Shown here in pieces: positions 1 through 64,000 of a DNA stretch of 64,000 nt (positions are counted from its first letter, which is position 1; each line of letters begins with the position of its first letter). The translations under genes were made by a program, and so were the position numbers. Origin of the DNA: Nakamurella lactea DSM 19367 (GTDB taxonomy: Bacteria > Actinomycetota > Actinomycetes > Mycobacteriales > Nakamurellaceae); assembly GCF_000426645.1 (NCBI RefSeq), contig NZ_AUFT01000021.1, positions 1 to 64,000 of the forward strand. Direction: 5' to 3'. Below the pieces are notes generated by a model. The model had not been told where the DNA came from, ran no database searches, and worked only from the letters and a program-made list of their open reading frames with translations.

Positions 1-269
1 CTCCTCGCTGCTAGTACCAGTGGGGAGGCGCCCTCGTATGCCAGTGGTTCCGGAACGTGGCTGCCGGTTCGCTCACTGATCGGCGCTCGCAGCCAGTGTT
101 GGCGTTGGCGCTCAGCCCTGTCGACGGTCCGCACGTCCCGGGTAACCACCAGTCCTCGCAGATCTCATGATGGACATCAACCGTGTCGAGCAAGCTCGGC
201 GATGAACTGGCGGCACCTCGGGCGCATCAGCAATCCATCTGAAATCACTGACCTAAGGATGGTGCACCA

Positions 270-1619
270 GTGAGCGAACTGGCCAAGGGCGGCAACGCCC
301 CTCTCGAGACCACTTCCGTCGAGCTGTCCGTCAGCGGGGCGGCGCAGGGCTCGGTCGACCTGATGATCTTCCAGCTGACCGATGCCCACCGGGTCCGCTC
401 GGATGCGGATTTCGTGTTCTTCAACCAGCCGACGTCCCCTGAAGGCGCGGTCCGGTTGACCGGGCCGGACCGGATCTCGGCCGAGTTGTCGGCGGTGCCG
501 GCCGACATCGCGGTGCTGGCCGTTGCGGTCGCCCTCGACGACTCCGTCACCGGATCACTCGCCGGAATCGCCGGCCTGGCGGTCACCGTATCGGCCGGCG
601 GGTCGACCTCCGCCCCGGTCGCCGGACTGACCAGCGAACGCGCCGCGGTGCTGGTCGAGATCTACCGCCGGGGTGACGGCTGGAAGGTCCGCAACGTCTC
701 GGCCGGCTGGTCGGGCGGCTTGTCGGCGATGGCCACCGAGTTGGGTGTCAGCGTCGACGATGCGCCGGCGGCTGCTGCCCCGCCGCCCGTCCCGCCGCTT
801 TCCGCACCTGCGGCTGCGCCCGCGCCGACCGGGGCGCCGGTCAACCTGCCCCCGCCCACCGGGGCCGCCGCACCGCTGCCACCGCCCTCGGGAGCTGCTG
901 CGCCACTGCCGCCACCGACCGGGGCGCCGGCACCGAATCTGCCGCCACCGGGCGGAAAGGTGGATCTGGGCAAGAGATCCGGCGCGATCAACCTGACCAA
1001 GGGCCAGCGGGTCTCGATCGACGGCTCCGAGCTGATCGTCGCGTCGGTCACCTGGCCGGCAGCCACCGACTACGACGTCTATGCGCTGATCCGCTACCGC
1101 GACGGCCGCACCGAGACCGTGTCGGCGTTCGGCACCCACGAGAACAAGCAGTTCAGTCTCACCTCATCCGACGGGGCGGTACGGCACCTCGGTGACGTCG
1201 GCCGGGCCGGCCAGCCGCGGATCTCCCGCAAGGAGAAGAAGGCGATGGCGGCGCAGGGAATGCCGCAGGGGGCGCCGATGGCCGTGGAGCGGATCGAGAT
1301 CCGGCCGCACGCGGGTATCCAGGCGATTGTGCCGGTCGCCTACTCGGCCCAGTCGAACGGCACCGGCTCCTTCCGCCGCTACCAGGTGACGATGACGATC
1401 GACAACGGCCGCGGCACCACCGTGCAGATCGACGCGCCGAACGCCGACGATAACGATCTGATCTACAGCTGCGTGCCAGGCATCATCCTGGTCACCGATT
1501 CCGGCATCGTGATCGACTCGCTCGAGCAGTACTCGCAGCCGAAGTCCGAGCGCCGTCCGGTGATCGGGCCGGACCTGCAGATCCAGATGGACGCCGGCGA
1601 GACCAACCTGTTCAAGTAG
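270..1619 (+). CDS. TerD-family stress-response protein with two TerD-like halves
   Basis: Predicted 449-residue cytoplasmic protein. The N-terminal ~160 residues look like a TerD domain (acidic strands around a 'VFFNQP' segment typical of TerD proteins). Residues about 165-225 form a proline/alanine-rich linker with repeated 'LPPP.GA' units. The C-terminal half begins with 'INLTKGQRVSI', which resembles the opening of a second TerD domain. TerD proteins bind calcium and are linked to tellurite and envelope stress; the exact role here is unknown. The GTG start at 270 is chosen because an AAGGA-type ribosome site lies about 10 bases upstream. No ter-operon partners are adjacent. It converges on the B12 transporter with one base between the stops. 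Bases 1-269 upstream hold no gene I can support. Confidence 0.8.
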   Translation: MSELAKGGNAPLETTSVELSVSGAAQGSVDLMIFQLTDAHRVRSDADFVFFNQPTSPEGAVRLTGPDRISAELSAVPADIAVLAVAVALDDSVTGSLAGIAGLAVTVSAGGSTSAPVAGLTSERAAVLVEIYRRGDGWKVRNVSAGWSGGLSAMATELGVSVDDAPAAAAPPPVPPLSAPAAAPAPTGAPVNLPPPTGAAAPLPPPSGAAAPLPPPTGAPAPNLPPPGGKVDLGKRSGAINLTKGQRVSIDGSELIVASVTWPAATDYDVYALIRYRDGRTETVSAFGTHENKQFSLTSSDGAVRHLGDVGRAGQPRISRKEKKAMAAQGMPQGAPMAVERIEIRPHAGIQAIVPVAYSAQSNGTGSFRRYQVTMTIDNGRGTTVQIDAPNADDNDLIYSCVPGIILVTDSGIVIDSLEQYSQPKSERRPVIGPDLQIQMDAGETNLFK

Positions 1620-1620
1620 T

Positions 1621-2406
1621 TCAGCGCAGCCGGAAGGTGGAGTCCGCGGCGTCGAAGCGGACCGCCGGGGTGTCGAAGGCATCGCCGATCACGGTGCGCG
1701 CCAACATCTCCACCGTCCCCGACCGCATCCTGCCCTGGTCGATCACCCAACCGTCCTGGCCGGCCCTGATCGCCGCCTCCACGTCATGGGTGGACACCAG
1801 GATCGGGATGCCGCGCTGCTCGGCGATCCGGCGCAGCACGGCGAGCAGTTCGATCCGGCTGGGCGCGTCCAGGAAGGCACTCGGCTCGTCCAACAACAAC
1901 AGCCGCGGCTCCTGTGCCAGCGCCCTGGCGATCAGGATCCGTTGCCGCTGACCGTCACTCATCTCGGCCAGCAGGCGATCGGCCAGTTCCTCGGCGTGCA
2001 CGGCGGCCAAGGCCGCAGCCACTGCGGCTCGGTCGGCCGGTCGCAGCGATCCGCCCATCCCGAGGTAGGGATGACGACCCAGCGCCACGACATCCCCGCC
2101 ACGCAGCAGGCCGACCTCGAACCGGTCGGTGAGCACCACCGCCAGCTGCCGCGCCCTGGCCCGCGGGTCCATGGCCAACAGGTCGTCGTCACCGAGATGG
2201 ATCTGACCGGCCAGCGGGGGCTGCAGTCCGGCGACCGTCCGCAACAGGGTGGACTTGCCGGACCCGTTGGGGCCCAACAACACCGTCACCCGCCCCGGCT
2301 CGGCCGATTCCGTCACCGGTTGCAGGACAGGTCGTTTGCGGTAACCGACGGACAGCCCGGCCAGCCGCAGTGACTGGCCCTGTTCCCGCACTGCGTGCCC
2401 GCTCAT
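1621..2406 (-). CDS. btuD: ABC transporter ATPase, probable vitamin B12 import (BtuD-like)
   Basis: Predicted 261-residue nucleotide-binding subunit of a FecCDE/BtuCD-type importer. Walker A is 'GPNGSGKST', the signature is 'MSDGQ' in place of LSGGQ, and Walker B is 'LLLLDEP', followed by an H-loop at 'STHD'. The start is placed at the ATG at 2406 because it overlaps the stop of the permease gene by ATGA, giving translational coupling; the open frame extends further upstream only as a shadow of the permease. It is the last gene of a three-gene operon (binding protein, permease, ATPase) behind a cobalamin riboswitch, which is the main reason for preferring B12 over iron-siderophore or haem as substrate. 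Confidence 0.85.
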   Translation of the reverse strand: MSGHAVREQGQSLRLAGLSVGYRKRPVLQPVTESAEPGRVTVLLGPNGSGKSTLLRTVAGLQPPLAGQIHLGDDDLLAMDPRARARQLAVVLTDRFEVGLLRGGDVVALGRHPYLGMGGSLRPADRAAVAAALAAVHAEELADRLLAEMSDGQRQRILIARALAQEPRLLLLDEPSAFLDAPSRIELLAVLRRIAEQRGIPILVSTHDVEAAIRAGQDGWVIDQGRMRSGTVEMLARTVIGDAFDTPAVRFDAADSTFRLR

Positions 2407-3431
2407 TGACCGGCCGCCAGCGCTCGGCTGCGCAGCAGCACGATCACCACCACCGGGGCGCCGATCACCGCGGTCACCACGTTCAGCGGCAGCACGCCGT
2501 CCGCACCTGGCAGGGTGGCGACCACCGCGCAGAGCAGACAGACGATCGCCCCGAGCACCGCACAGGCCGGGATCAGGTAGCGGTGGTCGGCCCGGCCGAT
2601 CAGCACCCTGGCCAGGTGCGGCACCGCGATCCCGAGGAACGCGATCGGACCGCAGAAGGCCGTCACCACACCGCAGACCAACGCGGTCGCGATGATCGCC
2701 ACCACCCGGATCCGCCGGACGTGCACGCCCATCGACGCGGCGTACCGCTCGCCCAGCAGCAGCGCATTGAGCGACGGGGCGATCGACACGGCGGCGATCA
2801 ACCCGACCGCGACCATCGGCAGCAGCACCACCATGTCGCCGAGGTAGGTGCCATCCACCGAGCCAAGGCTCCAGAGCACGAACTTCTGCACCCTGGCCGG
2901 GTCGGCGAACGCCAGCAGCAGCGAGACCAGCGCGCCGACCGCTGAGCCGACCATCACACCGATCACCAACAGCGACACCACCGTTCGCACCCAACGTCCG
3001 GCCAGCAGGACGAGCCCGAGTACCAGCAACGCCCCGATCCCGGCGGCAGCGACCGTGCCCCAGCGACCCAGCGCACCGAACGTCGCGGTGAAACTCACTG
3101 CGGCGCTACCGGTCCCGAGCACCGAAACGGCGACCCCGAGGCTCGCTCCCGACGAGACCCCAAGGATGTACGGGTCGGCCAGCGGGTTCGCGAACAGGGT
3201 CTGCATCAGCAGGCCGACCACCGCCAGACCGGCGCCGGCGGCGATCGCCGTCAGCGCTCTGGGCAGGTGGAAGTCGACCAGCAGTACGGCGTCGTCACCG
3301 GCGCCACGGCCGGTCAGCCAATGCCACACCGAGTCGAGCGAGACCGGTTCCGATCCCACCGAGAGGGCCAGGATGAAGGTCACCAGCAGCACCGGGACCG
3401 CGGCGGTCAACACCACCGCCGGTCGGTTCAC
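2403..3431 (-). CDS. btuC: ABC transporter permease, FecCD/BtuC family, probable B12 import
   Basis: Predicted 342-residue integral membrane protein with about nine to ten hydrophobic segments, the usual size for FecCD/BtuC permeases. Family features include 'LPRALTAIAAGAGLAVVGL' near residue 55, the 'NPLADPYILG' segment, and the 'GPIAFLGIAVPHLAR' loop near the C-terminus that contacts the ATPase. It would form the transmembrane channel dimer that receives cobalamin from the lipoprotein encoded 24 bases upstream. Its stop overlaps the ATPase start. Substrate assignment rests on the riboswitch; the protein itself would fit iron-chelate import equally well. Confidence 0.87.
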   Translation of the reverse strand: MNRPAVVLTAAVPVLLVTFILALSVGSEPVSLDSVWHWLTGRGAGDDAVLLVDFHLPRALTAIAAGAGLAVVGLLMQTLFANPLADPYILGVSSGASLGVAVSVLGTGSAAVSFTATFGALGRWGTVAAAGIGALLVLGLVLLAGRWVRTVVSLLVIGVMVGSAVGALVSLLLAFADPARVQKFVLWSLGSVDGTYLGDMVVLLPMVAVGLIAAVSIAPSLNALLLGERYAASMGVHVRRIRVVAIIATALVCGVVTAFCGPIAFLGIAVPHLARVLIGRADHRYLIPACAVLGAIVCLLCAVVATLPGADGVLPLNVVTAVIGAPVVVIVLLRSRALAAGQ

Positions 3432-3455
3432 TGCATTCTCACTGGCGTCGGACCG

Positions 3456-4856
3456 CTACTTCAACTTCAGGTAGAAGCTGAAATCATGACCCGGGAACTT
3501 GTCCGGGTGCAGGATGGCCGCGACGTCGGCCAGCACCAGATCAGGCCTGGCGGCGCCGGTTTCGTAGTAGGGGTTGCCGCCGGCGGCGGTCACGTCCTTC
3601 ACCGGGTTCCACACGTTGTGCGTGGCGAACGCGGCGAACTTGCTGAACCGCGGTTCCTCGGCCAGCGCGTCCTGCTCGCTGGTCCAGGTCGTGCTGGCCA
3701 GCCAGACCGGCGCCTTGGCGGCCTTGGCATAGACGGCCTCGAAGGTGGTCTGCACGGACGCCGCGGTGGTGTCGTCAGCCCAGGCAGTGGTGCCGCCGGC
3801 ATCGGCGAACAGCTTGGCGTTCCAGCTCTTTCCGCCCGGTACGTACCAGGTTCCCTGGTACGGCTGGCCCGGCACGATCTGCACCTTGTCGGCGCCGGCC
3901 ACCAGCTTTGCGGTGGCGGCGTAGTCGGCGGCGATCTTGTCGAACTTCACCGCCGCCTTTGCCTCGGTGCCGGTGAGCGCGGCGAAGAACTTGAGCCACT
4001 CGGCCCGGCCCAGCGGCGTGCCCTCGGCGAAGTCGTAGTCCTGCAGTACCGGGATGCCGGCCGCCTCGAGCTTGCCGTCGGAGGCGTCCGGGAAGCCGCC
4101 GCCGACCAGCACCTGCGGCTTGCCCTTGAGTACCTTCTCGGCGTCGGTGGTGCCGGTCGGCGCGAAGTCGACCACCTTCGCCTTCGCGATGTGGTCGAGC
4201 ACCGGCTGCTCGGAGACGAACGCTGCGGACGCCACCCCGGTCAGCACGTCGAGCTGGTCCAGCTCGACCAGCGCCGGCAGGTGGGTGGTGGAGGCGGAGT
4301 ACAGCGAGCTGACGGGCGTGGTGACAACCTGCGCCTTGGCCAGGTCACCGGTCAACTTCGGCGCGTCGGCACCGCAGTGGACCAGGACGTAGTTCTCGGC
4401 CGGGCTGCCCGGCTGGGAGACCGTGACCACCTGGTACGACCGGTGGTAGGAGATGCTGAAATTCTTGGCGAACTCCAGCTCCTGCTTGTCCGGGTAGTAG
4501 TCGGTGTTCGCGTCGAACTTCGTGATGCAGCCCTTGGCATCCAGTACCGGCACGGCTGAGACGCCCGACGGCGTGCCCGGTGCCGGCGCGGCCGATCCGG
4601 CACTCGACCCGCCGTTGGCCGTGACCGTGGTCGATGCCGACGGACCCGAGGTGCCTTCCACCGACGATGCCGCTACCGAGGTGGACCCGGACTCCGCAAC
4701 CGACCCGGAGCCCGCGACCGACGACGAGCTCGCAGCTCCGGCGGCCGATCCGCCGTCGTCGCCGGCACAGCCGCTGAGCAGCAACGCGGCGACCAGCGGG
4801 CCGGCCGCGAACGCGGCCCGCGTCACGCGGCGGGACGGGCGGAACATTCGGGACAT
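3456..4856 (-). CDS. btuF: Substrate-binding lipoprotein of the B12 ABC importer (BtuF-like)
   Basis: Predicted 466-residue extracytoplasmic binding protein. A basic N-terminus and hydrophobic stretch end in the lipobox 'LLSGC' with the lipidated cysteine at residue 30. A Ser/Gly/Ala-rich spacer (about 35-95) follows, then a periplasmic-binding-protein type III fold of the BtuF/FepB family ('ALVELDQLDVLTGVAS', 'PQVLVGGGF', 'EWLKFFAALTGTEAKA'). At 466 residues it is longer than typical BtuF (~250-350), mainly because of the linker. The ATG at 4856 has GGAG eight bases upstream. It is the first gene of the operon, with the riboswitch ending about 120 bases before the start, so B12 would repress all three genes. 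Confidence 0.85.
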   Translation of the reverse strand: MSRMFRPSRRVTRAAFAAGPLVAALLLSGCAGDDGGSAAGAASSSSVAGSGSVAESGSTSVAASSVEGTSGPSASTTVTANGGSSAGSAAPAPGTPSGVSAVPVLDAKGCITKFDANTDYYPDKQELEFAKNFSISYHRSYQVVTVSQPGSPAENYVLVHCGADAPKLTGDLAKAQVVTTPVSSLYSASTTHLPALVELDQLDVLTGVASAAFVSEQPVLDHIAKAKVVDFAPTGTTDAEKVLKGKPQVLVGGGFPDASDGKLEAAGIPVLQDYDFAEGTPLGRAEWLKFFAALTGTEAKAAVKFDKIAADYAATAKLVAGADKVQIVPGQPYQGTWYVPGGKSWNAKLFADAGGTTAWADDTTAASVQTTFEAVYAKAAKAPVWLASTTWTSEQDALAEEPRFSKFAAFATHNVWNPVKDVTAAGGNPYYETGAARPDLVLADVAAILHPDKFPGHDFSFYLKLK

Positions 4857-4974
4857 GACGACTCCAGATCGACCGACGGGAGGGTCCGGATCCTGCAGGC
4901 CCCGGCCGACGGCCGATCGCCCACGGCCGTCCCTCGCGGCCCCGAACGAGCGCCGGCCGGTTGGCGCGACGCAC

Positions 4975-5165
4975 CGATGGCAGGTCTTCGGACTCCCGGG
5001 CGACGGCGGGCTCTCACCCGCCGGTTCCTACTGATCGTCGCTTCCCAGGCCCGTGGCCCAGTGCTGTTGACGACCTTCGTTCCCGGTCACCGCTGCGGGG
5101 CAGTTCCGGATTCACACCGGATTCCCTGTTGTCCCGCGGCGGCGCATTCCCGCCACGGACCATCA
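4975..5165 (-). promoter_or_regulatory. Cobalamin (AdoCbl) riboswitch upstream of btuFCD
   Basis: Read on the minus strand, this leader has the cobalamin riboswitch landmarks in order: a conserved core GGTGTGAATCCGG next to CTGCCCCGC (about 5095-5119), internal stems, and the B12 box AGTCCGAAGACCTGCC at 4994-4979. A closing P1 helix can form between GATGG (5163-5159) and CCATC (4980-4976). Upstream of it, GATAAGCT around 5173-5182 is a possible -10, placing transcription start close to the aptamer. About 120 bases lie between the aptamer and the btuF start and would hold the expression platform; I cannot tell transcriptional from translational control. Confidence 0.93.
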
Positions 5166-5197
5166 GCAGTGGGAGCTTATCGCGCTCGCACTCTGCC

Positions 5198-6181
5198 TCA
5201 CGACCAACCGAGGAACAGCGCGACCGTCGGCACCGCCAGCAGCGCGATCGCCCATGCCCAGACCCCGATCACCGCCGGTGCCGACATCGACTGCGGGTGG
5301 GTGAGCCGGCGGACCCGGCGCACCACCGCGGTGCCGCCCACCTCCGGCACGTCGGTCGGCATCGGCAGTCCGGGTTGCGTCCGGTCGGCCAGCACCACCG
5401 CGGCCAGCGCCGCAGCGACGGTATCGGCACCGACCTGCCGGGCCGCCGCATCGTCGGCCTGCATCTCCGCGAGCGCGGCCACCGCGCGGCGCGCCGCGTC
5501 GACTCCGGGCAGTCGACCCAGCGCCACCGACCAGGCCTGGAACGGCAGCAGCAGCAGATCGTGGTGCGATTGCAGGTGGGCCCGTTCGTGGGCGACGACA
5601 GCCGCCAGCTGCGGCGGGGTGAGCAGGTCGACCAGGCCGGCGGTCAGCACCAGCCGGGTGTGCCAGCCGGGCACGCTGTAGGCAACCGGCACGTGGTGGT
5701 CGACCACCCGGACGCCGGCCGGCACCGACAGCTCGGCGTCGTCTCCCCGGGCGCCGACGGGACCGCCGGGGGCGGTCAACAGGTCGAGTAGTTCGCGGTG
5801 TGAGCGCCGCCGCAGCAGCGCCAGCACGAAGCAGCGGATCAGGATCACCAACAGGGCCGCGGCGAAGATCACCGCGACGGCCAGCAGCGCGATCCGCCAG
5901 GGCGTCAGACCGAGCAGTGGTTGTCCGCGGAAGGTGTTGCGCAGCAAGGTGATCAACGCACCCGGCAAGTGGTCGTCGAGCGGCTCGACGGCCAGCACCA
6001 GCGCGGCGCCGGTCAGCGACAGCCCGGCACACAGACAGAGTGCCTGCCACAGGGCCAACGAGACCATCGGGCTGCGTTCGGGCCAGCGGGCGCGGGCCAG
6101 CCAGGCGCTGCCGGGGACGGCAGCGACCACGCCGACGACGGCAAGGCCGCCGGCCAGCACGGGGGCGGCGAGCACGGACAC
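5198..6181 (-). CDS. M56-family (BlaR1-like) membrane metallopeptidase
   Basis: Predicted 327-residue membrane protein with three or more N-terminal hydrophobic segments, a central zinc-protease motif 'VVAHERAHLQSHHD' (HExxH form HERAH), a downstream 'EMQADDAA' that may supply the third zinc ligand, and a C-terminal transmembrane segment. This is the BlaR1/MecR1 protease architecture without the C-terminal penicillin-binding sensor domain. In the family the protease cleaves or triggers loss of the partner BlaI repressor, whose gene lies 77 bases upstream on the same strand. The signal sensed here is not evident from the sequence. Confidence 0.87.
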   Translation of the reverse strand: MSVLAAPVLAGGLAVVGVVAAVPGSAWLARARWPERSPMVSLALWQALCLCAGLSLTGAALVLAVEPLDDHLPGALITLLRNTFRGQPLLGLTPWRIALLAVAVIFAAALLVILIRCFVLALLRRRSHRELLDLLTAPGGPVGARGDDAELSVPAGVRVVDHHVPVAYSVPGWHTRLVLTAGLVDLLTPPQLAAVVAHERAHLQSHHDLLLLPFQAWSVALGRLPGVDAARRAVAALAEMQADDAAARQVGADTVAAALAAVVLADRTQPGLPMPTDVPEVGGTAVVRRVRRLTHPQSMSAPAVIGVWAWAIALLAVPTVALFLGWS

Positions 6182-6258
6182 GGCCCCAGCTTGCCCGAAC
6201 CGTCAACGGTCCGGGCGAGCGGCCGGTGCCGGCGGCTGGTCCGGTCGCGGACGGAAGG

Positions 6259-6606
6259 TCAGTGGTCGTCGAGAGCGCGGCGCAGGGCAGCCAGATCGTC
6301 ATCCGAGACGGTATCGACGAACCTGGCCAGCGCATCCTGCCGGTCGCCCGCGGTCTCCAGCACCTGACGCATCAGTTCGGCTGTGTGTCCGGCACGGTCC
6401 GAGACCGCGCGGTACAGATGGGCCCGGCCGTCCCTGGATCGCTCGACCAGACCCTTGGTCTCCAGCCGGCCCAGCACCGTCAGCACGGTGGTGAGAGCAA
6501 GGTCACGATCGATCAGCTGATCGGTCACCGCACGCGCGGTCATCGGCGTTCCGCTGTCCCACAGCACCTCGACAACGGCACGCTCAAGTTCCCCACGACC
6601 TGTCAT
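6259..6606 (-). CDS. BlaI/MecI-family transcriptional repressor
   Basis: Predicted 115-residue winged-helix repressor of the BlaI/MecI/Penicillinase_R family: 'LERAVVEVLW' start, 'MTARAVTDQL', and the recognition region 'TTVLTVLGRLETKGLVERSRDGRAHLYRAV'. The ATG at 6606 is chosen because AAAGGG lies about 8 bases upstream; the frame extends further but over the operator and without a ribosome site. It precedes the M56 peptidase gene, giving the standard sensor-repressor pair. Palindromes lie directly upstream, shared with a divergent LuxR-type gene, so autoregulation is likely. Confidence 0.88.
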   Translation of the reverse strand: MTGRGELERAVVEVLWDSGTPMTARAVTDQLIDRDLALTTVLTVLGRLETKGLVERSRDGRAHLYRAVSDRAGHTAELMRQVLETAGDRQDALARFVDTVSDDDLAALRRALDDH

Positions 6607-6637
6607 CTGCACCCTTTCGCTTCCTGTCGAGACGATT

Positions 6638-6670
6638 CTACCAAACGTAGAAGTTCTACAACTTGTCGAA
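6638..6670. promoter_or_regulatory. Candidate BlaI operator in divergent promoter
   Basis: The 76-base gap between the BlaI-type gene and the divergent LuxR-type gene is AT-richer than its surroundings. It holds two dyads: CTAC-caaac-GTAG at 6638-6650 and a 17-base imperfect palindrome TTCTACAACTTGTCGAA at 6654-6670, centred on C6662. BlaI proteins bind dyads with TACA/TGTA-like arms, so these are the natural operator candidates. The second dyad sits only about 12 bases before the LuxR-type start codon, so it could control both genes. Confidence 0.6.
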
Positions 6671-6682
6671 TATGCTCGAGTC

Positions 6683-6919
6683 ATGACCACAGCGCTCATC
6701 ACCCGGCTCACCCCCCGCGAACAGCAGGTGCTGCACGAGATCGGACTCGGCCTGACCAACAGGGAGATCGGGTTCCGGCTCGGCATCGCCGAGAAGACCG
6801 TGAAGAACACGGTGACGGTGGTGCTGGCCAAACTCGGGTTACGTCGCCGGGCCCAGGCCGCCGCCTACATAGCGGTGGCCGAGGCCACCGGCGGCCGGGT
6901 CAGCATGCTCGCCGGCTGA
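6683..6919 (+). CDS. Single-domain LuxR-type HTH protein
   Basis: Predicted 78-residue protein that is almost only a LuxR/GerE helix-turn-helix: 'LTPREQQVLHEIGLGLTNREIGFRLGIAEKTVKNTVTVVLAKLGLRRRAQAA'. There is no receiver, PAS or ligand domain, so activity must be set by expression level or by a partner. The ATG at 6683 has no clear ribosome site and the gene may be leaderless, with TATGCT at 6670-6676 close to the start. It is transcribed away from the BlaI-type gene across the shared operator, which suggests co-regulation with the M56/BlaI module. Confidence 0.82.
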   Translation: MTTALITRLTPREQQVLHEIGLGLTNREIGFRLGIAEKTVKNTVTVVLAKLGLRRRAQAAAYIAVAEATGGRVSMLAG

Positions 6920-6984
6920 CGAGCCTCCCGCCGAAATGCACCGAGAGCGTGCGCAGTAGGCACTGTCGGTGTACAGAGCAGCGG

Positions 6985-8628
6985 TCACCGGCCGCCGCTC
7001 AGTCGCAGCACAGAGTCGACGGCCGGGAGATCCTGCTCGCGGTGAGTGACCAGCAACACGGCTCGGGAAGGGTCGGCAGCCAGCACCGCAGCGGTGACGG
7101 CGTCCGCGGTCGCGCCGTCCAGGTGTGCGGCCGGCTCATCGGCCAGCAGCACCGGTCGGTCGGCCAGCAACGCACGGGCCAGCGCGATCCGCTGACGTTC
7201 TCCGCCGGACACCGCCAACGCCCGCGGCCCTACCCTGGTCCGGTCGCCGTCCGGCAGCCGGTCGATCCAGTCGCCGAGGCCGGCGGCATCGCGGGCCTTG
7301 TGCAGCTGATCCCGGTCGGCGTCGGGACGTCCCAGGCGGACGTTGCGGTCGATGGTCGAATCGAACAGGTGCGGCTCGGCCGGTAGCCAGGACATCATGT
7401 CCCGCAGGGTCTGCTGGTCACCGGTGACGTCACGACCGTCAACGGTGATGGTTCCCGATCTGACCGGGAGCAGGCCGAGCAGCACCGCGACCAGCGTCGA
7501 CTTTCCCGATCCGGACGGGCCGACGACGGCCACCCTGCTACCCGGCCGCAGTTCCAGGTTCAGGTCGCTGATCGCGTCCCGATCGGCGCCGGGCCAGCGG
7601 GCCGACACCCGATGCAAGCGGATCGTCGGTGCCACAGCGGGTTTCTCGTCAGCCAGGGACTCCTCCTGCGGATCGGGCCCGGTCGCGTCGAGCAGCTCCA
7701 ACACTCTGGTCCCGGCGGCCGCGGTCCGGCCGATCGCACCGCCGCACTCCCCCGCCTCGGCGACCAGATCGGTCAGTGCCAGCGGCAGCAGCACCAGGAC
7801 CGCGAGCAGCACCGGGTCCAGCGCTCGGGCGTCGACCGCGACGGTGCCCCAGGCCGCGGCGAGCACCCCGGCGATCCCCGTCGTCAGCACCGCAACGGCT
7901 ACCGCCCAACCGGCCGCCGAAGCCCGCCGGTCACGCTGGCCGCGTTCGGCCAGATCTGCTCCCGCCAGGTCCCGCAGCGCCGGCTCCCACCCTCCTGCCA
8001 CCACCAGATCGTCGACACCATCCAGGATGTCGCCGATCCGCCGGTCCCGATCCGCCCGGGCCGCTACGGCGGCGCGTTCCCGCTCTGCTGCGCGCCTGCC
8101 CCCGGCCGCGGGCACCAGCAGCACGGCCGCCAGCAGCAGCACGGCGAGGGCCAGACCGGCCGACGGCAGCACCGCGATCGCCACTGCGCTCGCGCCGACC
8201 GCCACCACCAGTGCGGACAGGTACGGCAGGACGCCACGCAGCACCGCATCCTGCAGGTCGTCGACGTCCGAGGTCACCCTGGCCAATGCGTCCGCATCCC
8301 CCAGCCGAACCTCGCCGCGGCCCAGCCGCGCCGCCAGCCCGGTCACGGCCCGCTCCCGGATCGTCCCGAACATCCGCAGGACCGCGTCGTGCCCGGCCAA
8401 CCGTTCGACGTAGCGCAGCACACCGCGGCCGATCCCGCAGGCGCGCACCGCGACGATGGCCACCATCAGCGTCAGCACCGGGACCCGGCCGGCAGCGGTG
8501 GCGATCAGCCAGGCAGCGGTGGTGGTCAGCGCGACGGCGCACACGGCGGCCCCGACCGCGGCGGCCAGTGCGACGATCAGCTGCCTCCGCCACGGGCGGA
8601 CCAGTTGCCAGAACACCCTGACGTTCAC
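6985..8628 (-). CDS. cydC: Thiol-reductant ABC exporter subunit CydC
   Basis: Predicted 547-residue half-transporter, membrane domain followed by ATPase. About six hydrophobic segments fill residues 1-310; the ATPase has Walker A 'GPSGSGKST', the signature 'VSGGE' and Walker B 'VLLADEP', followed by the switch histidine in 'THRE'. CydC pairs with CydD to export glutathione/cysteine-type thiols needed for assembly of the bd oxidase haems. It is last in cydABDC and its start overlaps the cydD stop by 4 bases, as expected for a strict heterodimer. Confidence 0.92.
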   Translation of the reverse strand: MNVRVFWQLVRPWRRQLIVALAAAVGAAVCAVALTTTAAWLIATAAGRVPVLTLMVAIVAVRACGIGRGVLRYVERLAGHDAVLRMFGTIRERAVTGLAARLGRGEVRLGDADALARVTSDVDDLQDAVLRGVLPYLSALVVAVGASAVAIAVLPSAGLALAVLLLAAVLLVPAAGGRRAAERERAAVAARADRDRRIGDILDGVDDLVVAGGWEPALRDLAGADLAERGQRDRRASAAGWAVAVAVLTTGIAGVLAAAWGTVAVDARALDPVLLAVLVLLPLALTDLVAEAGECGGAIGRTAAAGTRVLELLDATGPDPQEESLADEKPAVAPTIRLHRVSARWPGADRDAISDLNLELRPGSRVAVVGPSGSGKSTLVAVLLGLLPVRSGTITVDGRDVTGDQQTLRDMMSWLPAEPHLFDSTIDRNVRLGRPDADRDQLHKARDAAGLGDWIDRLPDGDRTRVGPRALAVSGGERQRIALARALLADRPVLLADEPAAHLDGATADAVTAAVLAADPSRAVLLVTHREQDLPAVDSVLRLSGGR

Positions 8629-10316
8629 GCCAACACCAGCTCCCGATCGTCCGGCTCTCGCTGGTCGTTCTGGTCGCCGGCCAGGACGATCCGTCGGTCG
8701 GCCAACTCCAGCACCGCCGGTCGGTGGGTGGTGACCACCACGGTCCGGCCGGCGAGGAGCGGTCGGATGCCCTGCAGCACGGTGTGTTCGGTCGCTTCAT
8801 CCAACCCCTCGGTGGGCTCGTCGAGCAGCAAGACCGGTGCGTCGGCAAGCAATGCCCTGGCCAGCCCGACCCGGCGCCGCTGCCCGGTGGACAGGTCCCG
8901 GGCACCGGGACCGACCACGGTGTCCATCCCGTCCGGGAGCTCTGCCAGCACCTGACCCAGGCAGCTGGCCGTGACCACCCGGTCCATCAGCGCGGGGGTG
9001 ACGGCCCGGCCTGCGGTCAGATTCTCCCGCAGCGTGCCGGGTCGCAGCGCCACCCGCTGGCCGAGCCATCCGATCCTGCTGCGCCAGTGCCGCAGGTCCA
9101 CATCGCGCAGGTCGACAGCGCCCCGGTCGGCAACGTCCACCAGCACCCGACCACGATCGGCGCTGTCCTGCCCCGCCAACAGGTTCAGCAGGGTCGACTT
9201 GCCGCTACCGCTCGGCCCGGAGACCACGGTGATCTGCCCGGCGGGGAACTGGTGGCTGCCGACCGTCAGCCGGCGGCCGTCAGCGAAGTCGAGCCCGGCC
9301 CCCTCGATCCGCAAGCCGGGGACGGCGGCGGAATCGGTGCGAGTGCCGATCTTTCGGCCCGGCTCGTCGATGATCGACAGTGACTGCTCGACCGCGGCGG
9401 CGCCGTCGGCTGCGGCGTGGAACCCTGCTCCGACCGCGCGCAGCGGCAGGTACGCCTCCGGCGCCAGCAGCAGCACGATCAGCGCCGTCTGGATCGGCAT
9501 GCCGCCGCCGACCAGGCGGATGCCGCAGGTCACCGCGACCAGCGCTACCGACAGAGTCGCGACGAGTTCCAGCACCATCGACGAGAGGAAGGCCACCCGT
9601 AGGGTGCGCGCGGTCGCCACCCGATGTTCCTCGGCGGCCGCACCCACCGATCGGGCCTGCGCCCGGACCCGGCCGAAGACCACCAGCGCCGGCAGGCCGG
9701 CGACGACATCGGCGAACCGGCCCGCCAGCCGTTGCACCGTCAGCAACGAATCCCGCGTCGCGGTCTGGGTGTACCAGCCGATCAGCGACATGAACAACGG
9801 CACCAGCGGCAGGGTAACCCCGACGATCAGCGCGCTCAGCGGATCCACCGCCAGCAGGACGACAACAACCGCGGCCGGCACGATGGCCGCCTGCACCAGC
9901 GCAGGCAGGTAGCTGCCGAGATAGGCGTGCAGGCCGTCCAGACCACGGGTCAACAAGGGCTGTAGCTCCGCCGTCGAACTGCCGGCCCGGGTCCGGCTCG
10001 GCCGGCGGGCGACCGCGGTCAGCACCTGCATCCGCAGCTGGCCGATCGCAGCGCCGGCGGCCCGGCCGGCAACCCGCTCGGTCAGCGCGCCGACCGCAGT
10101 GCGGGCAAGCACGGCGGTCGCCAGCAACACCAGATCCGTTGTCGGAAAGGCGAATTTGCCGTCCGCGGGATCGATCGCCCCGGCCAGGATCCTGGCGATC
10201 GCGACCGCCTGCACGACCAGGGCGAGGGTGCCCAGTATCCGCAGCACCGTCGATGTCACCAGAAGTCTGCGAACCGACCCGACCCGGCGGATCAGCGCCG
10301 GGTCAAGGGGTTTCAC
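8625..10316 (-). CDS. cydD: Thiol-reductant ABC exporter subunit CydD
   Basis: Predicted 563-residue partner of CydC with an N-terminal membrane domain and C-terminal ATPase (Walker A 'GPSGSGKST', signature 'LSTGQ', Walker B 'LLLLDEP'). I place the start at the GTG at 10316, reading 'VKPLDPALIRR', because normal CydD sequence begins here. The open frame continues upstream, but that part is only repeat-encoded 'VAGLSRGR' units belonging to the tandem array in the cydB tail. Start and cydB stop overlap by 14 bases, implying coupled translation. No separate promoter is seen. Confidence 0.88.
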   Translation of the reverse strand: MKPLDPALIRRVGSVRRLLVTSTVLRILGTLALVVQAVAIARILAGAIDPADGKFAFPTTDLVLLATAVLARTAVGALTERVAGRAAGAAIGQLRMQVLTAVARRPSRTRAGSSTAELQPLLTRGLDGLHAYLGSYLPALVQAAIVPAAVVVVLLAVDPLSALIVGVTLPLVPLFMSLIGWYTQTATRDSLLTVQRLAGRFADVVAGLPALVVFGRVRAQARSVGAAAEEHRVATARTLRVAFLSSMVLELVATLSVALVAVTCGIRLVGGGMPIQTALIVLLLAPEAYLPLRAVGAGFHAAADGAAAVEQSLSIIDEPGRKIGTRTDSAAVPGLRIEGAGLDFADGRRLTVGSHQFPAGQITVVSGPSGSGKSTLLNLLAGQDSADRGRVLVDVADRGAVDLRDVDLRHWRSRIGWLGQRVALRPGTLRENLTAGRAVTPALMDRVVTASCLGQVLAELPDGMDTVVGPGARDLSTGQRRRVGLARALLADAPVLLLDEPTEGLDEATEHTVLQGIRPLLAGRTVVVTTHRPAVLELADRRIVLAGDQNDQREPDDRELVLA

Positions 10317-11514
10317 GATCCACCGGTCCCGGGACAACCCCGCCACGCGCCCCCGGGACAACCCCGCTACCCGGTCCCGGGACAACCCCGCTACGCGCCC
10401 CCGGGACAACCCCGCTACGCGCCCCCGGGACAACCCCGCTACGCGCCTCCGGGACAACCTCCCCAGCCGGCTGGCGCTCGGCGTGGGCCCCGCTCCGGGG
10501 CAGCGGGATCTGCCGGGTGGAGATGCGCTTGCGGAACACCCAGTAGGACCAGGCCTGGTAACCGATGACGAACGGCACCAGCGCCAGGGCGACCCAGCTC
10601 ATCACGGTCAGCGTGTACGGGCTGGAGGCGGCGTTGTGGATGTCCAGCGTTCCGGCCGGGTCACCGGTCGAGGGCATCACCAGCGGGAACAGCACGGTAA
10701 AGATCGAGCCGACCAGTGCCAGTACGCCGACGGCACTGGACACGAATGCCCAGCCGTCGCGGCCCACTCGGGTCAGCACGAGAGCCACCGCGACCGCGAC
10801 ACCACCGGCCAGCCCGACGACCAACGAGGTGGCGCCGAACTGCAGACCCGAGACACCACCGCGGATCTGCTGCATCCAGATCACCGCGACCAGGTACGCG
10901 ACGGTGGCGAAAACCCCGGCGCCGGTGGCGATCCGCCGAGCCCTGGCCCTGACCTCGTCGGTGGTCTTCAACGAGAGGAACACAGCGCCGTGGAAGACGA
11001 ACAGGCTCAGCGTCAGCAGACCGACCAGCAACGCGAACGGCGACAGGAAATCGCCGACGGTGCCGACGAATTCGTGATCGGCGCGCAGCGGCACCCCGTG
11101 CACGATGGAGCCGAACACCACCCCCCACAGCAGCGCCGGGACGAACGAGCAGACCGTGATGGCGATGTCCCAGTTCCGCCGCCACTGCGCCGTGCTGCCC
11201 TTGCCCCGGTACTCGAAGGCAAGTCCGCGGACGATCAGACAGACCAGGATCAGAAGCAGCGGCAGGTACCCGCCGGAGAACAACGTCGCGTACCACTGCG
11301 GGAAGGCGGCGAAGGTGGCGCCGGCTGCCGTGATCACCCACACCTCGTTGCCGTCCCAGACCGGGCCGATGGTATTCAGCAGCACCCGCCGGCCGCGCTC
11401 GTCGCGGCCGACCGGGCGGAGCAGGATGCCGACCCCGAAGTCGAATCCCTCCAGCACGAAGTACCCCGCCCAGAGCACCGCGATCAGCAGGAACCACAGG
11501 TCGTTGAGCGTCAT
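10303..11514 (-). CDS. cydB: Cytochrome bd oxidase subunit II CydB, repeat-extended C-terminus
   Basis: Predicted 403-residue membrane subunit of the quinol oxidase bd, with eight or nine hydrophobic segments ('LNDLWFLLIAVLWAGYFVLE', 'IGPVWDGNEVWVITAAGATF'). The normal protein ends around residue 340 ('YWVFRKRIS'). The last ~60 residues are unusual: they are read from a 24-base tandem repeat and give units of 'ARSGVVPG', ending 'PVDRETP'. This tail is expected to be a disordered cytoplasmic extension with no known role. It starts 13 bases after the cydA stop on the same strand and overlaps cydD. Confidence 0.93.
   Translation of the reverse strand: MTLNDLWFLLIAVLWAGYFVLEGFDFGVGILLRPVGRDERGRRVLLNTIGPVWDGNEVWVITAAGATFAAFPQWYATLFSGGYLPLLLILVCLIVRGLAFEYRGKGSTAQWRRNWDIAITVCSFVPALLWGVVFGSIVHGVPLRADHEFVGTVGDFLSPFALLVGLLTLSLFVFHGAVFLSLKTTDEVRARARRIATGAGVFATVAYLVAVIWMQQIRGGVSGLQFGATSLVVGLAGGVAVAVALVLTRVGRDGWAFVSSAVGVLALVGSIFTVLFPLVMPSTGDPAGTLDIHNAASSPYTLTVMSWVALALVPFVIGYQAWSYWVFRKRISTRQIPLPRSGAHAERQPAGEVVPEARSGVVPGARSGVVPGARSGVVPGPGSGVVPGARGGVVPGPVDRETP
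10328..10466. repeat. 24-bp tandem array inside the 3' end of cydB
   Basis: Six units with an exact 24-base period start at 10328, 10352, 10376, 10400, 10424 and 10448. Each contains CCCGGGACAACCCCGCTAC on the plus strand, i.e. GTAGCGGGGTTGTCCCGG on the minus strand; the last unit is degenerate. Because 24 is a multiple of three, the array stays in frame for cydB. The same core occurs at 23568-23702 and 27984-28019, so this is one locus of a dispersed repeat family that has expanded locally. Confidence 0.95.
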
Positions 11515-11527
11515 TGTTCTGCCGTCC

Positions 11528-13018
11528 TCAGTAGGCGAAGGTCAACACGTCGTCATCGCGGTCGGGCTCCGCGTCACCGCGCCCGGCGCCACCCGCGGGG
11601 GTGCCGTCATCCCCGCGGTCGGGCAAGGTGTTGGTGCGCAAGGGATTCTTCCGACCGAGCATGGCCAGCACGGCCGCCTCCTCCGGCGGCCCCTTGCGGA
11701 TCGTCCGGAAGATCAACCGGGTCTCGATCACCACCAGCACGCCGTACAACACGGTGAGCACGATCAGCGAGGTGAGGACGGTGCCGGCAGTGACGGTCGG
11801 CGACACCGAATCCTGGGTCTTGTAGAGCCCGACAACGGTCCAGGGTTGACGTCCCATCTCGGTGAACACCCAGCCGGCGGTGTTGCCGACGAAGGCGCCG
11901 GCCACCGACCACATCGCCAGCCGCCACACCCACGGCGACACCGGGTTTCGACCGCGGCGGGTGAGCCAGAGCCCGACCACCGAGACCAGCGCCAGGATGA
12001 ATCCGGCGCCCATCATCAATCGGAAGGTCCAGTAGGTCACCGGGATGTTCGGCCGGTAGTCGCCCGGTCCGAATCGTTGCTCGTACTCACGCTGCACGTC
12101 GTTGACGCCCTCGACGGTGCCGTCGAAGGTTCCGGTGGCCATGTACGAGGTGACGCCGGGCACCCGGATCGACCAGGTCTCGTGGTGCCCGTCCAGGGTT
12201 CCGATGGTGATCAGCGAGAATGACGCACTGTCCGTGGTGTCGTAGAGTGCCTCCGCCGCAGCCATTTTCATCGGCTGTACCTCGGTCATGATCTTGCCCT
12301 GCAGGTCGCCGGTGACGATCACCGCGATCGAGCTGATCAGCAGTGCCCACAGCCCGAACCGCAGCGCCGGCCGGAACACTTCCGTCGAGCGGCGCTTGGC
12401 CATGAAATTGGAGCTGACGCCGACCACCACCACCGCGCCGGTCAACCAGCAGGCCGTGATCACGTGCGAGAAGGTGATCAGCTGCAGCGGCTGGAAGAGC
12501 ACTGCACCGATGTCGACCAACCGGGGCCGGCCGGTGGCGGCATCGATCTCGATGCCCACCGGGTGCTGCATGAACGAATTGGCCGCCAGGATGAAGTAGG
12601 CGCTGGCCGTGGTGCCGAAGGCGACCATCCACATACACGCGCAGTGCAGCCGCGGCGAGAGTTTGTCCCAGCCGAAGATCCACAGCCCGAGGAAGGTCGA
12701 CTCGATGAAGAAGGCCAGCAACGACTCCATCGCCAGCGGCGCGCCGAACACGTCGCCGACGAACCGGGAATAGCTGGACCAGTTCATCCCGAACTGGAAC
12801 TCCTGGACGATGCCGGTGACCACCCCGATGGCGAAGTTGATCAACAGCAGCGAGGAGAAGAACTTCGCCGACCGCAGATACACCGGATTGCGGGTGCGCA
12901 CCCAGGCGGTCTCGACGATGGCCACATAGAGGGCAAGGCCGATGCTGATCGGGATGAACAGATAGTGATAGACGGTCGTGACGCCGAACTGCCAACGGGC
13001 AAGGCTCAGCACATCCAT
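11528..13018 (-). CDS. cydA: Cytochrome bd oxidase subunit I CydA
   Basis: Predicted 496-residue haem-binding subunit of the bd quinol oxidase, which reduces oxygen with high affinity. Family marks include 'ARWQFGVTTVYHYLFIPISIGLA' at the N-terminus with the haem-ligand histidine region, 'NSFMQHPVG', and 'GRQPWTVVGLYKTQDSVSP' near the C-terminus. The ATG at 13018 is preferred over an upstream in-frame start at 13045 because it matches family N-termini and has GGAGG about 7 bases upstream. It heads cydABDC; the 220 bases upstream contain a short tandem repeat and presumably the promoter. Confidence 0.95.
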   Translation of the reverse strand: MDVLSLARWQFGVTTVYHYLFIPISIGLALYVAIVETAWVRTRNPVYLRSAKFFSSLLLINFAIGVVTGIVQEFQFGMNWSSYSRFVGDVFGAPLAMESLLAFFIESTFLGLWIFGWDKLSPRLHCACMWMVAFGTTASAYFILAANSFMQHPVGIEIDAATGRPRLVDIGAVLFQPLQLITFSHVITACWLTGAVVVVGVSSNFMAKRRSTEVFRPALRFGLWALLISSIAVIVTGDLQGKIMTEVQPMKMAAAEALYDTTDSASFSLITIGTLDGHHETWSIRVPGVTSYMATGTFDGTVEGVNDVQREYEQRFGPGDYRPNIPVTYWTFRLMMGAGFILALVSVVGLWLTRRGRNPVSPWVWRLAMWSVAGAFVGNTAGWVFTEMGRQPWTVVGLYKTQDSVSPTVTAGTVLTSLIVLTVLYGVLVVIETRLIFRTIRKGPPEEAAVLAMLGRKNPLRTNTLPDRGDDGTPAGGAGRGDAEPDRDDDVLTFAY

Positions 13019-13181
13019 CGGATCCTCCGCTCGGTCGGCCCGCACCTGCCGCGCGGTGTACCGGACGTCATCAGCCTGCGGGGCAGATCCGTTGCCGCCC
13101 AGGGCCGAAGGTCCCGGTGCGGATGTGAGGCCGGTGACACCCGGCCGCGGGCAACTCAGTCCCGATGAAGTGTCACCGATT

Positions 13182-13249
13182 GCGGTGTCAGTCGTATTGC
13201 AGTGTCAGTCCTGGTGCAGTGTCAGTCCTGGTGCAGTGTCAGTCCCGAT
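13182..13249. repeat. 17-bp tandem repeat, four copies, upstream of cydA
   Basis: Four consecutive 17-base units at 13182, 13199, 13216 and 13233 share the core GCAGTGTCAGTC; units two and three are identical. The array lies between the WYL regulator and cydA, both read leftward, and the stop codon of the WYL gene (13239-13241) falls within the fourth unit. Further GTGTCA/TGTCAC words occur just outside at about 13129-13177. It could be simple slippage DNA or clustered protein-binding sites for cydA. The rest of the 13019-13181 gap shows nothing else I recognise. Confidence 0.9.
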
Positions 13250-14228
13250 CGAGGGCGGCGAGCATCCGTTGCGCCACAGTGCGGGCACAGTGCCGGATCT
13301 CGTTGCCGCCGCGGATCCGGTAGCTCACCGGAAGCACCGTCAGTTGTTCGGCGTACCAGTACGGGTCGCTGGTGCTGCCGACCAGTCGCGTGGTGTTCTC
13401 GTCGACGGCCGACAACTGCCCGAGGGTGCGCGGCAGAAGCCGGCCGCAGCGCTCCAGCGGGGCATCGATCTCCACCTCGGCCTGGTACTCCCACCCGGAA
13501 CCGAGGTGCTCTTCCAGGGTGGCCACCGGGTCCAGCCCGGCCGGCGGGGTGAAGGTGCGATCCAGCGCTTCGGCGCTGCGCACCCGGTCGACCCGGTAGG
13601 CGCGGACAGCATCCGCCGTCAGCGACCGACAGAGCAGATACCAGCGGCCGTGCCGGACCACCACCGCCCACGGCTCGGCCTCGAACTCCCACTCTTTTCC
13701 CGACTCGGACCGGTAGTCCACCCGCACCAGCCGGTGGTCGGAGCGGGCCCGGACGAGGGTGGCGGTGATGTCGGGATCGGGTCTGACGGCGGACCGGTCC
13801 GGCGCCGGTGCAGTCGCCAATCGCACGGATTCGGCTTGCGCGGCAACGGCTTCCGGAAGCGCGTGCAGCAACTTGCCGAGCGCCCTGCCGACCGGGTCGT
13901 CCGGGTCGCCGGCGTCGTGATGGCCGTCCAGTACCGCCATCACCAGCCCGAGCGCCTCGGCCGGGCCGAACATCAGCGGCGGCGGCCGCAGCCCGCGACC
14001 TGGCCGGTAACCGCCGGCCGGGCCGGTGACCGAATGAATCGGGATATCGGCCTCCCGCAGGATGGCGACGTACCGCCGGGCCGCCCGCGCGGTCACGCCG
14101 AGCCGGTCCGCGATCGCGTCCGCGGTGATGCCCGGCCGGTTCTGGATCAGTTCGAGGGTGAGCAACGCACGGGCCGTCGGGCTGGTCTCTGACCGGTCCG
14201 GTTCGCCCCACCCGATGGTCGATCCCAT
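13239..14228 (-). CDS. WYL-domain transcriptional regulator
   Basis: Predicted 329-residue DNA-binding regulator. Residues about 17-65 form a DeoR/HTH_11-type winged helix ('TARALLTLELIQNRPGITADAIADRLGVTARAARRYVAIL'), and residues about 150-215 a WYL domain with 'VRHGRWYLLCRSL' in the place of the WYL tripeptide and 'YRVDRV' following; a C-terminal extension comes after. WYL domains sense nucleic acids or nucleotides in several regulators; the ligand here is unknown. The ATG at 14228 has GGGAGGTGG just upstream. A perfect palindrome lies about 70 bases upstream and may be its operator. Confidence 0.88.
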   Translation of the reverse strand: MGSTIGWGEPDRSETSPTARALLTLELIQNRPGITADAIADRLGVTARAARRYVAILREADIPIHSVTGPAGGYRPGRGLRPPPLMFGPAEALGLVMAVLDGHHDAGDPDDPVGRALGKLLHALPEAVAAQAESVRLATAPAPDRSAVRPDPDITATLVRARSDHRLVRVDYRSESGKEWEFEAEPWAVVVRHGRWYLLCRSLTADAVRAYRVDRVRSAEALDRTFTPPAGLDPVATLEEHLGSGWEYQAEVEIDAPLERCGRLLPRTLGQLSAVDENTTRLVGSTSDPYWYAEQLTVLPVSYRIRGGNEIRHCARTVAQRMLAALDRD

Positions 14229-14295
14229 GGCGCCACCTCCCGCCGTCGCGACCCGAATCCGGAAGCAGATCGTCCGTGACCGACTCTACGGCGTT

Positions 14296-14458
14296 CGGTG
14301 ACCGCGGTCACCGCTGTTGCCGACGGGACCCGGCGTGTCGTTTCGCCGTTGGCGTACACGGGCCGTCCGGCGGGGAAAACTCGTTCGTCAATGGCAGCAT
14401 GAAGGAACGACGTCCAGCCCCGGGCCGACATCCGCGGCCGCAGGTCACCGTTCGGTGA
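14296..14458. promoter_or_regulatory. Palindromic operator candidates in the WYL/DUF7455 divergent gap
   Basis: The 348-base gap 14229-14576 separates the WYL regulator from the small zinc-motif gene. It contains a perfect 18-base palindrome CGGTGACCGCGGTCACCG at 14296-14313 and a second site with the same half-site words, TCACCG-tt-CGGTGA, at 14445-14458. Shared half-sites suggest one dimeric regulator binding twice, most likely the adjacent WYL protein. Downstream at 14538-14556 an 8-bp hairpin (TCCGCCCC/GGGGCGGA, 3-base loop) sits about 20 bases before the next start codon. I see nothing else in the gap. Confidence 0.5.
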
Positions 14459-14576
14459 ATCTCCGGTCACAGGTGGGACCGACACGGGAACAGATGCCGT
14501 ACCGGAAGCGTCACACCAGGTGAAGGTATCCGGAAGGTCCGCCCCATAGGGGCGGAACGATCGATGGGAGGACGTC

Positions 14577-14768
14577 ATGAACGCAACGCTGAGCACCCCC
14601 GTGGCGCTGACTGCAGCGGACCGATGCGATCGCTGCGGTGCCGCAGCTGTCGTGCGAGCCATCCTCCCCGCCGGCGGTGAACTGTTGTTCTGCGGCCACC
14701 ATGCCCGCCAGCACTCCACCCGCCTCGAAGAGCTGGAAGCACAACTGCACGACACACGGGAGAACTGA
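14577..14768 (+). CDS. Small zinc-motif protein, DUF7455 type
   Basis: Predicted 63-residue protein with 'CDRCGAAA' and 'LFCGHHARQH', a CxxC...CxHH pattern that should bind one zinc, followed by a short charged helix. The pattern matches a small family conserved across actinobacteria, often near sigma-factor genes, with no assigned function. The ATG at 14577 follows GGGAGG by about 6 bases. It is monocistronic: a strong hairpin terminator begins 18 bases after the stop. Small size and a strong ribosome site suggest abundant expression. Confidence 0.85.
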   Translation: MNATLSTPVALTAADRCDRCGAAAVVRAILPAGGELLFCGHHARQHSTRLEELEAQLHDTREN

Positions 14769-14785
14769 GACACAGCAGCACCCGC

Positions 14786-14820
14786 CCAGGGCGGCCCGGC
14801 ATTGCGCCGGGCCGCCCTGG
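14786..14820 (+). terminator. Hairpin terminator after the DUF7455 gene
   Basis: Perfect 15-bp GC-rich stem (CCAGGGCGGCCCGGC with its exact complement) around a 5-base loop attgc, starting 18 bases past the stop. The poly-T tail is weak, as is usual in high-GC actinobacteria. Confidence 0.85.
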
Positions 14821-14909
14821 CGTATTTCCCGGGAGTTGGGAATCCGGCCGCGCGCGGGCAGGCCGATACGGGATGATGACCCGATGGTCCGGACACACTT
14901 TCGGGTGAC

Positions 14910-15407
14910 GTGCAGGTGACGATGATGGCTCCCCCGCGCCCCCGCCTTGCGGTGGCACCGGACTATTTCGCCGGGTTCATGCTGATCCTCGGCGGGCTGG
15001 CCGGCGTCCTGGAGTTGCTGCTGCCGTGGAGCCCCGCAGTCGAGAAACTGCCCAAGTACGGCTCGCTGACGGGCTGGGACAAGTTGGTCATCGGCAGCAG
15101 CCAGCAGCTGTCGGTCGCCGACAGCATCGCGCTGTACTCCGTGCTGGCCGTGGCGATCGCCGGCGGCGCCTGCATCCTGCTCGGCCTGGCGATGTTCACC
15201 CCGATCGACCACCAGCCGTTCGGCGCGGTGGCGCTGCTGGTCTCGGTGGTCTCGATCGGCGGTGCCGTCTGGTGGGTGCTGCGCAGCCGGCAGGCCGCCG
15301 GCGGGCTCGGCCCGATGCTGTCCAATGCCCAGATCGGCTGGTACCTGTTCGCCGTCTCCGGCATCGTCTGCCTGATCGGCGCGATCAAGGCACTGGCAAC
15401 CCCGTAG
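14910..15407 (+). CDS. Four-segment membrane protein of unknown function
   Basis: Predicted 165-residue integral membrane protein. Hydrophobic segments lie near residues 19-42, 73-93, 103-124 and 140-160, with a hydrophilic loop after the first. It resembles small four-helix actinobacterial membrane proteins but I do not recognise a family with confidence. The start is uncertain: GTG at 14910, or ATG at 14922 or 14925, the last two closer to an AGGTGA ribosome site. It stands between a terminator and the lipoprotein gene with no operon partner. Confidence 0.7.
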   Translation: MQVTMMAPPRPRLAVAPDYFAGFMLILGGLAGVLELLLPWSPAVEKLPKYGSLTGWDKLVIGSSQQLSVADSIALYSVLAVAIAGGACILLGLAMFTPIDHQPFGAVALLVSVVSIGGAVWWVLRSRQAAGGLGPMLSNAQIGWYLFAVSGIVCLIGAIKALATP

Positions 15408-15530
15408 TAGCACCCGACGAACGCCAGATGAACGCGATCGCGACGGCCCAGCAACCTCCCGGCACCGCGCTGCCGTCCAGCGGGTAGTCAGGGCGAGCCG
15501 CGCCCGCCGGTCACGACGGAGGATGGCGAC

Positions 15531-16640
15531 ATGGCCCGGTTCGGATCAAGGCCATCGGGGCCGAGGACCGCACGTCGCTGCGCGGCGCTGGCGGCGACGC
15601 TCGCCGTCGTGCTGGCAGCCTGCGCCACCGGTACGGACCCCGCGGGTGGTGGGGCGCGGGACACAGCCAGCACTGTCGGCGCCTCGGCGGTCTCTCCCAG
15701 CAGCTCACCGCCCGGGTCCAGCCCATCAACCGTGTCCAGCCCACCGAGCAGGCCACCGGCCGTAACGAGTTCGCCCGGTAGCCCGACCGTCACGAGCGCG
15801 CCGGCGACCGGTCGAACGGCCGTCGAGGGCACCACCTGGTTGCTGGTCCGCGCCGTTGTCGACGGCACCACGTACCGCTCGCCGCAGCACCCGGGCAGTG
15901 CGGTGTTCGGCAGTTACACCATGCAGTTCGCGAAGGGCCAGGTCGAGGCCAACGACGGCTGCAACTCGATTGGTGGGCCGGCCTCGGTGGACAAGGAGTC
16001 GCTCACCATCTCCGGCGACCTCTGGTCGACGGATGTCGGCTGCCCCGCGACACCGTTGCGCGACGCTTACAACCGGATGCTGGGGCACAAAGCTCAGCTG
16101 CACTGGACGCTGTCCGGCGACCGGCTGACACTGACGGCATCGAACGGCGACACCTTCGAGTACGAGCCGTGGCCAACCGGCTTTCCCTCCGACCTTGCCG
16201 GTGAGAAGCACGCGACCACGGCGCAGAAGACGATCGACGGGGTGCCGTTCCGGATCTACTCCGAGCCGCGCAGCAGCGGCGGCGATCAGTGCCTGGTGAT
16301 GGAGTTCAACCCGCCGTCGGGCACACCCTGGGAGCCGGTTCGCGCGTGCCGCGACGATCTGGCGAAGCAATACGTCGTCAACCCCACGGACTTCGCCACT
16401 CAGCGCCTGCCCAGCGGAACCGGCGTCCTGTTCAGCGCAGTGCCGAACGGCACCACTTCACGCATCGTGTACCGGCCCAAGGCTGGTGGGTCCACGACCG
16501 AGTTCGCACTGACTCCGCTACCCGGCACCGCGTTCCAGGCCTTCTACGCCTTCGTCGACCACCTGCGCACGGGAGACACCGTGACCTTCTACGACACGAA
16601 AGGCAATGCCTACAAAGACATCTGGAAGGTTTACTGGTGA
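15531..16640 (+). CDS. META-domain lipoprotein
   Basis: Predicted 369-residue secreted lipoprotein. The twin-arginine-like basic N-terminus leads to the lipobox 'LAAC' with the lipidated cysteine at residue 31, followed by a Ser/Pro/Thr-rich linker (about 40-95). Residues about 100-210 form a META/HslJ-type domain ('TTWLLV', 'VEANDGCNSIGG', 'STDVGCPATPL', 'LSGDRLTL'). The remaining ~150 residues form a second domain I do not recognise. META domains occur in envelope-stress proteins such as HslJ; no specific job is evident. It converges on the helicase gene, 32 bases apart. Confidence 0.8.
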   Translation: MARFGSRPSGPRTARRCAALAATLAVVLAACATGTDPAGGGARDTASTVGASAVSPSSSPPGSSPSTVSSPPSRPPAVTSSPGSPTVTSAPATGRTAVEGTTWLLVRAVVDGTTYRSPQHPGSAVFGSYTMQFAKGQVEANDGCNSIGGPASVDKESLTISGDLWSTDVGCPATPLRDAYNRMLGHKAQLHWTLSGDRLTLTASNGDTFEYEPWPTGFPSDLAGEKHATTAQKTIDGVPFRIYSEPRSSGGDQCLVMEFNPPSGTPWEPVRACRDDLAKQYVVNPTDFATQRLPSGTGVLFSAVPNGTTSRIVYRPKAGGSTTEFALTPLPGTAFQAFYAFVDHLRTGDTVTFYDTKGNAYKDIWKVYW

Positions 16641-16672
16641 CGCCCACCAGCACCATGGTCGACTCGCGGCGG

Positions 16673-18499
16673 CTACAGCAAGCCGAGCAGATGATCCCGC
16701 CGGCGACTCAACACCTCGACGTCAGCGGCGGCCGACGCCGGGCCGGGGACCGCCCGCCGCAGCTGAGCGTGCACCTTCGCGTGCGGCGACCCGGTCCGCG
16801 CCGCCACCCGGCCGACCAGCTGGTTCACCTCACGCCGCAGGTCCGCGGCCGCCCGCCAGCCGGCCGCCGACGTCACGTAACCACGATCGGAACCGGCCGC
16901 GCCGTCAGCCCCGCCGGTCTCCGTACCGCGCCCGGCACCCCTGACCCGACGTGAGCCGAACCCGGCCGGCTCGTCATCGGAGTCCGGGCGCCGGGACGCC
17001 TCGTCCACCCGCTTGCGCAGGTCCTTGTCCCGCCGGGCCAACAGCGAGGCCATCTGCTCCGGCGTCAGCATCCCGGGCAGGCCGAGGAACTCCTCGTCGT
17101 CCTCGGTGAGGTCCAGCACCGGCTCGGCCGTCACCGCCCGCCCCGAGTGCAGCACGTGCGCGAAGGTCGCCTCGCTGTCCAGCGACTCGCGGTCCGGCAC
17201 CGCGTCGGCCTCGTCGCCCTCGTCGACCTGCAGATCCAGCGGATCGGCCAGGTCGTCGTCGGCCGGCGCCTTCGGCGGCGGCGCGATCACGTAATTGCGG
17301 TCGGTCTCCATCTCGGCGGCCAGCGCCAGCAACGGCCGGACCGCCGGCAGGAAGACCGTCGCCGTCTCCTGCCGGGACCTGGCCCTGACCACCCGGCCGA
17401 CGGCCTGGGCGAAGAACAGCGGGGTGCGGTAGCTGGTCATCCAGGCCAGACAGGCGGCCCGCGGGATGTCGACGCCCTCGGAGATCATCCGGACGCAGAC
17501 CGCGATCCGCTCGTTCGAGTCGCGGAAGGCCTCGATCGCCTTCGACGCCTTCGGATCGTCGGACAGCACCAGCACCGGCTTGCGGCCGGTGATCTTGCGG
17601 ACCACCTGGGCGTAGGCACGGGCATCGTCCTGATCGCTGGCCAGCACCAGCCCGGCCGCGTCCGGTACCCCGGAGCGGCGCAGGTGGGTGATCCGCTCGT
17701 CCATCGCGGCGATCACGTGCGGCACCCAGCCGCCCTTGGGATCCAGCGCGGTCTTCCAGGCGGCCGCCTCCACCGACTTCGTGCTGGTGTCGCTGAGCGA
17801 GGCCGCGATCACCTCGCCGGCGCTGTTGCGCCACCGTGAGACGCCGGTGTACGCGGCGAACACCACCGGCCGGACCACGTGGTCGGCCAGCGCATTGGTG
17901 TAGCCGTAGGCGAAGTCGGCCTTGGACTTCACCAGGTCGCCGTCGATCTCGTAGTCGACGAACGGGATCCGCTCGTCGGCCGAGGTCCGGAACGGCGTGC
18001 CGGTCAGGCACAGCCGCCGCTGCACGTCGCCGAACGCCTCGGCCACCGCGTCCCCCCAGGACAGCCCGTCGCCGGCGTGGTGGATCTCGTCGAGGATGAC
18101 CAGCGAACGGCGGGCCTTTGACCGGCCGGCGTGGATGGCCGGCTTGCCGGCCACCTGGGCGTAGGTGGTCACGTAGCCGTGCGCGCCGTCGGGTACCGGG
18201 CCCTGCGCGTTACTGAGGTTCGGGTCCAGTCGCAGCCCGACCCCGGCCGCCGCGTCGGCCCACTGGGTGCGCAGGTGATCGGTCGGGCAGACCACCACCA
18301 CCCGGTCGATGACGCGGGCGGCGATCAGCCGGCAGGCCAACGCCAGCGCGAACGTGGTCTTGCCGGCGCCGGGCGTCGCGGTGACCAGGAAATCCTTGCG
18401 GCCGGCCTGTTCGTAGGCCTGCAGCGCGGTGCGCTGCCAGTGGCGCAACCGGGTGGCGGACGGGCCGTCGCCGAGGAACGCTGCGGGCGCCGCTGTCAC
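16673..18499 (-). CDS. DEAD/DEAH-box superfamily 2 helicase
   Basis: Predicted 608-residue SF2 helicase with motif I 'ATPGAGKTT' near residue 43, motif II 'DEIHH' near 140, motif III 'LTGTPFRT', and helicase-C motifs 'MISEGVDIPRA' (V) and 'QAVGRVVRA' (VI). The C-terminal ~170 residues are acidic, then basic, and unassigned. The set resembles a UvrB/RecG-distant family conserved in actinobacteria; substrate and role are not known. The next genes (YihY/BrkB and DUF3039) are also conserved actinobacterial genes of unclear role. No nuclease or methylase partner is nearby, so I do not call a defence system. Confidence 0.85.
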   Translation of the reverse strand: MTAAPAAFLGDGPSATRLRHWQRTALQAYEQAGRKDFLVTATPGAGKTTFALALACRLIAARVIDRVVVVCPTDHLRTQWADAAAGVGLRLDPNLSNAQGPVPDGAHGYVTTYAQVAGKPAIHAGRSKARRSLVILDEIHHAGDGLSWGDAVAEAFGDVQRRLCLTGTPFRTSADERIPFVDYEIDGDLVKSKADFAYGYTNALADHVVRPVVFAAYTGVSRWRNSAGEVIAASLSDTSTKSVEAAAWKTALDPKGGWVPHVIAAMDERITHLRRSGVPDAAGLVLASDQDDARAYAQVVRKITGRKPVLVLSDDPKASKAIEAFRDSNERIAVCVRMISEGVDIPRAACLAWMTSYRTPLFFAQAVGRVVRARSRQETATVFLPAVRPLLALAAEMETDRNYVIAPPPKAPADDDLADPLDLQVDEGDEADAVPDRESLDSEATFAHVLHSGRAVTAEPVLDLTEDDEEFLGLPGMLTPEQMASLLARRDKDLRKRVDEASRRPDSDDEPAGFGSRRVRGAGRGTETGGADGAAGSDRGYVTSAAGWRAAADLRREVNQLVGRVAARTGSPHAKVHAQLRRAVPGPASAAADVEVLSRRRDHLLGLL

Positions 18500-18837
18500 C
18501 GCTCACCCCCCGTTCCGTTCGTCGTGTCCCGGGCGGCGCTGCCCGCTGACTGCTGTCCTCGTCCTGCTGGGTCCCGCCCGGCCGTCAGGTCCGGTCGTCA
18601 GCCCAGGGTTTCCGGACCTGAGCGACCCTACCCGGGGCGACCGACGCCATCGGCCGGACGCGCCAGCGGCGGCGCACCGTCCCTCTTTCGTGCGAACCCG
18701 CATCCAGCGGGGTGGGATCGACCATCTGCGGATATGACCGAACTGCGCACGAATGCGGAGAATGCGGGATCACAACTTGGGCGTCAGCGCAGTGTCCGAT
18801 TACCCGGACTGCGCCGCGAGTTGGCATCCTCGTAGGG
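18500..18837. other. Divergent intergenic region, helicase / YihY gene
   Basis: A 338-base gap between divergent genes that must hold both promoters. I see no palindrome, repeat or RNA structure strong enough to report; an AT-richer stretch at about 18715-18785 is the likeliest promoter area for the rightward gene. Confidence 0.4.
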
Positions 18838-20082
18838 GTGAGCACCCCGGGTCCGGCCGAGCGGCGGTCGACGCAGCCTCGCTCGTCGGCGTCCGCGCTC
18901 ACCGATTCGAGCGTCGGCGCCGGCGGCGCCCGGCCCGCCGGTTCTCCGGCGGATGCGCCCACCAGGGCGCTGCGCCGGAACGAACTGGCCGCGCCTTCGG
19001 CCCCGACGGTGGCCATCCCGACGCCGGACACCGACCCGGCCGGCGCGGCGGGGCCGGGATTCGCCCACGACAAGTCCGGCCGGCGGGTCGCCTGGCACCG
19101 CAGCACCACCGGACCGGTCCCGGTGCTGCCCGGTGGCTCCACCGGTCAGCGCTGGCGCAAGGTCGCCGGGCGCACGCTGAGCAAGGCCTGGGACGACTCG
19201 CTGTTCGGGATGAGTTCGCAGGCGGCGTTCTGGTGTGCGCTGTCGACCGCCCCGCTGCTGCTGGCCCTGCTCGGCCTGGTCAGCTATGTGGCGCCCTGGT
19301 TCGGTGCGGACACCATCAGCCAGATCCACGAGCAGATCATGACCTTCCTCAACGGCATCTTCAACGAGGAAGTGGCCACCAGCCTGGTCGGCGACACGGT
19401 CAACCAGATCCTGTTCGAGCAGCGCGGTGACGTAGTGTCGATCGGCCTGGTGATCAGCCTGTGGGCCGGCTCGTCGGCGATGTCGGCGTTCGTCGAGTCG
19501 ATCACCATCGCCTACGGCCAACATGAGGTCCGGCACCCGGTCGCCGAACGGTTCTTCGCACTGGAGCTGTACCTGATCGCGCTGATCAGCGGCATCTTCC
19601 TGCTACCGCTGCTGGCCATCGGACCCGAGTTGCTGACGAATCTCTTCCCGCAGGACTGGCGGGACCAGGTCGGTGACATCGTCAACTGGCTCTACTACCC
19701 GGTGATGACCGTCGGGTTGATCCTGTTGCTGGCCACCCTCTACAAGGTGGCCCCCAGGCACAAACATCCGTGGCGGCGCGGGCTCCCCGGAGCGCTGCTC
19801 GCCGCGCTGGTGTTCCTGGTGGCCAGCTTCGGCCTGCGGCTGTACCTGAGCTACGTCTACAGCCACGGGCTGACGTACGGCGCGCTGGCCACCCCGATCA
19901 CGTTCCTGTTGTTCTACTACTTCATCTCGATGGCGATCGTGATCGGCGCACAGTTCAACAACGCCACGCTCGAGTACTACCCGCCGAAACAGTCACGGCG
20001 GACGCTGCGCAAGTGGCGGCGGCTGGAGGCCGATGACGCGGAAGCCGCGGCCGCCGAGGCGGCCGCGGCCAGAACACGCTGA
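18838..20082 (+). CDS. YihY/virulence factor BrkB-family membrane protein
   Basis: Predicted 414-residue inner-membrane protein. About 110 residues of Pro/Ala/Ser-rich cytoplasmic N-terminus precede the domain, which starts near 'AWDDSLFGMSSQAAFWCALSTAPLLLALLGLV' and has six hydrophobic segments with the family motif 'WRRGLPGALLAALVFLVASFGLRLYLSYVY', ending with 'YFISMAIVIGAQFNN'. YihY proteins have no settled function. The GTG at 18838 is chosen as the first plausible start; the ribosome site is poor, so an undetected start is possible. The stop codon lies at the edge of an 18-bp tandem repeat. Confidence 0.85.
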   Translation: MSTPGPAERRSTQPRSSASALTDSSVGAGGARPAGSPADAPTRALRRNELAAPSAPTVAIPTPDTDPAGAAGPGFAHDKSGRRVAWHRSTTGPVPVLPGGSTGQRWRKVAGRTLSKAWDDSLFGMSSQAAFWCALSTAPLLLALLGLVSYVAPWFGADTISQIHEQIMTFLNGIFNEEVATSLVGDTVNQILFEQRGDVVSIGLVISLWAGSSAMSAFVESITIAYGQHEVRHPVAERFFALELYLIALISGIFLLPLLAIGPELLTNLFPQDWRDQVGDIVNWLYYPVMTVGLILLLATLYKVAPRHKHPWRRGLPGALLAALVFLVASFGLRLYLSYVYSHGLTYGALATPITFLLFYYFISMAIVIGAQFNNATLEYYPPKQSRRTLRKWRRLEADDAEAAAAEAAAARTR

Positions 20083-20145
20083 GCCCGGGGACGAGGGTGA
20101 GCCCGGGGACGAGGGTGAGCCCGGGGACGAGGGTGGGCCCGGGGT
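20081..20145. repeat. 18-bp tandem repeat at the end of the YihY gene
   Basis: Three exact 18-base units (GAGCCCGGGGACGAGGGT at 20081, 20099, 20117) and a decayed fourth from 20135. The stop codon of the upstream gene (20080-20082) overlaps the first unit. The array fills the gap between this gene and the convergent DUF3039 gene. It is unrelated in sequence to the GTAGCG repeat family. Confidence 0.95.
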
Positions 20146-20154
20146 GCCGGAAGG

Positions 20155-20391
20155 TCAGTCCTTGCCGGGGGGCAGTTGCTTGAAGATGCGTTCGCAGTCG
20201 GGGCAGACCGGCGAGCCGGGCTTGGCCGATTTGGTCACCGGGAAGGTCTCGCCGCAGAGTGCGACGACATGGTTGCCCATCACGGCGGATTCGGCGATCT
20301 TCGCCTTGCGCACGTAGTGGAACAGCTTCGGGGTGTCGTCCGACGTGGTGTCCGTCGGCTGCTCGAGCACCTCGGTGGTCGGGCTGGTCAT
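20155..20391 (-). CDS. DUF3039 domain protein
   Basis: Predicted 78-residue actinobacterial protein with the DUF3039 pattern: 'LFHYVRKAKIAESAVMGNHVVALCGE' followed by 'PVCPDCERIF'. The cysteines (ALCGE and CPDC) make a likely zinc site. Function is unknown; the gene is commonly found near the helicase type encoded at 16673. The ATG at 20391 follows an AGGGAGA ribosome site. It is transcribed toward the YihY gene. Confidence 0.87.
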   Translation of the reverse strand: MTSPTTEVLEQPTDTTSDDTPKLFHYVRKAKIAESAVMGNHVVALCGETFPVTKSAKPGSPVCPDCERIFKQLPPGKD

Positions 20392-20467
20392 GGTGTTCTC
20401 CCTGTCGGATGGCGGTCAGACTCGATGATGCCACCGCCCGCCGTCGTCGGAAGGCCGGCTGGTGGGG

Positions 20468-20701
20468 TCACATGTTCGACAGTGCCGTGAAGCCGGCCGC
20501 GACCAGCAGGCTCAGGATCACTACCAGCACCACGCTGTAGATGGCGCCGCCCGGGCCGCCCTTGGTCGCGGGCTCGGCGGCGGAGTGGGCGCCGTGGGTG
20601 TCGGCGCTGTGGCCGGTCGACCTGGCCGGTAGGTGCCCTGGCAGCACCACAGCGGACATGATCACCAACGAAGCAGCGAAGACCAGAATCTGGACGAGCA
20701 T
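20468..20701 (-). CDS. Small two-helix membrane protein
   Basis: Predicted 77-residue protein with hydrophobic segments at about 4-20 and 54-73 separated by a His/Ser/Ala-rich loop ('STGHSADTHGAHSA'). An AGGAGGCGTC ribosome site precedes the ATG at 20701. I recognise no family. It lies upstream of DUF3039 on the same strand (77-base gap), and the two may be co-transcribed. Confidence 0.6.
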   Translation of the reverse strand: MLVQILVFAASLVIMSAVVLPGHLPARSTGHSADTHGAHSAAEPATKGGPGGAIYSVVLVVILSLLVAAGFTALSNM

Positions 20702-20712
20702 GACGCCTCCTT

Positions 20713-20767
20713 GTGTTGCGCTGACGATCTGGTGTCGCGCCGACGACCGGTGTTACGCCGACGACCG
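20713..20767. repeat. Three imperfect ~18-bp direct repeats
   Basis: Units beginning GTGTTGCGCTGACGA (20713), GTGTCGCGCCGACGACC (20732) and GTGTTACGCCGACGACC (20750) lie in the divergent gap between the small membrane protein gene and psuG. Spacing of 19 and 18 bases could place bound proteins on nearly the same DNA face. No known operator is matched. Confidence 0.75.
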
Positions 20768-20906
20768 CCGCCACGTTCAGGGGCCGGTCGCGACGGCGCC
20801 TGCACCGTGGCGCCGAGGTTACCCGGGAGGCCCCGATCCGGCCGACCGGACCCGGCGGCGGCCCCTGGCAGACTGAGCGTCAGACCGCCCTTCCGAAGGA
20901 GTTTCC

Positions 20907-21812
20907 GTGTTCCGACTGCACCCCGAAGTCGCCGACGCCGTGGCCGCCGGCCGCCCGGTCGTCGCCCTCGAATCGACCATCCTGGCTCACGGACTCCCGC
21001 GCGGTGACAACCGGCGGATCGCCGACGAGATCGAGCAGCGGGTCCGCGACGGCGGCGCGGTGCCGGCCACCATCGCGCTGCTGGACGGGGTGGTCCGGAT
21101 CGGCCTGGACGGCGACCAGCTGGACCTGTTGTGTTCCTCCGACGACATCGTGAAGTTGTCGGTCCGCGACCTCGGACCGGCAATCGCACTCGGCGTGAAC
21201 GGCGCGACCACGGTGGCCTCCACCTCGGCGCTGGCCAACGCCGCCGGCATCGGCGTGTTCGCCACCGGCGGTCTCGGCGGTGTGCACCGCGGCGCCGGCC
21301 AGACCTTCGACGTGTCCGCCGACCTGGGGGTGATCGCGCGCACCCCGGTGCTGGTGGTGTGTGCGGGTGTCAAGTCGATCCTGGATGTGCCCGGCACCCT
21401 TGAGTACCTGGAGACGCTGTCGGTGCCGGTGATCGGCTACCGCACCGACAACTTCCCCGGCTTCTACCTCAGCGATTCCGGGCAGGCGGTGCCCTGGCGG
21501 GTGGAAACCCCGGAACAGGCCGCCGCGGTGGTCAGGGCCCGCCGCGAGCTGGGTACCGACACCGCGGGCGTCGTGCTGGCCAACCCGCTGCCGGTGGACC
21601 AGCAGCTCGACCCGGAGCTGCACGACCGGACGTTGGCCGCCGGACTGCAGTTGCTGCACGACGAGGGCGTGTCCGGCAAGGACGTCACCCCGCGGTTGCT
21701 GGAACACTTCCACAGCGCGACGCACGGCGAGAGTCTGCGGGTGAACGTCGATCTGGTGCTCAGCAACGCCCTGCTGGCCGGTCAGGTGGCCGCCGCTCTG
21801 GCCGCAGCGTGA
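20907..21812 (+). CDS. psuG: Pseudouridine-5'-phosphate glycosidase PsuG
   Basis: Predicted 301-residue enzyme that reversibly splits pseudouridine 5'-phosphate to uracil and ribose 5-phosphate. Family segments are clear: 'VALESTILAHGLPRGDN', 'VPATIALLDGVVRIGL', 'GVFATGGLGGVHRGA', 'VVCAGVKSILDVPGTLEYLET', 'VPVIGYRTDNFPGFY' and 'ANPLPVDQQLD'. Full length for the family. The GTG at 20907 has GAAGGAG about 7 bases upstream. It overlaps the kinase gene psuK by GTGA, giving the two-step salvage of pseudouridine. Confidence 0.95.
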   Translation: MFRLHPEVADAVAAGRPVVALESTILAHGLPRGDNRRIADEIEQRVRDGGAVPATIALLDGVVRIGLDGDQLDLLCSSDDIVKLSVRDLGPAIALGVNGATTVASTSALANAAGIGVFATGGLGGVHRGAGQTFDVSADLGVIARTPVLVVCAGVKSILDVPGTLEYLETLSVPVIGYRTDNFPGFYLSDSGQAVPWRVETPEQAAAVVRARRELGTDTAGVVLANPLPVDQQLDPELHDRTLAAGLQLLHDEGVSGKDVTPRLLEHFHSATHGESLRVNVDLVLSNALLAGQVAAALAAA

Positions 21813-22675
21813 GCCGACCGCACATCTGCGTGGTCGGCGACGTCGGGTTGGACGTGGCCGCCAAATTGGCCGAGCCGATCGTCGGACACGACGCGCGGGC
21901 GGCGATCACCGTCGGGCCCGGCGGTGCCGGCGGCAACACCGCCGCCTGGCTTGCCGTGCAGGACGTCGACGTCTCGCTGATCGCCAGGATCGGCGACGAC
22001 CACGCCGGGCAGACCTCGGCCGCCGGGCTGACCGCTGCCGGCATCGACTGCCGGTTCACGGTGGATCCGCACCTGGCGACCTGCTGCGTCGTCGCAATCG
22101 TCGACCAGCAGGGCGAACGCACCATGCTGGCCGACCGCGGCGCCAACGCGGCACTGTCCCCCGACGACATCGTGCTCCCGGAGGTCGCCGGGCGCCGGCA
22201 CCTGCACGTATCGGGATATGTGTTGCTGGACAGCGGGTCCCGGCCGGCCGGACTGGCCGCGCTGCAACGGGCGCGCGATGCCGGGTGGACCACCTCGGTG
22301 GATCCGCAGGCCGCTGTGCACATCGAAGCGGTCGGCGCCGCGGCCTTCCTGGACTGGATCACCGACACCGATCTGCTGTTGCCCAACGACCACGAGATCG
22401 CCGCGGTCGGCGGCGTGCCGGCGGCGCTGGAACACGTCCGGGCGGTGGTGGTGACGCACGGCAGCGACGGTGCGACCTGGCATAAATTTGGGTCGGATCC
22501 GGTGACCGTGCCCTCCCCCGCCGTGCACCGGGTCGATGCGACCGGCGCCGGTGACGCCTTCAACGCCGGCCTGCTGGCGCACTGGCTGGCCGGCGCGACG
22601 CCGGACGCCGCGCTGACTGCCGGAGTCGCCGCCGGGACCGCCGCGGCCGCCCGGATCGGCGCCCGGCCCGCCTGA
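21809..22675 (+). CDS. psuK: PfkB-family sugar kinase, probable pseudouridine kinase
   Basis: Predicted 288-residue ribokinase-fold kinase. 'GPGGAGGNTAAWLA' is the substrate-side glycine motif and 'DATGAGDAFNAGLLAHWLAG' is PfkB signature 2 with the catalytic aspartate. Coupling to psuG by a 4-base overlap makes pseudouridine the likely substrate: phosphorylation to pseudouridine 5'-phosphate, then cleavage by PsuG. Other nucleoside or sugar substrates cannot be excluded from sequence alone. Confidence 0.87.
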   Translation: MSRPHICVVGDVGLDVAAKLAEPIVGHDARAAITVGPGGAGGNTAAWLAVQDVDVSLIARIGDDHAGQTSAAGLTAAGIDCRFTVDPHLATCCVVAIVDQQGERTMLADRGANAALSPDDIVLPEVAGRRHLHVSGYVLLDSGSRPAGLAALQRARDAGWTTSVDPQAAVHIEAVGAAAFLDWITDTDLLLPNDHEIAAVGGVPAALEHVRAVVVTHGSDGATWHKFGSDPVTVPSPAVHRVDATGAGDAFNAGLLAHWLAGATPDAALTAGVAAGTAAAARIGARPA

Positions 22676-22746
22676 CCCGGGTGTCCGGAGCGGCCCGGGT
22701 GGGCCTCATCCCGGGGCCCGGCGGGCGCGGTCGGTATTCTCTGGAC

Positions 22747-23226
22747 ATGGCTGGTTACGAGTCACCGATCGACCAGGCGATCCGCGAAGCCGCGGAACGC
22801 GGCGCCTTCGACAATCTGCCAGGCGCCGGAAAACCGTTGCCGCCCACCGGGTCCGGTGGTGGCGACTTCCTCGGCCGCTGGGCACAGGCCGAAGAGGGCG
22901 GCGGCTCGTTCCTGCCGATGTCGCTACAGCTGCGCAAGGAGGCCGCCGATATCGGTACCCGCGTGGCCAAGGAGCGGTCCGAGCAGAAGGTGCGCAGCCT
23001 GGTCGAGGACCTGAACAAGCGGGTGCTGGACGAGATCCGGATGCCGACCTCCACTCCCCCGCTGGCCATGCGGCAACTCGACGTCGAGCAAATCGTCGCC
23101 GACTGGCAGGCCGAGCGGCAGCGCCGCGCCGACGAGCAGGCGGCGGCCATCGCCGCACTGCGGCCCGGGTCCCCCGAGCCGAAGCGGCGCTGGTGGCAGA
23201 TCCGCCGGGGTGCCGCGACCGAGTAG
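22747..23226 (+). CDS. DUF1992 (DnaJ-homologue C28-like) domain protein
   Basis: Predicted 159-residue cytoplasmic protein. 'YESPIDQAIREAAERGAFDNLPGAGKPLP' is the hallmark of the DUF1992/DJC28 conserved domain, here without a J domain. The rest is helical and rich in Arg/Glu, likely coiled coil. Function is unknown. The ATG at 22747 is preferred because family members start at this point; the upstream in-frame GTG region reads low-complexity Gly/Arg. Confidence 0.88.
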   Translation: MAGYESPIDQAIREAAERGAFDNLPGAGKPLPPTGSGGGDFLGRWAQAEEGGGSFLPMSLQLRKEAADIGTRVAKERSEQKVRSLVEDLNKRVLDEIRMPTSTPPLAMRQLDVEQIVADWQAERQRRADEQAAAIAALRPGSPEPKRRWWQIRRGAATE

Positions 23227-23235
23227 CGTAGGGCT

Positions 23236-23571
23236 GTGCCTACCCGTGGCCATCAGCCCACCCTGATCACCGAGGCCGAACTGTCCTACGCCGACCAGTT
23301 CAAGATCCGCCGACGCCGGTACGTGATCATGATGGCGATGCGCGTGCCGTTCCTGATTGCCGCCGCCGCGACCTACCACACGCCCTGGCTGGCCATCACG
23401 CTGATCTGCGTGTCGATCCCGCTGCCGTGGATGGCGGTACTGGTCGCCAACGACCGTCCGGCCCGCAAACAGCGCTATGTGCGGCGCGGGACCCTGAACA
23501 CCGAACGCGCGCTGACCAGCGGCCATCCAGCGGAGATCGTCGAAGCCTCGCAACCCCACCCTGAGCCGTAG
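23236..23571 (+). CDS. DUF3099 membrane protein
   Basis: Predicted 111-residue protein with a short N-terminal soluble part ('LITEAELSYADQFKIRRRRYVIMM') and two close transmembrane helices (about 33-52 and 56-74), matching the actinobacterial DUF3099 family. Function is unknown. The start is GTG at 23236, 10 bases after the DUF1992 gene, so the two are probably co-transcribed. The TAG stop lies inside the first unit of a dispersed repeat. Confidence 0.85.
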   Translation: MPTRGHQPTLITEAELSYADQFKIRRRRYVIMMAMRVPFLIAAAATYHTPWLAITLICVSIPLPWMAVLVANDRPARKQRYVRRGTLNTERALTSGHPAEIVEASQPHPEP

Positions 23572-23702
23572 CGGGGTTGTCCCGCCAGCAAACCAGGCCC
23601 CCCGGGACAAGTGCGCTACGCCAGCCGTAGCGGGGTTGTCCCGCCAGCAAACCAGGCCCCCGGGGACAAGTGCGCTACGCCAGCCGTAGCGGGGTTGTCC
23701 CG
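23568..23702. repeat. Dispersed hairpin repeat, two 59-bp units plus a partial
   Basis: Copies of GTAGCGGGGTTGTCCCG start at 23568, 23627 and 23686. Each full 59-base unit also holds CGGGACAAGTGCGCTAC, whose complement differs from the first arm only in a GGG/CAC block, so each unit can fold as a long hairpin. The array sits between convergent genes (DUF3099 and the HhH-GPD gene) and its first unit supplies the stop codon of the former. The core is shared with 10328-10466 and 27984-28019. Confidence 0.95.
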
Positions 23703-23709
23703 TCAGCCG

Positions 23710-24297
23710 TCAGCCGGTCTTGGCCGCCTTCGCCGCGGCTTTCGCGGCCTTCTTGGCCGCCCGCACCTGCGCCAGGCTCTCCGGATCGGTGACGTCGGCC
23801 ACCGAGATCCGGCTGCCGTCCTCGCCGTAGGCGCCGGCGGCCTCCCGCCAGCCGGCCGGCGTCACCCCGTATTGCTTGCCGAGCAGCGCGACGAAGATGG
23901 ACGCCTTCTGCTCACCGAAACCCGGCAGCGCGGCGATTCGCTTCTTCAGCTCGGCGCCGGAGCTCGCCGTCCCCCAGAGGTTCTCGGCGTCGCCTGAGTA
24001 GTCGGCCACCAGCTGCCGGCAGACCTGCTGGACCCGGCCGGCCATCGAGCCGGGGAAACGGTGGATCGCCGGCGGGGTCGAACACATCGCGCCGAACTGT
24101 TCGGGATCGGCCGCGGCGATCGCCGCCACGTCCAGCGTGCCGCCCATCCGCTCGGCGATCACCGCCGGCCCGGCGAACGCCTTCTCCATCGGCACCTGCT
24201 GGTCGAGCACCATGCCCAGCAACAGGGCGTTGCCGTCCCGCGCCAGCAGCGCATCGGCCTCGGGAATCGCGGTCAGGAACAAAGACGATGCAGTCAT
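23710..24297 (-). CDS. HhH-GPD-type base-excision repair-like protein
   Basis: Predicted 195-residue protein. The helix-hairpin-helix segment 'KKRIAALPGFGEQKASIFVALLG' and the upstream 'LLLGMVLDQQVPMEKAFAGP' match an actinobacterial family annotated as HhH-GPD base-excision DNA repair proteins. The final ~20 residues are an Ala/Lys-rich basic tail ('KKAAKAAAKAAK') likely to touch DNA. A clear catalytic aspartate is not obvious to me, so glycosylase activity is unproven. The ATG at 24297 matches family starts. It is divergent from the methyltransferase gene, 55 bases apart. Confidence 0.83.
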   Translation of the reverse strand: MTASSLFLTAIPEADALLARDGNALLLGMVLDQQVPMEKAFAGPAVIAERMGGTLDVAAIAAADPEQFGAMCSTPPAIHRFPGSMAGRVQQVCRQLVADYSGDAENLWGTASSGAELKKRIAALPGFGEQKASIFVALLGKQYGVTPAGWREAAGAYGEDGSRISVADVTDPESLAQVRAAKKAAKAAAKAAKTG

Positions 24298-24352
24298 GGA
24301 CTCCACGATCCCATGCCGCGGCCAGGGTGGCACGGCCATTACGCTCAGCCAG

Positions 24353-25978
24353 ATGAGCACCGCGGAACGTCCCTTGCCGCTGCAGGACATGCGGGTGGTC
24401 GACGCCCTCGGCGCCGATCTGCGGGCGGCCGGCTTCGACGCGACCGGGGTGCCGGCACTGCTCGGCGCGGGCGCGAACGCCGCGCTCGGTCGCGGCGAGT
24501 ATTGGCCGGCCCTGCAGGCCACCGGACGTGCGGTCGGGGCTGACGAACCGCTGGCCACCCTGATCCGGCTCTTCCTGCTGGGCACCACCGAACCCGCCGG
24601 GAAGGTCGCGGCGGCCCTGCCGGGCACCGGAATCGATCCGGCGGTCGACAACGGCGTACTGGAACGGGCCGACGGTGGCCTGAGGGCCGGGCTGGACATC
24701 CGCCCGCACGCCGATGACGAGGCGGAGTTCCTGGTGATCTCCGACCAGGACTCCGACACCCGTCCCGGTCCGGTGCGCCACGACCACGTGTTGGGGATCG
24801 GCGCAGCGTCGATCTCGTTGGCCCGCGCGGTGATCCGCCGACCGGTGGGCAGCGCGCTGGACCTCGGCACCGGCTGCGGCATCCAGGCGCTGCACCTGAA
24901 CTCGCACGCCGAACGGATCGTCGCCACCGACACCAATCCGCGCGCCCTTGCGCTGGCCGCCGGCACCGCCCGGCTGAACGGCATGGAATGGGATCTGCGC
25001 GCCGGCAGCCTGTTCGAACCCGTTGCCGGGCAACGCTTCGACCTGATCGTGTCGAACCCGCCGTTCGTCATCGGCGGTGGCGAGCAGCACTACATCTACC
25101 GCGACTCCGGGCTGGTCGGCGACGGCATCTGTGAGCAGCTCGTCCGCGGACTGGCCGATCACCTCAACCCCGGCGGCACCGCACAGTTGCTGGCGAACTG
25201 GCTGGTGATCGGCAACGACGACTGGCGGGTGCGGGTCGCCGAATGGGTCGGCGCCACCGGCTGCGACGCCTGGGTGGTGCAGCGGGAGTTCGCCGACCCC
25301 ACCCAGTACGTCTCGCTCTGGCTGGCCGATGCCGGCGAGGACACCGACACCGTGGCCGCACTGGGCGCCGACTGGCTCGACTGGTTCGACCGCTTTGACG
25401 TGCGCGGCATCGGGATGGGTTCGATCACCTTGCGGCGCAAGGAGTCCGACGATACCTCTCCGGTCGACCAGATCTTCGACGAGATCACCGGCGCCGGCGA
25501 GGAGGTAACCGGCGAGGAAGCCGACGCCTTCCTGGCCCGGCGCCGCTACCTGAACACCACCGACGACCGGCAGCTGCTGGCCACCCGCTTCTCGCTGGCC
25601 GCCTCCGCGTTACTGGAGGAACGCTCGCTCCCCGGACAGGACGGCTGGACCCCGGTGCTGCGGATGCTGACCCGGCCGGGCGGGCCCGGCGCCCACCTGC
25701 AATTGGACGAATGGACCAGGGCGATCTTCGCCGGCTGCCGCGGAGAGGCGCCGCTGCAGCTGTTGATCGAGCTGCTGGCCGGCGCGAACGACGTCGACGC
25801 CGACGCCCTCGCCGCGGTGGTGCTGCCGAGCATCAGGGTGGCCATCGGCCGCGGGCTGGTGCATCCGACCGGGGATCCGGCCGACGCCGGTGGAGCCTCG
25901 GATCCGGCCGGCGGGGCCCCGGATCCGGCCGGCGGGGCCTCGGATCCGGCCGGTGACGGCGCGGCCGGCCACCGATGA
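24353..25978 (+). CDS. SAM-dependent methyltransferase with extra N- and C-terminal domains
   Basis: Predicted 541-residue protein. The SAM-binding loop '[12 protein letters not shown]' is near residue 166 and the catalytic 'SNPPFVI' near 232, the NPPF form typical of enzymes methylating a nitrogen in RNA, DNA or protein (HemK/RsmC-like). About 150 N-terminal residues and a C-terminal domain of about 200 residues flank it; this arrangement is a conserved actinobacterial family of unknown substrate. The C-terminus ends in Gly/Asp/Pro-rich units ('SDPAGGA') read from a 21-base repeat. ATG at 24353; the stop overlaps dtd by ATGA, so the two are translated together. Confidence 0.83.
25892..25954. 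repeat. 21-bp tandem repeat in the methyltransferase 3' end
   Basis: Three in-frame 21-base units (starts 25892, 25913, 25934) with core CGGATCCGGCCGG encode 'GASDPAG' variants. They lengthen the C-terminus just before the dtd overlap. Confidence 0.9.
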
Positions 25979-26403
25979 GGGCCGTCGTCAGCCGGGTCAC
26001 CTCGGCATCGGTCTCGGTGGCCGGGATCGTGCGGGGCGAGCTGACCGGCCCCGGTCTGCTGGTCCTGCTCGGCGTCACCCACACCGACACTCCCGGCACC
26101 GCGGCGCGGATGGCCGGCAAGCTGCACGAGCTGCGCATCCTGCGTGACGAGCAGTCCTGCGCCTCGACCGGGGCCGGCCTGCTGGTGGTGAGTCAGTTCA
26201 CACTCTATGGGCGCACCGCCAAGGGTCGTCGCCCGAGCTGGTCGGAGGCCGCACCGGGATCCGTCGCCGAGCCGCTGGTGGCGGCGCTCGCGCAAACCCT
26301 GCGACAACTGGGCGCTCCGGTGGCCACCGGCGTCTTCGCCGCCGACATGGCCGTGACCAGCGTCAACGACGGGCCGTTTACCGTCATCGTTGAGCTCGAC
26401 TGA
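25975..26403 (+). CDS. dtd: D-aminoacyl-tRNA deacylase
   Basis: Predicted 142-residue homodimeric proofreading enzyme that removes D-amino acids (and glycine) wrongly attached to tRNA. Both signature motifs are present: 'SQFTLYG' and 'NDGPFTV', the latter being the Gly-Pro motif that enforces chiral selection. Length is normal. It is translationally coupled to the methyltransferase by a 4-base overlap. An RNA-directed role for that neighbour would fit, but this is inference. Confidence 0.95.
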
Positions 26404-26616
26404 CCGCAAAGCGCAGCCACCGGCCGGGCCGATCGCGATCGGTGGCGCCGGCGACGTTTGCCGGGCCGGGCGGCTGGGCAAGGTTCCCATGTCGTTCTCA
26501 TCATTGCCACAGCGGACGCCCCGCCTGGACCGATTGAGTAAGCCTCACGAGCAACCGACCTGCCGATCCGAACGTCTTGGACCTACAGCCCCGGAGCAGT
26601 ACCAGCACCACCACCG

Positions 26617-26642
26617 GGAACGAAAAGGACCGCTCAGGCGTT
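26617..26642 (+). promoter_or_regulatory. ECF-type (SigE/SigH-like) promoter of sigB
   Basis: GGAAC at 26617-26621 followed after exactly 18 bases by GTT at 26640-26642 fits the GGAAC-N18-GTT form used by SigE-class ECF factors, and lies 31 bases before the sigB start. Stress-induced transcription of sigB from such promoters is established in mycobacteria. The rest of the 270-base dtd-sigB gap shows no other clear element. Confidence 0.65.
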
Positions 26643-26673
26643 CTGTAGATAGGCGTGATGAAGGGAGCACTAC

Positions 26674-27843
26674 ATGTCCGCCGCTCCGATGATGACCGAT
26701 ATGAAGCCCCGTGTACAGGACGAGTCCGTTCCGGCCGCGAAGGTAGTGACCAAGGAATACCGCCCCGCGAACGACAAGAGCTCAGCACCCACGAGCACAC
26801 CTTCCACACGCGCAGCGAAGGCGGGGTCGGCGTCAGCCGGTTCCGCGGCAGAACCGAAGGGGGATGACGAGATGACAGCCGCAGTTGCCGCCGATCGGGC
26901 CCGGATGGAGGCCGAGGACCTGGATGCCCAGAGTCCGGCCGCCGACCTGGTGCGGGTGTACCTCAACGGCATCGGGAAGACCGCGTTGCTCACCGCGGAA
27001 CAGGAAGTGGTGCTGGCCAAGTCGATCGAGGCCGGCCTGTACGCCGCCCACAAGCTGGAGACCGGAAAGCGGCTCTCGCCGCAGCGCAAGGCAGACCTGC
27101 GGACCCTTGTCCGCGAGGGCCGCAGCGCCCGTCAGCACCTGTTGGTGGCCAACCTCCGGCTGGTCGTCTCGCTGGCCAAGCGCTACACCGGCCGCGGAAT
27201 GCCACTGCTGGACCTGATCCAGGAGGGCAACCTCGGGCTGATCCGCGCGGTCGAGAAGTTCGACTACGCCAAGGGTTTCAAGTTTTCCACCTACGCAACC
27301 TGGTGGATCCGGCAGGCGATCTCCCGCGGCATGGCAGACCAGGGACGTACCATCCGGCTGCCCGTGCACCTGGTGGAGCAGGTCAACAAGCTGGCCAGGC
27401 TCAAGCGCGAACTGCACCAGCAGTTCGGCCGGGACGCCACCCTCGAGGAGCTGTCGGAGGAGTCCGGCATCGCTGTCGACCGGATCAACGACCTGATGGA
27501 CCACGCCCGCGATCCGGTGTCGCTGGACATGCCGGTCGGAGCCGACGAGGAAGCGCCGCTTGGCGACTTCATCGAGGACACCGAATCGGCGTCGGCCGAA
27601 TCCGCGGTGGTCGCCGGATTCATGCACAGCGACATCGACAAGGTGCTGGAGACCCTGGACGAGCGCGAGCAGACCGTTGTCCGGCTGCGCTACGGCCTGA
27701 CCGACGGGCGTCCGCACACCCTGGACGAGATCGGCCGGGTCTTCGGCATCTCCCGCGAGCGGGTGCGGCAGATCGAGCGCGAGTCGATGTCCAAGCTCCG
27801 GGCCGGCGATCGGTCCGAGGCACTGCGCGCCTACGCCAGCTGA
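26674..27843 (+). CDS. sigB: Group 2 (primary-like) RNA polymerase sigma factor
   Basis: Predicted 389-residue sigma-70 factor. A disordered N-terminus of ~80 residues replaces region 1.1. Region 1.2 starts at '[21 protein letters not shown]', region 2 holds '[36 protein letters not shown]', region 3 follows, and region 4.2 is '[28 protein letters not shown]'. The lack of a long acidic/Lys-rich N-terminus makes SigB more likely than the housekeeping SigA. ATG at 26674 with AAGGGAG upstream. An ECF-type promoter precedes it and a hairpin terminator follows. Confidence 0.9.
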
Positions 27844-27895
27844 GGCAACGCGCCGGCCGGCGAACGATCGCCGGCGTCAGAGACCTTCCCCAGAG

Positions 27896-27929
27896 GGGCC
27901 GGGTACGTCCGAACGGGCGCACCCGGCCC
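27896..27929 (+). terminator. Hairpin terminator after sigB
   Basis: GGGCCGGGT (27896-27904) pairs with ACCCGGCCC (27921-27929), 9 bp around a 16-base loop and followed by TTCGT, 52 bases past the sigB stop. Confidence 0.65.
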
Positions 27930-27983
27930 TTCGTCCGTTCCCGCCGCTGGGGTCCCGCCACCCGCAGCTGGTTCGTCCCGCGC

Positions 27984-28019
27984 GCGTAGCGGGGTTGTCC
28001 CGGGGCAACCCCGCTACGC
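27984..28019. repeat. Perfect hairpin copy of the dispersed GTAGCG repeat
   Basis: GCGTAGCGGGGTTG (27984-27997) and its exact complement (28006-28019) enclose an 8-base loop TCCCGGGG. It lies between the convergent sigB and Pat genes, 6 bases past the Pat stop, where it could act as a bidirectional terminator. The core is the same as in the cydB and 23.6-kb arrays. Confidence 0.9.
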
Positions 28020-28025
28020 CCTGCG

Positions 28026-30677
28026 TCAACGCATCCGGCGCCGTTCGTCGGGGCGGGCCGGCGGCGGTCCGGCCGTCGCGGTAGCGCCGATCACCGTGCA
28101 TCCGGCCGGCCCGGCCAGCACCCGGATCTGTAGCTGGGCCAACTCCGGCACGTCGTCGGCCAACGCCGACAGCCGCAGCGCCAGGTCCTCCAGCGCCTCA
28201 CGGCGCACCGGAGTCCGGCCGCCGTAGCCATCCAGTAACGGCGCCGCCCTCGGGGCGTCGATCAGATCGGCGGCGTCCAGGTCGGTGAGCGGCACCGCGC
28301 GGTATCCGTGGTCGTCGAGCAGATCCGTGGCCACTCCACTGATCCCGAACGACACCAAGGCGCCGAACGATGGGTCGGCGCCGAGACCGAAGACCGTGGA
28401 CACCCCGGATTTCTCCGGCTGTGCCATCCGCTGCACATAGATCCGCGGCGCACCGAGGCTGGAGAGCACTTCGTAGGCGGCCCGCACTTGCGCCTCGGTC
28501 TGCAGCGACGGTCGGACTCCCCCACCGAGCAGGGACTCCCTGGTCTGCCGGTCGAACGTCTTGAGCGTCACCGGATATCCGAGCTCGGCGGCCGCCGCCA
28601 GCACCTCGTCGACGCCATCGGCCACCCGGAAGGCGGCCAACTCGATACCGTAGGCAGCCAGCAGAGCGGCCAGTTCGTCGTCCGTCACCTCCCGGGCCGG
28701 ACCGTCGGTCGCCGGCCACGCCTCGACCAGTGCACGGGCCGCGCCCTTGTCGATGTCGTCGGCCCGGATCAGGGTTCCGGCCGGCCGCTGCCGCCACCGG
28801 GCGTACCGCGCGGCCAGGGCGAGGGCCGCCACCGCACGTTCCGGGGTGCGGTAGGAGGGCACCGAACCACGGGCCGCCCCGCCGTCGCCGGAAGGCACGG
28901 TGAGTTGATCGACCAGGCCGTCGACCGCCAGGAACGTGCTGACCACCGGTACCCGCGACTGCACCGCCGCCTCCCGGAGCGCAATTGCGTGCTGGTCGCC
29001 CTGGATCGCGACCGGCGGGACATAGACCACCACCACGGCGCCGACCTGGGGGTCGGCGCTGGCCGCACGCACCGCTCCGGCCAGTTCGTCGGGGCTGACG
29101 TTCACCCCGAGATCGCGGGGACCGTCGCCGGCCACCGTCAGCCCTGCGTCGAGGCAGGCGTCCATCGCCAGCACCCCGAGCGCGGTCGAATTGCCCACCA
29201 CGGCGACGGTTTCCCCGACCGGCAGCGGCTGGGTCGCCAGCAGCTGAGCCACGTCGAAGGCCTGGCCGAGCGTGTCGGTGCGGATCACCCCGGACTGGGC
29301 GAAGACGGTGTCCACCGCGGCCGGGCTCAAGGCGCTGGAACTGGCCGCAAGTCCCGGGGTGACCAGGGCGTGCCGACCCGACTTCACCGCGATCACCGGC
29401 TTGGACCTGGCCAGTGTGCGGGCCAGCCGGGCGAACTTTCGCGGGTTACCGAACGACTCCAGGTACAGCAGCACCACCTCGGTGCGGGCATCCGACTGCC
29501 AGAACTGCAGCAGGTCGTTGCCGGAGACGTCGGCCCGGTTGCCGGCCGAGACGAAGCTGGACAGCCCCAGACCCCGGGTCGCGGCATCGGCCAACACTGC
29601 GATGCCGAGCGCTCCCGACTGGCAGAAGAAGCCGACCCGGCCCGGCGGCGGAACCCGGGGCGCGAGGGTGGCGTTCATCCGGACAGCGGGGTCGGTGTTC
29701 ACCATGCCAAGGCAGTTCGGCCCGAGCACCCGCATCCCGTTGGCCCTGGCCACCGACACCATGGTGCGCTGGGCGTCGGCGCCGCCGGCGCCGGCATCGG
29801 CGAAGCCGGCGGTCACCACCACCAGGCCGTGCACGCCCTTGAGCCGGCAGCCCTCCACCACCTCGGCGACGGTGGCCGCCGGCACGGTCACCACCGCCAC
29901 GTCCACCTCGCCGGGGATCTCTGTCACCTCCCGATAGGCCCGAACGCCCTGTACTGCAACGGCTTCCGGGTTCACCGGGTAAACGGGCCCGGTGAACGGC
30001 CCGGCCAGCAGGTTGGCCAGCACGGCATGGCCGAGCTTGGTGGATTCGTTGGACGCACCGATCACCGCGATCGACCGCGGGGTGAGCAGCCGGGCGATCG
30101 ACCGCGACTCGGCCCGGTGTTCCCGGGAGACCAGCACCGCCCGCGACCTGTCGGTGGGCGCGATGTCGAACTCCAGGTCGACCACGCCGGACGAGTACTC
30201 ACGAGCCACCTGATAGCCAGCATCGATGAAAACCCTGACCATGGCTGGGTTCTCGGCCAGTACCTCGGCGGTGAACCGACGGATGCCGCACTCCTGGGCG
30301 GCCGCCGCCAGATGCTCGAGGAGGATCGAACCCAGGCCCCGGCCCTGGTCTGCGTCCTGCACGCTGAAGGCCACTTCGGCCGCCTGCCGCTTGGCGTCGA
30401 AGTGATAGCTGCCGGCGGCGATGATCTCGTCGCCGAGCTCGGCGACCAACGTCACCGAGTCGTGATGGTCGACCTCGACGTAGGTGTCCAGGATCCGGTC
30501 CCCGACCTCGGCGACCGCGGTGAAGTAGCGCAGGTACAGACTGCGGCTGGACATCCGGGAGTGCATGGCGCGCAAGGCCTCCCGGTCGTCGCTGCGCACC
30601 GGCCGCAGGTGCACGACGCCGCCGTCGGACAGCACCACGTCGGCCTCCCAGTGCTGCGGGTAGTCCGGCTCGGGCAT
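28026..30677 (-). CDS. Pat-type protein lysine acetyltransferase (GNAT + acyl-CoA synthetase-like)
   Basis: Predicted 883-residue fusion. Residues ~15-165 are a GNAT acetyltransferase ('AEVAFSVQDADQGRGLGSIL' carries the acetyl-CoA loop). Residues ~195-640 follow the CoA-binding and ligase domains of ADP-forming acyl-CoA synthetases ('RSIAVIGASN', 'GPNCLGMVN', 'FFCQSGALG'), and ~660-860 the ATP-grasp part. Where active synthetases carry the phosphorylated histidine of an SHTG motif, this protein reads 'LAASSSALS' (443-451), so the synthetase half is probably inactive and regulatory, as in Salmonella Pat. GNAT-first order is known from Streptomyces Pat. It lies 2 bases after acuC, the matching deacetylase gene. 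Likely target: acetyl-CoA synthetase and relatives. Confidence 0.87.
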   Translation of the reverse strand: MPEPDYPQHWEADVVLSDGGVVHLRPVRSDDREALRAMHSRMSSRSLYLRYFTAVAEVGDRILDTYVEVDHHDSVTLVAELGDEIIAAGSYHFDAKRQAAEVAFSVQDADQGRGLGSILLEHLAAAAQECGIRRFTAEVLAENPAMVRVFIDAGYQVAREYSSGVVDLEFDIAPTDRSRAVLVSREHRAESRSIARLLTPRSIAVIGASNESTKLGHAVLANLLAGPFTGPVYPVNPEAVAVQGVRAYREVTEIPGEVDVAVVTVPAATVAEVVEGCRLKGVHGLVVVTAGFADAGAGGADAQRTMVSVARANGMRVLGPNCLGMVNTDPAVRMNATLAPRVPPPGRVGFFCQSGALGIAVLADAATRGLGLSSFVSAGNRADVSGNDLLQFWQSDARTEVVLLYLESFGNPRKFARLARTLARSKPVIAVKSGRHALVTPGLAASSSALSPAAVDTVFAQSGVIRTDTLGQAFDVAQLLATQPLPVGETVAVVGNSTALGVLAMDACLDAGLTVAGDGPRDLGVNVSPDELAGAVRAASADPQVGAVVVVYVPPVAIQGDQHAIALREAAVQSRVPVVSTFLAVDGLVDQLTVPSGDGGAARGSVPSYRTPERAVAALALAARYARWRQRPAGTLIRADDIDKGAARALVEAWPATDGPAREVTDDELAALLAAYGIELAAFRVADGVDEVLAAAAELGYPVTLKTFDRQTRESLLGGGVRPSLQTEAQVRAAYEVLSSLGAPRIYVQRMAQPEKSGVSTVFGLGADPSFGALVSFGISGVATDLLDDHGYRAVPLTDLDAADLIDAPRAAPLLDGYGGRTPVRREALEDLALRLSALADDVPELAQLQIRVLAGPAGCTVIGATATAGPPPARPDERRRMR

Positions 30678-30679
30678 CG

Positions 30680-31864
30680 TCAGTCCCGGGGATCGAACGG
30701 ATCGAGCCCGTGCAGCGGGAACACCGCGCGCCGGACGTCGTCGATGACCCGGTCGACCGGCAGTTCCGGCATGCCGTCCCAGGGTTCGAAAACGATGCCG
30801 TCGGGGGCGCCCTCCGTCATCGTGGTGGGCGCCTCGATGTGCGGCCGGAGCTCCGCCGCCCTGGCCAGCCAGCCGGCCCCGATCCCGGTGCGCGGGTCGA
30901 TGTCCCGATCCAGCACGGTGGCCAACAGGTTGGTCCACGACCGCGGCACCACCCGCACCACCGAGTAGCCACCGCCGCCGAGCGCCAGCCAGCGACCGCC
31001 GGCCGCCCGCTCGGCCAGCTCACGCAGCGCCCGGTAGCTCTCCCGGTGTCCGTCCACCGTCAGGTTCAGGTCCGCCAGCGGATCCTCGCGGTGCGAGTCG
31101 GCACCGTGCTGGGTGACCAGCACCTGCGGCCGGAAGGCCGTCACCACACTCGGCACGACCGCGTGGAACGCCCGGTGCCACGCCGCGTCGGTAGTGCCGG
31201 CCGGTACGCCGATGTTCACCGCGGTGCCGGCCGCCGCGCCACGGCCAAGCTCGCTGGCCCAACCGGTGCCGGGCCAGAGTGCTTGCGGCGTCTCGTGAAT
31301 GGATATCGTCAGTACCCTGGGGTCGTCGTAGAAGGCGGCCTGCACTCCGTCGCCGTGGTGGACGTCGACGTCGATGTAGGCGACCCGCTCGACGCCCTCG
31401 GCCAGCAGGGTGGCGATCGCCAGCGCGGCATCGTTGTAGACGCAGAAGCCCGACGCCGCATCGGGCATCGCATGATGCAGGCCGCCGGCGATGTTCACCG
31501 CCCGGTCGACATCGTGCCTGGCGATCGCCTGCGCCGCGGCCACCGACCCGCCGGCGATCAGAGCGGAACTGGTGTGCATACCGGGAAAGGCAGGGGTGTC
31601 CGTGCTGCCGATGCCGTGTCCCACCGGCGGCGCCGGCGGCTCGACCGAGGCGCGTTTGACGGCCTCGAGGTAGCGCGGGCTGTGCACCAGTTGCAGGGTG
31701 CCGTCGTCGGCCGGCGGCGGCGCGAACCGCTCGACCCCGTCGAGCACGCCGAGGGATTCGGCCAGCGCCCAGGTCAGCACCCAGCGGTCGGGATGCATCG
31801 GATGCCGCCCGCCCAGGTCGTAGCCCAGCATCTGCTCGTCCCAGATCACCAGCGGTGCGGCCAT
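30680..31864 (-). CDS. acuC: Class I/II-type histone deacetylase-like protein AcuC
   Basis: Predicted 394-residue zinc deacetylase. Active-site motifs are intact: 'GGLHHAM' (general-base histidine pair), 'YIDVDVHHGDG' (zinc Asp/His), 'SIHE' and 'LALGGGGYSV' with the transition-state loop near the end. AcuC removes acetyl groups from acetyl-CoA synthetase in Bacillus. The next gene, 2 bases downstream, is the Pat-type acetyltransferase, so the operon encodes writer and eraser together. Length is normal for AcuC. Confidence 0.93.
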   Translation of the reverse strand: MAAPLVIWDEQMLGYDLGGRHPMHPDRWVLTWALAESLGVLDGVERFAPPPADDGTLQLVHSPRYLEAVKRASVEPPAPPVGHGIGSTDTPAFPGMHTSSALIAGGSVAAAQAIARHDVDRAVNIAGGLHHAMPDAASGFCVYNDAALAIATLLAEGVERVAYIDVDVHHGDGVQAAFYDDPRVLTISIHETPQALWPGTGWASELGRGAAAGTAVNIGVPAGTTDAAWHRAFHAVVPSVVTAFRPQVLVTQHGADSHREDPLADLNLTVDGHRESYRALRELAERAAGGRWLALGGGGYSVVRVVPRSWTNLLATVLDRDIDPRTGIGAGWLARAAELRPHIEAPTTMTEGAPDGIVFEPWDGMPELPVDRVIDDVRRAVFPLHGLDPFDPRD

Positions 31865-31938
31865 ACCGACAGATTATGCGGCCGACCCGCTGCTGCCCCG
31901 TCGCGAACCTCTCGCCCCGGCACAAATCCCCCACCCGG

Positions 31939-32039
31939 GGCGCTTATCAACTTCACGGGCGCGGGCGAAATCGTTCACTTTGGTCACACCCGTCCCACAA
32001 TCGCCCAGTTGGCAAGCGCCTGAGAAGTTGATAAGCGCC
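31939..32039. repeat. 101-bp element bounded by 16-bp perfect inverted repeats
   Basis: GGCGCTTATCAACTTC at 31939-31954 and its exact complement at 32024-32039 bracket 69 bases. Inside, GGGCGA (31963-31968) can pair with TCGCCC (32001-32006), giving a second stem. The element fills most of the gap between sseA and acuC, both leftward, starting 3 bases past the sseA stop. It has no coding capacity. It could be a small non-autonomous mobile element, a folded RNA, or an elaborate terminator. Confidence 0.9.
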
Positions 32040-32042
32040 GGA

Positions 32043-32909
32043 TCAGGGGGTGGTGGCGACCGGGCGGCCGGCGGCGCACCAGCCGGAATACGAACCCGGG
32101 TACAGCGCCAGCTGCAGGCCGGCCAGTTCGCCGGCCAGGATCAGGTGGCAGGCGGTCACCCCGGATCCGCAGGAAGCCACCGCCACCACTCCGGGGATGA
32201 CGCCGGCCGCCGCGAACCGGGCGGCGAGCTCATCGGGGTCGCGGAAGACGCCCTGTTCGGTGACCAGATCGGTCAGCGGCAAGCTGACGGCACCCGGGAT
32301 GTGTCCGGCCACCGGGTCCAGCGGCTCGACCTCGCCGCGGTAGCGCTCGGCCGCCCTGGCATCAAGCAGCACACCGGCGGCCGGGTCGCCGGTGGCGATC
32401 GCGGCCGCACCGTCGATGTCCACCACCGGCATCGATCCGGGCCGGACCGTGCAGGAACCGGGTGTCGGGGCGATCGGCACACCTGTCTCGACCGGCATCC
32501 CGGCCCGCTGCCAGCCCCGGTACCCACCATCGAGTACCCGCACGTCCCGATGGCCGGCCCAGCGCAACAGCCACCAGGCCCGGGCCGCGATCGACGAGTT
32601 CGACCCGTCGTAGACCACCACCGGCGTGCCGTCGGAGACTCCCGCGGACCGCAGAAATCCCTGCAGCGCAACGGGATCCGGCAGCGGATGCCGGCCGAGC
32701 CGGCCCGGCGGCGCCGCCAGGTCGTCATCCAGGTCTGCGAAGACGGCACCCGGAAGGTGCCCGGCCAGGTAAGCATCCCGCTGCGGCCCGGCGACGGACC
32801 ATCGCACGTCCAGCAGTACCGGCGCGGCGCCGGCAGGCCGGTCGGCGGCCATCGTGGCGGCCAGCGTGGTCGGGTCGATCAGGGCTGTACTGGGCCTGGT
32901 TCCGGTCAT
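32043..32909 (-). CDS. sseA: Rhodanese-family sulfurtransferase SseA
   Basis: Predicted 288-residue two-domain rhodanese. The N-terminal domain is structural; the C-terminal one carries the active-site loop 'CGSGVTACH' with the catalytic cysteine at residue 247. CGSGVT is the form seen in 3-mercaptopyruvate sulfurtransferases, whereas thiosulfate enzymes usually read CRxGx(R/T). The ATG at 32909 is used because it begins normal family sequence. It is divergent from ideR, 118 bases away. Confidence 0.9.
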   Translation of the reverse strand: MTGTRPSTALIDPTTLAATMAADRPAGAAPVLLDVRWSVAGPQRDAYLAGHLPGAVFADLDDDLAAPPGRLGRHPLPDPVALQGFLRSAGVSDGTPVVVYDGSNSSIAARAWWLLRWAGHRDVRVLDGGYRGWQRAGMPVETGVPIAPTPGSCTVRPGSMPVVDIDGAAAIATGDPAAGVLLDARAAERYRGEVEPLDPVAGHIPGAVSLPLTDLVTEQGVFRDPDELAARFAAAGVIPGVVAVASCGSGVTACHLILAGELAGLQLALYPGSYSGWCAAGRPVATTP

Positions 32910-33027
32910 CGCTGGATTGTCCCGCACCGGGTTCGTCGGCCGACGGCGCCGTCCGGCAGATGGTGCGGTCATCGATGTCGCCGATGTCGGTAGGATCGAG
33001 GGACCGGCCAGGAAGGGGACGTCCCCG

Positions 33028-33723
33028 TTGAATGACCTCATCGACACCACCGAGATGTACCTCCGCACGATCTTCGAACTCGAAGAGGAGGGCATCGTGC
33101 CGCTGCGCGCCCGCATCGCCGAGCGGCTGAGCCAGAGCGGGCCCACCGTCTCGCAGACGGTGGCCCGGATGCAGCGCGACGGTCTGCTCGTGCTCGGCGA
33201 CGACCGGCACCTCGAGCTGACCGACGCCGGCCGCGAACGCGCCGTCGCGGTGATGCGCAAGCACCGACTCGCCGAACGGCTGCTGCTGGACGTGATCGGC
33301 CTGGAGTGGCGGGATGTGCACGTCGAGGCCTGCCGGTGGGAACACGTGATGAGCGAGCAGGTCGAGCGCCGACTGATCGAACTGCTCGGGCACCCGCAGT
33401 TGTCGCCCTACGGCAACCCGATCCCCGGCCTCAACGAGCTGGGCTCGCAGGCCGATCCGGTCGCCGAGACGCACGCCGACCTGCAGGGCGCCGACTCGGC
33501 GGCCACCGCCGGCGGCACCTTCGAGGTCCGGCGGATCATCGAGATCGTGCAGAACCAGCCCGATGTGATGTCCGAACTGCACAAGGGCGGCATCGTTCCG
33601 GGCGCCGTGCTGGGCCTCGGCATGGACGGTGACGCGATCGTCGCCGACGTCGACGGCCATCGCACCGAGATCGACGAAGCGATCGCCCACGGGATCCACG
33701 TCCGCCCGGCTCCGGTTGGCTGA
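33028..33723 (+). CDS. ideR: Iron-dependent repressor IdeR (DtxR family)
   Basis: Predicted 231-residue metal-sensing repressor of iron uptake and storage genes. The N-terminal winged helix ('LIDTTEMYLRTIFELEEEG', 'QSGPTVSQTVARMQRDGLL') is followed by the metal-binding domain; ligands fall at Met10, His79, Glu83, His98, Cys102 (in 'EACRWEHVM'), Glu105 and His106. An SH3-like domain ends the protein. The start is TTG at 33028, with AAGGGG about 10 bases upstream; no ATG or GTG lies near the conserved N-terminus. A TAGGAT at 32991-32996 is a possible -10. It overlaps the sirtuin gene by 8 bases. Confidence 0.93.
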   Translation: MNDLIDTTEMYLRTIFELEEEGIVPLRARIAERLSQSGPTVSQTVARMQRDGLLVLGDDRHLELTDAGRERAVAVMRKHRLAERLLLDVIGLEWRDVHVEACRWEHVMSEQVERRLIELLGHPQLSPYGNPIPGLNELGSQADPVAETHADLQGADSAATAGGTFEVRRIIEIVQNQPDVMSELHKGGIVPGAVLGLGMDGDAIVADVDGHRTEIDEAIAHGIHVRPAPVG

Positions 33724-34582
33724 GCCGGGCCCCCCGCCGGACCCGGCCACCGCCCTCGCCGGGTACCTGCGACGACTCGACGGCCCGCCGGTCGTCCTCA
33801 CCGGGGCCGGCATGAGCACCGATTCCGGGATCCCCGACTACCGCGGGCCGGATGCGCCGGCCAGGATGCCGATGACGATCTCGGAATTCCGGTCTGGACC
33901 GACCGCCCGGCAGCGGTACTGGGCGCGCAGCCATGTCGGCTGGCAGCGGATGGACCGAGCGGCCCCGAACGCGGGTCACCTGGCGCTGGCCGGGTTGCAG
34001 CGGGAGGGCCGGGTCGGCGCCATCATCACCCAGAACGTCGACGGCCTCGACGAGCGGGCCGGAGCCACCTCCGTGATCGACCTGCACGGTCGGCTGGACC
34101 GGGTGATCTGCCTGGACTGCGGCGCGATCTCCGCTCGCCCCGACTTGGCGGCGCGGCTCGCCGCGCTGAATCCGGGCTACGGGCAGGGGCTGACGCCACA
34201 GCAGCGTCCCGACGGCGACGTCGAACTGGCCGACACCAGTGGTTTCGTCGTCGCCGACTGCCTGATCTGCGGCGGGGTGCTCAAGCCCGATGTGGTCTTC
34301 TTCGGCGAGAACGTTCCGCCGGACCGGGTCGCCCGGTGCTACGCCCTGGTCGATACGGCACCCGGTCTGTTGGTGCTCGGCTCGTCGCTGACGGTTCAGT
34401 CGGGTCTGCGGTTCGTTCGGCGCATGCATCGGGAGGAGCGGCCGGTGGCCATCGTCAATCGCGGCAGCACCAGGGGTGACGAGTTCGCCGATCTGAAGCT
34501 CGACGCCGGCTGCAGCCAGACGCTCGGCGGTCTGCTGCCGCTCCTGGACCCGGTCGCCGACGGGACGCCAGCACCGGGCTGA
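33716..34582 (+). CDS. Sir2-family NAD-dependent protein deacylase
   Basis: Predicted 288-residue sirtuin that removes acyl groups from lysines using NAD. It has '[17 protein letters not shown]' (NAD site), 'TQNVDGL', the catalytic-His segment 'DLHG', zinc cysteines in 'CLDCG' and 'CLICGG', then '[12 protein letters not shown]' and 'LGSSL'. The insert between the cysteine pairs is long. I choose TTG at 33716, inside the last codons of ideR, since the next in-frame ATG would cut the NAD motif. This start is weakly supported. With Pat and AcuC nearby it completes a set of acylation enzymes. Confidence 0.87.
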
Positions 34583-34591
34583 CGGGCCGGG

Positions 34592-35173
34592 TCATTGCGG
34601 CTCGCCGGGCGCGCCGAGCCGGTGCAACAGGAACATCCCGCTGTACACCGGTTGATCCAGCCGCTCGCCGTCGCCGGCGGTGTAGTCGTCCAGTACCTCG
34701 ACCACCCGCAGCGCCAGCTCCTCGAGTTGCTCGGGCCGCAGGTGCAGCACGAACCGTGACATCTTCTCGATCGCGTCGGGCCCGGCAGCCTGCAGTTCCT
34801 GCTGCATTGCCAGCACAGGGGCAAGCGCGCCGCCGTCCACCGAATGGGCCAGCGTTGTCTCCAGCCAGCGTGTGACACCCGTTGCCCGGTACGGCTTTTC
34901 CAGTGCGCCGCTGGCACCCGTTCGGACCGGCGCCGGTTCCAGCAGGCCGGCGTCGACCAGCTGTTTGACGTGATAGAGGACCGTGCCGGGATCTCGGTCG
35001 AGCCGATCGGCAAGTTGCTTGTTGGTCAACTCCTCCAGCGTGCAGAGCCGAAGGATCCGGAGCCGCAACGGGTGAGCGACCGCCTTGGCCTCCTGCAGCG
35101 TCGCCGGCCGACGGCGGAACGGCACGTCTCCAGCGGTGATCTCCGGCCGGTGTTCGATCGGCGGACCACTCAT
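34592..35173 (-). CDS. ArsR-type winged-helix transcriptional regulator
   Basis: Predicted 193-residue regulator. Residues ~25-90 form an ArsR-like winged helix ('EAKAVAHPLRLRILRLCTLEELTNKQLADRLDRDPGTVLYHVKQLVDAGLLE'). The C-terminal ~100 residues are helical and may dimerise or bind ligand; no cysteine metal site is visible, so metal sensing is unlikely. It is divergent from an MFS transporter with a palindrome in between, a usual repressor-exporter layout. Confidence 0.85.
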   Translation of the reverse strand: MSGPPIEHRPEITAGDVPFRRRPATLQEAKAVAHPLRLRILRLCTLEELTNKQLADRLDRDPGTVLYHVKQLVDAGLLEPAPVRTGASGALEKPYRATGVTRWLETTLAHSVDGGALAPVLAMQQELQAAGPDAIEKMSRFVLHLRPEQLEELALRVVEVLDDYTAGDGERLDQPVYSGMFLLHRLGAPGEPQ

Positions 35174-35219
35174 GGCGTCAGGTTACGGCATCGATCCATC
35201 TTTCCCCATCACCTTGAAT

Positions 35220-35240
35220 ATTCCCCATCGATGTGGGAAT
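35220..35240. promoter_or_regulatory. Candidate operator between ArsR-type and MFS genes
   Basis: ATTCCC (35220-35225) and GGGAAT (35235-35240) flank a near-symmetric CATCGATG core, forming a 21-base dyad. A second half-like TTTCCCCATC lies just upstream at 35200-35209. The dyad overlaps an in-frame ATG of the MFS gene, favouring the downstream GTG as its start. Confidence 0.55.
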
Positions 35241-35248
35241 GTCCATCT

Positions 35249-36520
35249 GTGAAGCCTCGCCAGGTGACCCGGCAACGGCAGCGTCCACTGGGCGCGAACT
35301 TCTGGCGACTGTGGAGTTCCAGCGGCCTGTCGAATCTTGCCGACGGCATTTTCCAGGTAGCCCTTCCGCTGATCGCGATCCGGTACACCCAGTCGCCCAC
35401 CGCGATCGCCGGGCTCAGCTTCGCGTTGGCACTGCCGTGGCTGCTGTTCGCCCTGCAGGCCGGCGCACTGGCCGACCGGGTGGACCGGCGGAAGATCATG
35501 TTCTGGTCGAACACCGCCCGCGCCCTGGTGTTGGTGGCGTTGGTCCCGGCGGTGGCAACCGGGGCCGCGGCGATCTGGCTGCTGTACGCGGCCGCGCTGC
35601 TGCTGGGCACCAGCGAGACGCTGTACGACACGTCCGCGCAATCGATCCTGCCACAATTGGTCGACCGGGATCAGTTGTCGCGGGCGAACAGCCGGCTGTA
35701 CGCCGCCGAGCTGACGGCCAACCAGTTCGTCGGTCCGCCACTGGGCGGCCTGCTGGTCGCCGCCGGCCTGGTGCTCGCCGTCGCCACGCCGGCCGGCCTG
35801 TGGTTCGCTGCCGTCGCGCTGCTGCTGTTGCTCCGCGGGTCCTTCCGGGTCGAGCGGATCGGCCGGACCACGCTGCGCGCCGACATCGCCGAGGGTTTGC
35901 GATTCCTGTGGCACAACCGGGTTCTACGTTCCCTCGCCGTCCTCACCGGGCTCTTCAACCTGGCGACCAACGCGACCTTCGCTGTGCTGGTGCTGCACCT
36001 GGTCGGCCCGTCGTCGGCGGCCGGGCTCAGTGACGCAGGCTATGGCATCCTGCTCACCGCACTGGCCGTCGGCAGCCTGCTCGGTTCGTTCGTCGCGCCC
36101 TGGGTGGAACGGCGGCTCGGCCGCAGCCTGTCGCTGGCGCTGAGCATGATCGGCGGGGCGGTGATGGTCGGGGTGCCGGCCGCCACCGCCGATCCGTACC
36201 TGATCGGGGCCGGGTTCGTGGTCGGCGGCGTCACCACAGTGATCTGGAACGTCATCGCCGTCTCGCTCCGGCAACGGATCGCACCGGATCGGTTGCTGGG
36301 CAGGGTGAACAGTGGCTACCGGCTGGTCGCCTGGGGAACCCGGCCGCTCGGCGCCGCCGTCGGCGGGGCGCTCGGCCAGCTGTTCGGCCTGCGCCTCGTC
36401 TTCGGGGTCGCCGCGATGCTGATGCTGGCCATGCTGATGGGGATGACGGGGCTGACGAACTCCGCACTGGACGCCGCCGAGCGGACCGGCGACCCGGCCG
36501 ACGATACCGACAACGGCTGA
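35249..36520 (+). CDS. MFS transporter, drug-efflux type
   Basis: Predicted 423-residue membrane protein with about 12 hydrophobic segments. 'GALADRVDRRKIMFWSN' is the MFS loop 2-3 motif A form, and the sequence resembles the MFS_3/enterobactin-exporter-like group ('NFWRLWSSSGLSNLADGIFQVALPL'). The cargo is unknown; efflux of small hydrophobic compounds is the usual role. GTG at 35249 is preferred to ATG at 35231, which lies in the operator dyad. Probably controlled by the divergent ArsR-type gene. Confidence 0.85.
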   Translation: MKPRQVTRQRQRPLGANFWRLWSSSGLSNLADGIFQVALPLIAIRYTQSPTAIAGLSFALALPWLLFALQAGALADRVDRRKIMFWSNTARALVLVALVPAVATGAAAIWLLYAAALLLGTSETLYDTSAQSILPQLVDRDQLSRANSRLYAAELTANQFVGPPLGGLLVAAGLVLAVATPAGLWFAAVALLLLLRGSFRVERIGRTTLRADIAEGLRFLWHNRVLRSLAVLTGLFNLATNATFAVLVLHLVGPSSAAGLSDAGYGILLTALAVGSLLGSFVAPWVERRLGRSLSLALSMIGGAVMVGVPAATADPYLIGAGFVVGGVTTVIWNVIAVSLRQRIAPDRLLGRVNSGYRLVAWGTRPLGAAVGGALGQLFGLRLVFGVAAMLMLAMLMGMTGLTNSALDAAERTGDPADDTDNG

Positions 36521-36577
36521 CCCGGTGCCGCGGGCTACCGCCGGCGGAATACCGTTGGGCGGCACCGACCGCGGGTG

Positions 36578-39500
36578 TCAGCTGCCTGTCGGACCGCCGG
36601 CCGACGCCGCTGCCACCCGCACGCGCACCGTTTCGCCGCTGCCGACCGCGCCGGAGAGCACGCCGTCACCAGCGGTGAGGGCGGCTCGCTCCACCGTCAG
36701 CGCCAGGGTTTCGGCCTGTATCTGGCCGATCCGTGCGTGCACCGCCGGCCACAACGATTCCGATACGTCCAGCTGCAGCGCAATCCGATCCGACACCTGC
36801 AGCGCGGCATCCTTGCGGGCCTGCTGCACCAACCGGAGCAGGTCGGCAACCGCGCCGTCGGCGAGCAACTCGTCGGTGAGCGCCATGTCGAGCACGACAA
36901 CACCTCCTCCACCGGTAACCGAGAAGACTGGGTTCGACGCCGAGCTCGGCAAGCCTCCCGTGAATGCCCCAAAGAGATTCTCGATCGTCGATCCTTTCGA
37001 GAATCGATACTCGAGGTTGAATTCTTCGCCCCGGAGAGTTTCGCCCGCAGCCGTCACAGTTCCGTCCGAATTAAGCTCATATTTGCGCTCTTTCGCAGCT
37101 TTGATCACATCCTGGACCTTAGATCCAAGCCTCGGACCGAGAACACGCGCATTTACGGTCAGATCCTTTGGGAGACTGATATCTTCAGTGGAACGAACCA
37201 CTACTTCTCGAACATTAACTTCGTCGGCGAGAAGCTCCCGAAAGCCAAGAAGCGGGGCAGGATTGGCGACGAAGGCCTCCAACTTTGACAGTGGCTGACG
37301 CACTCGGATCTTGTTTGTCTTGCGCAGGGCGAGCGCATCTGATGCCAACCGTCGCAATTGATCCATCGCCGTCACCAACTCGGCGTCGGCCGGGATCAGA
37401 TCGACACCCGGCCAGTCGGTCAGATGCACGCTGCGCTCCCCGGTCAGGCCGCGCCAGATCACCTCGGTGGTCAGCGGCAGCAACGGGGCCGCGACCCGGC
37501 AGACCACCTCGAGCACGGTGTGCAGGGTGTCGATGGCGTCAGCGTCACCGTCCCAGAACCGCTGCCGGCTGCGGCGCACGTACCAGTTGGTCAGCACCTC
37601 CAGGAACTCGCGCAGCTGCGCGCAGGCACCGGCGATGTCGTAACCGTCCAACGCCGCCGTCACCGACGTCACCAGATCGGCCGTCTTGGCCAGCACATAC
37701 CGGTCCAACACATCGGCAGAGTCGGTGCGCCACACGCCATCCCGGCCGGCCGCCCCGGCGTAGAGCGACAGGAAGTACCAGGCGTTCCACAACGGCAGCT
37801 CGGCCTGTCGGACGCCCTCCCTGATGCCCTCCTCGGTGACGATCAGGTTGCCGCCGCGCAGGATCGGGCTGCTCATCAGGAACCAGCGCATGGCGTCGGC
37901 GCCGTCCCGGTCGAACACCTCCGTCACATCCGGATAGTTGTTCAGCGACTTGGACATCTTCTGTCCGTCGTCACCCAGCACGATGCCGTGGCTGATCACG
38001 CTGGAGAACGCGGGGCGGTCGAACAGTGCGGTCGCCAGGATGTGCAGCATGTAGAACCAGCCGCGGGTCTGGCCGATGTACTCGACGATGAAGTCGGCCG
38101 GGAAATGGTGCTCGAACCAGTCGGCGTTCTCGAATGGGTAGTGCACCTGGGCGTAGCTCATCGAGCCGGAGTCGAACCAGACGTCGAAGACGTCCTCGAT
38201 CCGGCGCATCATCGAATTGCCGGTCGGGTCGTCCGGGTTCGGCCGGACCAACCGGTCGACGTTCGGCCGGTGCAGATCCGGTACCGTCTGGCCGTTCTCG
38301 TCGATCCGGGTCGGCACCTGGCCGAAGTCGCGTTCCAGTTCGGCGAACGAGCCGTAGACGTCGATCCGCGGATACTTCGGATCGTCCGACTTCCACACCG
38401 GGATCGGGCTGCCCCAGAAGCGATTCCGGGAGATGGACCAGTCGCGGGCGTTGGCCAGCCACTTGCCGAACTGGCCGTCCTTGACGTGCTCGGGAACCCA
38501 GGCGATCTGCTGGTTCAGCTCACCCATCCGGTCCTTGAACTTGGTCACCTCGACGAACCACGAGGACACCGCCATGTAGATCAGTGGATTCCGACAGCGC
38601 CAGCAGTGCGGGTAGCTGTGGTCGTAGGTCTCCCGGCGCAGCAGCACCGTTCCCGTTGTGGTGTCGCCCATCTCGCCGGCGCCGGCGGTCCGGGCCTTGA
38701 GATGGTCGATGATGTGCGGGTTCGCGTCGAAGACCAGCATGCCTTCGTATTCCACCACCGGGAACCGGAAGCAGCCGTCCTGGCCCACCGGCACGACGGG
38801 CTCGATCCCGTTCGCGTCGGTCACCACCTTGTCCTCCTCACCGAAGGCGCCGGCGTTGTGCACCAGGCCGGTGCCGTCGGTGGTGGTGACGAAGTCGGCG
38901 GCCAGCACCCGGTGCGCGCCGTGGTGCCCGACGTAGTAGCCGAACGGCGGCGTGTAGCTCCGGCCGAGCAGCTCGGATCCCTTGACCCGGGCCACGATCC
39001 GTTGGTCGGCGTCCTCCCCCAGCTCGCGGGCGTAGGCGGCCAACCGGGCCGCCGCGATCAGGTACCGCTCCATCGTGCCGGCCACAGCGGGGTGTGCAGC
39101 CTCCACCACGACGTAGTCGATGTCCGGGCCGACCATCACCGCCAGGTTGCTCGGCAGCGTCCACGGCGTTGTCGTCCAGACCAGCGCCAGCGCGCCGCTG
39201 AGCGGGTCGTCGTCAGCGGTGTGTGCCAGCCGCAAACCGACGGTGACGGCCGGGTCCTGCCGCATCTGGTAGACGTCGTCGTCCATCCGCAGTTCGTGGT
39301 TGGACAGCGGGGTCTGGTCGTTCCAGCAGTAGGGCAGGACGCGGAAGCCCTCGTAGACATAGCCCTTGTCGTACAACGCCTTGAACGCCCAGATCACCGA
39401 CTCCATGTAGTCGGGATTCAGTGTCTTGTAGTCGTTGTCGAAGTCGACCCAGCGGGCCTGTCGGGTGACGTACTCGCGCCACTCGTCGGTGTACTTGAGC

Positions 39501-39910
39501 ACCGAAGCCCGGCAGGCGTCATTGAAGGTTCCGATACCCAGTTCGAGGATCTCGTCCTTGGTCTTGATGCCGAGCTGCCGCATCGCCTCCAGCTCGGCCG
39601 GCAGGCCGTGGGTGTCCCAGCCGAACCGGCGCTCGACCCGACGGCCACGCATGGTCTGGTAGCGCGGCACCAGGTCCTTGACGTATCCGGTGAGCAGGTG
39701 GCCGTAGTGCGGCAGCCCATTGGCGAACGGCGGCCCGTCGTAGAAGACGAATTCGTTGCCGCCGTCCTCGCCGGCCGGCCGCTGGTCGATGGAGGCCTGG
39801 AAGGTGCCATCGGCGGCCCAGTACTGCAGGACGGCGCGTTCCAGCGCCGGGAAGTTCGGGTGAGCGGTGACACTCCGGTCATCGCCGGTGCCGGCCTTGG
39901 GGTACGCCAT
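36578..39910 (-). CDS. ileS: Isoleucyl-tRNA synthetase
   Basis: Predicted 1110-residue class I synthetase that charges tRNA-Ile. The HIGH motif reads 'HYGH' at 68-71 and KMSKS is 'KMSKS' near residue 649; a full CP1 editing domain lies between, and an anticodon-binding and C-terminal region follow. Length and sequence fit the eukaryote-like type 2 enzyme common in actinobacteria and often mupirocin-tolerant. ATG at 39910 with AAGGAG upstream. A T-box leader precedes it. Oddity: residues ~863-983 are encoded by DNA of about 52% GC, far below the rest of the gene. Confidence 0.95.
36961..37320. other. Low-GC patch inside ileS
   Basis: By hand count, 187 of 360 bases here are G or C (52%); the flanking 60-base lines are 67% and 72%. 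Third positions of ileS codons switch to A/T, with words such as TTTTCG, AATTAAG and AAATATG on the gene strand. The frame is intact and the protein still reads as IleS. This is compatible with a recombination tract from a lower-GC donor. Confidence 0.85.
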
Positions 39911-40165
39911 CGATCGCTCCTTCTCGGTCCGCTGCTGATGCTCCGTTGCCCGGGGGTCTGCCCGGATACCGGAATGCCGCTGCAGGGACGAGGAGCCCGG
40001 CCCGATCGGCCGTCCTTCCCGCGGTACCACCCCACTTGCCCGACGATGTTGCTGCCGGGCCGCTCGTTCGCCGGCGATGACGGGCCGGACCCGTTCGGGT
40101 CTAGTGAGGAACCTGCGATCGGAGGCAGCCGTTGCGCTCCCGGGCAGGTCCCTGTTCTTCCGAAT
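39911..40165 (-). promoter_or_regulatory. T-box riboswitch leader of ileS, translational type
   Basis: The T-box sequence GGGTGGTACCGCGGGAAGG is read on the minus strand at about 40031-40013, containing the TGGTACC that senses the uncharged tRNA end. A candidate Ile specifier ATC lies at 40119-40117 in a short stem I region. Downstream, GCTCCT (minus strand, 39996-39991) is the exact complement of the Shine-Dalgarno AGGAGC (39921-39916), so it can sequester the ribosome site. No terminator is seen, so control is probably at translation: uncharged tRNA-Ile frees the site. Confidence 0.88.
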
Positions 40166-40188
40166 GGCTCGCCGGTGATGGCCGGGTC

Positions 40189-40221
40189 ACAGCCGGTGAA
40201 TCAGATACAGCCGGTGAATCA
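40189..40221. repeat. Two 15-bp direct repeats upstream of the ileS T-box
   Basis: ACAGCCGGTGAATCA occurs at 40189-40203 and 40207-40221, an 18-base period, between the divIVA terminator and the T-box leader where the ileS promoter is expected. A third partial copy, GCCGGTGA, begins at 40171. Confidence 0.85.
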
Positions 40222-40234
40222 ACTTCGTACAGAT

Positions 40235-40275
40235 ACTACTGCGGCGGGCGAAGTGGTTCCGCCCGCCGCAGTAGT
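40235..40275 (-). terminator. Hairpin terminator after divIVA
   Basis: A perfect 15-bp stem (ACTACTGCGGCGGGC and complement; 40235-40249 with 40261-40275) with an 11-base loop begins 19 bases past the divIVA stop. No T-run follows. It would end the dcw transcript and leave ileS with its own promoter. Confidence 0.85.
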
Positions 40276-40294
40276 GATCGAATCTCGGATCGGC

Positions 40295-41224
40295 CTACTT
40301 CGCGCCGCCCTCGGCCGCGGCCGGGGCGTTGGTCGAGCCGCTCTCGTCGAGCTGGGCGAGCTGCTCGGTGATCCAGCCCTTGAGCCGGCTGCGGTACTCC
40401 CGCTCGTAAGTGCGCAGGTCGTCGATCTTCTTCTCCAGACTGGTGCGCTCCGCGGTGAGCTGCGTCATCACCTCGGTGTACTTGCGCTGCGCCTCGCGGT
40501 CGATGGCCTCGGCCTTGAGCTGGCTGTCGCGGGTCGTCGCTTCGGCCTTCTCGCTGGCTTCCTTGACCATCTGCTCGGAGCTGTTCTTGGCCTCCGAGAG
40601 CATCCGCTCCGACTGGCTCTTCGCATCGGCGAGCAGCTTCTCGGACTGGCTGCGGGCATCGCCCAGGAGCTTCTCGGACTCGGCGTTGGCCGAATTCCGG
40701 GTGTTGTCGGCGTGCTCCTGCGCTTCGGTGGTGAGCCGCTGCGCGGTCTCCTCGGCCAGGCCGAGCAGCCGGGCCGCGTGCATGTGGTGGTCGGCGAGTG
40801 TGCTGGTCGGAGCCGGCGCCTGGGCCACCGCCTGCTGCACCTGCTCGGCCGCCTCGGCTGCCGGCACCGCGGCAACCGGGGGTGCCTGCTGGGCCGGTGT
40901 CTGCGAGCCGGCAACTGCCGCTCCGGAACCGTCGACGACCGGCTGCTCGCCGGTCGGCTGCTGGCTCCCCGCGGCCTGGTCCGCCGGGGCGGGTGCGGCC
41001 GGCTCGTCGGCCGACTTCGACAGTCCGACGGCAGCCGGCGGCTGACCACCGGATTCATAGACGGCCAACCGCTGGGTGAGGTCGTTGTTCTCCTCGATCA
41101 GACGGCTCAGCTCGCCCTCGACGAGGTCGAGGAAGGCGTCGACCTCGTCCTCGTCGTAGCCCCGCTTCCCGATCGAGGGCTTCTTGAAGGCGACGTTGTG
41201 CACGTCAGCGGGCGTCAGCCGCAT
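40295..41224 (-). CDS. divIVA: Polar growth/division scaffold DivIVA (Wag31)
   Basis: Predicted 309-residue coiled-coil protein. The N-terminal DivIVA domain '[40 protein letters not shown]' binds curved membrane. A Pro/Ala/Gln-rich linker (~70-150) separates it from a long Ala/Glu/Lys/Ser-rich coiled coil (~155-290). In actinobacteria this protein is the essential tip-growth organiser. It follows yggT and ends the dcw run before a terminator. Confidence 0.95.
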
Positions 41225-41275
41225 GATTGCTCCTTACAGATCTCGGTACAGCAGCGGACCGTGTTGGCGGTTTCG

Positions 41276-41575
41276 CTACAGGGTTGCCCAAGCCGCGTTA
41301 CCGACCAGGGCCATCAGTATGACAACCACTACGAGCAGAACCATAACGCTGAGGTCGAACCCTACCCCGCCGAGGCGAACGGGTGGAATGATCTTCCGAA
41401 GTACCCGGATCGGCGGATCGGTGGTTGCGTAGAGCACTTCCAGCGCCACCGCGCCGCCGCCGACCGGCCGCCAGTTACGCGCGAAGATCCGGACGAAATC
41501 GAAAACCAGCCGACCCAGCAGCAGCCACCGGAAGGTCCACAGCAGCAGGAAGAGCGTCTGCCAGAGGATGTTCAC
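41276..41575 (-). CDS. YggT-family membrane protein
   Basis: Predicted 99-residue protein with two hydrophobic helices around a conserved segment ending 'ATTDPPIRVLRKIIPPVRLGGVGFDLSVMVLLVVV', the YggT hallmark. Function is poorly defined; it is regularly placed between sepF and divIVA in actinobacteria and implicated in division or osmotic stability. The ATG at 41575 and full length fit the family. Confidence 0.92.
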   Translation of the reverse strand: MNILWQTLFLLLWTFRWLLLGRLVFDFVRIFARNWRPVGGGAVALEVLYATTDPPIRVLRKIIPPVRLGGVGFDLSVMVLLVVVVILMALVGNAAWATL

Positions 41576-41686
41576 AGTTCCACTTGTACCTGATCTCGGG
41601 CCTGTCGGCGCAGAACACGGGGCCTCACCGGCGCCCGAGGAGGACTCCGGCGCGCGGCAGATTGAGCCAAGGGTACCGGCGCGCGC

Positions 41687-42475
41687 TCAGAGCGCGGCGT
41701 CACCGGTGGGCTGGTGCAGCATGAACACCTTGGTGGTGACCTTGTCGATGGACCCGTGTACGGCGAAGGCGAGGCCGGCCGCGAAGTCCACCATCCGGCG
41801 GGCCTCGGAATCAGTGAGGTCCGTCATGTCCAAGATCACTGCCTGGCCGTCGCGGTAGGTCTCGCCGACCTGCCGTGCGTCGCCGAAGCCGCTGAGCTTC
41901 ACGGTGGCGGGCTTGCCGGTGGATGCCTCCACCGGCGACTCCAGCTGGACAGCCTGTGGCTGCACCGCGAGGGCGCCCTGGGTGTGGAAGTCGGAGTCGG
42001 CGCTGCGGCCGCGGTGGCCACGAGCGCCACGGCCGCCGCCGCGGGCCGCCTTCACCGGCTCCGGACGCCCGGCCGGCATGGCATCGACGGCGACGCCCGC
42101 GTAGGCCGGTTCCGGTTCGATCGAGACGTCGCCGTCACCGTCGGCCGACGAATGCTGGTAGCCGGCGTAGGCCGGCTCGCGGAGGTCGGAGCCCTCGTCG
42201 GCGTAGTCGGTGCGATAACCGTCGTTGTCGTAGCCGGCGCGGTACTCGGCACTGACGCCGGAACCGGCATAGTCGCCGTCGTAGGCGTCGCCGTCATACC
42301 CATCGGCGGCATACTCCTGCGCCGGGTAGTCCGATGACCCGTACGACTCGCGGTAGCCGTCGGCCGCACCCGGATCGTCGGAGTAACCGGGGTGGACCTG
42401 CTCGCCCTCCCCGAGGTAGCGCTGATCGTCGGGAACGAGACCGAGGAAGGCCCCCATCTTGCGCAGCGTGCCCAT
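41687..42475 (-). CDS. sepF: Cell-division protein SepF with long acidic-tyrosine linker
   Basis: Predicted 262-residue FtsZ membrane anchor. The N-terminal amphipathic helix 'MGTLRKMGAFLGLVPDD' should bind membrane. Residues ~30-150 are a disordered linker full of Tyr, Asp and Gly ('EYAADGYDGDAYDGDYAG'), then a Gly/Arg patch. The SepF core lies at ~165-255 ('RDGQAVILDMTDLTDSEARRMVDFAAGLAFA', 'KVFMLHQP') and binds the FtsZ tail. The linker is longer than in many SepF proteins. Confidence 0.93.
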   Translation of the reverse strand: MGTLRKMGAFLGLVPDDQRYLGEGEQVHPGYSDDPGAADGYRESYGSSDYPAQEYAADGYDGDAYDGDYAGSGVSAEYRAGYDNDGYRTDYADEGSDLREPAYAGYQHSSADGDGDVSIEPEPAYAGVAVDAMPAGRPEPVKAARGGGRGARGHRGRSADSDFHTQGALAVQPQAVQLESPVEASTGKPATVKLSGFGDARQVGETYRDGQAVILDMTDLTDSEARRMVDFAAGLAFAVHGSIDKVTTKVFMLHQPTGDAAL

Positions 42476-42562
42476 GTCCGTCCCTTCAGCTGACGATGCT
42501 CTGGTGGTTCACGCTAATGGCCGCGACCGGACCCCTGGAGTTGCGACACGCAGGTCCGTTGA

Positions 42563-43360
42563 TCAGTTGCCGGGCATCCAGATCAGACCTGCCTGACGCC
42601 CGGTTCGGCCGGATCGCCGATGGCTGAACAGGTCCGGGTCCTCCCGGGTACAGCGTTGATCGATCAGCACGGTCTCCGCACCGGCTGCGGCGAACTGCGC
42701 GGCCAGCCCGGCCCGCAGATCCACACCGCTGGTGCCGTCGGCCGTTTCGCAGGCCGATCCGGGCAGCGTCGCCTCCACCTGCGCCTGCAGGTCGGCCGGC
42801 ACCTCGTAGCAGCGGCCGCAGATCGCCGGCCCGAGCAGCACCTGCAGACCGGCCGGATCGGCGCCGGCCTCCGTCATCGCGGTGAGCAGTTCCAGGCCGA
42901 TGCCGTCGGCGGCGCCGCGGCGGCCCGCATGCGCCGCGCCGATCACCCCGGCAACCGGGTCGACGGCCAGGATCGGCACACAATCGGCGACCAGCACGGC
43001 CAGCGCGAGATCGCGGCGGGTGGTGACGATCCCGTCGGTGCCGGGCAGCGGTCCCGGCCCGTCCACCGGTACCACCCTGGTGCCGTGCACCTGCTGCATC
43101 CAGACGATCCGACCGGTGGGCAGGCCGGCAGCGGCGGCCAACCGTGCCCGGTTCGCCTCGACGGCGACCGGGTCGTCGCCCACGCCGCCGCCGAGGTTGA
43201 AGCTGTCGAACGGGGCCTCGGACACGCCACCGGATCTGGTGGTGACGATCCGTCGCACCACCGGCGGCGCAGTGCTTTCGGGCGCCGCACTGTCCGGTGT
43301 GGTGCTGTCCGATTCAGTGCCGTTGGAGGCAGTGCCGACCAAGGCGGTGCCGCCCGTCAC
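42563..43360 (-). CDS. pgeF: PgeF/YfiH multicopper-oxidase-like (laccase domain) protein
   Basis: Predicted 265-residue protein. '[10 protein letters not shown]', '[13 protein letters not shown]' and '[13 protein letters not shown]' carry the metal-binding Cys/His set of the YfiH family, and '[11 protein letters not shown]' follows. Family members act as purine nucleoside phosphorylases or in E. coli as a peptidoglycan editing factor that removes wrong L-Ser from precursors. The first ~35 residues are a Ser/Thr-rich low-complexity extension. GTG start overlaps the ftsZ stop by GTGA. Confidence 0.92.
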
Positions 43361-44676
43361 CGCTTCATGAACGGCGGGACGTCGACGTCGTCATCGTCGT
43401 CCACCTGCACAACGCTTCGCTGCGGCGGGGTACTCGGCGGGGTCGGCGGCACGTACGGCTGCCCACCCGGCCGTTCGTCATAGCCGTCCTGCTGGGCCGG
43501 CCGGCCGGCGCCCCGCTGACCGTTCCCGTTGTGGCCGTTCGGGTGCTGGCCGTTCGGCGCACCGTTCGGGGGCTGGCCGTTCGCGCCGGCCGGCTGCCCA
43601 TAGCCGTTGGCCGGACCCCGTCCCGGCTGGGCCGGCTCGCGACGGACCTGGCCGGCCGCCGAATCGGCGATCGGCCCGCGGGCGGTGCGATCGCCGCCGC
43701 GGTCGCGCTCCAGCGGCGGCAGGGTCGACGGGGTGGAGTCGAAGCCGGCGGCGATCACCGTCACCCGCACCTCGTCACCGAGCGAATCGTCGATCACCGT
43801 CCCGAAGATGATGTTGGCCTCTTCGTGCGCCGCCTCCTGCACCAGCGAGGCGGCCTCGTTGATCTCGAACAACCCGAGGTCGCTGCCGCCGGCGATGGAC
43901 AGCAGCACCCCGTGGGCGCCGTCCATGCTGGCCTCCAGCAGCGGCGAGTTGATCGCCTTCTGCGCGGCCTCGACCGCGCGACCCTCGCCGCGGGAGGAGC
44001 CGATGCCCATCAGGGCGGTACCGGCACCCGCCATCACGCTCTTCACGTCGGCGAAGTCGACGTTGATCAGGCCGGGGGTGGTGATCAGGTCGGTGATGCC
44101 CTGGACACCGTTGAGCAGCACCTCGTCGGCGGACCGGAAGGCGTCCATCAGGCTGACGCCCTGGTCGCCGAGCTGCAGCAGCCGATCGTTCGGGATGACG
44201 ATGAGCGTGTCGCACTCGTTGCGCAGCTCGGTGATCCCGTCCTCGGCCTGGCCGCCGCGCCGGCGTCCTTCGAAGGTGAACGGCCGGGTGACGACGCCGA
44301 TGGTCAGCGCACCGAGGCTGCGGGCGATGGAGGCAACCACCGGCGCGCCGCCGGTACCGGTGCCGCCACCCTCGCCGGCGGTGACGAAGACCATGTCGGC
44401 GCCCTTGAGAACGTCCTCGATCTCGGCGCGGTGATCCTCGGCGGCCTTACGACCGACCTCGGGGTCTGCACCGGCACCGAGGCCACGGGTGAGTTCGCGA
44501 CCGACGTCGAGCTTGACGTCGGCATCGCTCATCAGCAGCGCCTGGGCGTCGGTGTTGATCGCGATGAACTCGACCCCGCGCAGGCCGACCTCGATCATCC
44601 GGTTGACGGCGTTGACGCCACCGCCGCCGATGCCGACGACCTTGATGACGGCCAGGTAGTTGTGCGGAGGCGTCAT
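43357..44676 (-). CDS. ftsZ: Cell-division GTPase FtsZ
   Basis: Predicted 439-residue tubulin homologue that forms the Z-ring. The GTP signature GGGTGTG is at residues 103-109 and the T7 loop 'NVDFADV' is present. The linker (~330-420) is Asn/Gly/Pro/Gln-rich with repeated 'NGQPPNG' units. The C-terminal peptide 'VDVPPFMKR', after an Asp tract, is the SepF/FtsW docking tail. ATG at 44676 with GGGAAGGG upstream. It is separated from ftsQ by an NCS2 permease gene, which is unusual. Confidence 0.97.
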
Positions 44677-45004
44677 GGTGACGGACCCTTCCCTCGTTCG
44701 ATCTGTCGGTCTGAGCGGGTGCTGCCCGGTCTGCTGGGTGGCGTTGCTGGTGTGCGCTGCGGACCTGATCTCGGTGGGCTCCCCGGGCACGCTTCCCCAC
44801 GCTTCCGGATTAACCCTCAACCTCAACCAGACCCTTATAGTTATGTCAAGTGGTTCTGCTGAAACGGTAAGTCGGCGGCCGACGTTCCTGGGGATGACGC
44901 GCCGGTGTGTCGTCGGGCTTTCTGTGCCGCGCCAACTGCCCGACCCCGCGCCCGCCCGTCCAACATGGACAGTTCCGCGCGCCCGGGCCCCGGCGGGCGA
45001 ACGG
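44677..45004 (-). promoter_or_regulatory. ftsZ upstream region with AT-rich promoter candidate
   Basis: The 328-base gap between the permease stop and ftsZ contains an AT-rich island at about 44805-44875 in otherwise GC-rich DNA. On the minus strand it includes TTGACA (44849-44844), TATAAG (44839-44834) and TTGAGGTTGAGGGTTAAT. The first two hexamers are too close to act together, so I cannot assign -35 and -10 with confidence. ftsZ very likely has its own promoter here. Confidence 0.5.
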
Positions 45005-46552
45005 TCAGCCGATGCCGAAGAGGTTCTTCAGCGGCTCGATGGCGAAATAGACGGCGAACAGGGCCGAGATCACCCACAGCAGCGGGTGCACCTCGCGGGC
45101 CCGGCCGGTGGCGGCCCGGAGCACCACCCAGGCGATGAAGCCGGCGCCGACGCCGTTGGTGATCGAGTAGGTGAACGGCATCAGCACGATGGTCAGGAAC
45201 GCCGGCAGCGCGTCGGCGAACTTGCCGAAGTCGATGTTCTTGATCTGCGACATCATCAGTACACCGACCACCACCAGGGCCGGAGTCGCGGCCTCGGAGG
45301 GCACGAACTGGGCCAGCGGCGACAGGAAGATGGTCAGCACGAACAGCGCCGAGGTGAAGACGCTGGCCAGCCCGGTGCGGGCGCCGTCGCCGATGCCCGC
45401 CGCCGACTCGACGTAGGTGGTGGCCGACGACGCCGAGGTCACGCCGCCGGCCACCGCTGCCACCCCGTCGACCAGCAGAATCTCCTTGATCCGCGGCACC
45501 TCGCCCTTGTCGTCCAGCAGCTTCGCCTCGGCCGCCAGCCCGATGGTCGTGCCCATCACGTCGAAGAAGTCCGAGAGCACCAGCGAAAAGATCAGCACGA
45601 CGCAGGTGAGCACTCCGGCGATGGAGAAACCGGCGCCCAGCGAGAACTGTCCGAACAGACTGAAATCCGGTGCGCCGAAAGTCTTTCCCTGAAACGACGG
45701 CACGTTCAGGGCCCAGCCGGTCGGGTTCGTCACGTTGCCGTCGGCGTCGGTTCCCTGCGGTCCGATCTTCAGCGCGGCTTCCAGGATCACCGCCAGCACG
45801 GTGCTGACGACGATGCCAATCAGAATGCCGCCCTTCACCTTGCGCGCCACCAGGATCGAGGTCAGCAGCAGCCCGACCACGAACACCACGGTCGGCCAGC
45901 CGTTCAGGTGGCCGTGGATGCCGATGTCGACGACGGTGCCGTCGCCCCGCCGGACGAAACCGGCGTCGACCAGACCGATCAGCGCGATGAACATCCCGAT
46001 GCCGACCGCGATCGCGCTCTTCAGGGTCGACGGGATGGCCCGAAACACCGCGACCCGGAACCCGGTCAACACCAGGAAGACGATCACCAGGCCCTCGATC
46101 ACCACCAGGCCCATGGCCGCCGGCCAGGACATCTCGGAGGCCACCTGGAAGGCGACGAAAGCGTTGAGCCCCAACCCCGTCGCCACCGCGAACGGTGCCC
46201 GCCCGGCGATGCCCATGGCCAGCGTCATCACGGCAGCCAGCAGTGCCGTCATCGCGGCGATCGCCGATATCGCCGGTGCCGAGCCGAAGCCGAGCAGGTG
46301 CCCGTCGGCATCCGGGACGGTGCCGAGGATCAGCGGGTTCAGCACGACGATGTAGACCATGGTGACGAAAGTGACCAGGCCGCCACGGAACTCGGTGGCG
46401 AGGCTGGAACCGCGGGCGCTGATCGAGAAGAATCTGTCCAGCCCGGAGGCGGACCGGCCGGCGGACTTGCCCGGATCCGGGGAGGTCCCGCCAGCGGTCG
46501 CCGCCGCTCCGGTTCGCTGGGAATCGCCCTTGTTCACAGACGGTCGGCTCAT
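45005..46552 (-). CDS. NCS2-family purine permease (AzgA-like), inserted in the dcw cluster
   Basis: Predicted 515-residue membrane transporter with about 12-14 hydrophobic segments. It begins after ~35 polar residues with '[36 protein letters not shown]', the start of AzgA-type adenine/guanine/hypoxanthine permeases; '[10 protein letters not shown]' and '[15 protein letters not shown]' are the substrate-site helices. Proton-driven nucleobase uptake is the family role. ATG at 46552 with GAAGGG upstream. It lies between ftsQ and ftsZ on the same strand; no link to division is known. Confidence 0.9.
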
Positions 46553-46685
46553 CGAGGTCTGCCCTTCGTGGTTCGGCGGGACAATCGGCGGGCGTTCGCC
46601 CGGTGGCATCCCAACACACCCGCGCCGAAGCCGCACGACAGGCTCCGCACTCCCGCAGGGCGCTCGCCCAGCCGGCCCGGCCGTG

Positions 46686-47438
46686 CTACTTGACCGTCAC
46701 CATCGTCGGGTCGGTCAGGTCGAAGACGGTGCCCGGTTGTTCCAGCACCACGGGCAGGATCTGCGCCTTCTGCGCGGTGTTGCTGCCGTCGCCCCAGATC
46801 ACCGTCCGATCGTCGTTGAGCACCAGGGTCACCTGGTAGGCGCTGGGCGCCCGGATCCTGCTGACCATCGCGCGCACCGGCTTCGGCAGCGCCTTCACCA
46901 CGTCCAACGCCGCCCTGGTGGCCGGGTCGTGCGGACCGGGCGTGGCCAACTCGATCGCCGGCAGCGACGCGGGTCTGGTCTTGCTGGAGACGTACGGCAG
47001 TCCGTCGGCGTCCAGCGACCACCATGCACCGTTCGCGTTGGTGACCGCCACCGCGACCCTCGCAGTGATGGTGAGGGACAGGATGTTCGGCCATTCTCGC
47101 GCCGCCGTCACCGATTTGACCTGGGGCACGGCCGCGACGTCGGCCTGCACCGCGCCCAGGTCGACGGACACCAGCGGGGTGCCGATCTGCCCCTTGGTGG
47201 CGGTCTTCACCGCGGCGGTCAGCGCGCCGGGCAGCGGCTTGCCGTCGCTGCTGCTGATGCTGATGCCCCTGACCGCGAACATCGGCGTCTTCCAGAACAC
47301 GTAGGCGCCGCCGGCCAGCAGGGCCAGCACCAGGCCGATCGACAGCACCCATGGCCAACGCCGGCGCCGGTAGCCCCTGGTCGGCGCCGGCTCGGGTGCG
47401 CGGCCGACCCCGGCGTAGCGTCGGGTTGCGGTGGTCAT
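46686..47438 (-). CDS. ftsQ: Divisome protein FtsQ
   Basis: Predicted 250-residue single-pass protein. A basic cytoplasmic N-terminus (~30 residues), a transmembrane helix (~31-50), then a POTRA domain ('MFAVRGISISSSDGKPLPG', 'LVSVDLGAVQADVAAVPQVKSVTAAREWPNILSLTI') and the FtsQ beta domain. It bridges FtsB/FtsL and the septal synthase. The ATG overlaps the murC stop by ATGA. Confidence 0.94.
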   Translation of the reverse strand: MTTATRRYAGVGRAPEPAPTRGYRRRRWPWVLSIGLVLALLAGGAYVFWKTPMFAVRGISISSSDGKPLPGALTAAVKTATKGQIGTPLVSVDLGAVQADVAAVPQVKSVTAAREWPNILSLTITARVAVAVTNANGAWWSLDADGLPYVSSKTRPASLPAIELATPGPHDPATRAALDVVKALPKPVRAMVSRIRAPSAYQVTLVLNDDRTVIWGDGSNTAQKAQILPVVLEQPGTVFDLTDPTMVTVK

Positions 47439-48880
47439 CCCGCACCCGACCCGTCCGTCAGCAGGTCCAGCAGCCGCGGGCCCAGCATGGTGACGTCGCC
47501 GGCTCCCATGGTGACCACCACGTCGCCGGGGCGGACCAGGCCGGCGACCGTGTCCGGGGCGGCGCCGAGACTGGGTTCGTAGACCACCTGGGCGCCGTCG
47601 ATCCGCTCGGCCACCAGCGCGCCGGTGACGCCGGGCTGCGGGTCCTCCCTTGCGCCGTAGACGTCCAGCACCACCGCAACGTCCGCCAGGCCGAGCGCGG
47701 CGCCGAACTCGGCGGCGAAGGTCAGCGTGCGGGAGTACAGGTGCGGCTGGAACACCACCACCAGCCGGCCGTCGGCCGGCACGATGCTGCGGGCGGCCTG
47801 CAACTGCGCCCGCACCTCGGTCGGGTGGTGGGCGTAGTCGTCGTAGACCACCACCTCGCCGGCCCGGCCCTTGAACTCGAACCGGCGGCGGACACCTGTG
47901 TACCGTGCCAGGCCCTGCGCCATGGTGTCCGAGTCGACGCCGAGCAGCACGCCGGCGGTCAGCGCGCCGGCCGCGTTGAGCATCATGTGCTCCCCCGGCA
48001 CCGCCAGCTGCAACCGGATGACGGTGCCGTCCGGCAGCGTCAGGTCGGCGGCGGTGTGGTGGCCGTCCACCGCCGACGGCCCGAGCCGGACGTCGGCGTT
48101 CTCGCCCCGGCCGTAGCCGACGATCCGCGGCTGCCCGGGACCCGAGGACCTGACCCGTTCCAGCAAGGCCTGCACGCCGGGATCGTCGACGCCGGCGACC
48201 AGGAAGCCGCCGGGGGCGATTCGCTCGACGAACTGGTCGAACACTGCCGCGTAGGCCTCGGCGGTGCCGTGGTGGTCCAGGTGGTCGGGCTCCAGATTGG
48301 TGACGATCGCGCCGTGCGGGGTGAACGCCAGGAACGAGCCGTCCGACTCGTCGGCCTCGGCCACGAAGATATCGCCGGATCCGTGATGGGCACCGGCCCC
48401 GGACTCGTTCAGCTCACCGCCGATCGCGAAAGATGGGTCCAGGCCGGCGTTCTGCAGCGCTACGGTCAACATCGAGGTGGTCGAGGTCTTGCCGTGGGTG
48501 CCGGCGACGCAGACGCTGCGGTGGTCCGTCATCAGCGCGGCCAGTGCCACCGCCCGCCGGACGATCGGGATGCCGCGGCGGCGCGCCTCGACCACCTCGG
48601 GGTTGTCCGGCCGGATGGCCGAGGACACCACGACAGCGGTCGGCCCGCCCTCGATCAGGTCCAGGTTCTCGGCCCGGTGTCCGACGGCCGTGCGCACGCC
48701 GCGGACGGACAATCCGGTGAGCACGTGCGAGCCCTTGGCGTCGGACCCGGACACGTCCAGGCCGCGGTCGGCCAGGATCCGGGCGATCGCGTTCATCCCG
48801 GCCCCGCCGGCGCCGACCAGGTGCACCCGCGACAGGTCGGTGCCGTCTGCGGTCCGCGGTACGGCGTCGAACTCGGTCAT
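47435..48880 (-). CDS. murC: UDP-N-acetylmuramate-L-alanine ligase MurC
   Basis: Predicted 481-residue cytoplasmic ligase adding L-Ala to UDP-MurNAc. '[18 protein letters not shown]' is the N-terminal UDP-binding loop, '[14 protein letters not shown]' the ATP loop, and '[10 protein letters not shown]' the metal site; the C-terminal ligase domain follows. Full length. It overlaps murG and ftsQ by 4 bases on each side. Confidence 0.97.
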
Positions 48881-50004
48881 CGGTGGGCTCCTCGTCCGGC
48901 GGCCGCACGCACCAGTTGCGCCAGTTCCCGGCCGACGTCGTGCTGACCCACGGCGGCCGCAGCGGCCTGCATCGCGGCGAACCGGGCGGCGCCGTCACCG
49001 TCCGGCAGCAGCAGTGGAATCACCTGTGAGACAATGGCTTCCGATGTCAGGTCAGCGTCGTCGATGATGATCGCCGAGCCGGCCTCGAGTTGTCCGGTGG
49101 CGTTCAGCCGCTGTTCGCCATTGCCGTGCGGCAGCGGAACGTACACCGCCGGCAGCCCGACGGTGCCGGTCTCGGCGACCGTCATCGCGCCGGACCGGCC
49201 GAGCATCAGGTCGACGGCGGAGAACGCCAGGTCCATCCGGTCCAGGTACGGCACCGTGACATAGGCCGGTGCGCCGGTCGGTAGGTCGTCCGGCAACTCG
49301 ACGGTGTTCTTGCGGCCGTGCGCGTGCAGCACGCCGATGCCGGCGTCGGCAAGTTCGCGGGCGGCGCCGCTGACCGCGGTGTTGATCCGCTGTGCCCCTT
49401 GGGATCCGCCCCAGACCAGCAGCGTCGGTGCGTCCGGATCCAGCCCGAAGAACTCCCTGGCCTGCGCGCGCAGCGCGGCCCGGTCCAGGCCGGCCAGCGC
49501 CGGCCGCACCGGGATTCCGATGACGGTGGCGTTCGTCAGCCCTGATCCTTCGACGGCCACCGCGACCGTGTCGGCGAACCGGGCGCCGATCTTGTTGGCC
49601 AGCCCGGCCCGCGCGTTGCTCTCGTGGATGACGATCGGGACCCGCTTGCGGGCCGCCAGGTAGGCCGGTAGCGCGACATAGCCGCCGAAGCCGACCACCA
49701 CGTCGACCTGCTCTGCGGCCATGATCGCGCGGGTCGCCTTGATCGCCGACCGCATCCGCGGCGCCAGGGTGATCAGATCCTTGGACGGCTTGCGCGGCAA
49801 CGGTACCGCCGGGATCAACTCGAGGCGGTAGCCGCGGGCCGGCACCAACGTGGTCTCCAGTCCGCGGTCGGTGCCAAGGGCAGTGATCCGGACGTCCGGG
49901 TCGTCGGCGCGCAACGCGTCGGCGACCGCCAGCGCCGGTTCGATGTGACCGGCGGTGCCGCCGCCGGCCAGCAGTACCGACAGCGGTCGGGAGGGTTGGC
50001 TCAT
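48877..50004 (-). CDS. murG: Lipid II synthase glycosyltransferase MurG
   Basis: Predicted 375-residue peripheral membrane enzyme transferring GlcNAc to lipid I. '[20 protein letters not shown]' and '[11 protein letters not shown]' are the two G-loops, with '[10 protein letters not shown]' and '[12 protein letters not shown]' binding UDP-GlcNAc. ATG at 50004 is set by the ATGA overlap with ftsW; upstream frame is shadow. Confidence 0.96.
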
Positions 50005-51359
50005 CCGCGGGTCCCGATGCCCAGGAACGCCGAGAACCGGCCCGGACCGTTGGCATGCAGCGCGGTGGCGGCCGGTGGCTCGCGGCGGGCGAAGTTGGCC
50101 AGCAGACCGAACACCGTCATGCTGACGATCAGCGACGAGCCGCCGGAGGAGATCAGCGGCAGGGTCAGCCCGGTGGTGGGCAGCGCACCGACCACGTAAC
50201 CGATGTTGATCGCCGCCTGGCCGACCAGCCAGACCGTGGCCGCCCCGGCGGCGATCTTGATGAACGGGTCGACGTTGCGGCGGGCGATCCGCAGACCGGT
50301 GTAGGCCAACAGGGCGAACAGCAGGATCACCACGGCGGCGCCGATCAGCCCGAGTTCCTCGCCGATGATGGCGAAGATGAAATCGGAATCCGCGTAGGGC
50401 AGCCAGCTCCACTTGGCCCGCGACTGGCCGAGCCCGACGCCGAACAACCCGCCGCGACCCATCCCGTACAGGCCCTGGCGCAGCTGGTAAGTGGCCTCCG
50501 GAAACTTCTCCGGATCGAACAGCGCCAGCACCCGCTTGAGCCGGTAGGCCGCCGAGGTGGCCATGTAGGCCATCGCGGCCAACCCGAACGCCGAGGTGGT
50601 CAGGAACAGCCACAGCGGCGCGCCGGCGAACCACATCACCGCGGCCAGCACGATGGCCAGCGTCACCAGCGTTCCCAGATCGGGCTGCAGATAGATGAGC
50701 GCCGCCATCAGCAAAGCGACCGGCACGATCGGAATCAGCAGTTGCCGCAGCGAACCGAGTGACGAACGACGCGCGGCCAGTACGTGCGCGGCCCACAGCA
50801 GCAACGCCAGTTTGGCGAACTCAGCCGGCTGGATGGTGAAGGTGTTCCCGATCCCGATCCAGCTCCGGGCGCCGTTGATGTTGCTGCCGATCCCCGGCAC
50901 CAGCACCGCGACCAGCAGCCCGAGACTGATCACCATGAAGGTGGTGGTCCAGGCCCTGATCACCTTGATCGGCAACCGGGCGGCGAACAGGAAACCGATG
51001 AAACCGATGACGGCGAAGATCGCCTGCCGCTGGAAGGCGGCGAACGAGTTGCGGGCGTCGCCGCGGTAGGAGGTGACCGACGACGAGGAGAGCACCATGA
51101 CCAGCCCGATGCCCAGCAGCAGCAGGAAGATCGCGACGATCAGGTGGAACGACGTCATCGGCCGGTCGAGCCAGTTCTGCAGCCGGCCGATCGGCCCGCT
51201 GCCGCCGTTGCCGGCCGACCTGGGGGCCTTCGATGCGCGGCTCTTCTTCTTCCGGGCATTCGTACCCTGGGTCGACTGCCGGTTGTTCGGAGTCCGGCTG
51301 TTCGGGTTCCTACTGGTCGGGCCTGCCGAGGCGCCTGGTCTGGGATCGGTGGTGGTCAC
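50001..51359 (-). CDS. ftsW: SEDS peptidoglycan glycosyltransferase FtsW
   Basis: Predicted 452-residue polytopic membrane protein, the septal glycan polymerase partner of FtsI. About 60 Asn/Arg/Lys-rich cytoplasmic residues precede ten hydrophobic segments. SEDS marks include '[27 protein letters not shown]', 'QPDLGT' and '[17 protein letters not shown]'. GTG start overlaps the murD stop by GTGA. Confidence 0.96.
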
Positions 51360-52843
51360 GGGCGGTCCAGGGCGGCAACCGCTCGAGCGAACGCGTCACC
51401 CCGGGCCGCATACGAGCTGAACATGTCCAGCGAGGCGGCCGCCGGTGCCAGTAGCACCACCGTTCCGGGAGCAGCCAGGGTGGCGGCCGCGCGCACTGCC
51501 TCGTCCATGGCTCCATCGTCGGTTCTGCCGACCGAGATCCGCGGGACATCGGGCGCGTGTCGGCCAAGTGCGTCCTCGATCACCTGTGCGTCGACACCGA
51601 GCAGCACCACGCCGGCCAGCCGGTCCGCGATCCGGGCGACCAATTCGTCGACCGTCGCACCCTTGAGCTGTCCGCCGGCGATCCACACCACCCGTTGGTA
51701 GGCGAGCAGCGAGGCGGCGGCGGCGTGCGGGTTGGTCGCCTTGGTGTCGTTGACGTAGCGGACGCCGCCGATCTCGGCGACCGGCTGGTTGCGGTGCGCA
51801 CCCGGCGTGAACGCCCTGACCCCCTGTCGGATCGCGGGCGGCGGCACGTCGACGGCCAACGCCAGTGCCGCCGCGGCCATCGCGTTGGTGACGTTGTGCC
51901 GGCCGGGCAGCCGCAGGTCGGCGGCGGCGAACAGCCTGCCGTGGCCGAAGGCCTGGTCGACGACAGTCTCGGCGCCACCGGCCGCCGTGACCCCGATCTG
52001 GCCGTCGGCCGGCACCCCGTCGATCACCTCGACCTTGATCCCGGCGGGCGCAGCGCGCAGCAGGGACTCCGCGGTCGGATCGGGGTGATTTTCGCCGCGA
52101 AGTCGCGGCCGGAATCGCCCCGATCCATGGTCGACCGGGCGGTCACGAACGGCGACCGCGATGTCGCCGGTCAGCGCGAGCGCCTTGGCCTGCGCGTAGG
52201 CGGCCATCGAGCCGTGCCAGTCCAGGTGGTCCTCGGCCAGGTTGAGCAGCAGCCCGGCCCGCGGCCGCAGGCTCGGGGCGTAGTGCAGCTGGAAGCTGGA
52301 CAGCTCGGCGGCGATCAGGTCCTGTCTCGGCTGTTGCTGCCACGGCTCGAGGGGTCCGCCGGCCAGCACCGCTTCGATGACCGGCCAGCCCACATTGCCG
52401 CAGGCGGTCACCTGCCGGCCGGCCGCCTGCAGCATCGCCTCGAGCAGGCCGATGGTGGTGGTCTTGCCGTTGGTGCCGGTCACCACCAGCCAGGGCCGCG
52501 GCGATCCGGACGCCTGGTCGATGCGCCAGGCCAGCTCGGTCTCGCCGATCACCTCGATGTCGGCGGCCAGCGCCGAGGCCAGCAAGGGGTGGGACGGTGG
52601 GATGCCGGCGGAGGTGACGACCAGCGAGCAGCCCTGCGGCACGCTCATCAGGTCGCCGGCGAAGGTGACGTCACCGGCGATCTCGGCCAGCCCGGCCGGG
52701 GCGGGCCGGTTCGAGGTGACCAGCACCGAGGCGCCGATCCGTGCCAGGTATCTGACCACCGGCAGACCCGTCACCCCGGCGCCGGCGGCGACCACCAGGT
52801 CGCCGGCTCCCGGGAGGCCCCGACCCCCGTCAGCGATGATCAT
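51356..52843 (-). CDS. murD: UDP-MurNAc-L-Ala:D-Glu ligase MurD with in-frame insertion
   Basis: Predicted 495-residue ligase adding D-glutamate. 'VVAAGAGVTGLPVVRYL' begins the UDP domain, 'VVTGTNGKTTTIGLL' is the ATP loop, and 'LNLAEDHLDWHG' and 'YVNDTKATNPHAA' are conserved. Around residues 235-258 an extra stretch of about 19 residues ('DHGSGRFRPRLRGENHPDP') interrupts the segment where other MurD proteins run directly from 'AV...DDRV' into 'ADLL..APA'. The DNA there is a 50-base palindrome. The reading frame and all active-site motifs are intact, so the enzyme is probably functional. Confidence 0.95.
   Translation of the reverse strand: MIIADGGRGLPGAGDLVVAAGAGVTGLPVVRYLARIGASVLVTSNRPAPAGLAEIAGDVTFAGDLMSVPQGCSLVVTSAGIPPSHPLLASALAADIEVIGETELAWRIDQASGSPRPWLVVTGTNGKTTTIGLLEAMLQAAGRQVTACGNVGWPVIEAVLAGGPLEPWQQQPRQDLIAAELSSFQLHYAPSLRPRAGLLLNLAEDHLDWHGSMAAYAQAKALALTGDIAVAVRDRPVDHGSGRFRPRLRGENHPDPTAESLLRAAPAGIKVEVIDGVPADGQIGVTAAGGAETVVDQAFGHGRLFAAADLRLPGRHNVTNAMAAAALALAVDVPPPAIRQGVRAFTPGAHRNQPVAEIGGVRYVNDTKATNPHAAAASLLAYQRVVWIAGGQLKGATVDELVARIADRLAGVVLLGVDAQVIEDALGRHAPDVPRISVGRTDDGAMDEAVRAAATLAAPGTVVLLAPAAASLDMFSSYAARGDAFARAVAALDRP
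52077..52126. repeat. 50-bp imperfect palindrome inserted in murD
   Basis: Arms of 24 bases, GGATCGGGGTGATTTTCGCC... (52077-52100) and ...GGCCGGAATCGCCCCGATCC (52103-52126), pair at 20 of 24 positions around a 2-base loop. The element sits in frame within the MurD middle domain and accounts for most of the extra residues there. This resembles palindromic elements known to insert into Rickettsia genes, but no sequence link to them is claimed. Confidence 0.85.
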
Positions 52844-52939
52844 GACGCGCTGCCCGGCATATCGGACAGCGACCCGGCGTGGCGCTGGCGGACGGCCATG
52901 ATCATCACGAACGGTGCGGGGAGTGGTGGGGAGACCACG

Positions 52940-54037
52940 TCAGCCTCCGGTCAGGGAGAGCCAGTCCGCGTAGAACAGGCCGAGTCCGATTGCCGCCGAT
53001 ACCGCGGCCAGCAGCAGGAACCGCACGAAGACCGTGGTTTCCGCCCACCCGGACAACTCGAAGTGATGATGGAACGGCGCCATCTTGAACACTCTGACCC
53101 TGCGGGTCTTGAACACCGCCACCTGGATCACCACCGAGGCCATCTCGATCACGAACAGCCCGGCGATGACGACCAACAGCAGCTCGGTCCTGGTCAGGAT
53201 CGACAGACCGGCGATCAACGCGCCGAGCGGCAGTGAACCGGTGTCCCCCATGAAGATCCGGGCCGGGTGGGCGTTCCACCACAGGAATCCAACGCAGCCG
53301 CCGACCGCGGCGGCGGCCACTACCGCCAGGTCCAGTGGATCCCGCACGTCGTAGCAGCCGGCGTACGCGGCGCTGTTCGTCGGAAGCGCCCAGCAGGCGT
53401 TGCGGAACTGGAAGAAGCAGATCGCCACATAGCCGCCGAGCACCATCACCGATGACCCGGCGGCCAGCCCGTCCAACCCGTCGGTGAGATTCACCGCATT
53501 CGACCAGGCGGCGATGAGCAGGACGGCGATGATGACGAACCCGACGGCGCCGAAGGTGATGAACTTCAGGTCGTGGGTGTACGACAGCCGCACCGAGCCG
53601 GGCGTCAACCCGTTGCTGTTCTTGAACAACAGCGCGCCGATGGCGAAGGTGACGCCGACGAAGGTCTGCCCGATCAGTTTGGCCCGCGGGTTCAGACCGA
53701 GGTTGCGCTTCATCCGGATCTTGATGAAGTCGTCGAGGAAGCCGACGACGCCGATCCCGGTGGTCAGGTACAGCAGCAGCCAGGCGGAGGCGGTCGGGCC
53801 ACCGCCGCGCTCGGTCATCAGCCGGACCAGCATCGACACCAGGTAGCCGACCCACATCGCGATCAGGATCGCCGCGCCGCCCATCGTCGGGGTGCCGCGT
53901 TTGGCCAGGTGGGACTGCGGCCCGTCCTCCCGGATCTCCTGGCCGAAGCCCGGTCGGGAGAACACCTTGATCAGGTACGGGGTGAGCATCACGGACACGA
54001 TCAGCCCGACCACCGCGGCGATCAGGATGCTCTTCAT
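52940..54037 (-). CDS. mraY: Phospho-MurNAc-pentapeptide transferase MraY
   Basis: Predicted 365-residue enzyme with ten hydrophobic segments that makes lipid I on undecaprenyl phosphate. 'GTPTMGG', 'GFLDDFIKI', 'NAVNLTDGLDGLA', 'FMGDTGSLPLG' and 'MAPFHHHFELSGWAE' are the family's catalytic and substrate motifs. ATG at 54037. Gaps of 96 bases to murD and 109 to murF, larger than other joints in the cluster. Confidence 0.97.
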   Translation of the reverse strand: MKSILIAAVVGLIVSVMLTPYLIKVFSRPGFGQEIREDGPQSHLAKRGTPTMGGAAILIAMWVGYLVSMLVRLMTERGGGPTASAWLLLYLTTGIGVVGFLDDFIKIRMKRNLGLNPRAKLIGQTFVGVTFAIGALLFKNSNGLTPGSVRLSYTHDLKFITFGAVGFVIIAVLLIAAWSNAVNLTDGLDGLAAGSSVMVLGGYVAICFFQFRNACWALPTNSAAYAGCYDVRDPLDLAVVAAAAVGGCVGFLWWNAHPARIFMGDTGSLPLGALIAGLSILTRTELLLVVIAGLFVIEMASVVIQVAVFKTRRVRVFKMAPFHHHFELSGWAETTVFVRFLLLAAVSAAIGLGLFYADWLSLTGG

Positions 54038-54146
54038 GTACTCCGATCCTGCCTCTCGTCGGATGCTCCGTGGTGCGCTGCGGTCTGTCCAGACCCTGCC
54101 AGATGGTGGACCGCCGAGACGACGCCGACACTGCGGGCGACGCAGA

Positions 54147-55598
54147 TCACGTCGGTATCTCCCCGCCGGACGCGGTGGTGATCCGGTCGCCCAGATACCG
54201 CAGGCCCGAGTCGCGGCTGGACTTGAACAGCACCACGTCGCCGGCGGTCAGCAACTGCCGGAGCAGATCGTGTGCCTCATCGATGCCAGGTACCTGCTGC
54301 ACCTCGTCCGCCGGCACTCCGGCGCTCAGCGCTCCCTCGGCGATGCCGGCGGTTCCCGGGCCGACGGCGAGCAGCCGCCGGACGCCGAGCTCGCCGGCCA
54401 GCGTCCCGACCGCCCGGTGCGCATCGGCGGAGCTGTCGCCCAGCTCGCGCATCTCTCCCAGTACCGCGATCGTCCGGCGGCCCCGGCCGAGTTGGGCAAG
54501 CGCACGCAACGCGGCGGCCATCGATTCCGGGTTGGCGTTGTAGGCGTCGTTGATCAGCAGCACCCCGGTCGGCAGCTCGTGCACCTCCATCCGCCAGCGA
54601 CTGATCGGGGTCGCCGTCCGGAGCTCGTTGACGATGCCGCGCAGCGACATTCCGAGCGCGCCGGCGGTGGCGATCGCGGCCAGGGCGTTACCGACCTGGT
54701 GTGCACCGTGGAAGCCGAGGGCGATCCGGACTCCACCGATCTCCCGGTCGCCGCCGGGGGTCGGCAGCACGCCGGTCAGCGTGAAACCGGCCCGGCCGTT
54801 GTCATCGAGTTGCACCTCGGTCGCCCGCAGATCGGCGGTGTCCGACAGCCCGACGGTCAGCACCCGCGCCGCAGTCTGCTCCCGCATCGCCAGCACCCTG
54901 GCGTCGTCGGCGTTGAGCACGGCCAGGCCGCCGCGCTCGGCTGACGGAAGTGCCTGCACCAGTTCGGCTTTCGTTCGCGCGATCGCCTCGACGGAGCCGA
55001 ACTCGCCGACGTGCGCGCTGCCGACGTTGAGCACGATGCCGATCCTGGGTGGCGCGATGGACGTCAGGTAGTGGATGTGCCCGACGCCGGCGGCACCCAT
55101 CTCGGCCACCAGGAACCGGGTGCTGGTGTCCACCCGGCAGACCGTCAGCGGCACTCCGACCTCGGAGTTGTAGGAACCCTCCGGCGCGACCGTCGGACCG
55201 AAACTCCCGAGCAGCTGACCGAGCAGGTCCTTGGTCGAGGTCTTGCCGGAACTGCCGGTGATCCCGACGATCTGCAGGCCGCCGAGCACCGCCGCGTCCG
55301 CGACCGCCCTGGCGAGCGCGGCGAACGCCGCCTGGACGTCCTCGACGACGACGGTCGGCATGCCGTCGACCGGCCGGCTGCCCAGAACGGAGAGCGCGCC
55401 GTTGGCGGCGGCGGCGGCGGCGAAATCGTGCCCGTCGGCGTGTTCACCGACCCTGGCGACGTACAGGCTGCCCTGCTCCGCCTTGCGGGAGTCGGTGACC
55501 ACCCCCGTCACCGGGATCCCGGCGGCCGGCTGCGCGCCGTCGGAGTACAGGGTCCCGCCGGTGATCTCAGCGATCCGGCCCAACCGCATCCGGATCAC
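54147..55598 (-). CDS. murF: UDP-MurNAc-tripeptide:D-Ala-D-Ala ligase MurF
   Basis: Predicted 483-residue ligase completing the pentapeptide. 'GITGSSGKTSTKDLLGQLL' is the ATP loop, 'VAEMGAAGVGHI' the metal/carbamate region and 'LINDAYNANPESM' is typical of MurF. GTG start overlaps the murE stop by GTGA. Confidence 0.96.
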   Translation of the reverse strand: MIRMRLGRIAEITGGTLYSDGAQPAAGIPVTGVVTDSRKAEQGSLYVARVGEHADGHDFAAAAAANGALSVLGSRPVDGMPTVVVEDVQAAFAALARAVADAAVLGGLQIVGITGSSGKTSTKDLLGQLLGSFGPTVAPEGSYNSEVGVPLTVCRVDTSTRFLVAEMGAAGVGHIHYLTSIAPPRIGIVLNVGSAHVGEFGSVEAIARTKAELVQALPSAERGGLAVLNADDARVLAMREQTAARVLTVGLSDTADLRATEVQLDDNGRAGFTLTGVLPTPGGDREIGGVRIALGFHGAHQVGNALAAIATAGALGMSLRGIVNELRTATPISRWRMEVHELPTGVLLINDAYNANPESMAAALRALAQLGRGRRTIAVLGEMRELGDSSADAHRAVGTLAGELGVRRLLAVGPGTAGIAEGALSAGVPADEVQQVPGIDEAHDLLRQLLTAGDVVLFKSSRDSGLRYLGDRITTASGGEIPT

Positions 55599-57163
55599 GA
55601 TGCTCCCCCGACCCGATCGGTGAGCGCCGCCCTGAGTTCCTGCACGTCGGAGAACGGATGCTTGACGCCGGCGATCTCCTGGCCGGTCTCGTGGCCCTTA
55701 CCGGCGATCACCACCGCGTCGCCGGGTCCGGCCAGCGCCACCGCCGCCGCGATCGCCGCCCGCCGGTCGCCGATCTCCTGGATGTCCGCCGTGCCGGCGG
55801 TCTTGCGCGCGCCGGCCAGCACCGCCGCCCTGATCAGGGCGGCCTCCTCCGAGCGCGGGTTGTCGTCGGTGACGATCAACACGTCGGAGCGCCGGGCGGC
55901 CTCGGCGCCCATCATCGGACGCTTGCCGGTGTCCCGGTCGCCGCCGGCGCCGACCACCGAGATGATCCGACCTGGCACGCTGCCGCGGACCGCGTCCAGC
56001 ACCGCGACCAACGCCGCCGGTTTGTGCGCGTAGTCGACCACCGCGAGGAAATCCTGCCCGGCGTCGACCCGCTGCATCCGGCCGGGCACGTGCACGGTCG
56101 ACATCGCCTGCGCGGCGAGCACCGGGTCATGGCCGGCCGCCTGCACGCAGGCGACCGCGGTCAGCGCGTTGGCAACGTTGAACGCGCCGGGCAGCGCCAG
56201 CTCCATCGTCAGCCGCAGTCCGTCCGGCCCGGCCAGCTCGATCCGTTGCCGCCCGGTCGGGTCGGCGGCCACCGCCAACGCCCGCCAGTCCGCGTCGGCG
56301 GCCCCGGCCGCCGATACCGTCAGCCCGTCGGGATGATCGGCGGCGAGCCGCCGCCCGTACTCATCGTCGATGTCGAACACGGCCCGGTCGGAGCGGCCGT
56401 CGAACAGCTTCGACTTGGCCGCGAAATAGTCCTCCATGTCCGGGTGGAAGTCCAGGTGGTCCTGGCTCAGGTTGGTGAAAGCGCCTACGGCGTAATGGGT
56501 TCCGCCGACCCGGCCAAGCGCCAACGCATGCGATGACACTTCCATCGCGACCGCCTGCACACCGCGCTCGAGCATCACCGCCAGCAGCGCCTGAAGGTCA
56601 GGTGCCTCCGGCGTGGTGAACATGCTGGGCAGCACCTCGGCATCCGGCACGCTGCCGCCGATCCTGGTCATCACGGTGCCGATCAACCCGGTGCGCAGCC
56701 CCTGGGCGGCGAGCGCCGCCTCCACCAGGAAACAGGTGGTGGTCTTCCCCGATGTCCCGGTGATGCCGATGATCGGCAGCCGTCGGGACGGATCACCGTA
56801 GATCCGCGCTGCGGCGCCGCCGAGCGCCTGGCGCGGGTCCGCGACGATCAGCAACGGAACTCCGGCGGCGGCCGGTTGTTCAGCGATCAGCTCGGCGCCG
56901 GCCGGGTCGGTGAGCACCGCCACCGCACCGGCCGCGACCGCCTGGCCGGCAAAGTTCGCGCCGTGCACGTTCGCGCCGGCCAGGCCGGCGAACAGGTCGC
57001 CGGGATGGACGTCGCCGCCGCGCAGGGTGGCGCCGGTGACCAGCGGGTCGACACCGCCGGCCGGAGCTTCGACCAGCCGTGCGCCGACGGCCGTCGCCAG
57101 GTCCGAGAGCCGGGCGCCGGGGGTCGATTCCGGCCGCGAAGAAGTGGTGGGCACGACTGCCAA
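55595..57163 (-). CDS. murE: UDP-MurNAc-dipeptide:meso-DAP ligase MurE
   Basis: Predicted 522-residue ligase. ATP loop 'GITGTSGKTTTCFLVEAAL', 'NLSQDHLDFH' and the substrate-choice motif 'DNPRSEE': DNPR marks enzymes adding meso-diaminopimelate rather than lysine. The wall should therefore contain meso-DAP. Start 2 bases from the ftsI stop. Confidence 0.96.
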   Translation of the reverse strand: MAVVPTTSSRPESTPGARLSDLATAVGARLVEAPAGGVDPLVTGATLRGGDVHPGDLFAGLAGANVHGANFAGQAVAAGAVAVLTDPAGAELIAEQPAAAGVPLLIVADPRQALGGAAARIYGDPSRRLPIIGITGTSGKTTTCFLVEAALAAQGLRTGLIGTVMTRIGGSVPDAEVLPSMFTTPEAPDLQALLAVMLERGVQAVAMEVSSHALALGRVGGTHYAVGAFTNLSQDHLDFHPDMEDYFAAKSKLFDGRSDRAVFDIDDEYGRRLAADHPDGLTVSAAGAADADWRALAVAADPTGRQRIELAGPDGLRLTMELALPGAFNVANALTAVACVQAAGHDPVLAAQAMSTVHVPGRMQRVDAGQDFLAVVDYAHKPAALVAVLDAVRGSVPGRIISVVGAGGDRDTGKRPMMGAEAARRSDVLIVTDDNPRSEEAALIRAAVLAGARKTAGTADIQEIGDRRAAIAAAVALAGPGDAVVIAGKGHETGQEIAGVKHPFSDVQELRAALTDRVGGAS

Positions 57164-57165
57164 CG

Positions 57166-59586
57166 CTACCCGCCGAGATTGACGTACAGGTCCCGCACCG
57201 GCGCGGCCTCGGCGGACGGCGGCACGTTCATCGCGTCCATCAGGTATGCCCCGAGATCGTGGAACATCGGGGCCGCGCTGGTGCCACCTTCACGGTCGCC
57301 GCCCGGCCGGTCCAACGAGATCACCACCACGTACTGCGGGTTGTCCGCCGGCAGGAAGCCGGCGAAGGTCGTGGTGTACATCGAATCGGAGTACTTGCCG
57401 TCGACGAACTGCTGAGCGGTACCCGTCTTGCCGGCCACCTGATAACCGGTGATCGCTGCCGCCGGGGCGGTGCCGCGGTGGGCCATGTCGCCGTCCTGCA
57501 CGGTCGCGGTCAGCATCGACCGCAGGGTCTTCGCGGTGGTCGCGTCGATCACCCGGGTGCCGGCCGCCGCCGGCGTCTCGGTGGTGGTGCCGTCGGTGGT
57601 GGTCGCCTGCACCAGCGACGGCGGCAGCCGCACCCCGTCGTTGGCGATCGTCTGGTACACCGCGGCCAACTGCACCATGGTCATGCTGACGCCCTGCCCG
57701 ATCGGCACGTTCGCAAAGGTCGAGGCGGTCCACTGCGATTTCGCCGGGTCGGCGCTCCAGACCGGCAACCTGCCGGGCGACTCACCGCTGAGTTGGATGC
57801 CGGTCTTCTTGCCGATGCCGAACTTCGTGATCATCGAGTAGTAGTCCTTGACCCCGACCTCGTTGGCCAGCATCAACGTCCCGACATTGCTGGACTTGGC
57901 CAGGATCCCGGTAGCCGTCATGTCGACCGGCCCGTGGGACCATGCGTCGCCGACGGTGATCCCGCCGGTGGTGATCTGCCCGTCGACACTGAGCACGGTG
58001 TTCGGGGTGATCAGTCGCTTCTGCAGGGCCGCGGCGAAGGTCACCACTTTGTTCACCGAGCCCGGCTCGATCGGGTCCGCGATCCATTGGTTCGACCACT
58101 CGGCGGGGCTCTTGTCCGTCAGGAACTGCTTGGGGGTGTAGGAGGCGCCGGCGACGATCTTGCCGGTCTTCGTCTCCTCGATCATCACGTTGCCGCCGTG
58201 CGCGCCCATCTCGGTCACGTACTGCTGAAGCACCTGCTGGGCGCGGTACTGCACGTCGGTGTCCAGGGTCAGCTGGATCGAGGTGCCGTCGGTGGCCGGG
58301 GTCTCGCCGCGCACGGTACCGGGGATCGGTGTGCCCTGGGTGTCCACGTCGACGTCCCGGGATCCGGGGGTACCGGCCAGCGTTGCGTCGTAACGGTTCT
58401 CGATGCCGGACAGGCCCCGCCCGTCCCATCCGGTGGTGCCGACAACGGAGGTGGCGATGCCGGCATTCGGATACTCCCGGACGTCCTGCCGATCGGGCAC
58501 GAGAGCGTTGAGTGCCTTGTCCTTCGCCGTGATGCTCAGGTGCAGCCGGTCCTGTTGCGTCACCTTCTGGCCGGGCTCGGCCTCCGTCTTGGGGAAGCCG
58601 TACAGCAGCAGCGGGCGCACCTTTTCCAGGATGGCGTCGCTCTGCGCCGGCATCACCTTGTCGGCGACGTAGACGTATTTCTTGGTGCCGGACATCTTCT
58701 TGATCAGACCGGCCCTGGTGAGGCCTTTCGCCGCGGCACTGTCGGCCAGGGTGGACAGGATGACGTCGGCCACCGCGCCCCGCTGCCGGTCGTCGGCGAA
58801 CAGGGTCGGTCGGACGGCGAGCCGGCGGCCCTCGACGCTGAATGCCAACTGCACTCCGTTGCGATCGGTGATCGATCCGCGCTGGGCAGGCAGATCGATG
58901 GTCCGTTCCCGCTGGTTCTCGCCGGCCGCGGCGTAGGCGGCGGCGTCAACCGTCTGGATCAGCACCAACTTGGTGAGGCCGACGCCGAGCAACGCCAGCA
59001 TCACCACCAACGCCGTCCGGCCCCTGGCCTTGTGGTTGACCCTGGCGGCGGCAGACTTGCGGACCCGGCGACCGCGGACCGACTTCGGCTTCTTTCGCGG
59101 CTTCGGGGCGCTGACCACCCTGACGCGCTCCCGTTCGACGCCGGCCGGTCGGCCGCGGGTCGGTACCGGACGGGACGGCGACCGGCGCCGCCCACCCTGC
59201 CCGGTCGCCTGGCCACGCTCGGTGCTGCGTCGCTGTTCGGTGCTGCGTCGCTGTTCGGTGCTGCGTCGCTGTTCGGTGCTGCGTCGCTGTTCGCCGCCGC
59301 GCCGCTGGTCGGCGCCGCGGTCGGTCCGCGCCCGTTGCGGACGGGGTTGACCGGAATCATCCTTCGGCCGGGCCATGGTGCCCGCGGAGCTGCGGACGGA
59401 GGCCGACGCCGGCCGGCCGGTGCCGGTCGACCTGACCGCGCCGGTCGACCGGCCCCCGGCGTTCGACCGGGCCGGCCGGCCGCCGCCCGCCGCTGCCGAG
59501 CCGGCGCCCCCAACGGTCTGCCGGCTGTCGCCGGGGCGGCCGGACCGACCCTGACCGGTGGACGCCGTGGGACGGTGCGCCATCAT
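57166..59586 (-). CDS. ftsI: Septal transpeptidase FtsI (PBP3/PbpB) with long N-terminus
   Basis: Predicted 806-residue class B penicillin-binding protein. A basic, disordered cytoplasmic N-terminus of ~190 residues, including four 'EQRRST' repeats near 99-122, precedes the transmembrane helix (~191-211) and the pedestal domain. The transpeptidase motifs are SxxK at Ser510-Lys513 ('SVNK'), SxN at 565-567 ('SSN') and KTG at 720-722. Typical mycobacterial PbpB is under 700 residues, so the extension is notable; a start at the internal Met71 is possible, but ATG 59586 overlaps the ftsL stop. Confidence 0.95.
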   Translation of the reverse strand: MMAHRPTASTGQGRSGRPGDSRQTVGGAGSAAAGGGRPARSNAGGRSTGAVRSTGTGRPASASVRSSAGTMARPKDDSGQPRPQRARTDRGADQRRGGEQRRSTEQRRSTEQRRSTEQRRSTERGQATGQGGRRRSPSRPVPTRGRPAGVERERVRVVSAPKPRKKPKSVRGRRVRKSAAARVNHKARGRTALVVMLALLGVGLTKLVLIQTVDAAAYAAAGENQRERTIDLPAQRGSITDRNGVQLAFSVEGRRLAVRPTLFADDRQRGAVADVILSTLADSAAAKGLTRAGLIKKMSGTKKYVYVADKVMPAQSDAILEKVRPLLLYGFPKTEAEPGQKVTQQDRLHLSITAKDKALNALVPDRQDVREYPNAGIATSVVGTTGWDGRGLSGIENRYDATLAGTPGSRDVDVDTQGTPIPGTVRGETPATDGTSIQLTLDTDVQYRAQQVLQQYVTEMGAHGGNVMIEETKTGKIVAGASYTPKQFLTDKSPAEWSNQWIADPIEPGSVNKVVTFAAALQKRLITPNTVLSVDGQITTGGITVGDAWSHGPVDMTATGILAKSSNVGTLMLANEVGVKDYYSMITKFGIGKKTGIQLSGESPGRLPVWSADPAKSQWTASTFANVPIGQGVSMTMVQLAAVYQTIANDGVRLPPSLVQATTTDGTTTETPAAAGTRVIDATTAKTLRSMLTATVQDGDMAHRGTAPAAAITGYQVAGKTGTAQQFVDGKYSDSMYTTTFAGFLPADNPQYVVVISLDRPGGDREGGTSAAPMFHDLGAYLMDAMNVPPSAEAAPVRDLYVNLGG
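59219..59290. repeat. 18-bp tandem repeat in the ftsI 5' region
   Basis: Four identical units of TCGGTGCTGCGTCGCTGT (plus strand) at 59219, 59237, 59255 and 59273 encode 'EQRRST' repeats in the FtsI cytoplasmic tail. Exact identity suggests recent or ongoing length change. Confidence 0.95.
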
Positions 59587-60377
59587 CGACCTGCCTTGCT
59601 GGTGTTCGTGGTGGTCTTTGCCGCCGCTGTCGTCTTTGCCGCCGCTGTCGTCTTTGCCGCCGCTGTCGTCTTTGCGGCCGTGGTCTTCGCGGCCGTCGTC
59701 TTCGCTGCCGCCGTTTTCGCTGCCGTCGTTTTCGCTGCCGTCGTTCTCGCCGGTGCAGTGCTACCCGGTGCGGTGCTACCCGGTGCAGTGCTTCCCGGTG
59801 TGCTGGCCGGGGCGGGCGCGGCCGGCGCGGAGGTTGCCGGACGCGGCGTGCCGATCACCGTCGCGCTGCCCTTCGTCATCACGATCACTGCGGGATCAAC
59901 CGCCTGCACCAGTCCCATTTGTTGTGCCTTGCGGGCGATCTCGGAGATCGAGTCGAGCCCGGCGATATCCCGCTGCAGCGACTCGACCTGCAGCCGAAGG
60001 TCAACAGCGCGCTCCTGCGAGTCGGTGGTCCGCATGCCGACCTCGTCGGTCCTGGTGTTCAGGTAGAGCACGCCGACGCCCCCGGTCGCCAGCAACGCGA
60101 TCACCACGATGACGAACGGGATCTTGGCCATCGTTTCGCGGATCGGCACCCCGACCATCGTCAGTCTCGGGTCGGCCATCCGCTCGGCCCGCCGCCGACG
60201 GCGATCGTAGGCCCGGTCCGCGGCCGACTTCTGTTTCACCGCAGCCGTTCTGGTGCTCGGCGCGGGCCGGGCATGCTGGCGACCAGCGGCCCGGACACGC
60301 CCAGCATCGGTAGCGGCGGCGCCGGACGGCCGGCGGCTCGGGCGCGGACGCCCGTTCCTGGGTGCAGTGGTGGTCAT
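59583..60377 (-). CDS. ftsL: FtsL-like divisome protein with Ala/Lys/Thr tail
   Basis: Predicted 264-residue single-pass protein in the ftsL position. Basic cytoplasmic N-terminus (~80 residues), transmembrane helix (~86-106), then a short coiled coil ('[32 protein letters not shown]') typical of FtsL. Residues ~160-264 are low complexity, with 'GSTAP' units then many 'TTAAAK' units, possibly wall-interacting. Sequence identity to FtsL is low, as usual; the call rests on topology and position. Overlaps rsmH and ftsI by 4 bases each. Confidence 0.85.
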
Positions 60378-61381
60378 GCCGCCCTCCGAATGCGTTCGGC
60401 AGCCCGCAGTCGCGCCGATGCGGCCCGCGGATTCTCGGTGATCTCCTGGTCGGTCGGTGCCTGCATCCCCCGCACCAGCAGCCGGAACTCCGGCGAGTGC
60501 TCGGGCAGATCCACCGGCAGGTCGAGCGGTGTGGTGCTCACCGTGCGACCGGCGATGGCGCGTTTGACCAACCGGTCCTCGAGCGAGTGATAGCTCAGCA
60601 CGACCAGCCGCCCACCGACCGAAAGGTGGTTCAGCGCCAGCGGAACGGCCCGTTCAACGGCGCCGAGTTCATCGTTGACGGCGATCCGCAGGGCCTGGAA
60701 GGTGCGCTTGGCGGGGTTGCCGCCGGTTCGCCGGGTGGCGGCCGGGATGGCCTCCCGGACCACGGCCACCAGCCGTGCACTGGTGGTGAACGGCTCCTTG
60801 ACCCGCTCACGGACCACCGCTGAGACGATCCGGGGGGCGAACCGCTCCTCACCGTACTCGCGCAGGATCTTCACCAGCTCGCCCGGCGCCGCGGTGTTCA
60901 GCAGCTCGCTGGCCGGCCGTCCGGTGGTCGGGTCCATCCGCATGTCAAGCGGCCCGTCCTGGGCGTAGGCGAAACCGCGGCCCGCTTCGTCCAGCTGGAG
61001 CGAGGAGACGCCGAGGTCGAAGAATGCCGCGGTGATCTCGCCATCGGCCAGATCGGTTGCCACCTCCCCGATCTCGTCGAAGACGGCGTGCACCAGGCGC
61101 ACCCGGTCGGCGAACCCGGCGGCGGCGATCCGGCGGCCGGCGATGTCCAGCGCTGCCGGGTCACGATCCAGGCCGATCACCTGCAGGCCAGGGTGCTCGG
61201 CCAGGAACCGAAGGGTGTGCCCGGCCATCCCGAGTGTGGCATCGACCAACACGGCGCCCGGTGCGCTCAAAGCGGGGGCGAGCAACTCGGACACCCGGCC
61301 GGCGAGCACCGGAATGTGAATGGTGGACAAGGGATCCGGGTCCGAACCCGGAACCGGGGGATGTTGCTGGTCGCGATCCAC
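60374..61381 (-). CDS. rsmH: 16S rRNA m4C1402 methyltransferase RsmH (MraW)
   Basis: Predicted 335-residue methyltransferase modifying the ribosomal P site. '[13 protein letters not shown]', '[11 protein letters not shown]' (SAM loop), '[30 protein letters not shown]', '[18 protein letters not shown]' and '[15 protein letters not shown]' are diagnostic. The GTG at 61381 is chosen because GGGAGGGG lies about 5 bases upstream; longer in-frame starts exist but give a low-complexity N-terminus. Confidence 0.94.
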
Positions 61382-61592
61382 CTGTCCCCTCCCGGGTCGG
61401 CTGGCGGGTGTCCTGACGGTCGTGATGGTCGAGCTCCGGGGGGCTCGGTTCCGATGGGGGCTTGCGGTGGTGCTCTGCTGGATCACTGAGTCCTGGTCCC
61501 CACCCGCCGTCGGTACCTGGCGCGGGGGAAGTCGCGTCAGGGACGTCGGCGGGTGCAGGCCGGGCGGCAGGAGCCGGCGGCGCACTCGGCGG

Positions 61593-62033
61593 TCAGAGGG
61601 GGTTGAGCGTCCCCCTCTCCGGGTTGGCGTAGGCCGCCTCCTGGCGGGCCTCGTAGTCGGCCCACTCGGCGGCGTCCCAGATCTCCATCCGCAGACCGAT
61701 GCCGGTGATCACCACGTCCTTGTCCAGCTGGGCGTACTGCCGCATCCTGGCGGGCACGGTGATCCGGCCCTGTCCGTCCGGGTGCTGCTGGTCGGTGTTG
61801 GCGAGCATGTAGCGCTGGTAGCCGCGGGCGCGTTCGTCCGTCACCTCGGCGTTGATCGCACTGTGCGCGAAGGTGCCGAAGCCCTCGGGGGTGAAGACGT
61901 ACAGGCAGCGGTCCTGTCCCTTGGTCAGCATGACGCCGCCGGCGAAGTCGTCGCGGTACTTGGCCGGCAGGGTGATCCGGCCCTTGTCGTCCATCCGGGG
62001 GGTGTAGGTGCCGAGAAACCCGTTGTCCGCCAT
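61593..62033 (-). CDS. mraZ: Transcriptional regulator MraZ
   Basis: Predicted 146-residue protein with two AbrB-like MraZ repeats, each with the DxxGRxxxP...R form ('[13 protein letters not shown]' and '[13 protein letters not shown]'). MraZ assembles into rings and binds spaced TGGG boxes in front of its own operon. ATG at 62033 with GGGAGGTGA upstream. First gene of the dcw cluster; 211 bases separate it from rsmH. Confidence 0.96.
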
Positions 62034-62150
62034 CTGCCGGTCACCTCCCAACCTCCTGTGTGCGTCTTCGGCGGTGCCGCCGCCGGGCCGTTCGTCCGGT
62101 CCGCCGGACCACCACTGCTGGTGGTGGATCTGCCCGCTGACCCCAGACTG

Positions 62151-62188
62151 TGCCACATCTCCCCACTTTCTGCCACCATCTGCCCCCA
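62151..62188 (-). promoter_or_regulatory. MraZ-box operator upstream of mraZ
   Basis: On the minus strand four TGG-starting boxes occur in two pairs: TGGGG-N5-TGGTG (62188-62174) and TGGGG-N5-TGGCA (62165-62151). The 10-base spacing inside each pair is that of known MraZ sites (TGGGN boxes with 5-base gaps). They lie about 120-155 bases before the mraZ start. The rest of the 529-base divergent gap 62034-62562 (mraZ/moxR) shows no other element I can support. Confidence 0.7.
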
Positions 62189-62562
62189 TTTCCTCCAACG
62201 AACCTCCGAACGGGTGACGCACGGCGCGTTGCTGCAGGTCATCGGGGGTGGCTGACGGTGGGGCGGCGCCCTGACACGCCGGGCCATCCGGCGTCCGTCG
62301 GGCCGCCGGTCCGGCCCGCCACCTGCTCGAACACCCCACGGGACGGTCGGGACAGCGGTTCCGGATCGGTGGCGACCGAACCGTGGGGCGAGGTGGGGCA
62401 GGTGGGGCTTCGGTGGGTTCCGGACCGCCGCCCGACCGATTGACACGAGCAAATCGGTCCAGGCCGCTACCGACGGGCCGCCGGTTTGGCAGACTGAACC
62501 TTTCGGCACCCTGCCGCGTGACCCCTGGCAGGTGCATCTGACTCCGACCGGGAGGCTCTCGC

Positions 62563-63633
62563 GTGGCACAACACCTGCAGTCCGAGGCACCGCCGCAGGG
62601 AACTGCGCAGACGTCGGCGGGCGGTTCCGGACCTGCAGGTTCTGCCGGCCGGGCCGGTGGTCCGGTCGATGCCGACGCGCTCGACTTCGAGCAGATCGCG
62701 CAGGCCGGTCAGCGGATCGGCGCGTCCGTCGGCCGGGTGGTGCTGGGCAAGCCCGAGGTGATCCGGTTGACCACCATCGCCCTGCTCACCGAGGGTCACC
62801 TGTTGATCGAGGACGTGCCCGGCACCGGGAAGACCAGCCTGGCCAAGGCACTGGCCCGGTCGGTCGGCGGCAGCGTCAGCCGGGTGCAGTTCACCCCGGA
62901 CCTGATGCCCTCGGACGTGACCGGGGTCAGCATCTACGACCGCAACACCAGCCGGTTCGAGTTCCGGCCGGGCCCGGTGTTCGCCAACCTGGTGGTCGCC
63001 GACGAGATCAACCGTGCCTCTCCGAAGACCCAGTCGGCCCTGCTGGAGTGCATGGAGGAACGTCAGGTCACGGTGGACGGGACCACCTACCCGCTGTCCC
63101 GCCCGTTCCTGGTCCTGGCGACCCAGAATCCGGTCGAGATGGAGGGCACCTACCCGCTTCCGGAGGCCCAGCGCGACCGGTTCCTGGCCCGGATCTCCAT
63201 CGGCTATCCGGATCCGGTCTCGGAGGTCGCGATGCTGGCCGAGCGGGACCATCAGGATCCGCTCGACTCGGTGACCGCGGTGGCCGACGACGCCACCGTG
63301 AAGGCGATGATCCGCGGGGCGAGCAGGGTCCACCTGGCGCCGGAGTTGCGCGCCTACATCGTCGATCTGATCGGTGCCACCCGAAACAGCCCCGAGGTCC
63401 GACTCGGGGCCTCACCCCGGGCCGTGCTGCACCTGGGCAAGTCGGCCAAGGCCGCTGCCGCCCTGGACGGCCGGGCCTTCGTGGTGCCGGACGACATTCA
63501 GCGGCTGGCCGCCGTGGTGCTCGGCCACCGCCTGTTGCTGACCGTCGAGGCACACGCCGCGCACCGCTCGGCCGAGGACATCGTCAACGGACTGCTCGCC
63601 CGCGTGCGGGTCCCGCGAGGTAGCGGTGGCTGA
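62563..63633 (+). CDS. MoxR-family AAA+ ATPase
   Basis: Predicted 356-residue AAA+ chaperone-like ATPase. Walker A 'EDVPGTGKTSLAKALA', Walker B 'VVADEINRASPKTQ', sensor 1 'ATQNPVEMEGTYPLPEAQRDRF'. About 45 disordered residues precede the domain. MoxR proteins usually act with a DUF58 (VWA-like) partner in envelope or metal-centre maturation; such a gene overlaps this one by 8 bases. GTG at 62563 with GGGAGG upstream. Confidence 0.93.
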   Translation: MAQHLQSEAPPQGTAQTSAGGSGPAGSAGRAGGPVDADALDFEQIAQAGQRIGASVGRVVLGKPEVIRLTTIALLTEGHLLIEDVPGTGKTSLAKALARSVGGSVSRVQFTPDLMPSDVTGVSIYDRNTSRFEFRPGPVFANLVVADEINRASPKTQSALLECMEERQVTVDGTTYPLSRPFLVLATQNPVEMEGTYPLPEAQRDRFLARISIGYPDPVSEVAMLAERDHQDPLDSVTAVADDATVKAMIRGASRVHLAPELRAYIVDLIGATRNSPEVRLGASPRAVLHLGKSAKAAAALDGRAFVVPDDIQRLAAVVLGHRLLLTVEAHAAHRSAEDIVNGLLARVRVPRGSGG

Positions 63634-64000
63634 CCTGCCGGACCGCCCGGTGCGCAGTGGCCGCGGAATGACGACCCGTGGCCGGTGTCTGTTGGCCGGC
63701 GGGCTGGCGGCGGCCATCTGCGCCTTTCTGCTGGACGAACGCGATCTGTTGCGGGTCGGGATCCTGGCCGTTGTGCTGCCGTTGGCCGCCTACCTGCTGA
63801 CCGCCACCCGCAGGCCCAAGCTCGAGGCGACACACCAGGTATTGCCCGACCGGCTCTCCCCCGGCACGGTCGGCCAGGTGACGCTGACCTTGACCAATGC
63901 CGGCGCCACCCGGACCCGCACCGTCGAGCTGATGGAGTCGCCGACCCCAGGGCTGACGGCCGGCATGCGCTGCCTGTTGCCCGGGTTACGGCGCGGCCGC
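63626..64000 (+). CDS. DUF58 domain protein, 5' part only
   Basis: An open frame from GTG at 63626 to the window edge, at least 125 residues and cut by the end. Two hydrophobic segments (about residues 22-38 and 46-62) are followed by 'PDRLSPGTVGQVTLTLTNAG', as at the start of the membrane-anchored DUF58 proteins encoded next to moxR. A transglutaminase-like gene often follows beyond such pairs. The 8-base overlap with moxR implies translational coupling. Confidence 0.82.
   Translation, partial: MADLPDRPVRSGRGMTTRGRCLLAGGLAAAICAFLLDERDLLRVGILAVVLPLAAYLLTATRRPKLEATHQVLPDRLSPGTVGQVTLTLTNAGATRTRTVELMESPTPGLTAGMRCLLPGLRRGR

Follow-up and report, generated by a model that had tools for sequence, protein, structure and literature searches.

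Vsr-fold nucleases serve selfish spread in the Vsr-like homing endonucleases of introns and inteins. In REP/RAYT systems, as described in excerpts of PMC3686654, the palindromes are short and dispersed, enclose a single gene between two copies of one palindrome and also occur alone between genes, and related strains can carry different REP classes at syntenic or orthologous RAYT genes. CGTC-type REPs, including some Rickettsia conorii palindromic elements, apparently lack a dedicated transposase (PMC3733652, in excerpt). Rickettsia palindromic elements (RPEs) provide a described case of an in-frame palindrome in a conserved protein gene, with the protein apparently kept (PMC2229807, in excerpt).

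Here we analysed a 64,000-nucleotide stretch (the window) of the Nakamurella lactea DSM 19367 genome, which comprises 5,820,860 bases in 27 contigs. Within the window, a hairpin lies in frame inside murD. The features concerned are listed below; the names of the two neighbouring genes are presumed from gene order and sequence.

51356..52843, minus strand (running 52843..51356): murD, encoding UDP-N-acetylmuramoylalanine--D-glutamate ligase, 495 residues, open frame intact
52940..54037, minus strand: presumed mraY, murD neighbour, open frame
50001..51359, minus strand: presumed ftsW, murD neighbour, open frame
52077..52126, no strand: hairpin, a 50-nt imperfect palindrome and copy of a dispersed family, within murD, recovered by a model from which the murD copy was left out
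52082..52141, minus strand: net 60-nt in-frame gain in murD, encoding RPVDHGSGRFRPRLRGENHP, one of the possible placements

A genome search returned one full-length MurD only, with one further partial match at E 2.2e-4. The first-pass annotation of this DNA had placed a 50-base imperfect palindrome inside murD, and both its position and its frame proved right. The 24-base arms with 20 paired bases and a 2-base loop that it read are the same structure as the one given here (23-bp arms, 19 pairs, 4-nt loop; 4 of 23 pairs broken), drawn with one more pair. The loop reads AAGT, against TAGT in most other copies of the family. Folded as single-stranded DNA, positions 52060-52145 reached -28.3 kcal/mol (z -3.54), and none of 200 shuffles was as good.

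Nakamurella relatives, in place of Mycobacterium, served as the yardstick for the protein. The 11 MurDs of the same type that the genus yielded all run ungapped across the insertion site (type AVAVVDDP); compared with each of them, the N. lactea protein has 20 residues (60 nt) more here, net. In five of the 17 genus genomes (G002, G003, G010, G012 and G014; L043-L047), a distant MurD-like protein (33-37% identity), likewise without the segment, is all that was seen in place of the usual MurD; these are possibly MurD2-type replacements. The earlier claim that about 19 residues are absent elsewhere therefore held for the absence, in 16 of 16 other genus genomes examined (11 with same-type MurD, 5 with the distant protein), and was adjusted in size.

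The gain can be placed either as one 60-nt block (for example, 52141..52082) or as a 48-nt hairpin between the codons GTC GAC and GAT CCG, plus 12 nt (CGTGACCGCCCG) upstream. Both codon pairs are present in relatives at the insertion site and directly flank the 48-nt hairpin insert. No clear target-site duplication was readable in the sequence at the hairpin, and flanking GACCGC direct repeats were rejected as one because their spacing of 68 nt (counted by eye) is not a multiple of three. We predicted a structure from the window MurD and 7 related proteins (mean pLDDT 72.8); these 7 came from a search of named genomes that gave 16 relatives, the best 46% identical and none from Nakamurella, and were used for the structure model only. 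Residues 234-257 fell below pLDDT 50, between a strand (228-233) and a helix (256-264), suggesting that the segment probably sits in a loop that tolerates added residues.

The hairpin belongs to a family of nine or ten copies in this genome, of which the murD copy is the only intragenic one. Recurrence of the palindrome elsewhere in the genome was confirmed by a whole-genome DNA search, in which four places besides murD, each of them on contig C6, matched at E<=3.2e-4: C6:402101, C6:170479 and C6:87720 (E 1.2e-6 to 2.2e-6) and C6:169392-169435 (E 1.7e-4 to 3.2e-4). A first covariance model, built from six copies (murD, these four and C11:107414), found nine places outside murD, the two weakest at E 0.0019 and 0.28. 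The copies that it added are:

C4:459024: added hairpin copy, E 6.4e-6
C6:260396: added hairpin copy, E 1.7e-4
C6:137309: added hairpin copy, E 0.0019
C10:83684: added hairpin copy, doubtful, E 0.28 (0.28-0.40)

In a second covariance model C6:260396 was swapped in for the murD copy; under this murD-free model, murD scored 55.9 bits, with E=8e-8 when the entire genome was searched and E 6.4e-9 when 464 kb were. All nine places outside murD are intergenic in simple gene calls. Some solo copies lie between convergent genes, and one copy adjoins a tRNA-Lys-like sequence (by eye). Copies read by eye have GTAGTC at the hairpin centre and no end tag. Contig C6 makes up 7.8% of the genome yet holds six of the nine places, two of them bracketing a gene (binomial P 1.6e-5, with the contig chosen post hoc), a clustering that possibly reflects local spread.

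In the 16 other Nakamurella genomes, where scoring covered up to 150 first-look places in each and weak copies may escape, the family had no match at E<=1e-4; the covariance model gave one weak match, in G004 (E 0.0043). Across the order, the first model matched 5 of 397 genomes, its own included; by eye, the matches in G309 and G255 look like coding sequence. From the copy number, the absence in relatives and the in-frame insertion, we infer that the hairpin is mobile. The original suggestion of a mobile palindromic repeat that tolerates coding DNA is thus supported, with mobility read from sequence and tolerance of coding DNA represented by a single intragenic case, that of murD.

A second repeat, GTAGCGGGGTTGTCCC, was seen in many copies, which form both tandem arrays with a spacing of about 24, 57 or 59 nt and inverted pairs. 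It starts with GTAG, as classical REPs do, and lies at:

Window 10331-10442, 23568-23701 and 27986-28017: second repeat
C6:138457-138568, 140551, 344350, 378683 and 395594-395757: second repeat

The window also holds, at about 40227-40283, a strong hairpin with arms ACTACTGCGGCGGGCGAA and TCCGCCCGCCGCAGTAGT (1 mismatch in 18) and the loop GTGGT. In another genome, a near-perfect hairpin (L142, G045:C5:86846-86895) shares the GTAGTC centre, the remaining sequence being different. Two viral contigs of IMG/VR (L162, L163) contain the exact 20-mer CGGCCGCGTAGTCGCGGCCG.

On C6, the hairpin family has a gene-bearing form:

C6:169387-170530: element consisting of a hairpin, a 319-residue gene and a hairpin
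C6:169387-169436 and C6:170481-170530: the bracketing hairpins, with 44 identical nt shared
C6:169445-170404, minus strand: the 319-residue gene between the hairpins

The element adjoins a gene that we take, from its sequence, to be leuS. G054, a genome of another family and a first-model match among the 397 order genomes, contains a separate hairpin family with five places. A homolog of the C6 gene (34% identity, full length, E 7e-41) is bracketed by two of these, 1088 bp apart, the others being solo copies, and in both elements read (C6 and G054) one gene lies between two hairpins.

The G054 protein is above the Pfam cut-offs for AbiEi_4 (33.4 bits) and DUF559 (27.2 bits). The C6 protein scores 24.3 for AbiEi_4, just under the cut-off of 25, and gave no DUF559 match at E<=0.001; its putative nuclease domain is assigned by homology. 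At E<=0.01, Pfam matched AbiEi_4 in 18 of 34 homologs and DUF559 in 11 of 34. These two head the list of seven Pfam families matched by the 34 homologs at that threshold, and Y1 transposase is not among the seven. The commonest PADLOC AbiEi model matched the N-terminal domain in 32 of the 34. A profile of the same homologs had remote PDB matches to 3hrl in its C-terminal part (endonuclease-like, E 3.7e-4) and to 6y8q in its N-terminal part (an abortive phage infection protein, presumably AbiEi, E 0.0047). By homology, the C6 gene family is predicted to combine two domains, a winged helix of AbiEi type and a DUF559/Vsr-like nuclease.

Among 69 homologs (a locus with an internal stop, L214, was excluded from the count), G201, S204, E207, D239, D252-G253, H257, D265, R268 and D269 in the numbering of the N. 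lactea protein are 88-100% kept: S204 and E207 at 100%, D239, D252 and H257 at 96%, and D265 and D269 at 94%. These residues fit a PD-(D/E)XK/Vsr-type nuclease, an assignment that we make from Pfam and from known motifs. Three protein queries (one at E<=1e-5, two at E<=1e-8) found no homolog among 72,556 plasmid records, which fits a chromosomal gene; RAYTs are chromosomal. Two weak homolog matches occurred in phage-labelled gut contigs. With no homolog in the plasmid records and no hairpin match in plasmids or phages at E<=0.1, a plasmid or phage origin was rejected.

Homologs at E<=1e-15 were present in 87 of the 397 order genomes, with at least 117 matches (five candidates per genome scored). 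For 70 of these 117 loci, we compared the upstream 300 nt with the downstream stretch from -15 to +300 nt. A flanking-repeat score of at least 40 was reached at 46 of the 70 loci, from 33 genomes, against 6 of 237 control genes drawn from 20-kb regions in 20 of these genomes (Fisher P 3e-30, which overstates independence because the loci are related by descent; starts were the first start codon of the open frame in controls and came from the alignment in homologs, so the sets were not treated quite alike). At a score of at least 60, the counts were 36 of 70 and 2 of 237 matched control genes. Among 248 Nakamurella genes, a control set that includes the C6 element, one scored at least 40, and that one is the C6 element.

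Strict hairpins on both sides marked 18 of the 70 homolog loci, against 1 of 241 and 0 of 237 control genes. On a single side, a hairpin score of at least 14 was reached upstream at 29 of 70 loci (controls, 8 of 237) and downstream at 22 of 70 (controls, 16 of 237). Only 16 of the 46 pairs had a palindromicity of at least 0.4 on both sides, because many repeats are bulged or the aligned stretch overruns the hairpin. At the cut-off, 24 of the 70 loci were without a flanking repeat. Across the 46 loci, the upstream repeat ends a median of 86 nt before the start (30-155 nt in 44 of 46), and the downstream repeat begins a median of 2 nt before the stop-codon end (-15 to +40 nt from it in 43 of 46, -15 being the search floor). 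Repeat sequence varies between genes: of the five G054 paralogs, four are flanked by repeats, no two of them with the same one, and GTAGTC occurs in the repeats of 5 of the 46 loci.

In an Amycolatopsis-like genus (g33), the hairpin of the G305 element matched 36 of 60 genomes at E<=0.001, and 21 of the 60 had at least 20 matches (both strands of one palindrome counted; 15 places per genome scored). A loose first look gave more than 100 candidate places, unconfirmed, in 19 of the 60. Six genomes of this genus with a gene match had from at least 12 to at least 30 hairpin matches. Where the gene search at E<=1e-15 (five candidates per genome scored) gave nothing, five genomes had at least 24, 1, 0, 7 and 0; the one with at least 24 is G120, its gene absence being uncertain with five candidates scored. 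G281 and G329, also with no gene match, are outside the 60. Eleven hairpin copies read in the genus lie at open-frame edges, none clearly intragenic.

Orthologous elements occupy one locus in G066 and G305 (L190, L212), adjoining a gene that we take to be UDP-glucose-dehydrogenase-like. Between the two, the left flank and gene block have 79% DNA identity, the right flank 88% and the proteins 78%. In this one orthologous pair, the two hairpins of an element agree at 96-100%, and hairpins from the two species agree at 72-76%.

On balance, we favour the reading that the palindrome in murD represents, as a solo copy, a family of REP-like mobile hairpins and that this family is served by a nuclease of DUF559 type; we hold it with somewhat better than even confidence. 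A nuclease-like domain, a DNA-binding-type N-terminus, cognate hairpins at the ends, solo hairpins and joint turnover of the pair together suggest that the protein acts on the hairpins and spreads them. The C6 protein would recognize its own hairpin, probably in the shape of a cruciform or of a single strand exposed by replication, and would cut at or beside it, leading to hairpins being copied or moved to new sites. The copy in murD went in with no stops in its frame, at a net length divisible by three and in an apparent loop, and the gene tolerated it. Such a system would be a RAYT/REP counterpart built with a different nuclease. Counting against this reading are the 24 loci without a repeat, the hairpin-rich G120 without a gene match, the lack of a readable target-site duplication, the sub-threshold Pfam scores of the C6 protein, the recognition of AbiEi_4 and DUF559 in only part of the homologs and the single intragenic copy. 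The family, the insertion, the bracketing in many genomes and the conserved nuclease-type residues are observed; the movement, and the nuclease's part in it, we infer from comparison of sequences.

A different account, which we consider unlikely, makes the hairpins binding or regulatory sites (operators, attenuators) of the AbiEi-like protein, or terminators of a stand-alone defence or toxin-antitoxin-like gene, with the dispersed copies co-opted or due to chance. AbiEi antitoxins are said to bind inverted repeats at their own promoter, and the median distance from upstream repeat to start agrees with such a role, as do the solo copies between convergent genes. However, this account leaves unexplained why a nearly identical copy recurs at the stop codon, why murD has an in-frame insertion, and why there are nine or ten copies here and many in other genomes. 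In both elements read, moreover, a single gene lies between the hairpins. The terminator reading was rejected, as it fails to account for copies at both gene ends and in murD.

It is just as improbable, in our judgement, that the hairpins are ordinary REPs or MITEs moved by a RAYT or another transposase elsewhere, and that the DUF559 gene uses or tolerates them as boundaries. RAYT-associated REPs are well described (excerpts of PMC3686654 and PMC3733652), but the bracketing is specific to the homologs when set against other genes of the same genomes (46 of 70 versus 6 of 237), and the repeats differ between genes. That the murD segment is an ordinary indel, its palindromic look due to chance or codon usage, is hardly credible: the imperfect pairing and the 47 palindromes with 18-nt arms and at most 3 mismatches in 464 kb of this genome speak for it, but it is already contradicted by the DNA match to dispersed copies (E=1.2e-6) and by detection with the murD-free model, on which a chance palindrome was rejected.

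The preferred reading, a hairpin family served by its own nuclease, would explain the dispersed copies and suggest what is done by proteins whose only matches are to AbiEi and DUF559 models. We see the balance as even on the broader proposal that proteins in which an AbiEi-type winged helix is coupled with a DUF559/Vsr-like nuclease act as dedicated hairpin mobilizers throughout the order, perhaps beyond, of PD-(D/E)XK type and not HUH, with in-frame placement in essential genes. If this were true, filing such proteins as AbiEi antitoxins would be misleading. The bracketed nuclease-like family gives palindromic-element movement a testable candidate of a different enzymatic type. The murD case shows that hairpins can add residues to an essential protein. 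In the literature covered, with most subscription journals and bioRxiv outside its scope, we found no report of palindromes bracketing DUF559/AbiEi genes, and a prior description is possible. What is new here is that copies of this hairpin stand on both sides of a nuclease-like gene, and that such an arrangement recurs across the order.

By arrangement, this hairpin system resembles REP/RAYT: its palindromes are short and dispersed, two copies of one palindrome enclose a single gene, solo copies lie between genes and, at one locus pair (L190, L212), orthologous genes carry different hairpins. It is not a member, because the bracketed gene is AbiEi-type plus DUF559/Vsr-like and not an HUH/Y1 transposase, and because the GT(A/G)G end tag (GTAG) is absent from the copies read by eye, with GTAGTC central instead. 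The hairpins are also longer, at about 44-50 nt.

RPEs share the in-frame position in a conserved protein gene, but belong to another lineage, have many intragenic copies against one here and, by their description in excerpts of PMC2229807, are set apart at 105-146 bp against 50 nt. A candidate enzyme is at hand here, whereas those excerpts give no mobilizer for RPEs. AbiE type IV toxin-antitoxin and abortive infection systems (AbiEi) are alike in the N-terminal domain, which matches AbiEi models in 32 of 34 homologs; the difference is that here this domain is joined to a nuclease-like domain and the gene is hairpin-bracketed, with one gene between the hairpins (C6, G054). Vsr-like homing endonucleases have in common the use of a Vsr-fold nuclease, but the mobile unit here would be the hairpin, with no intron or intein.
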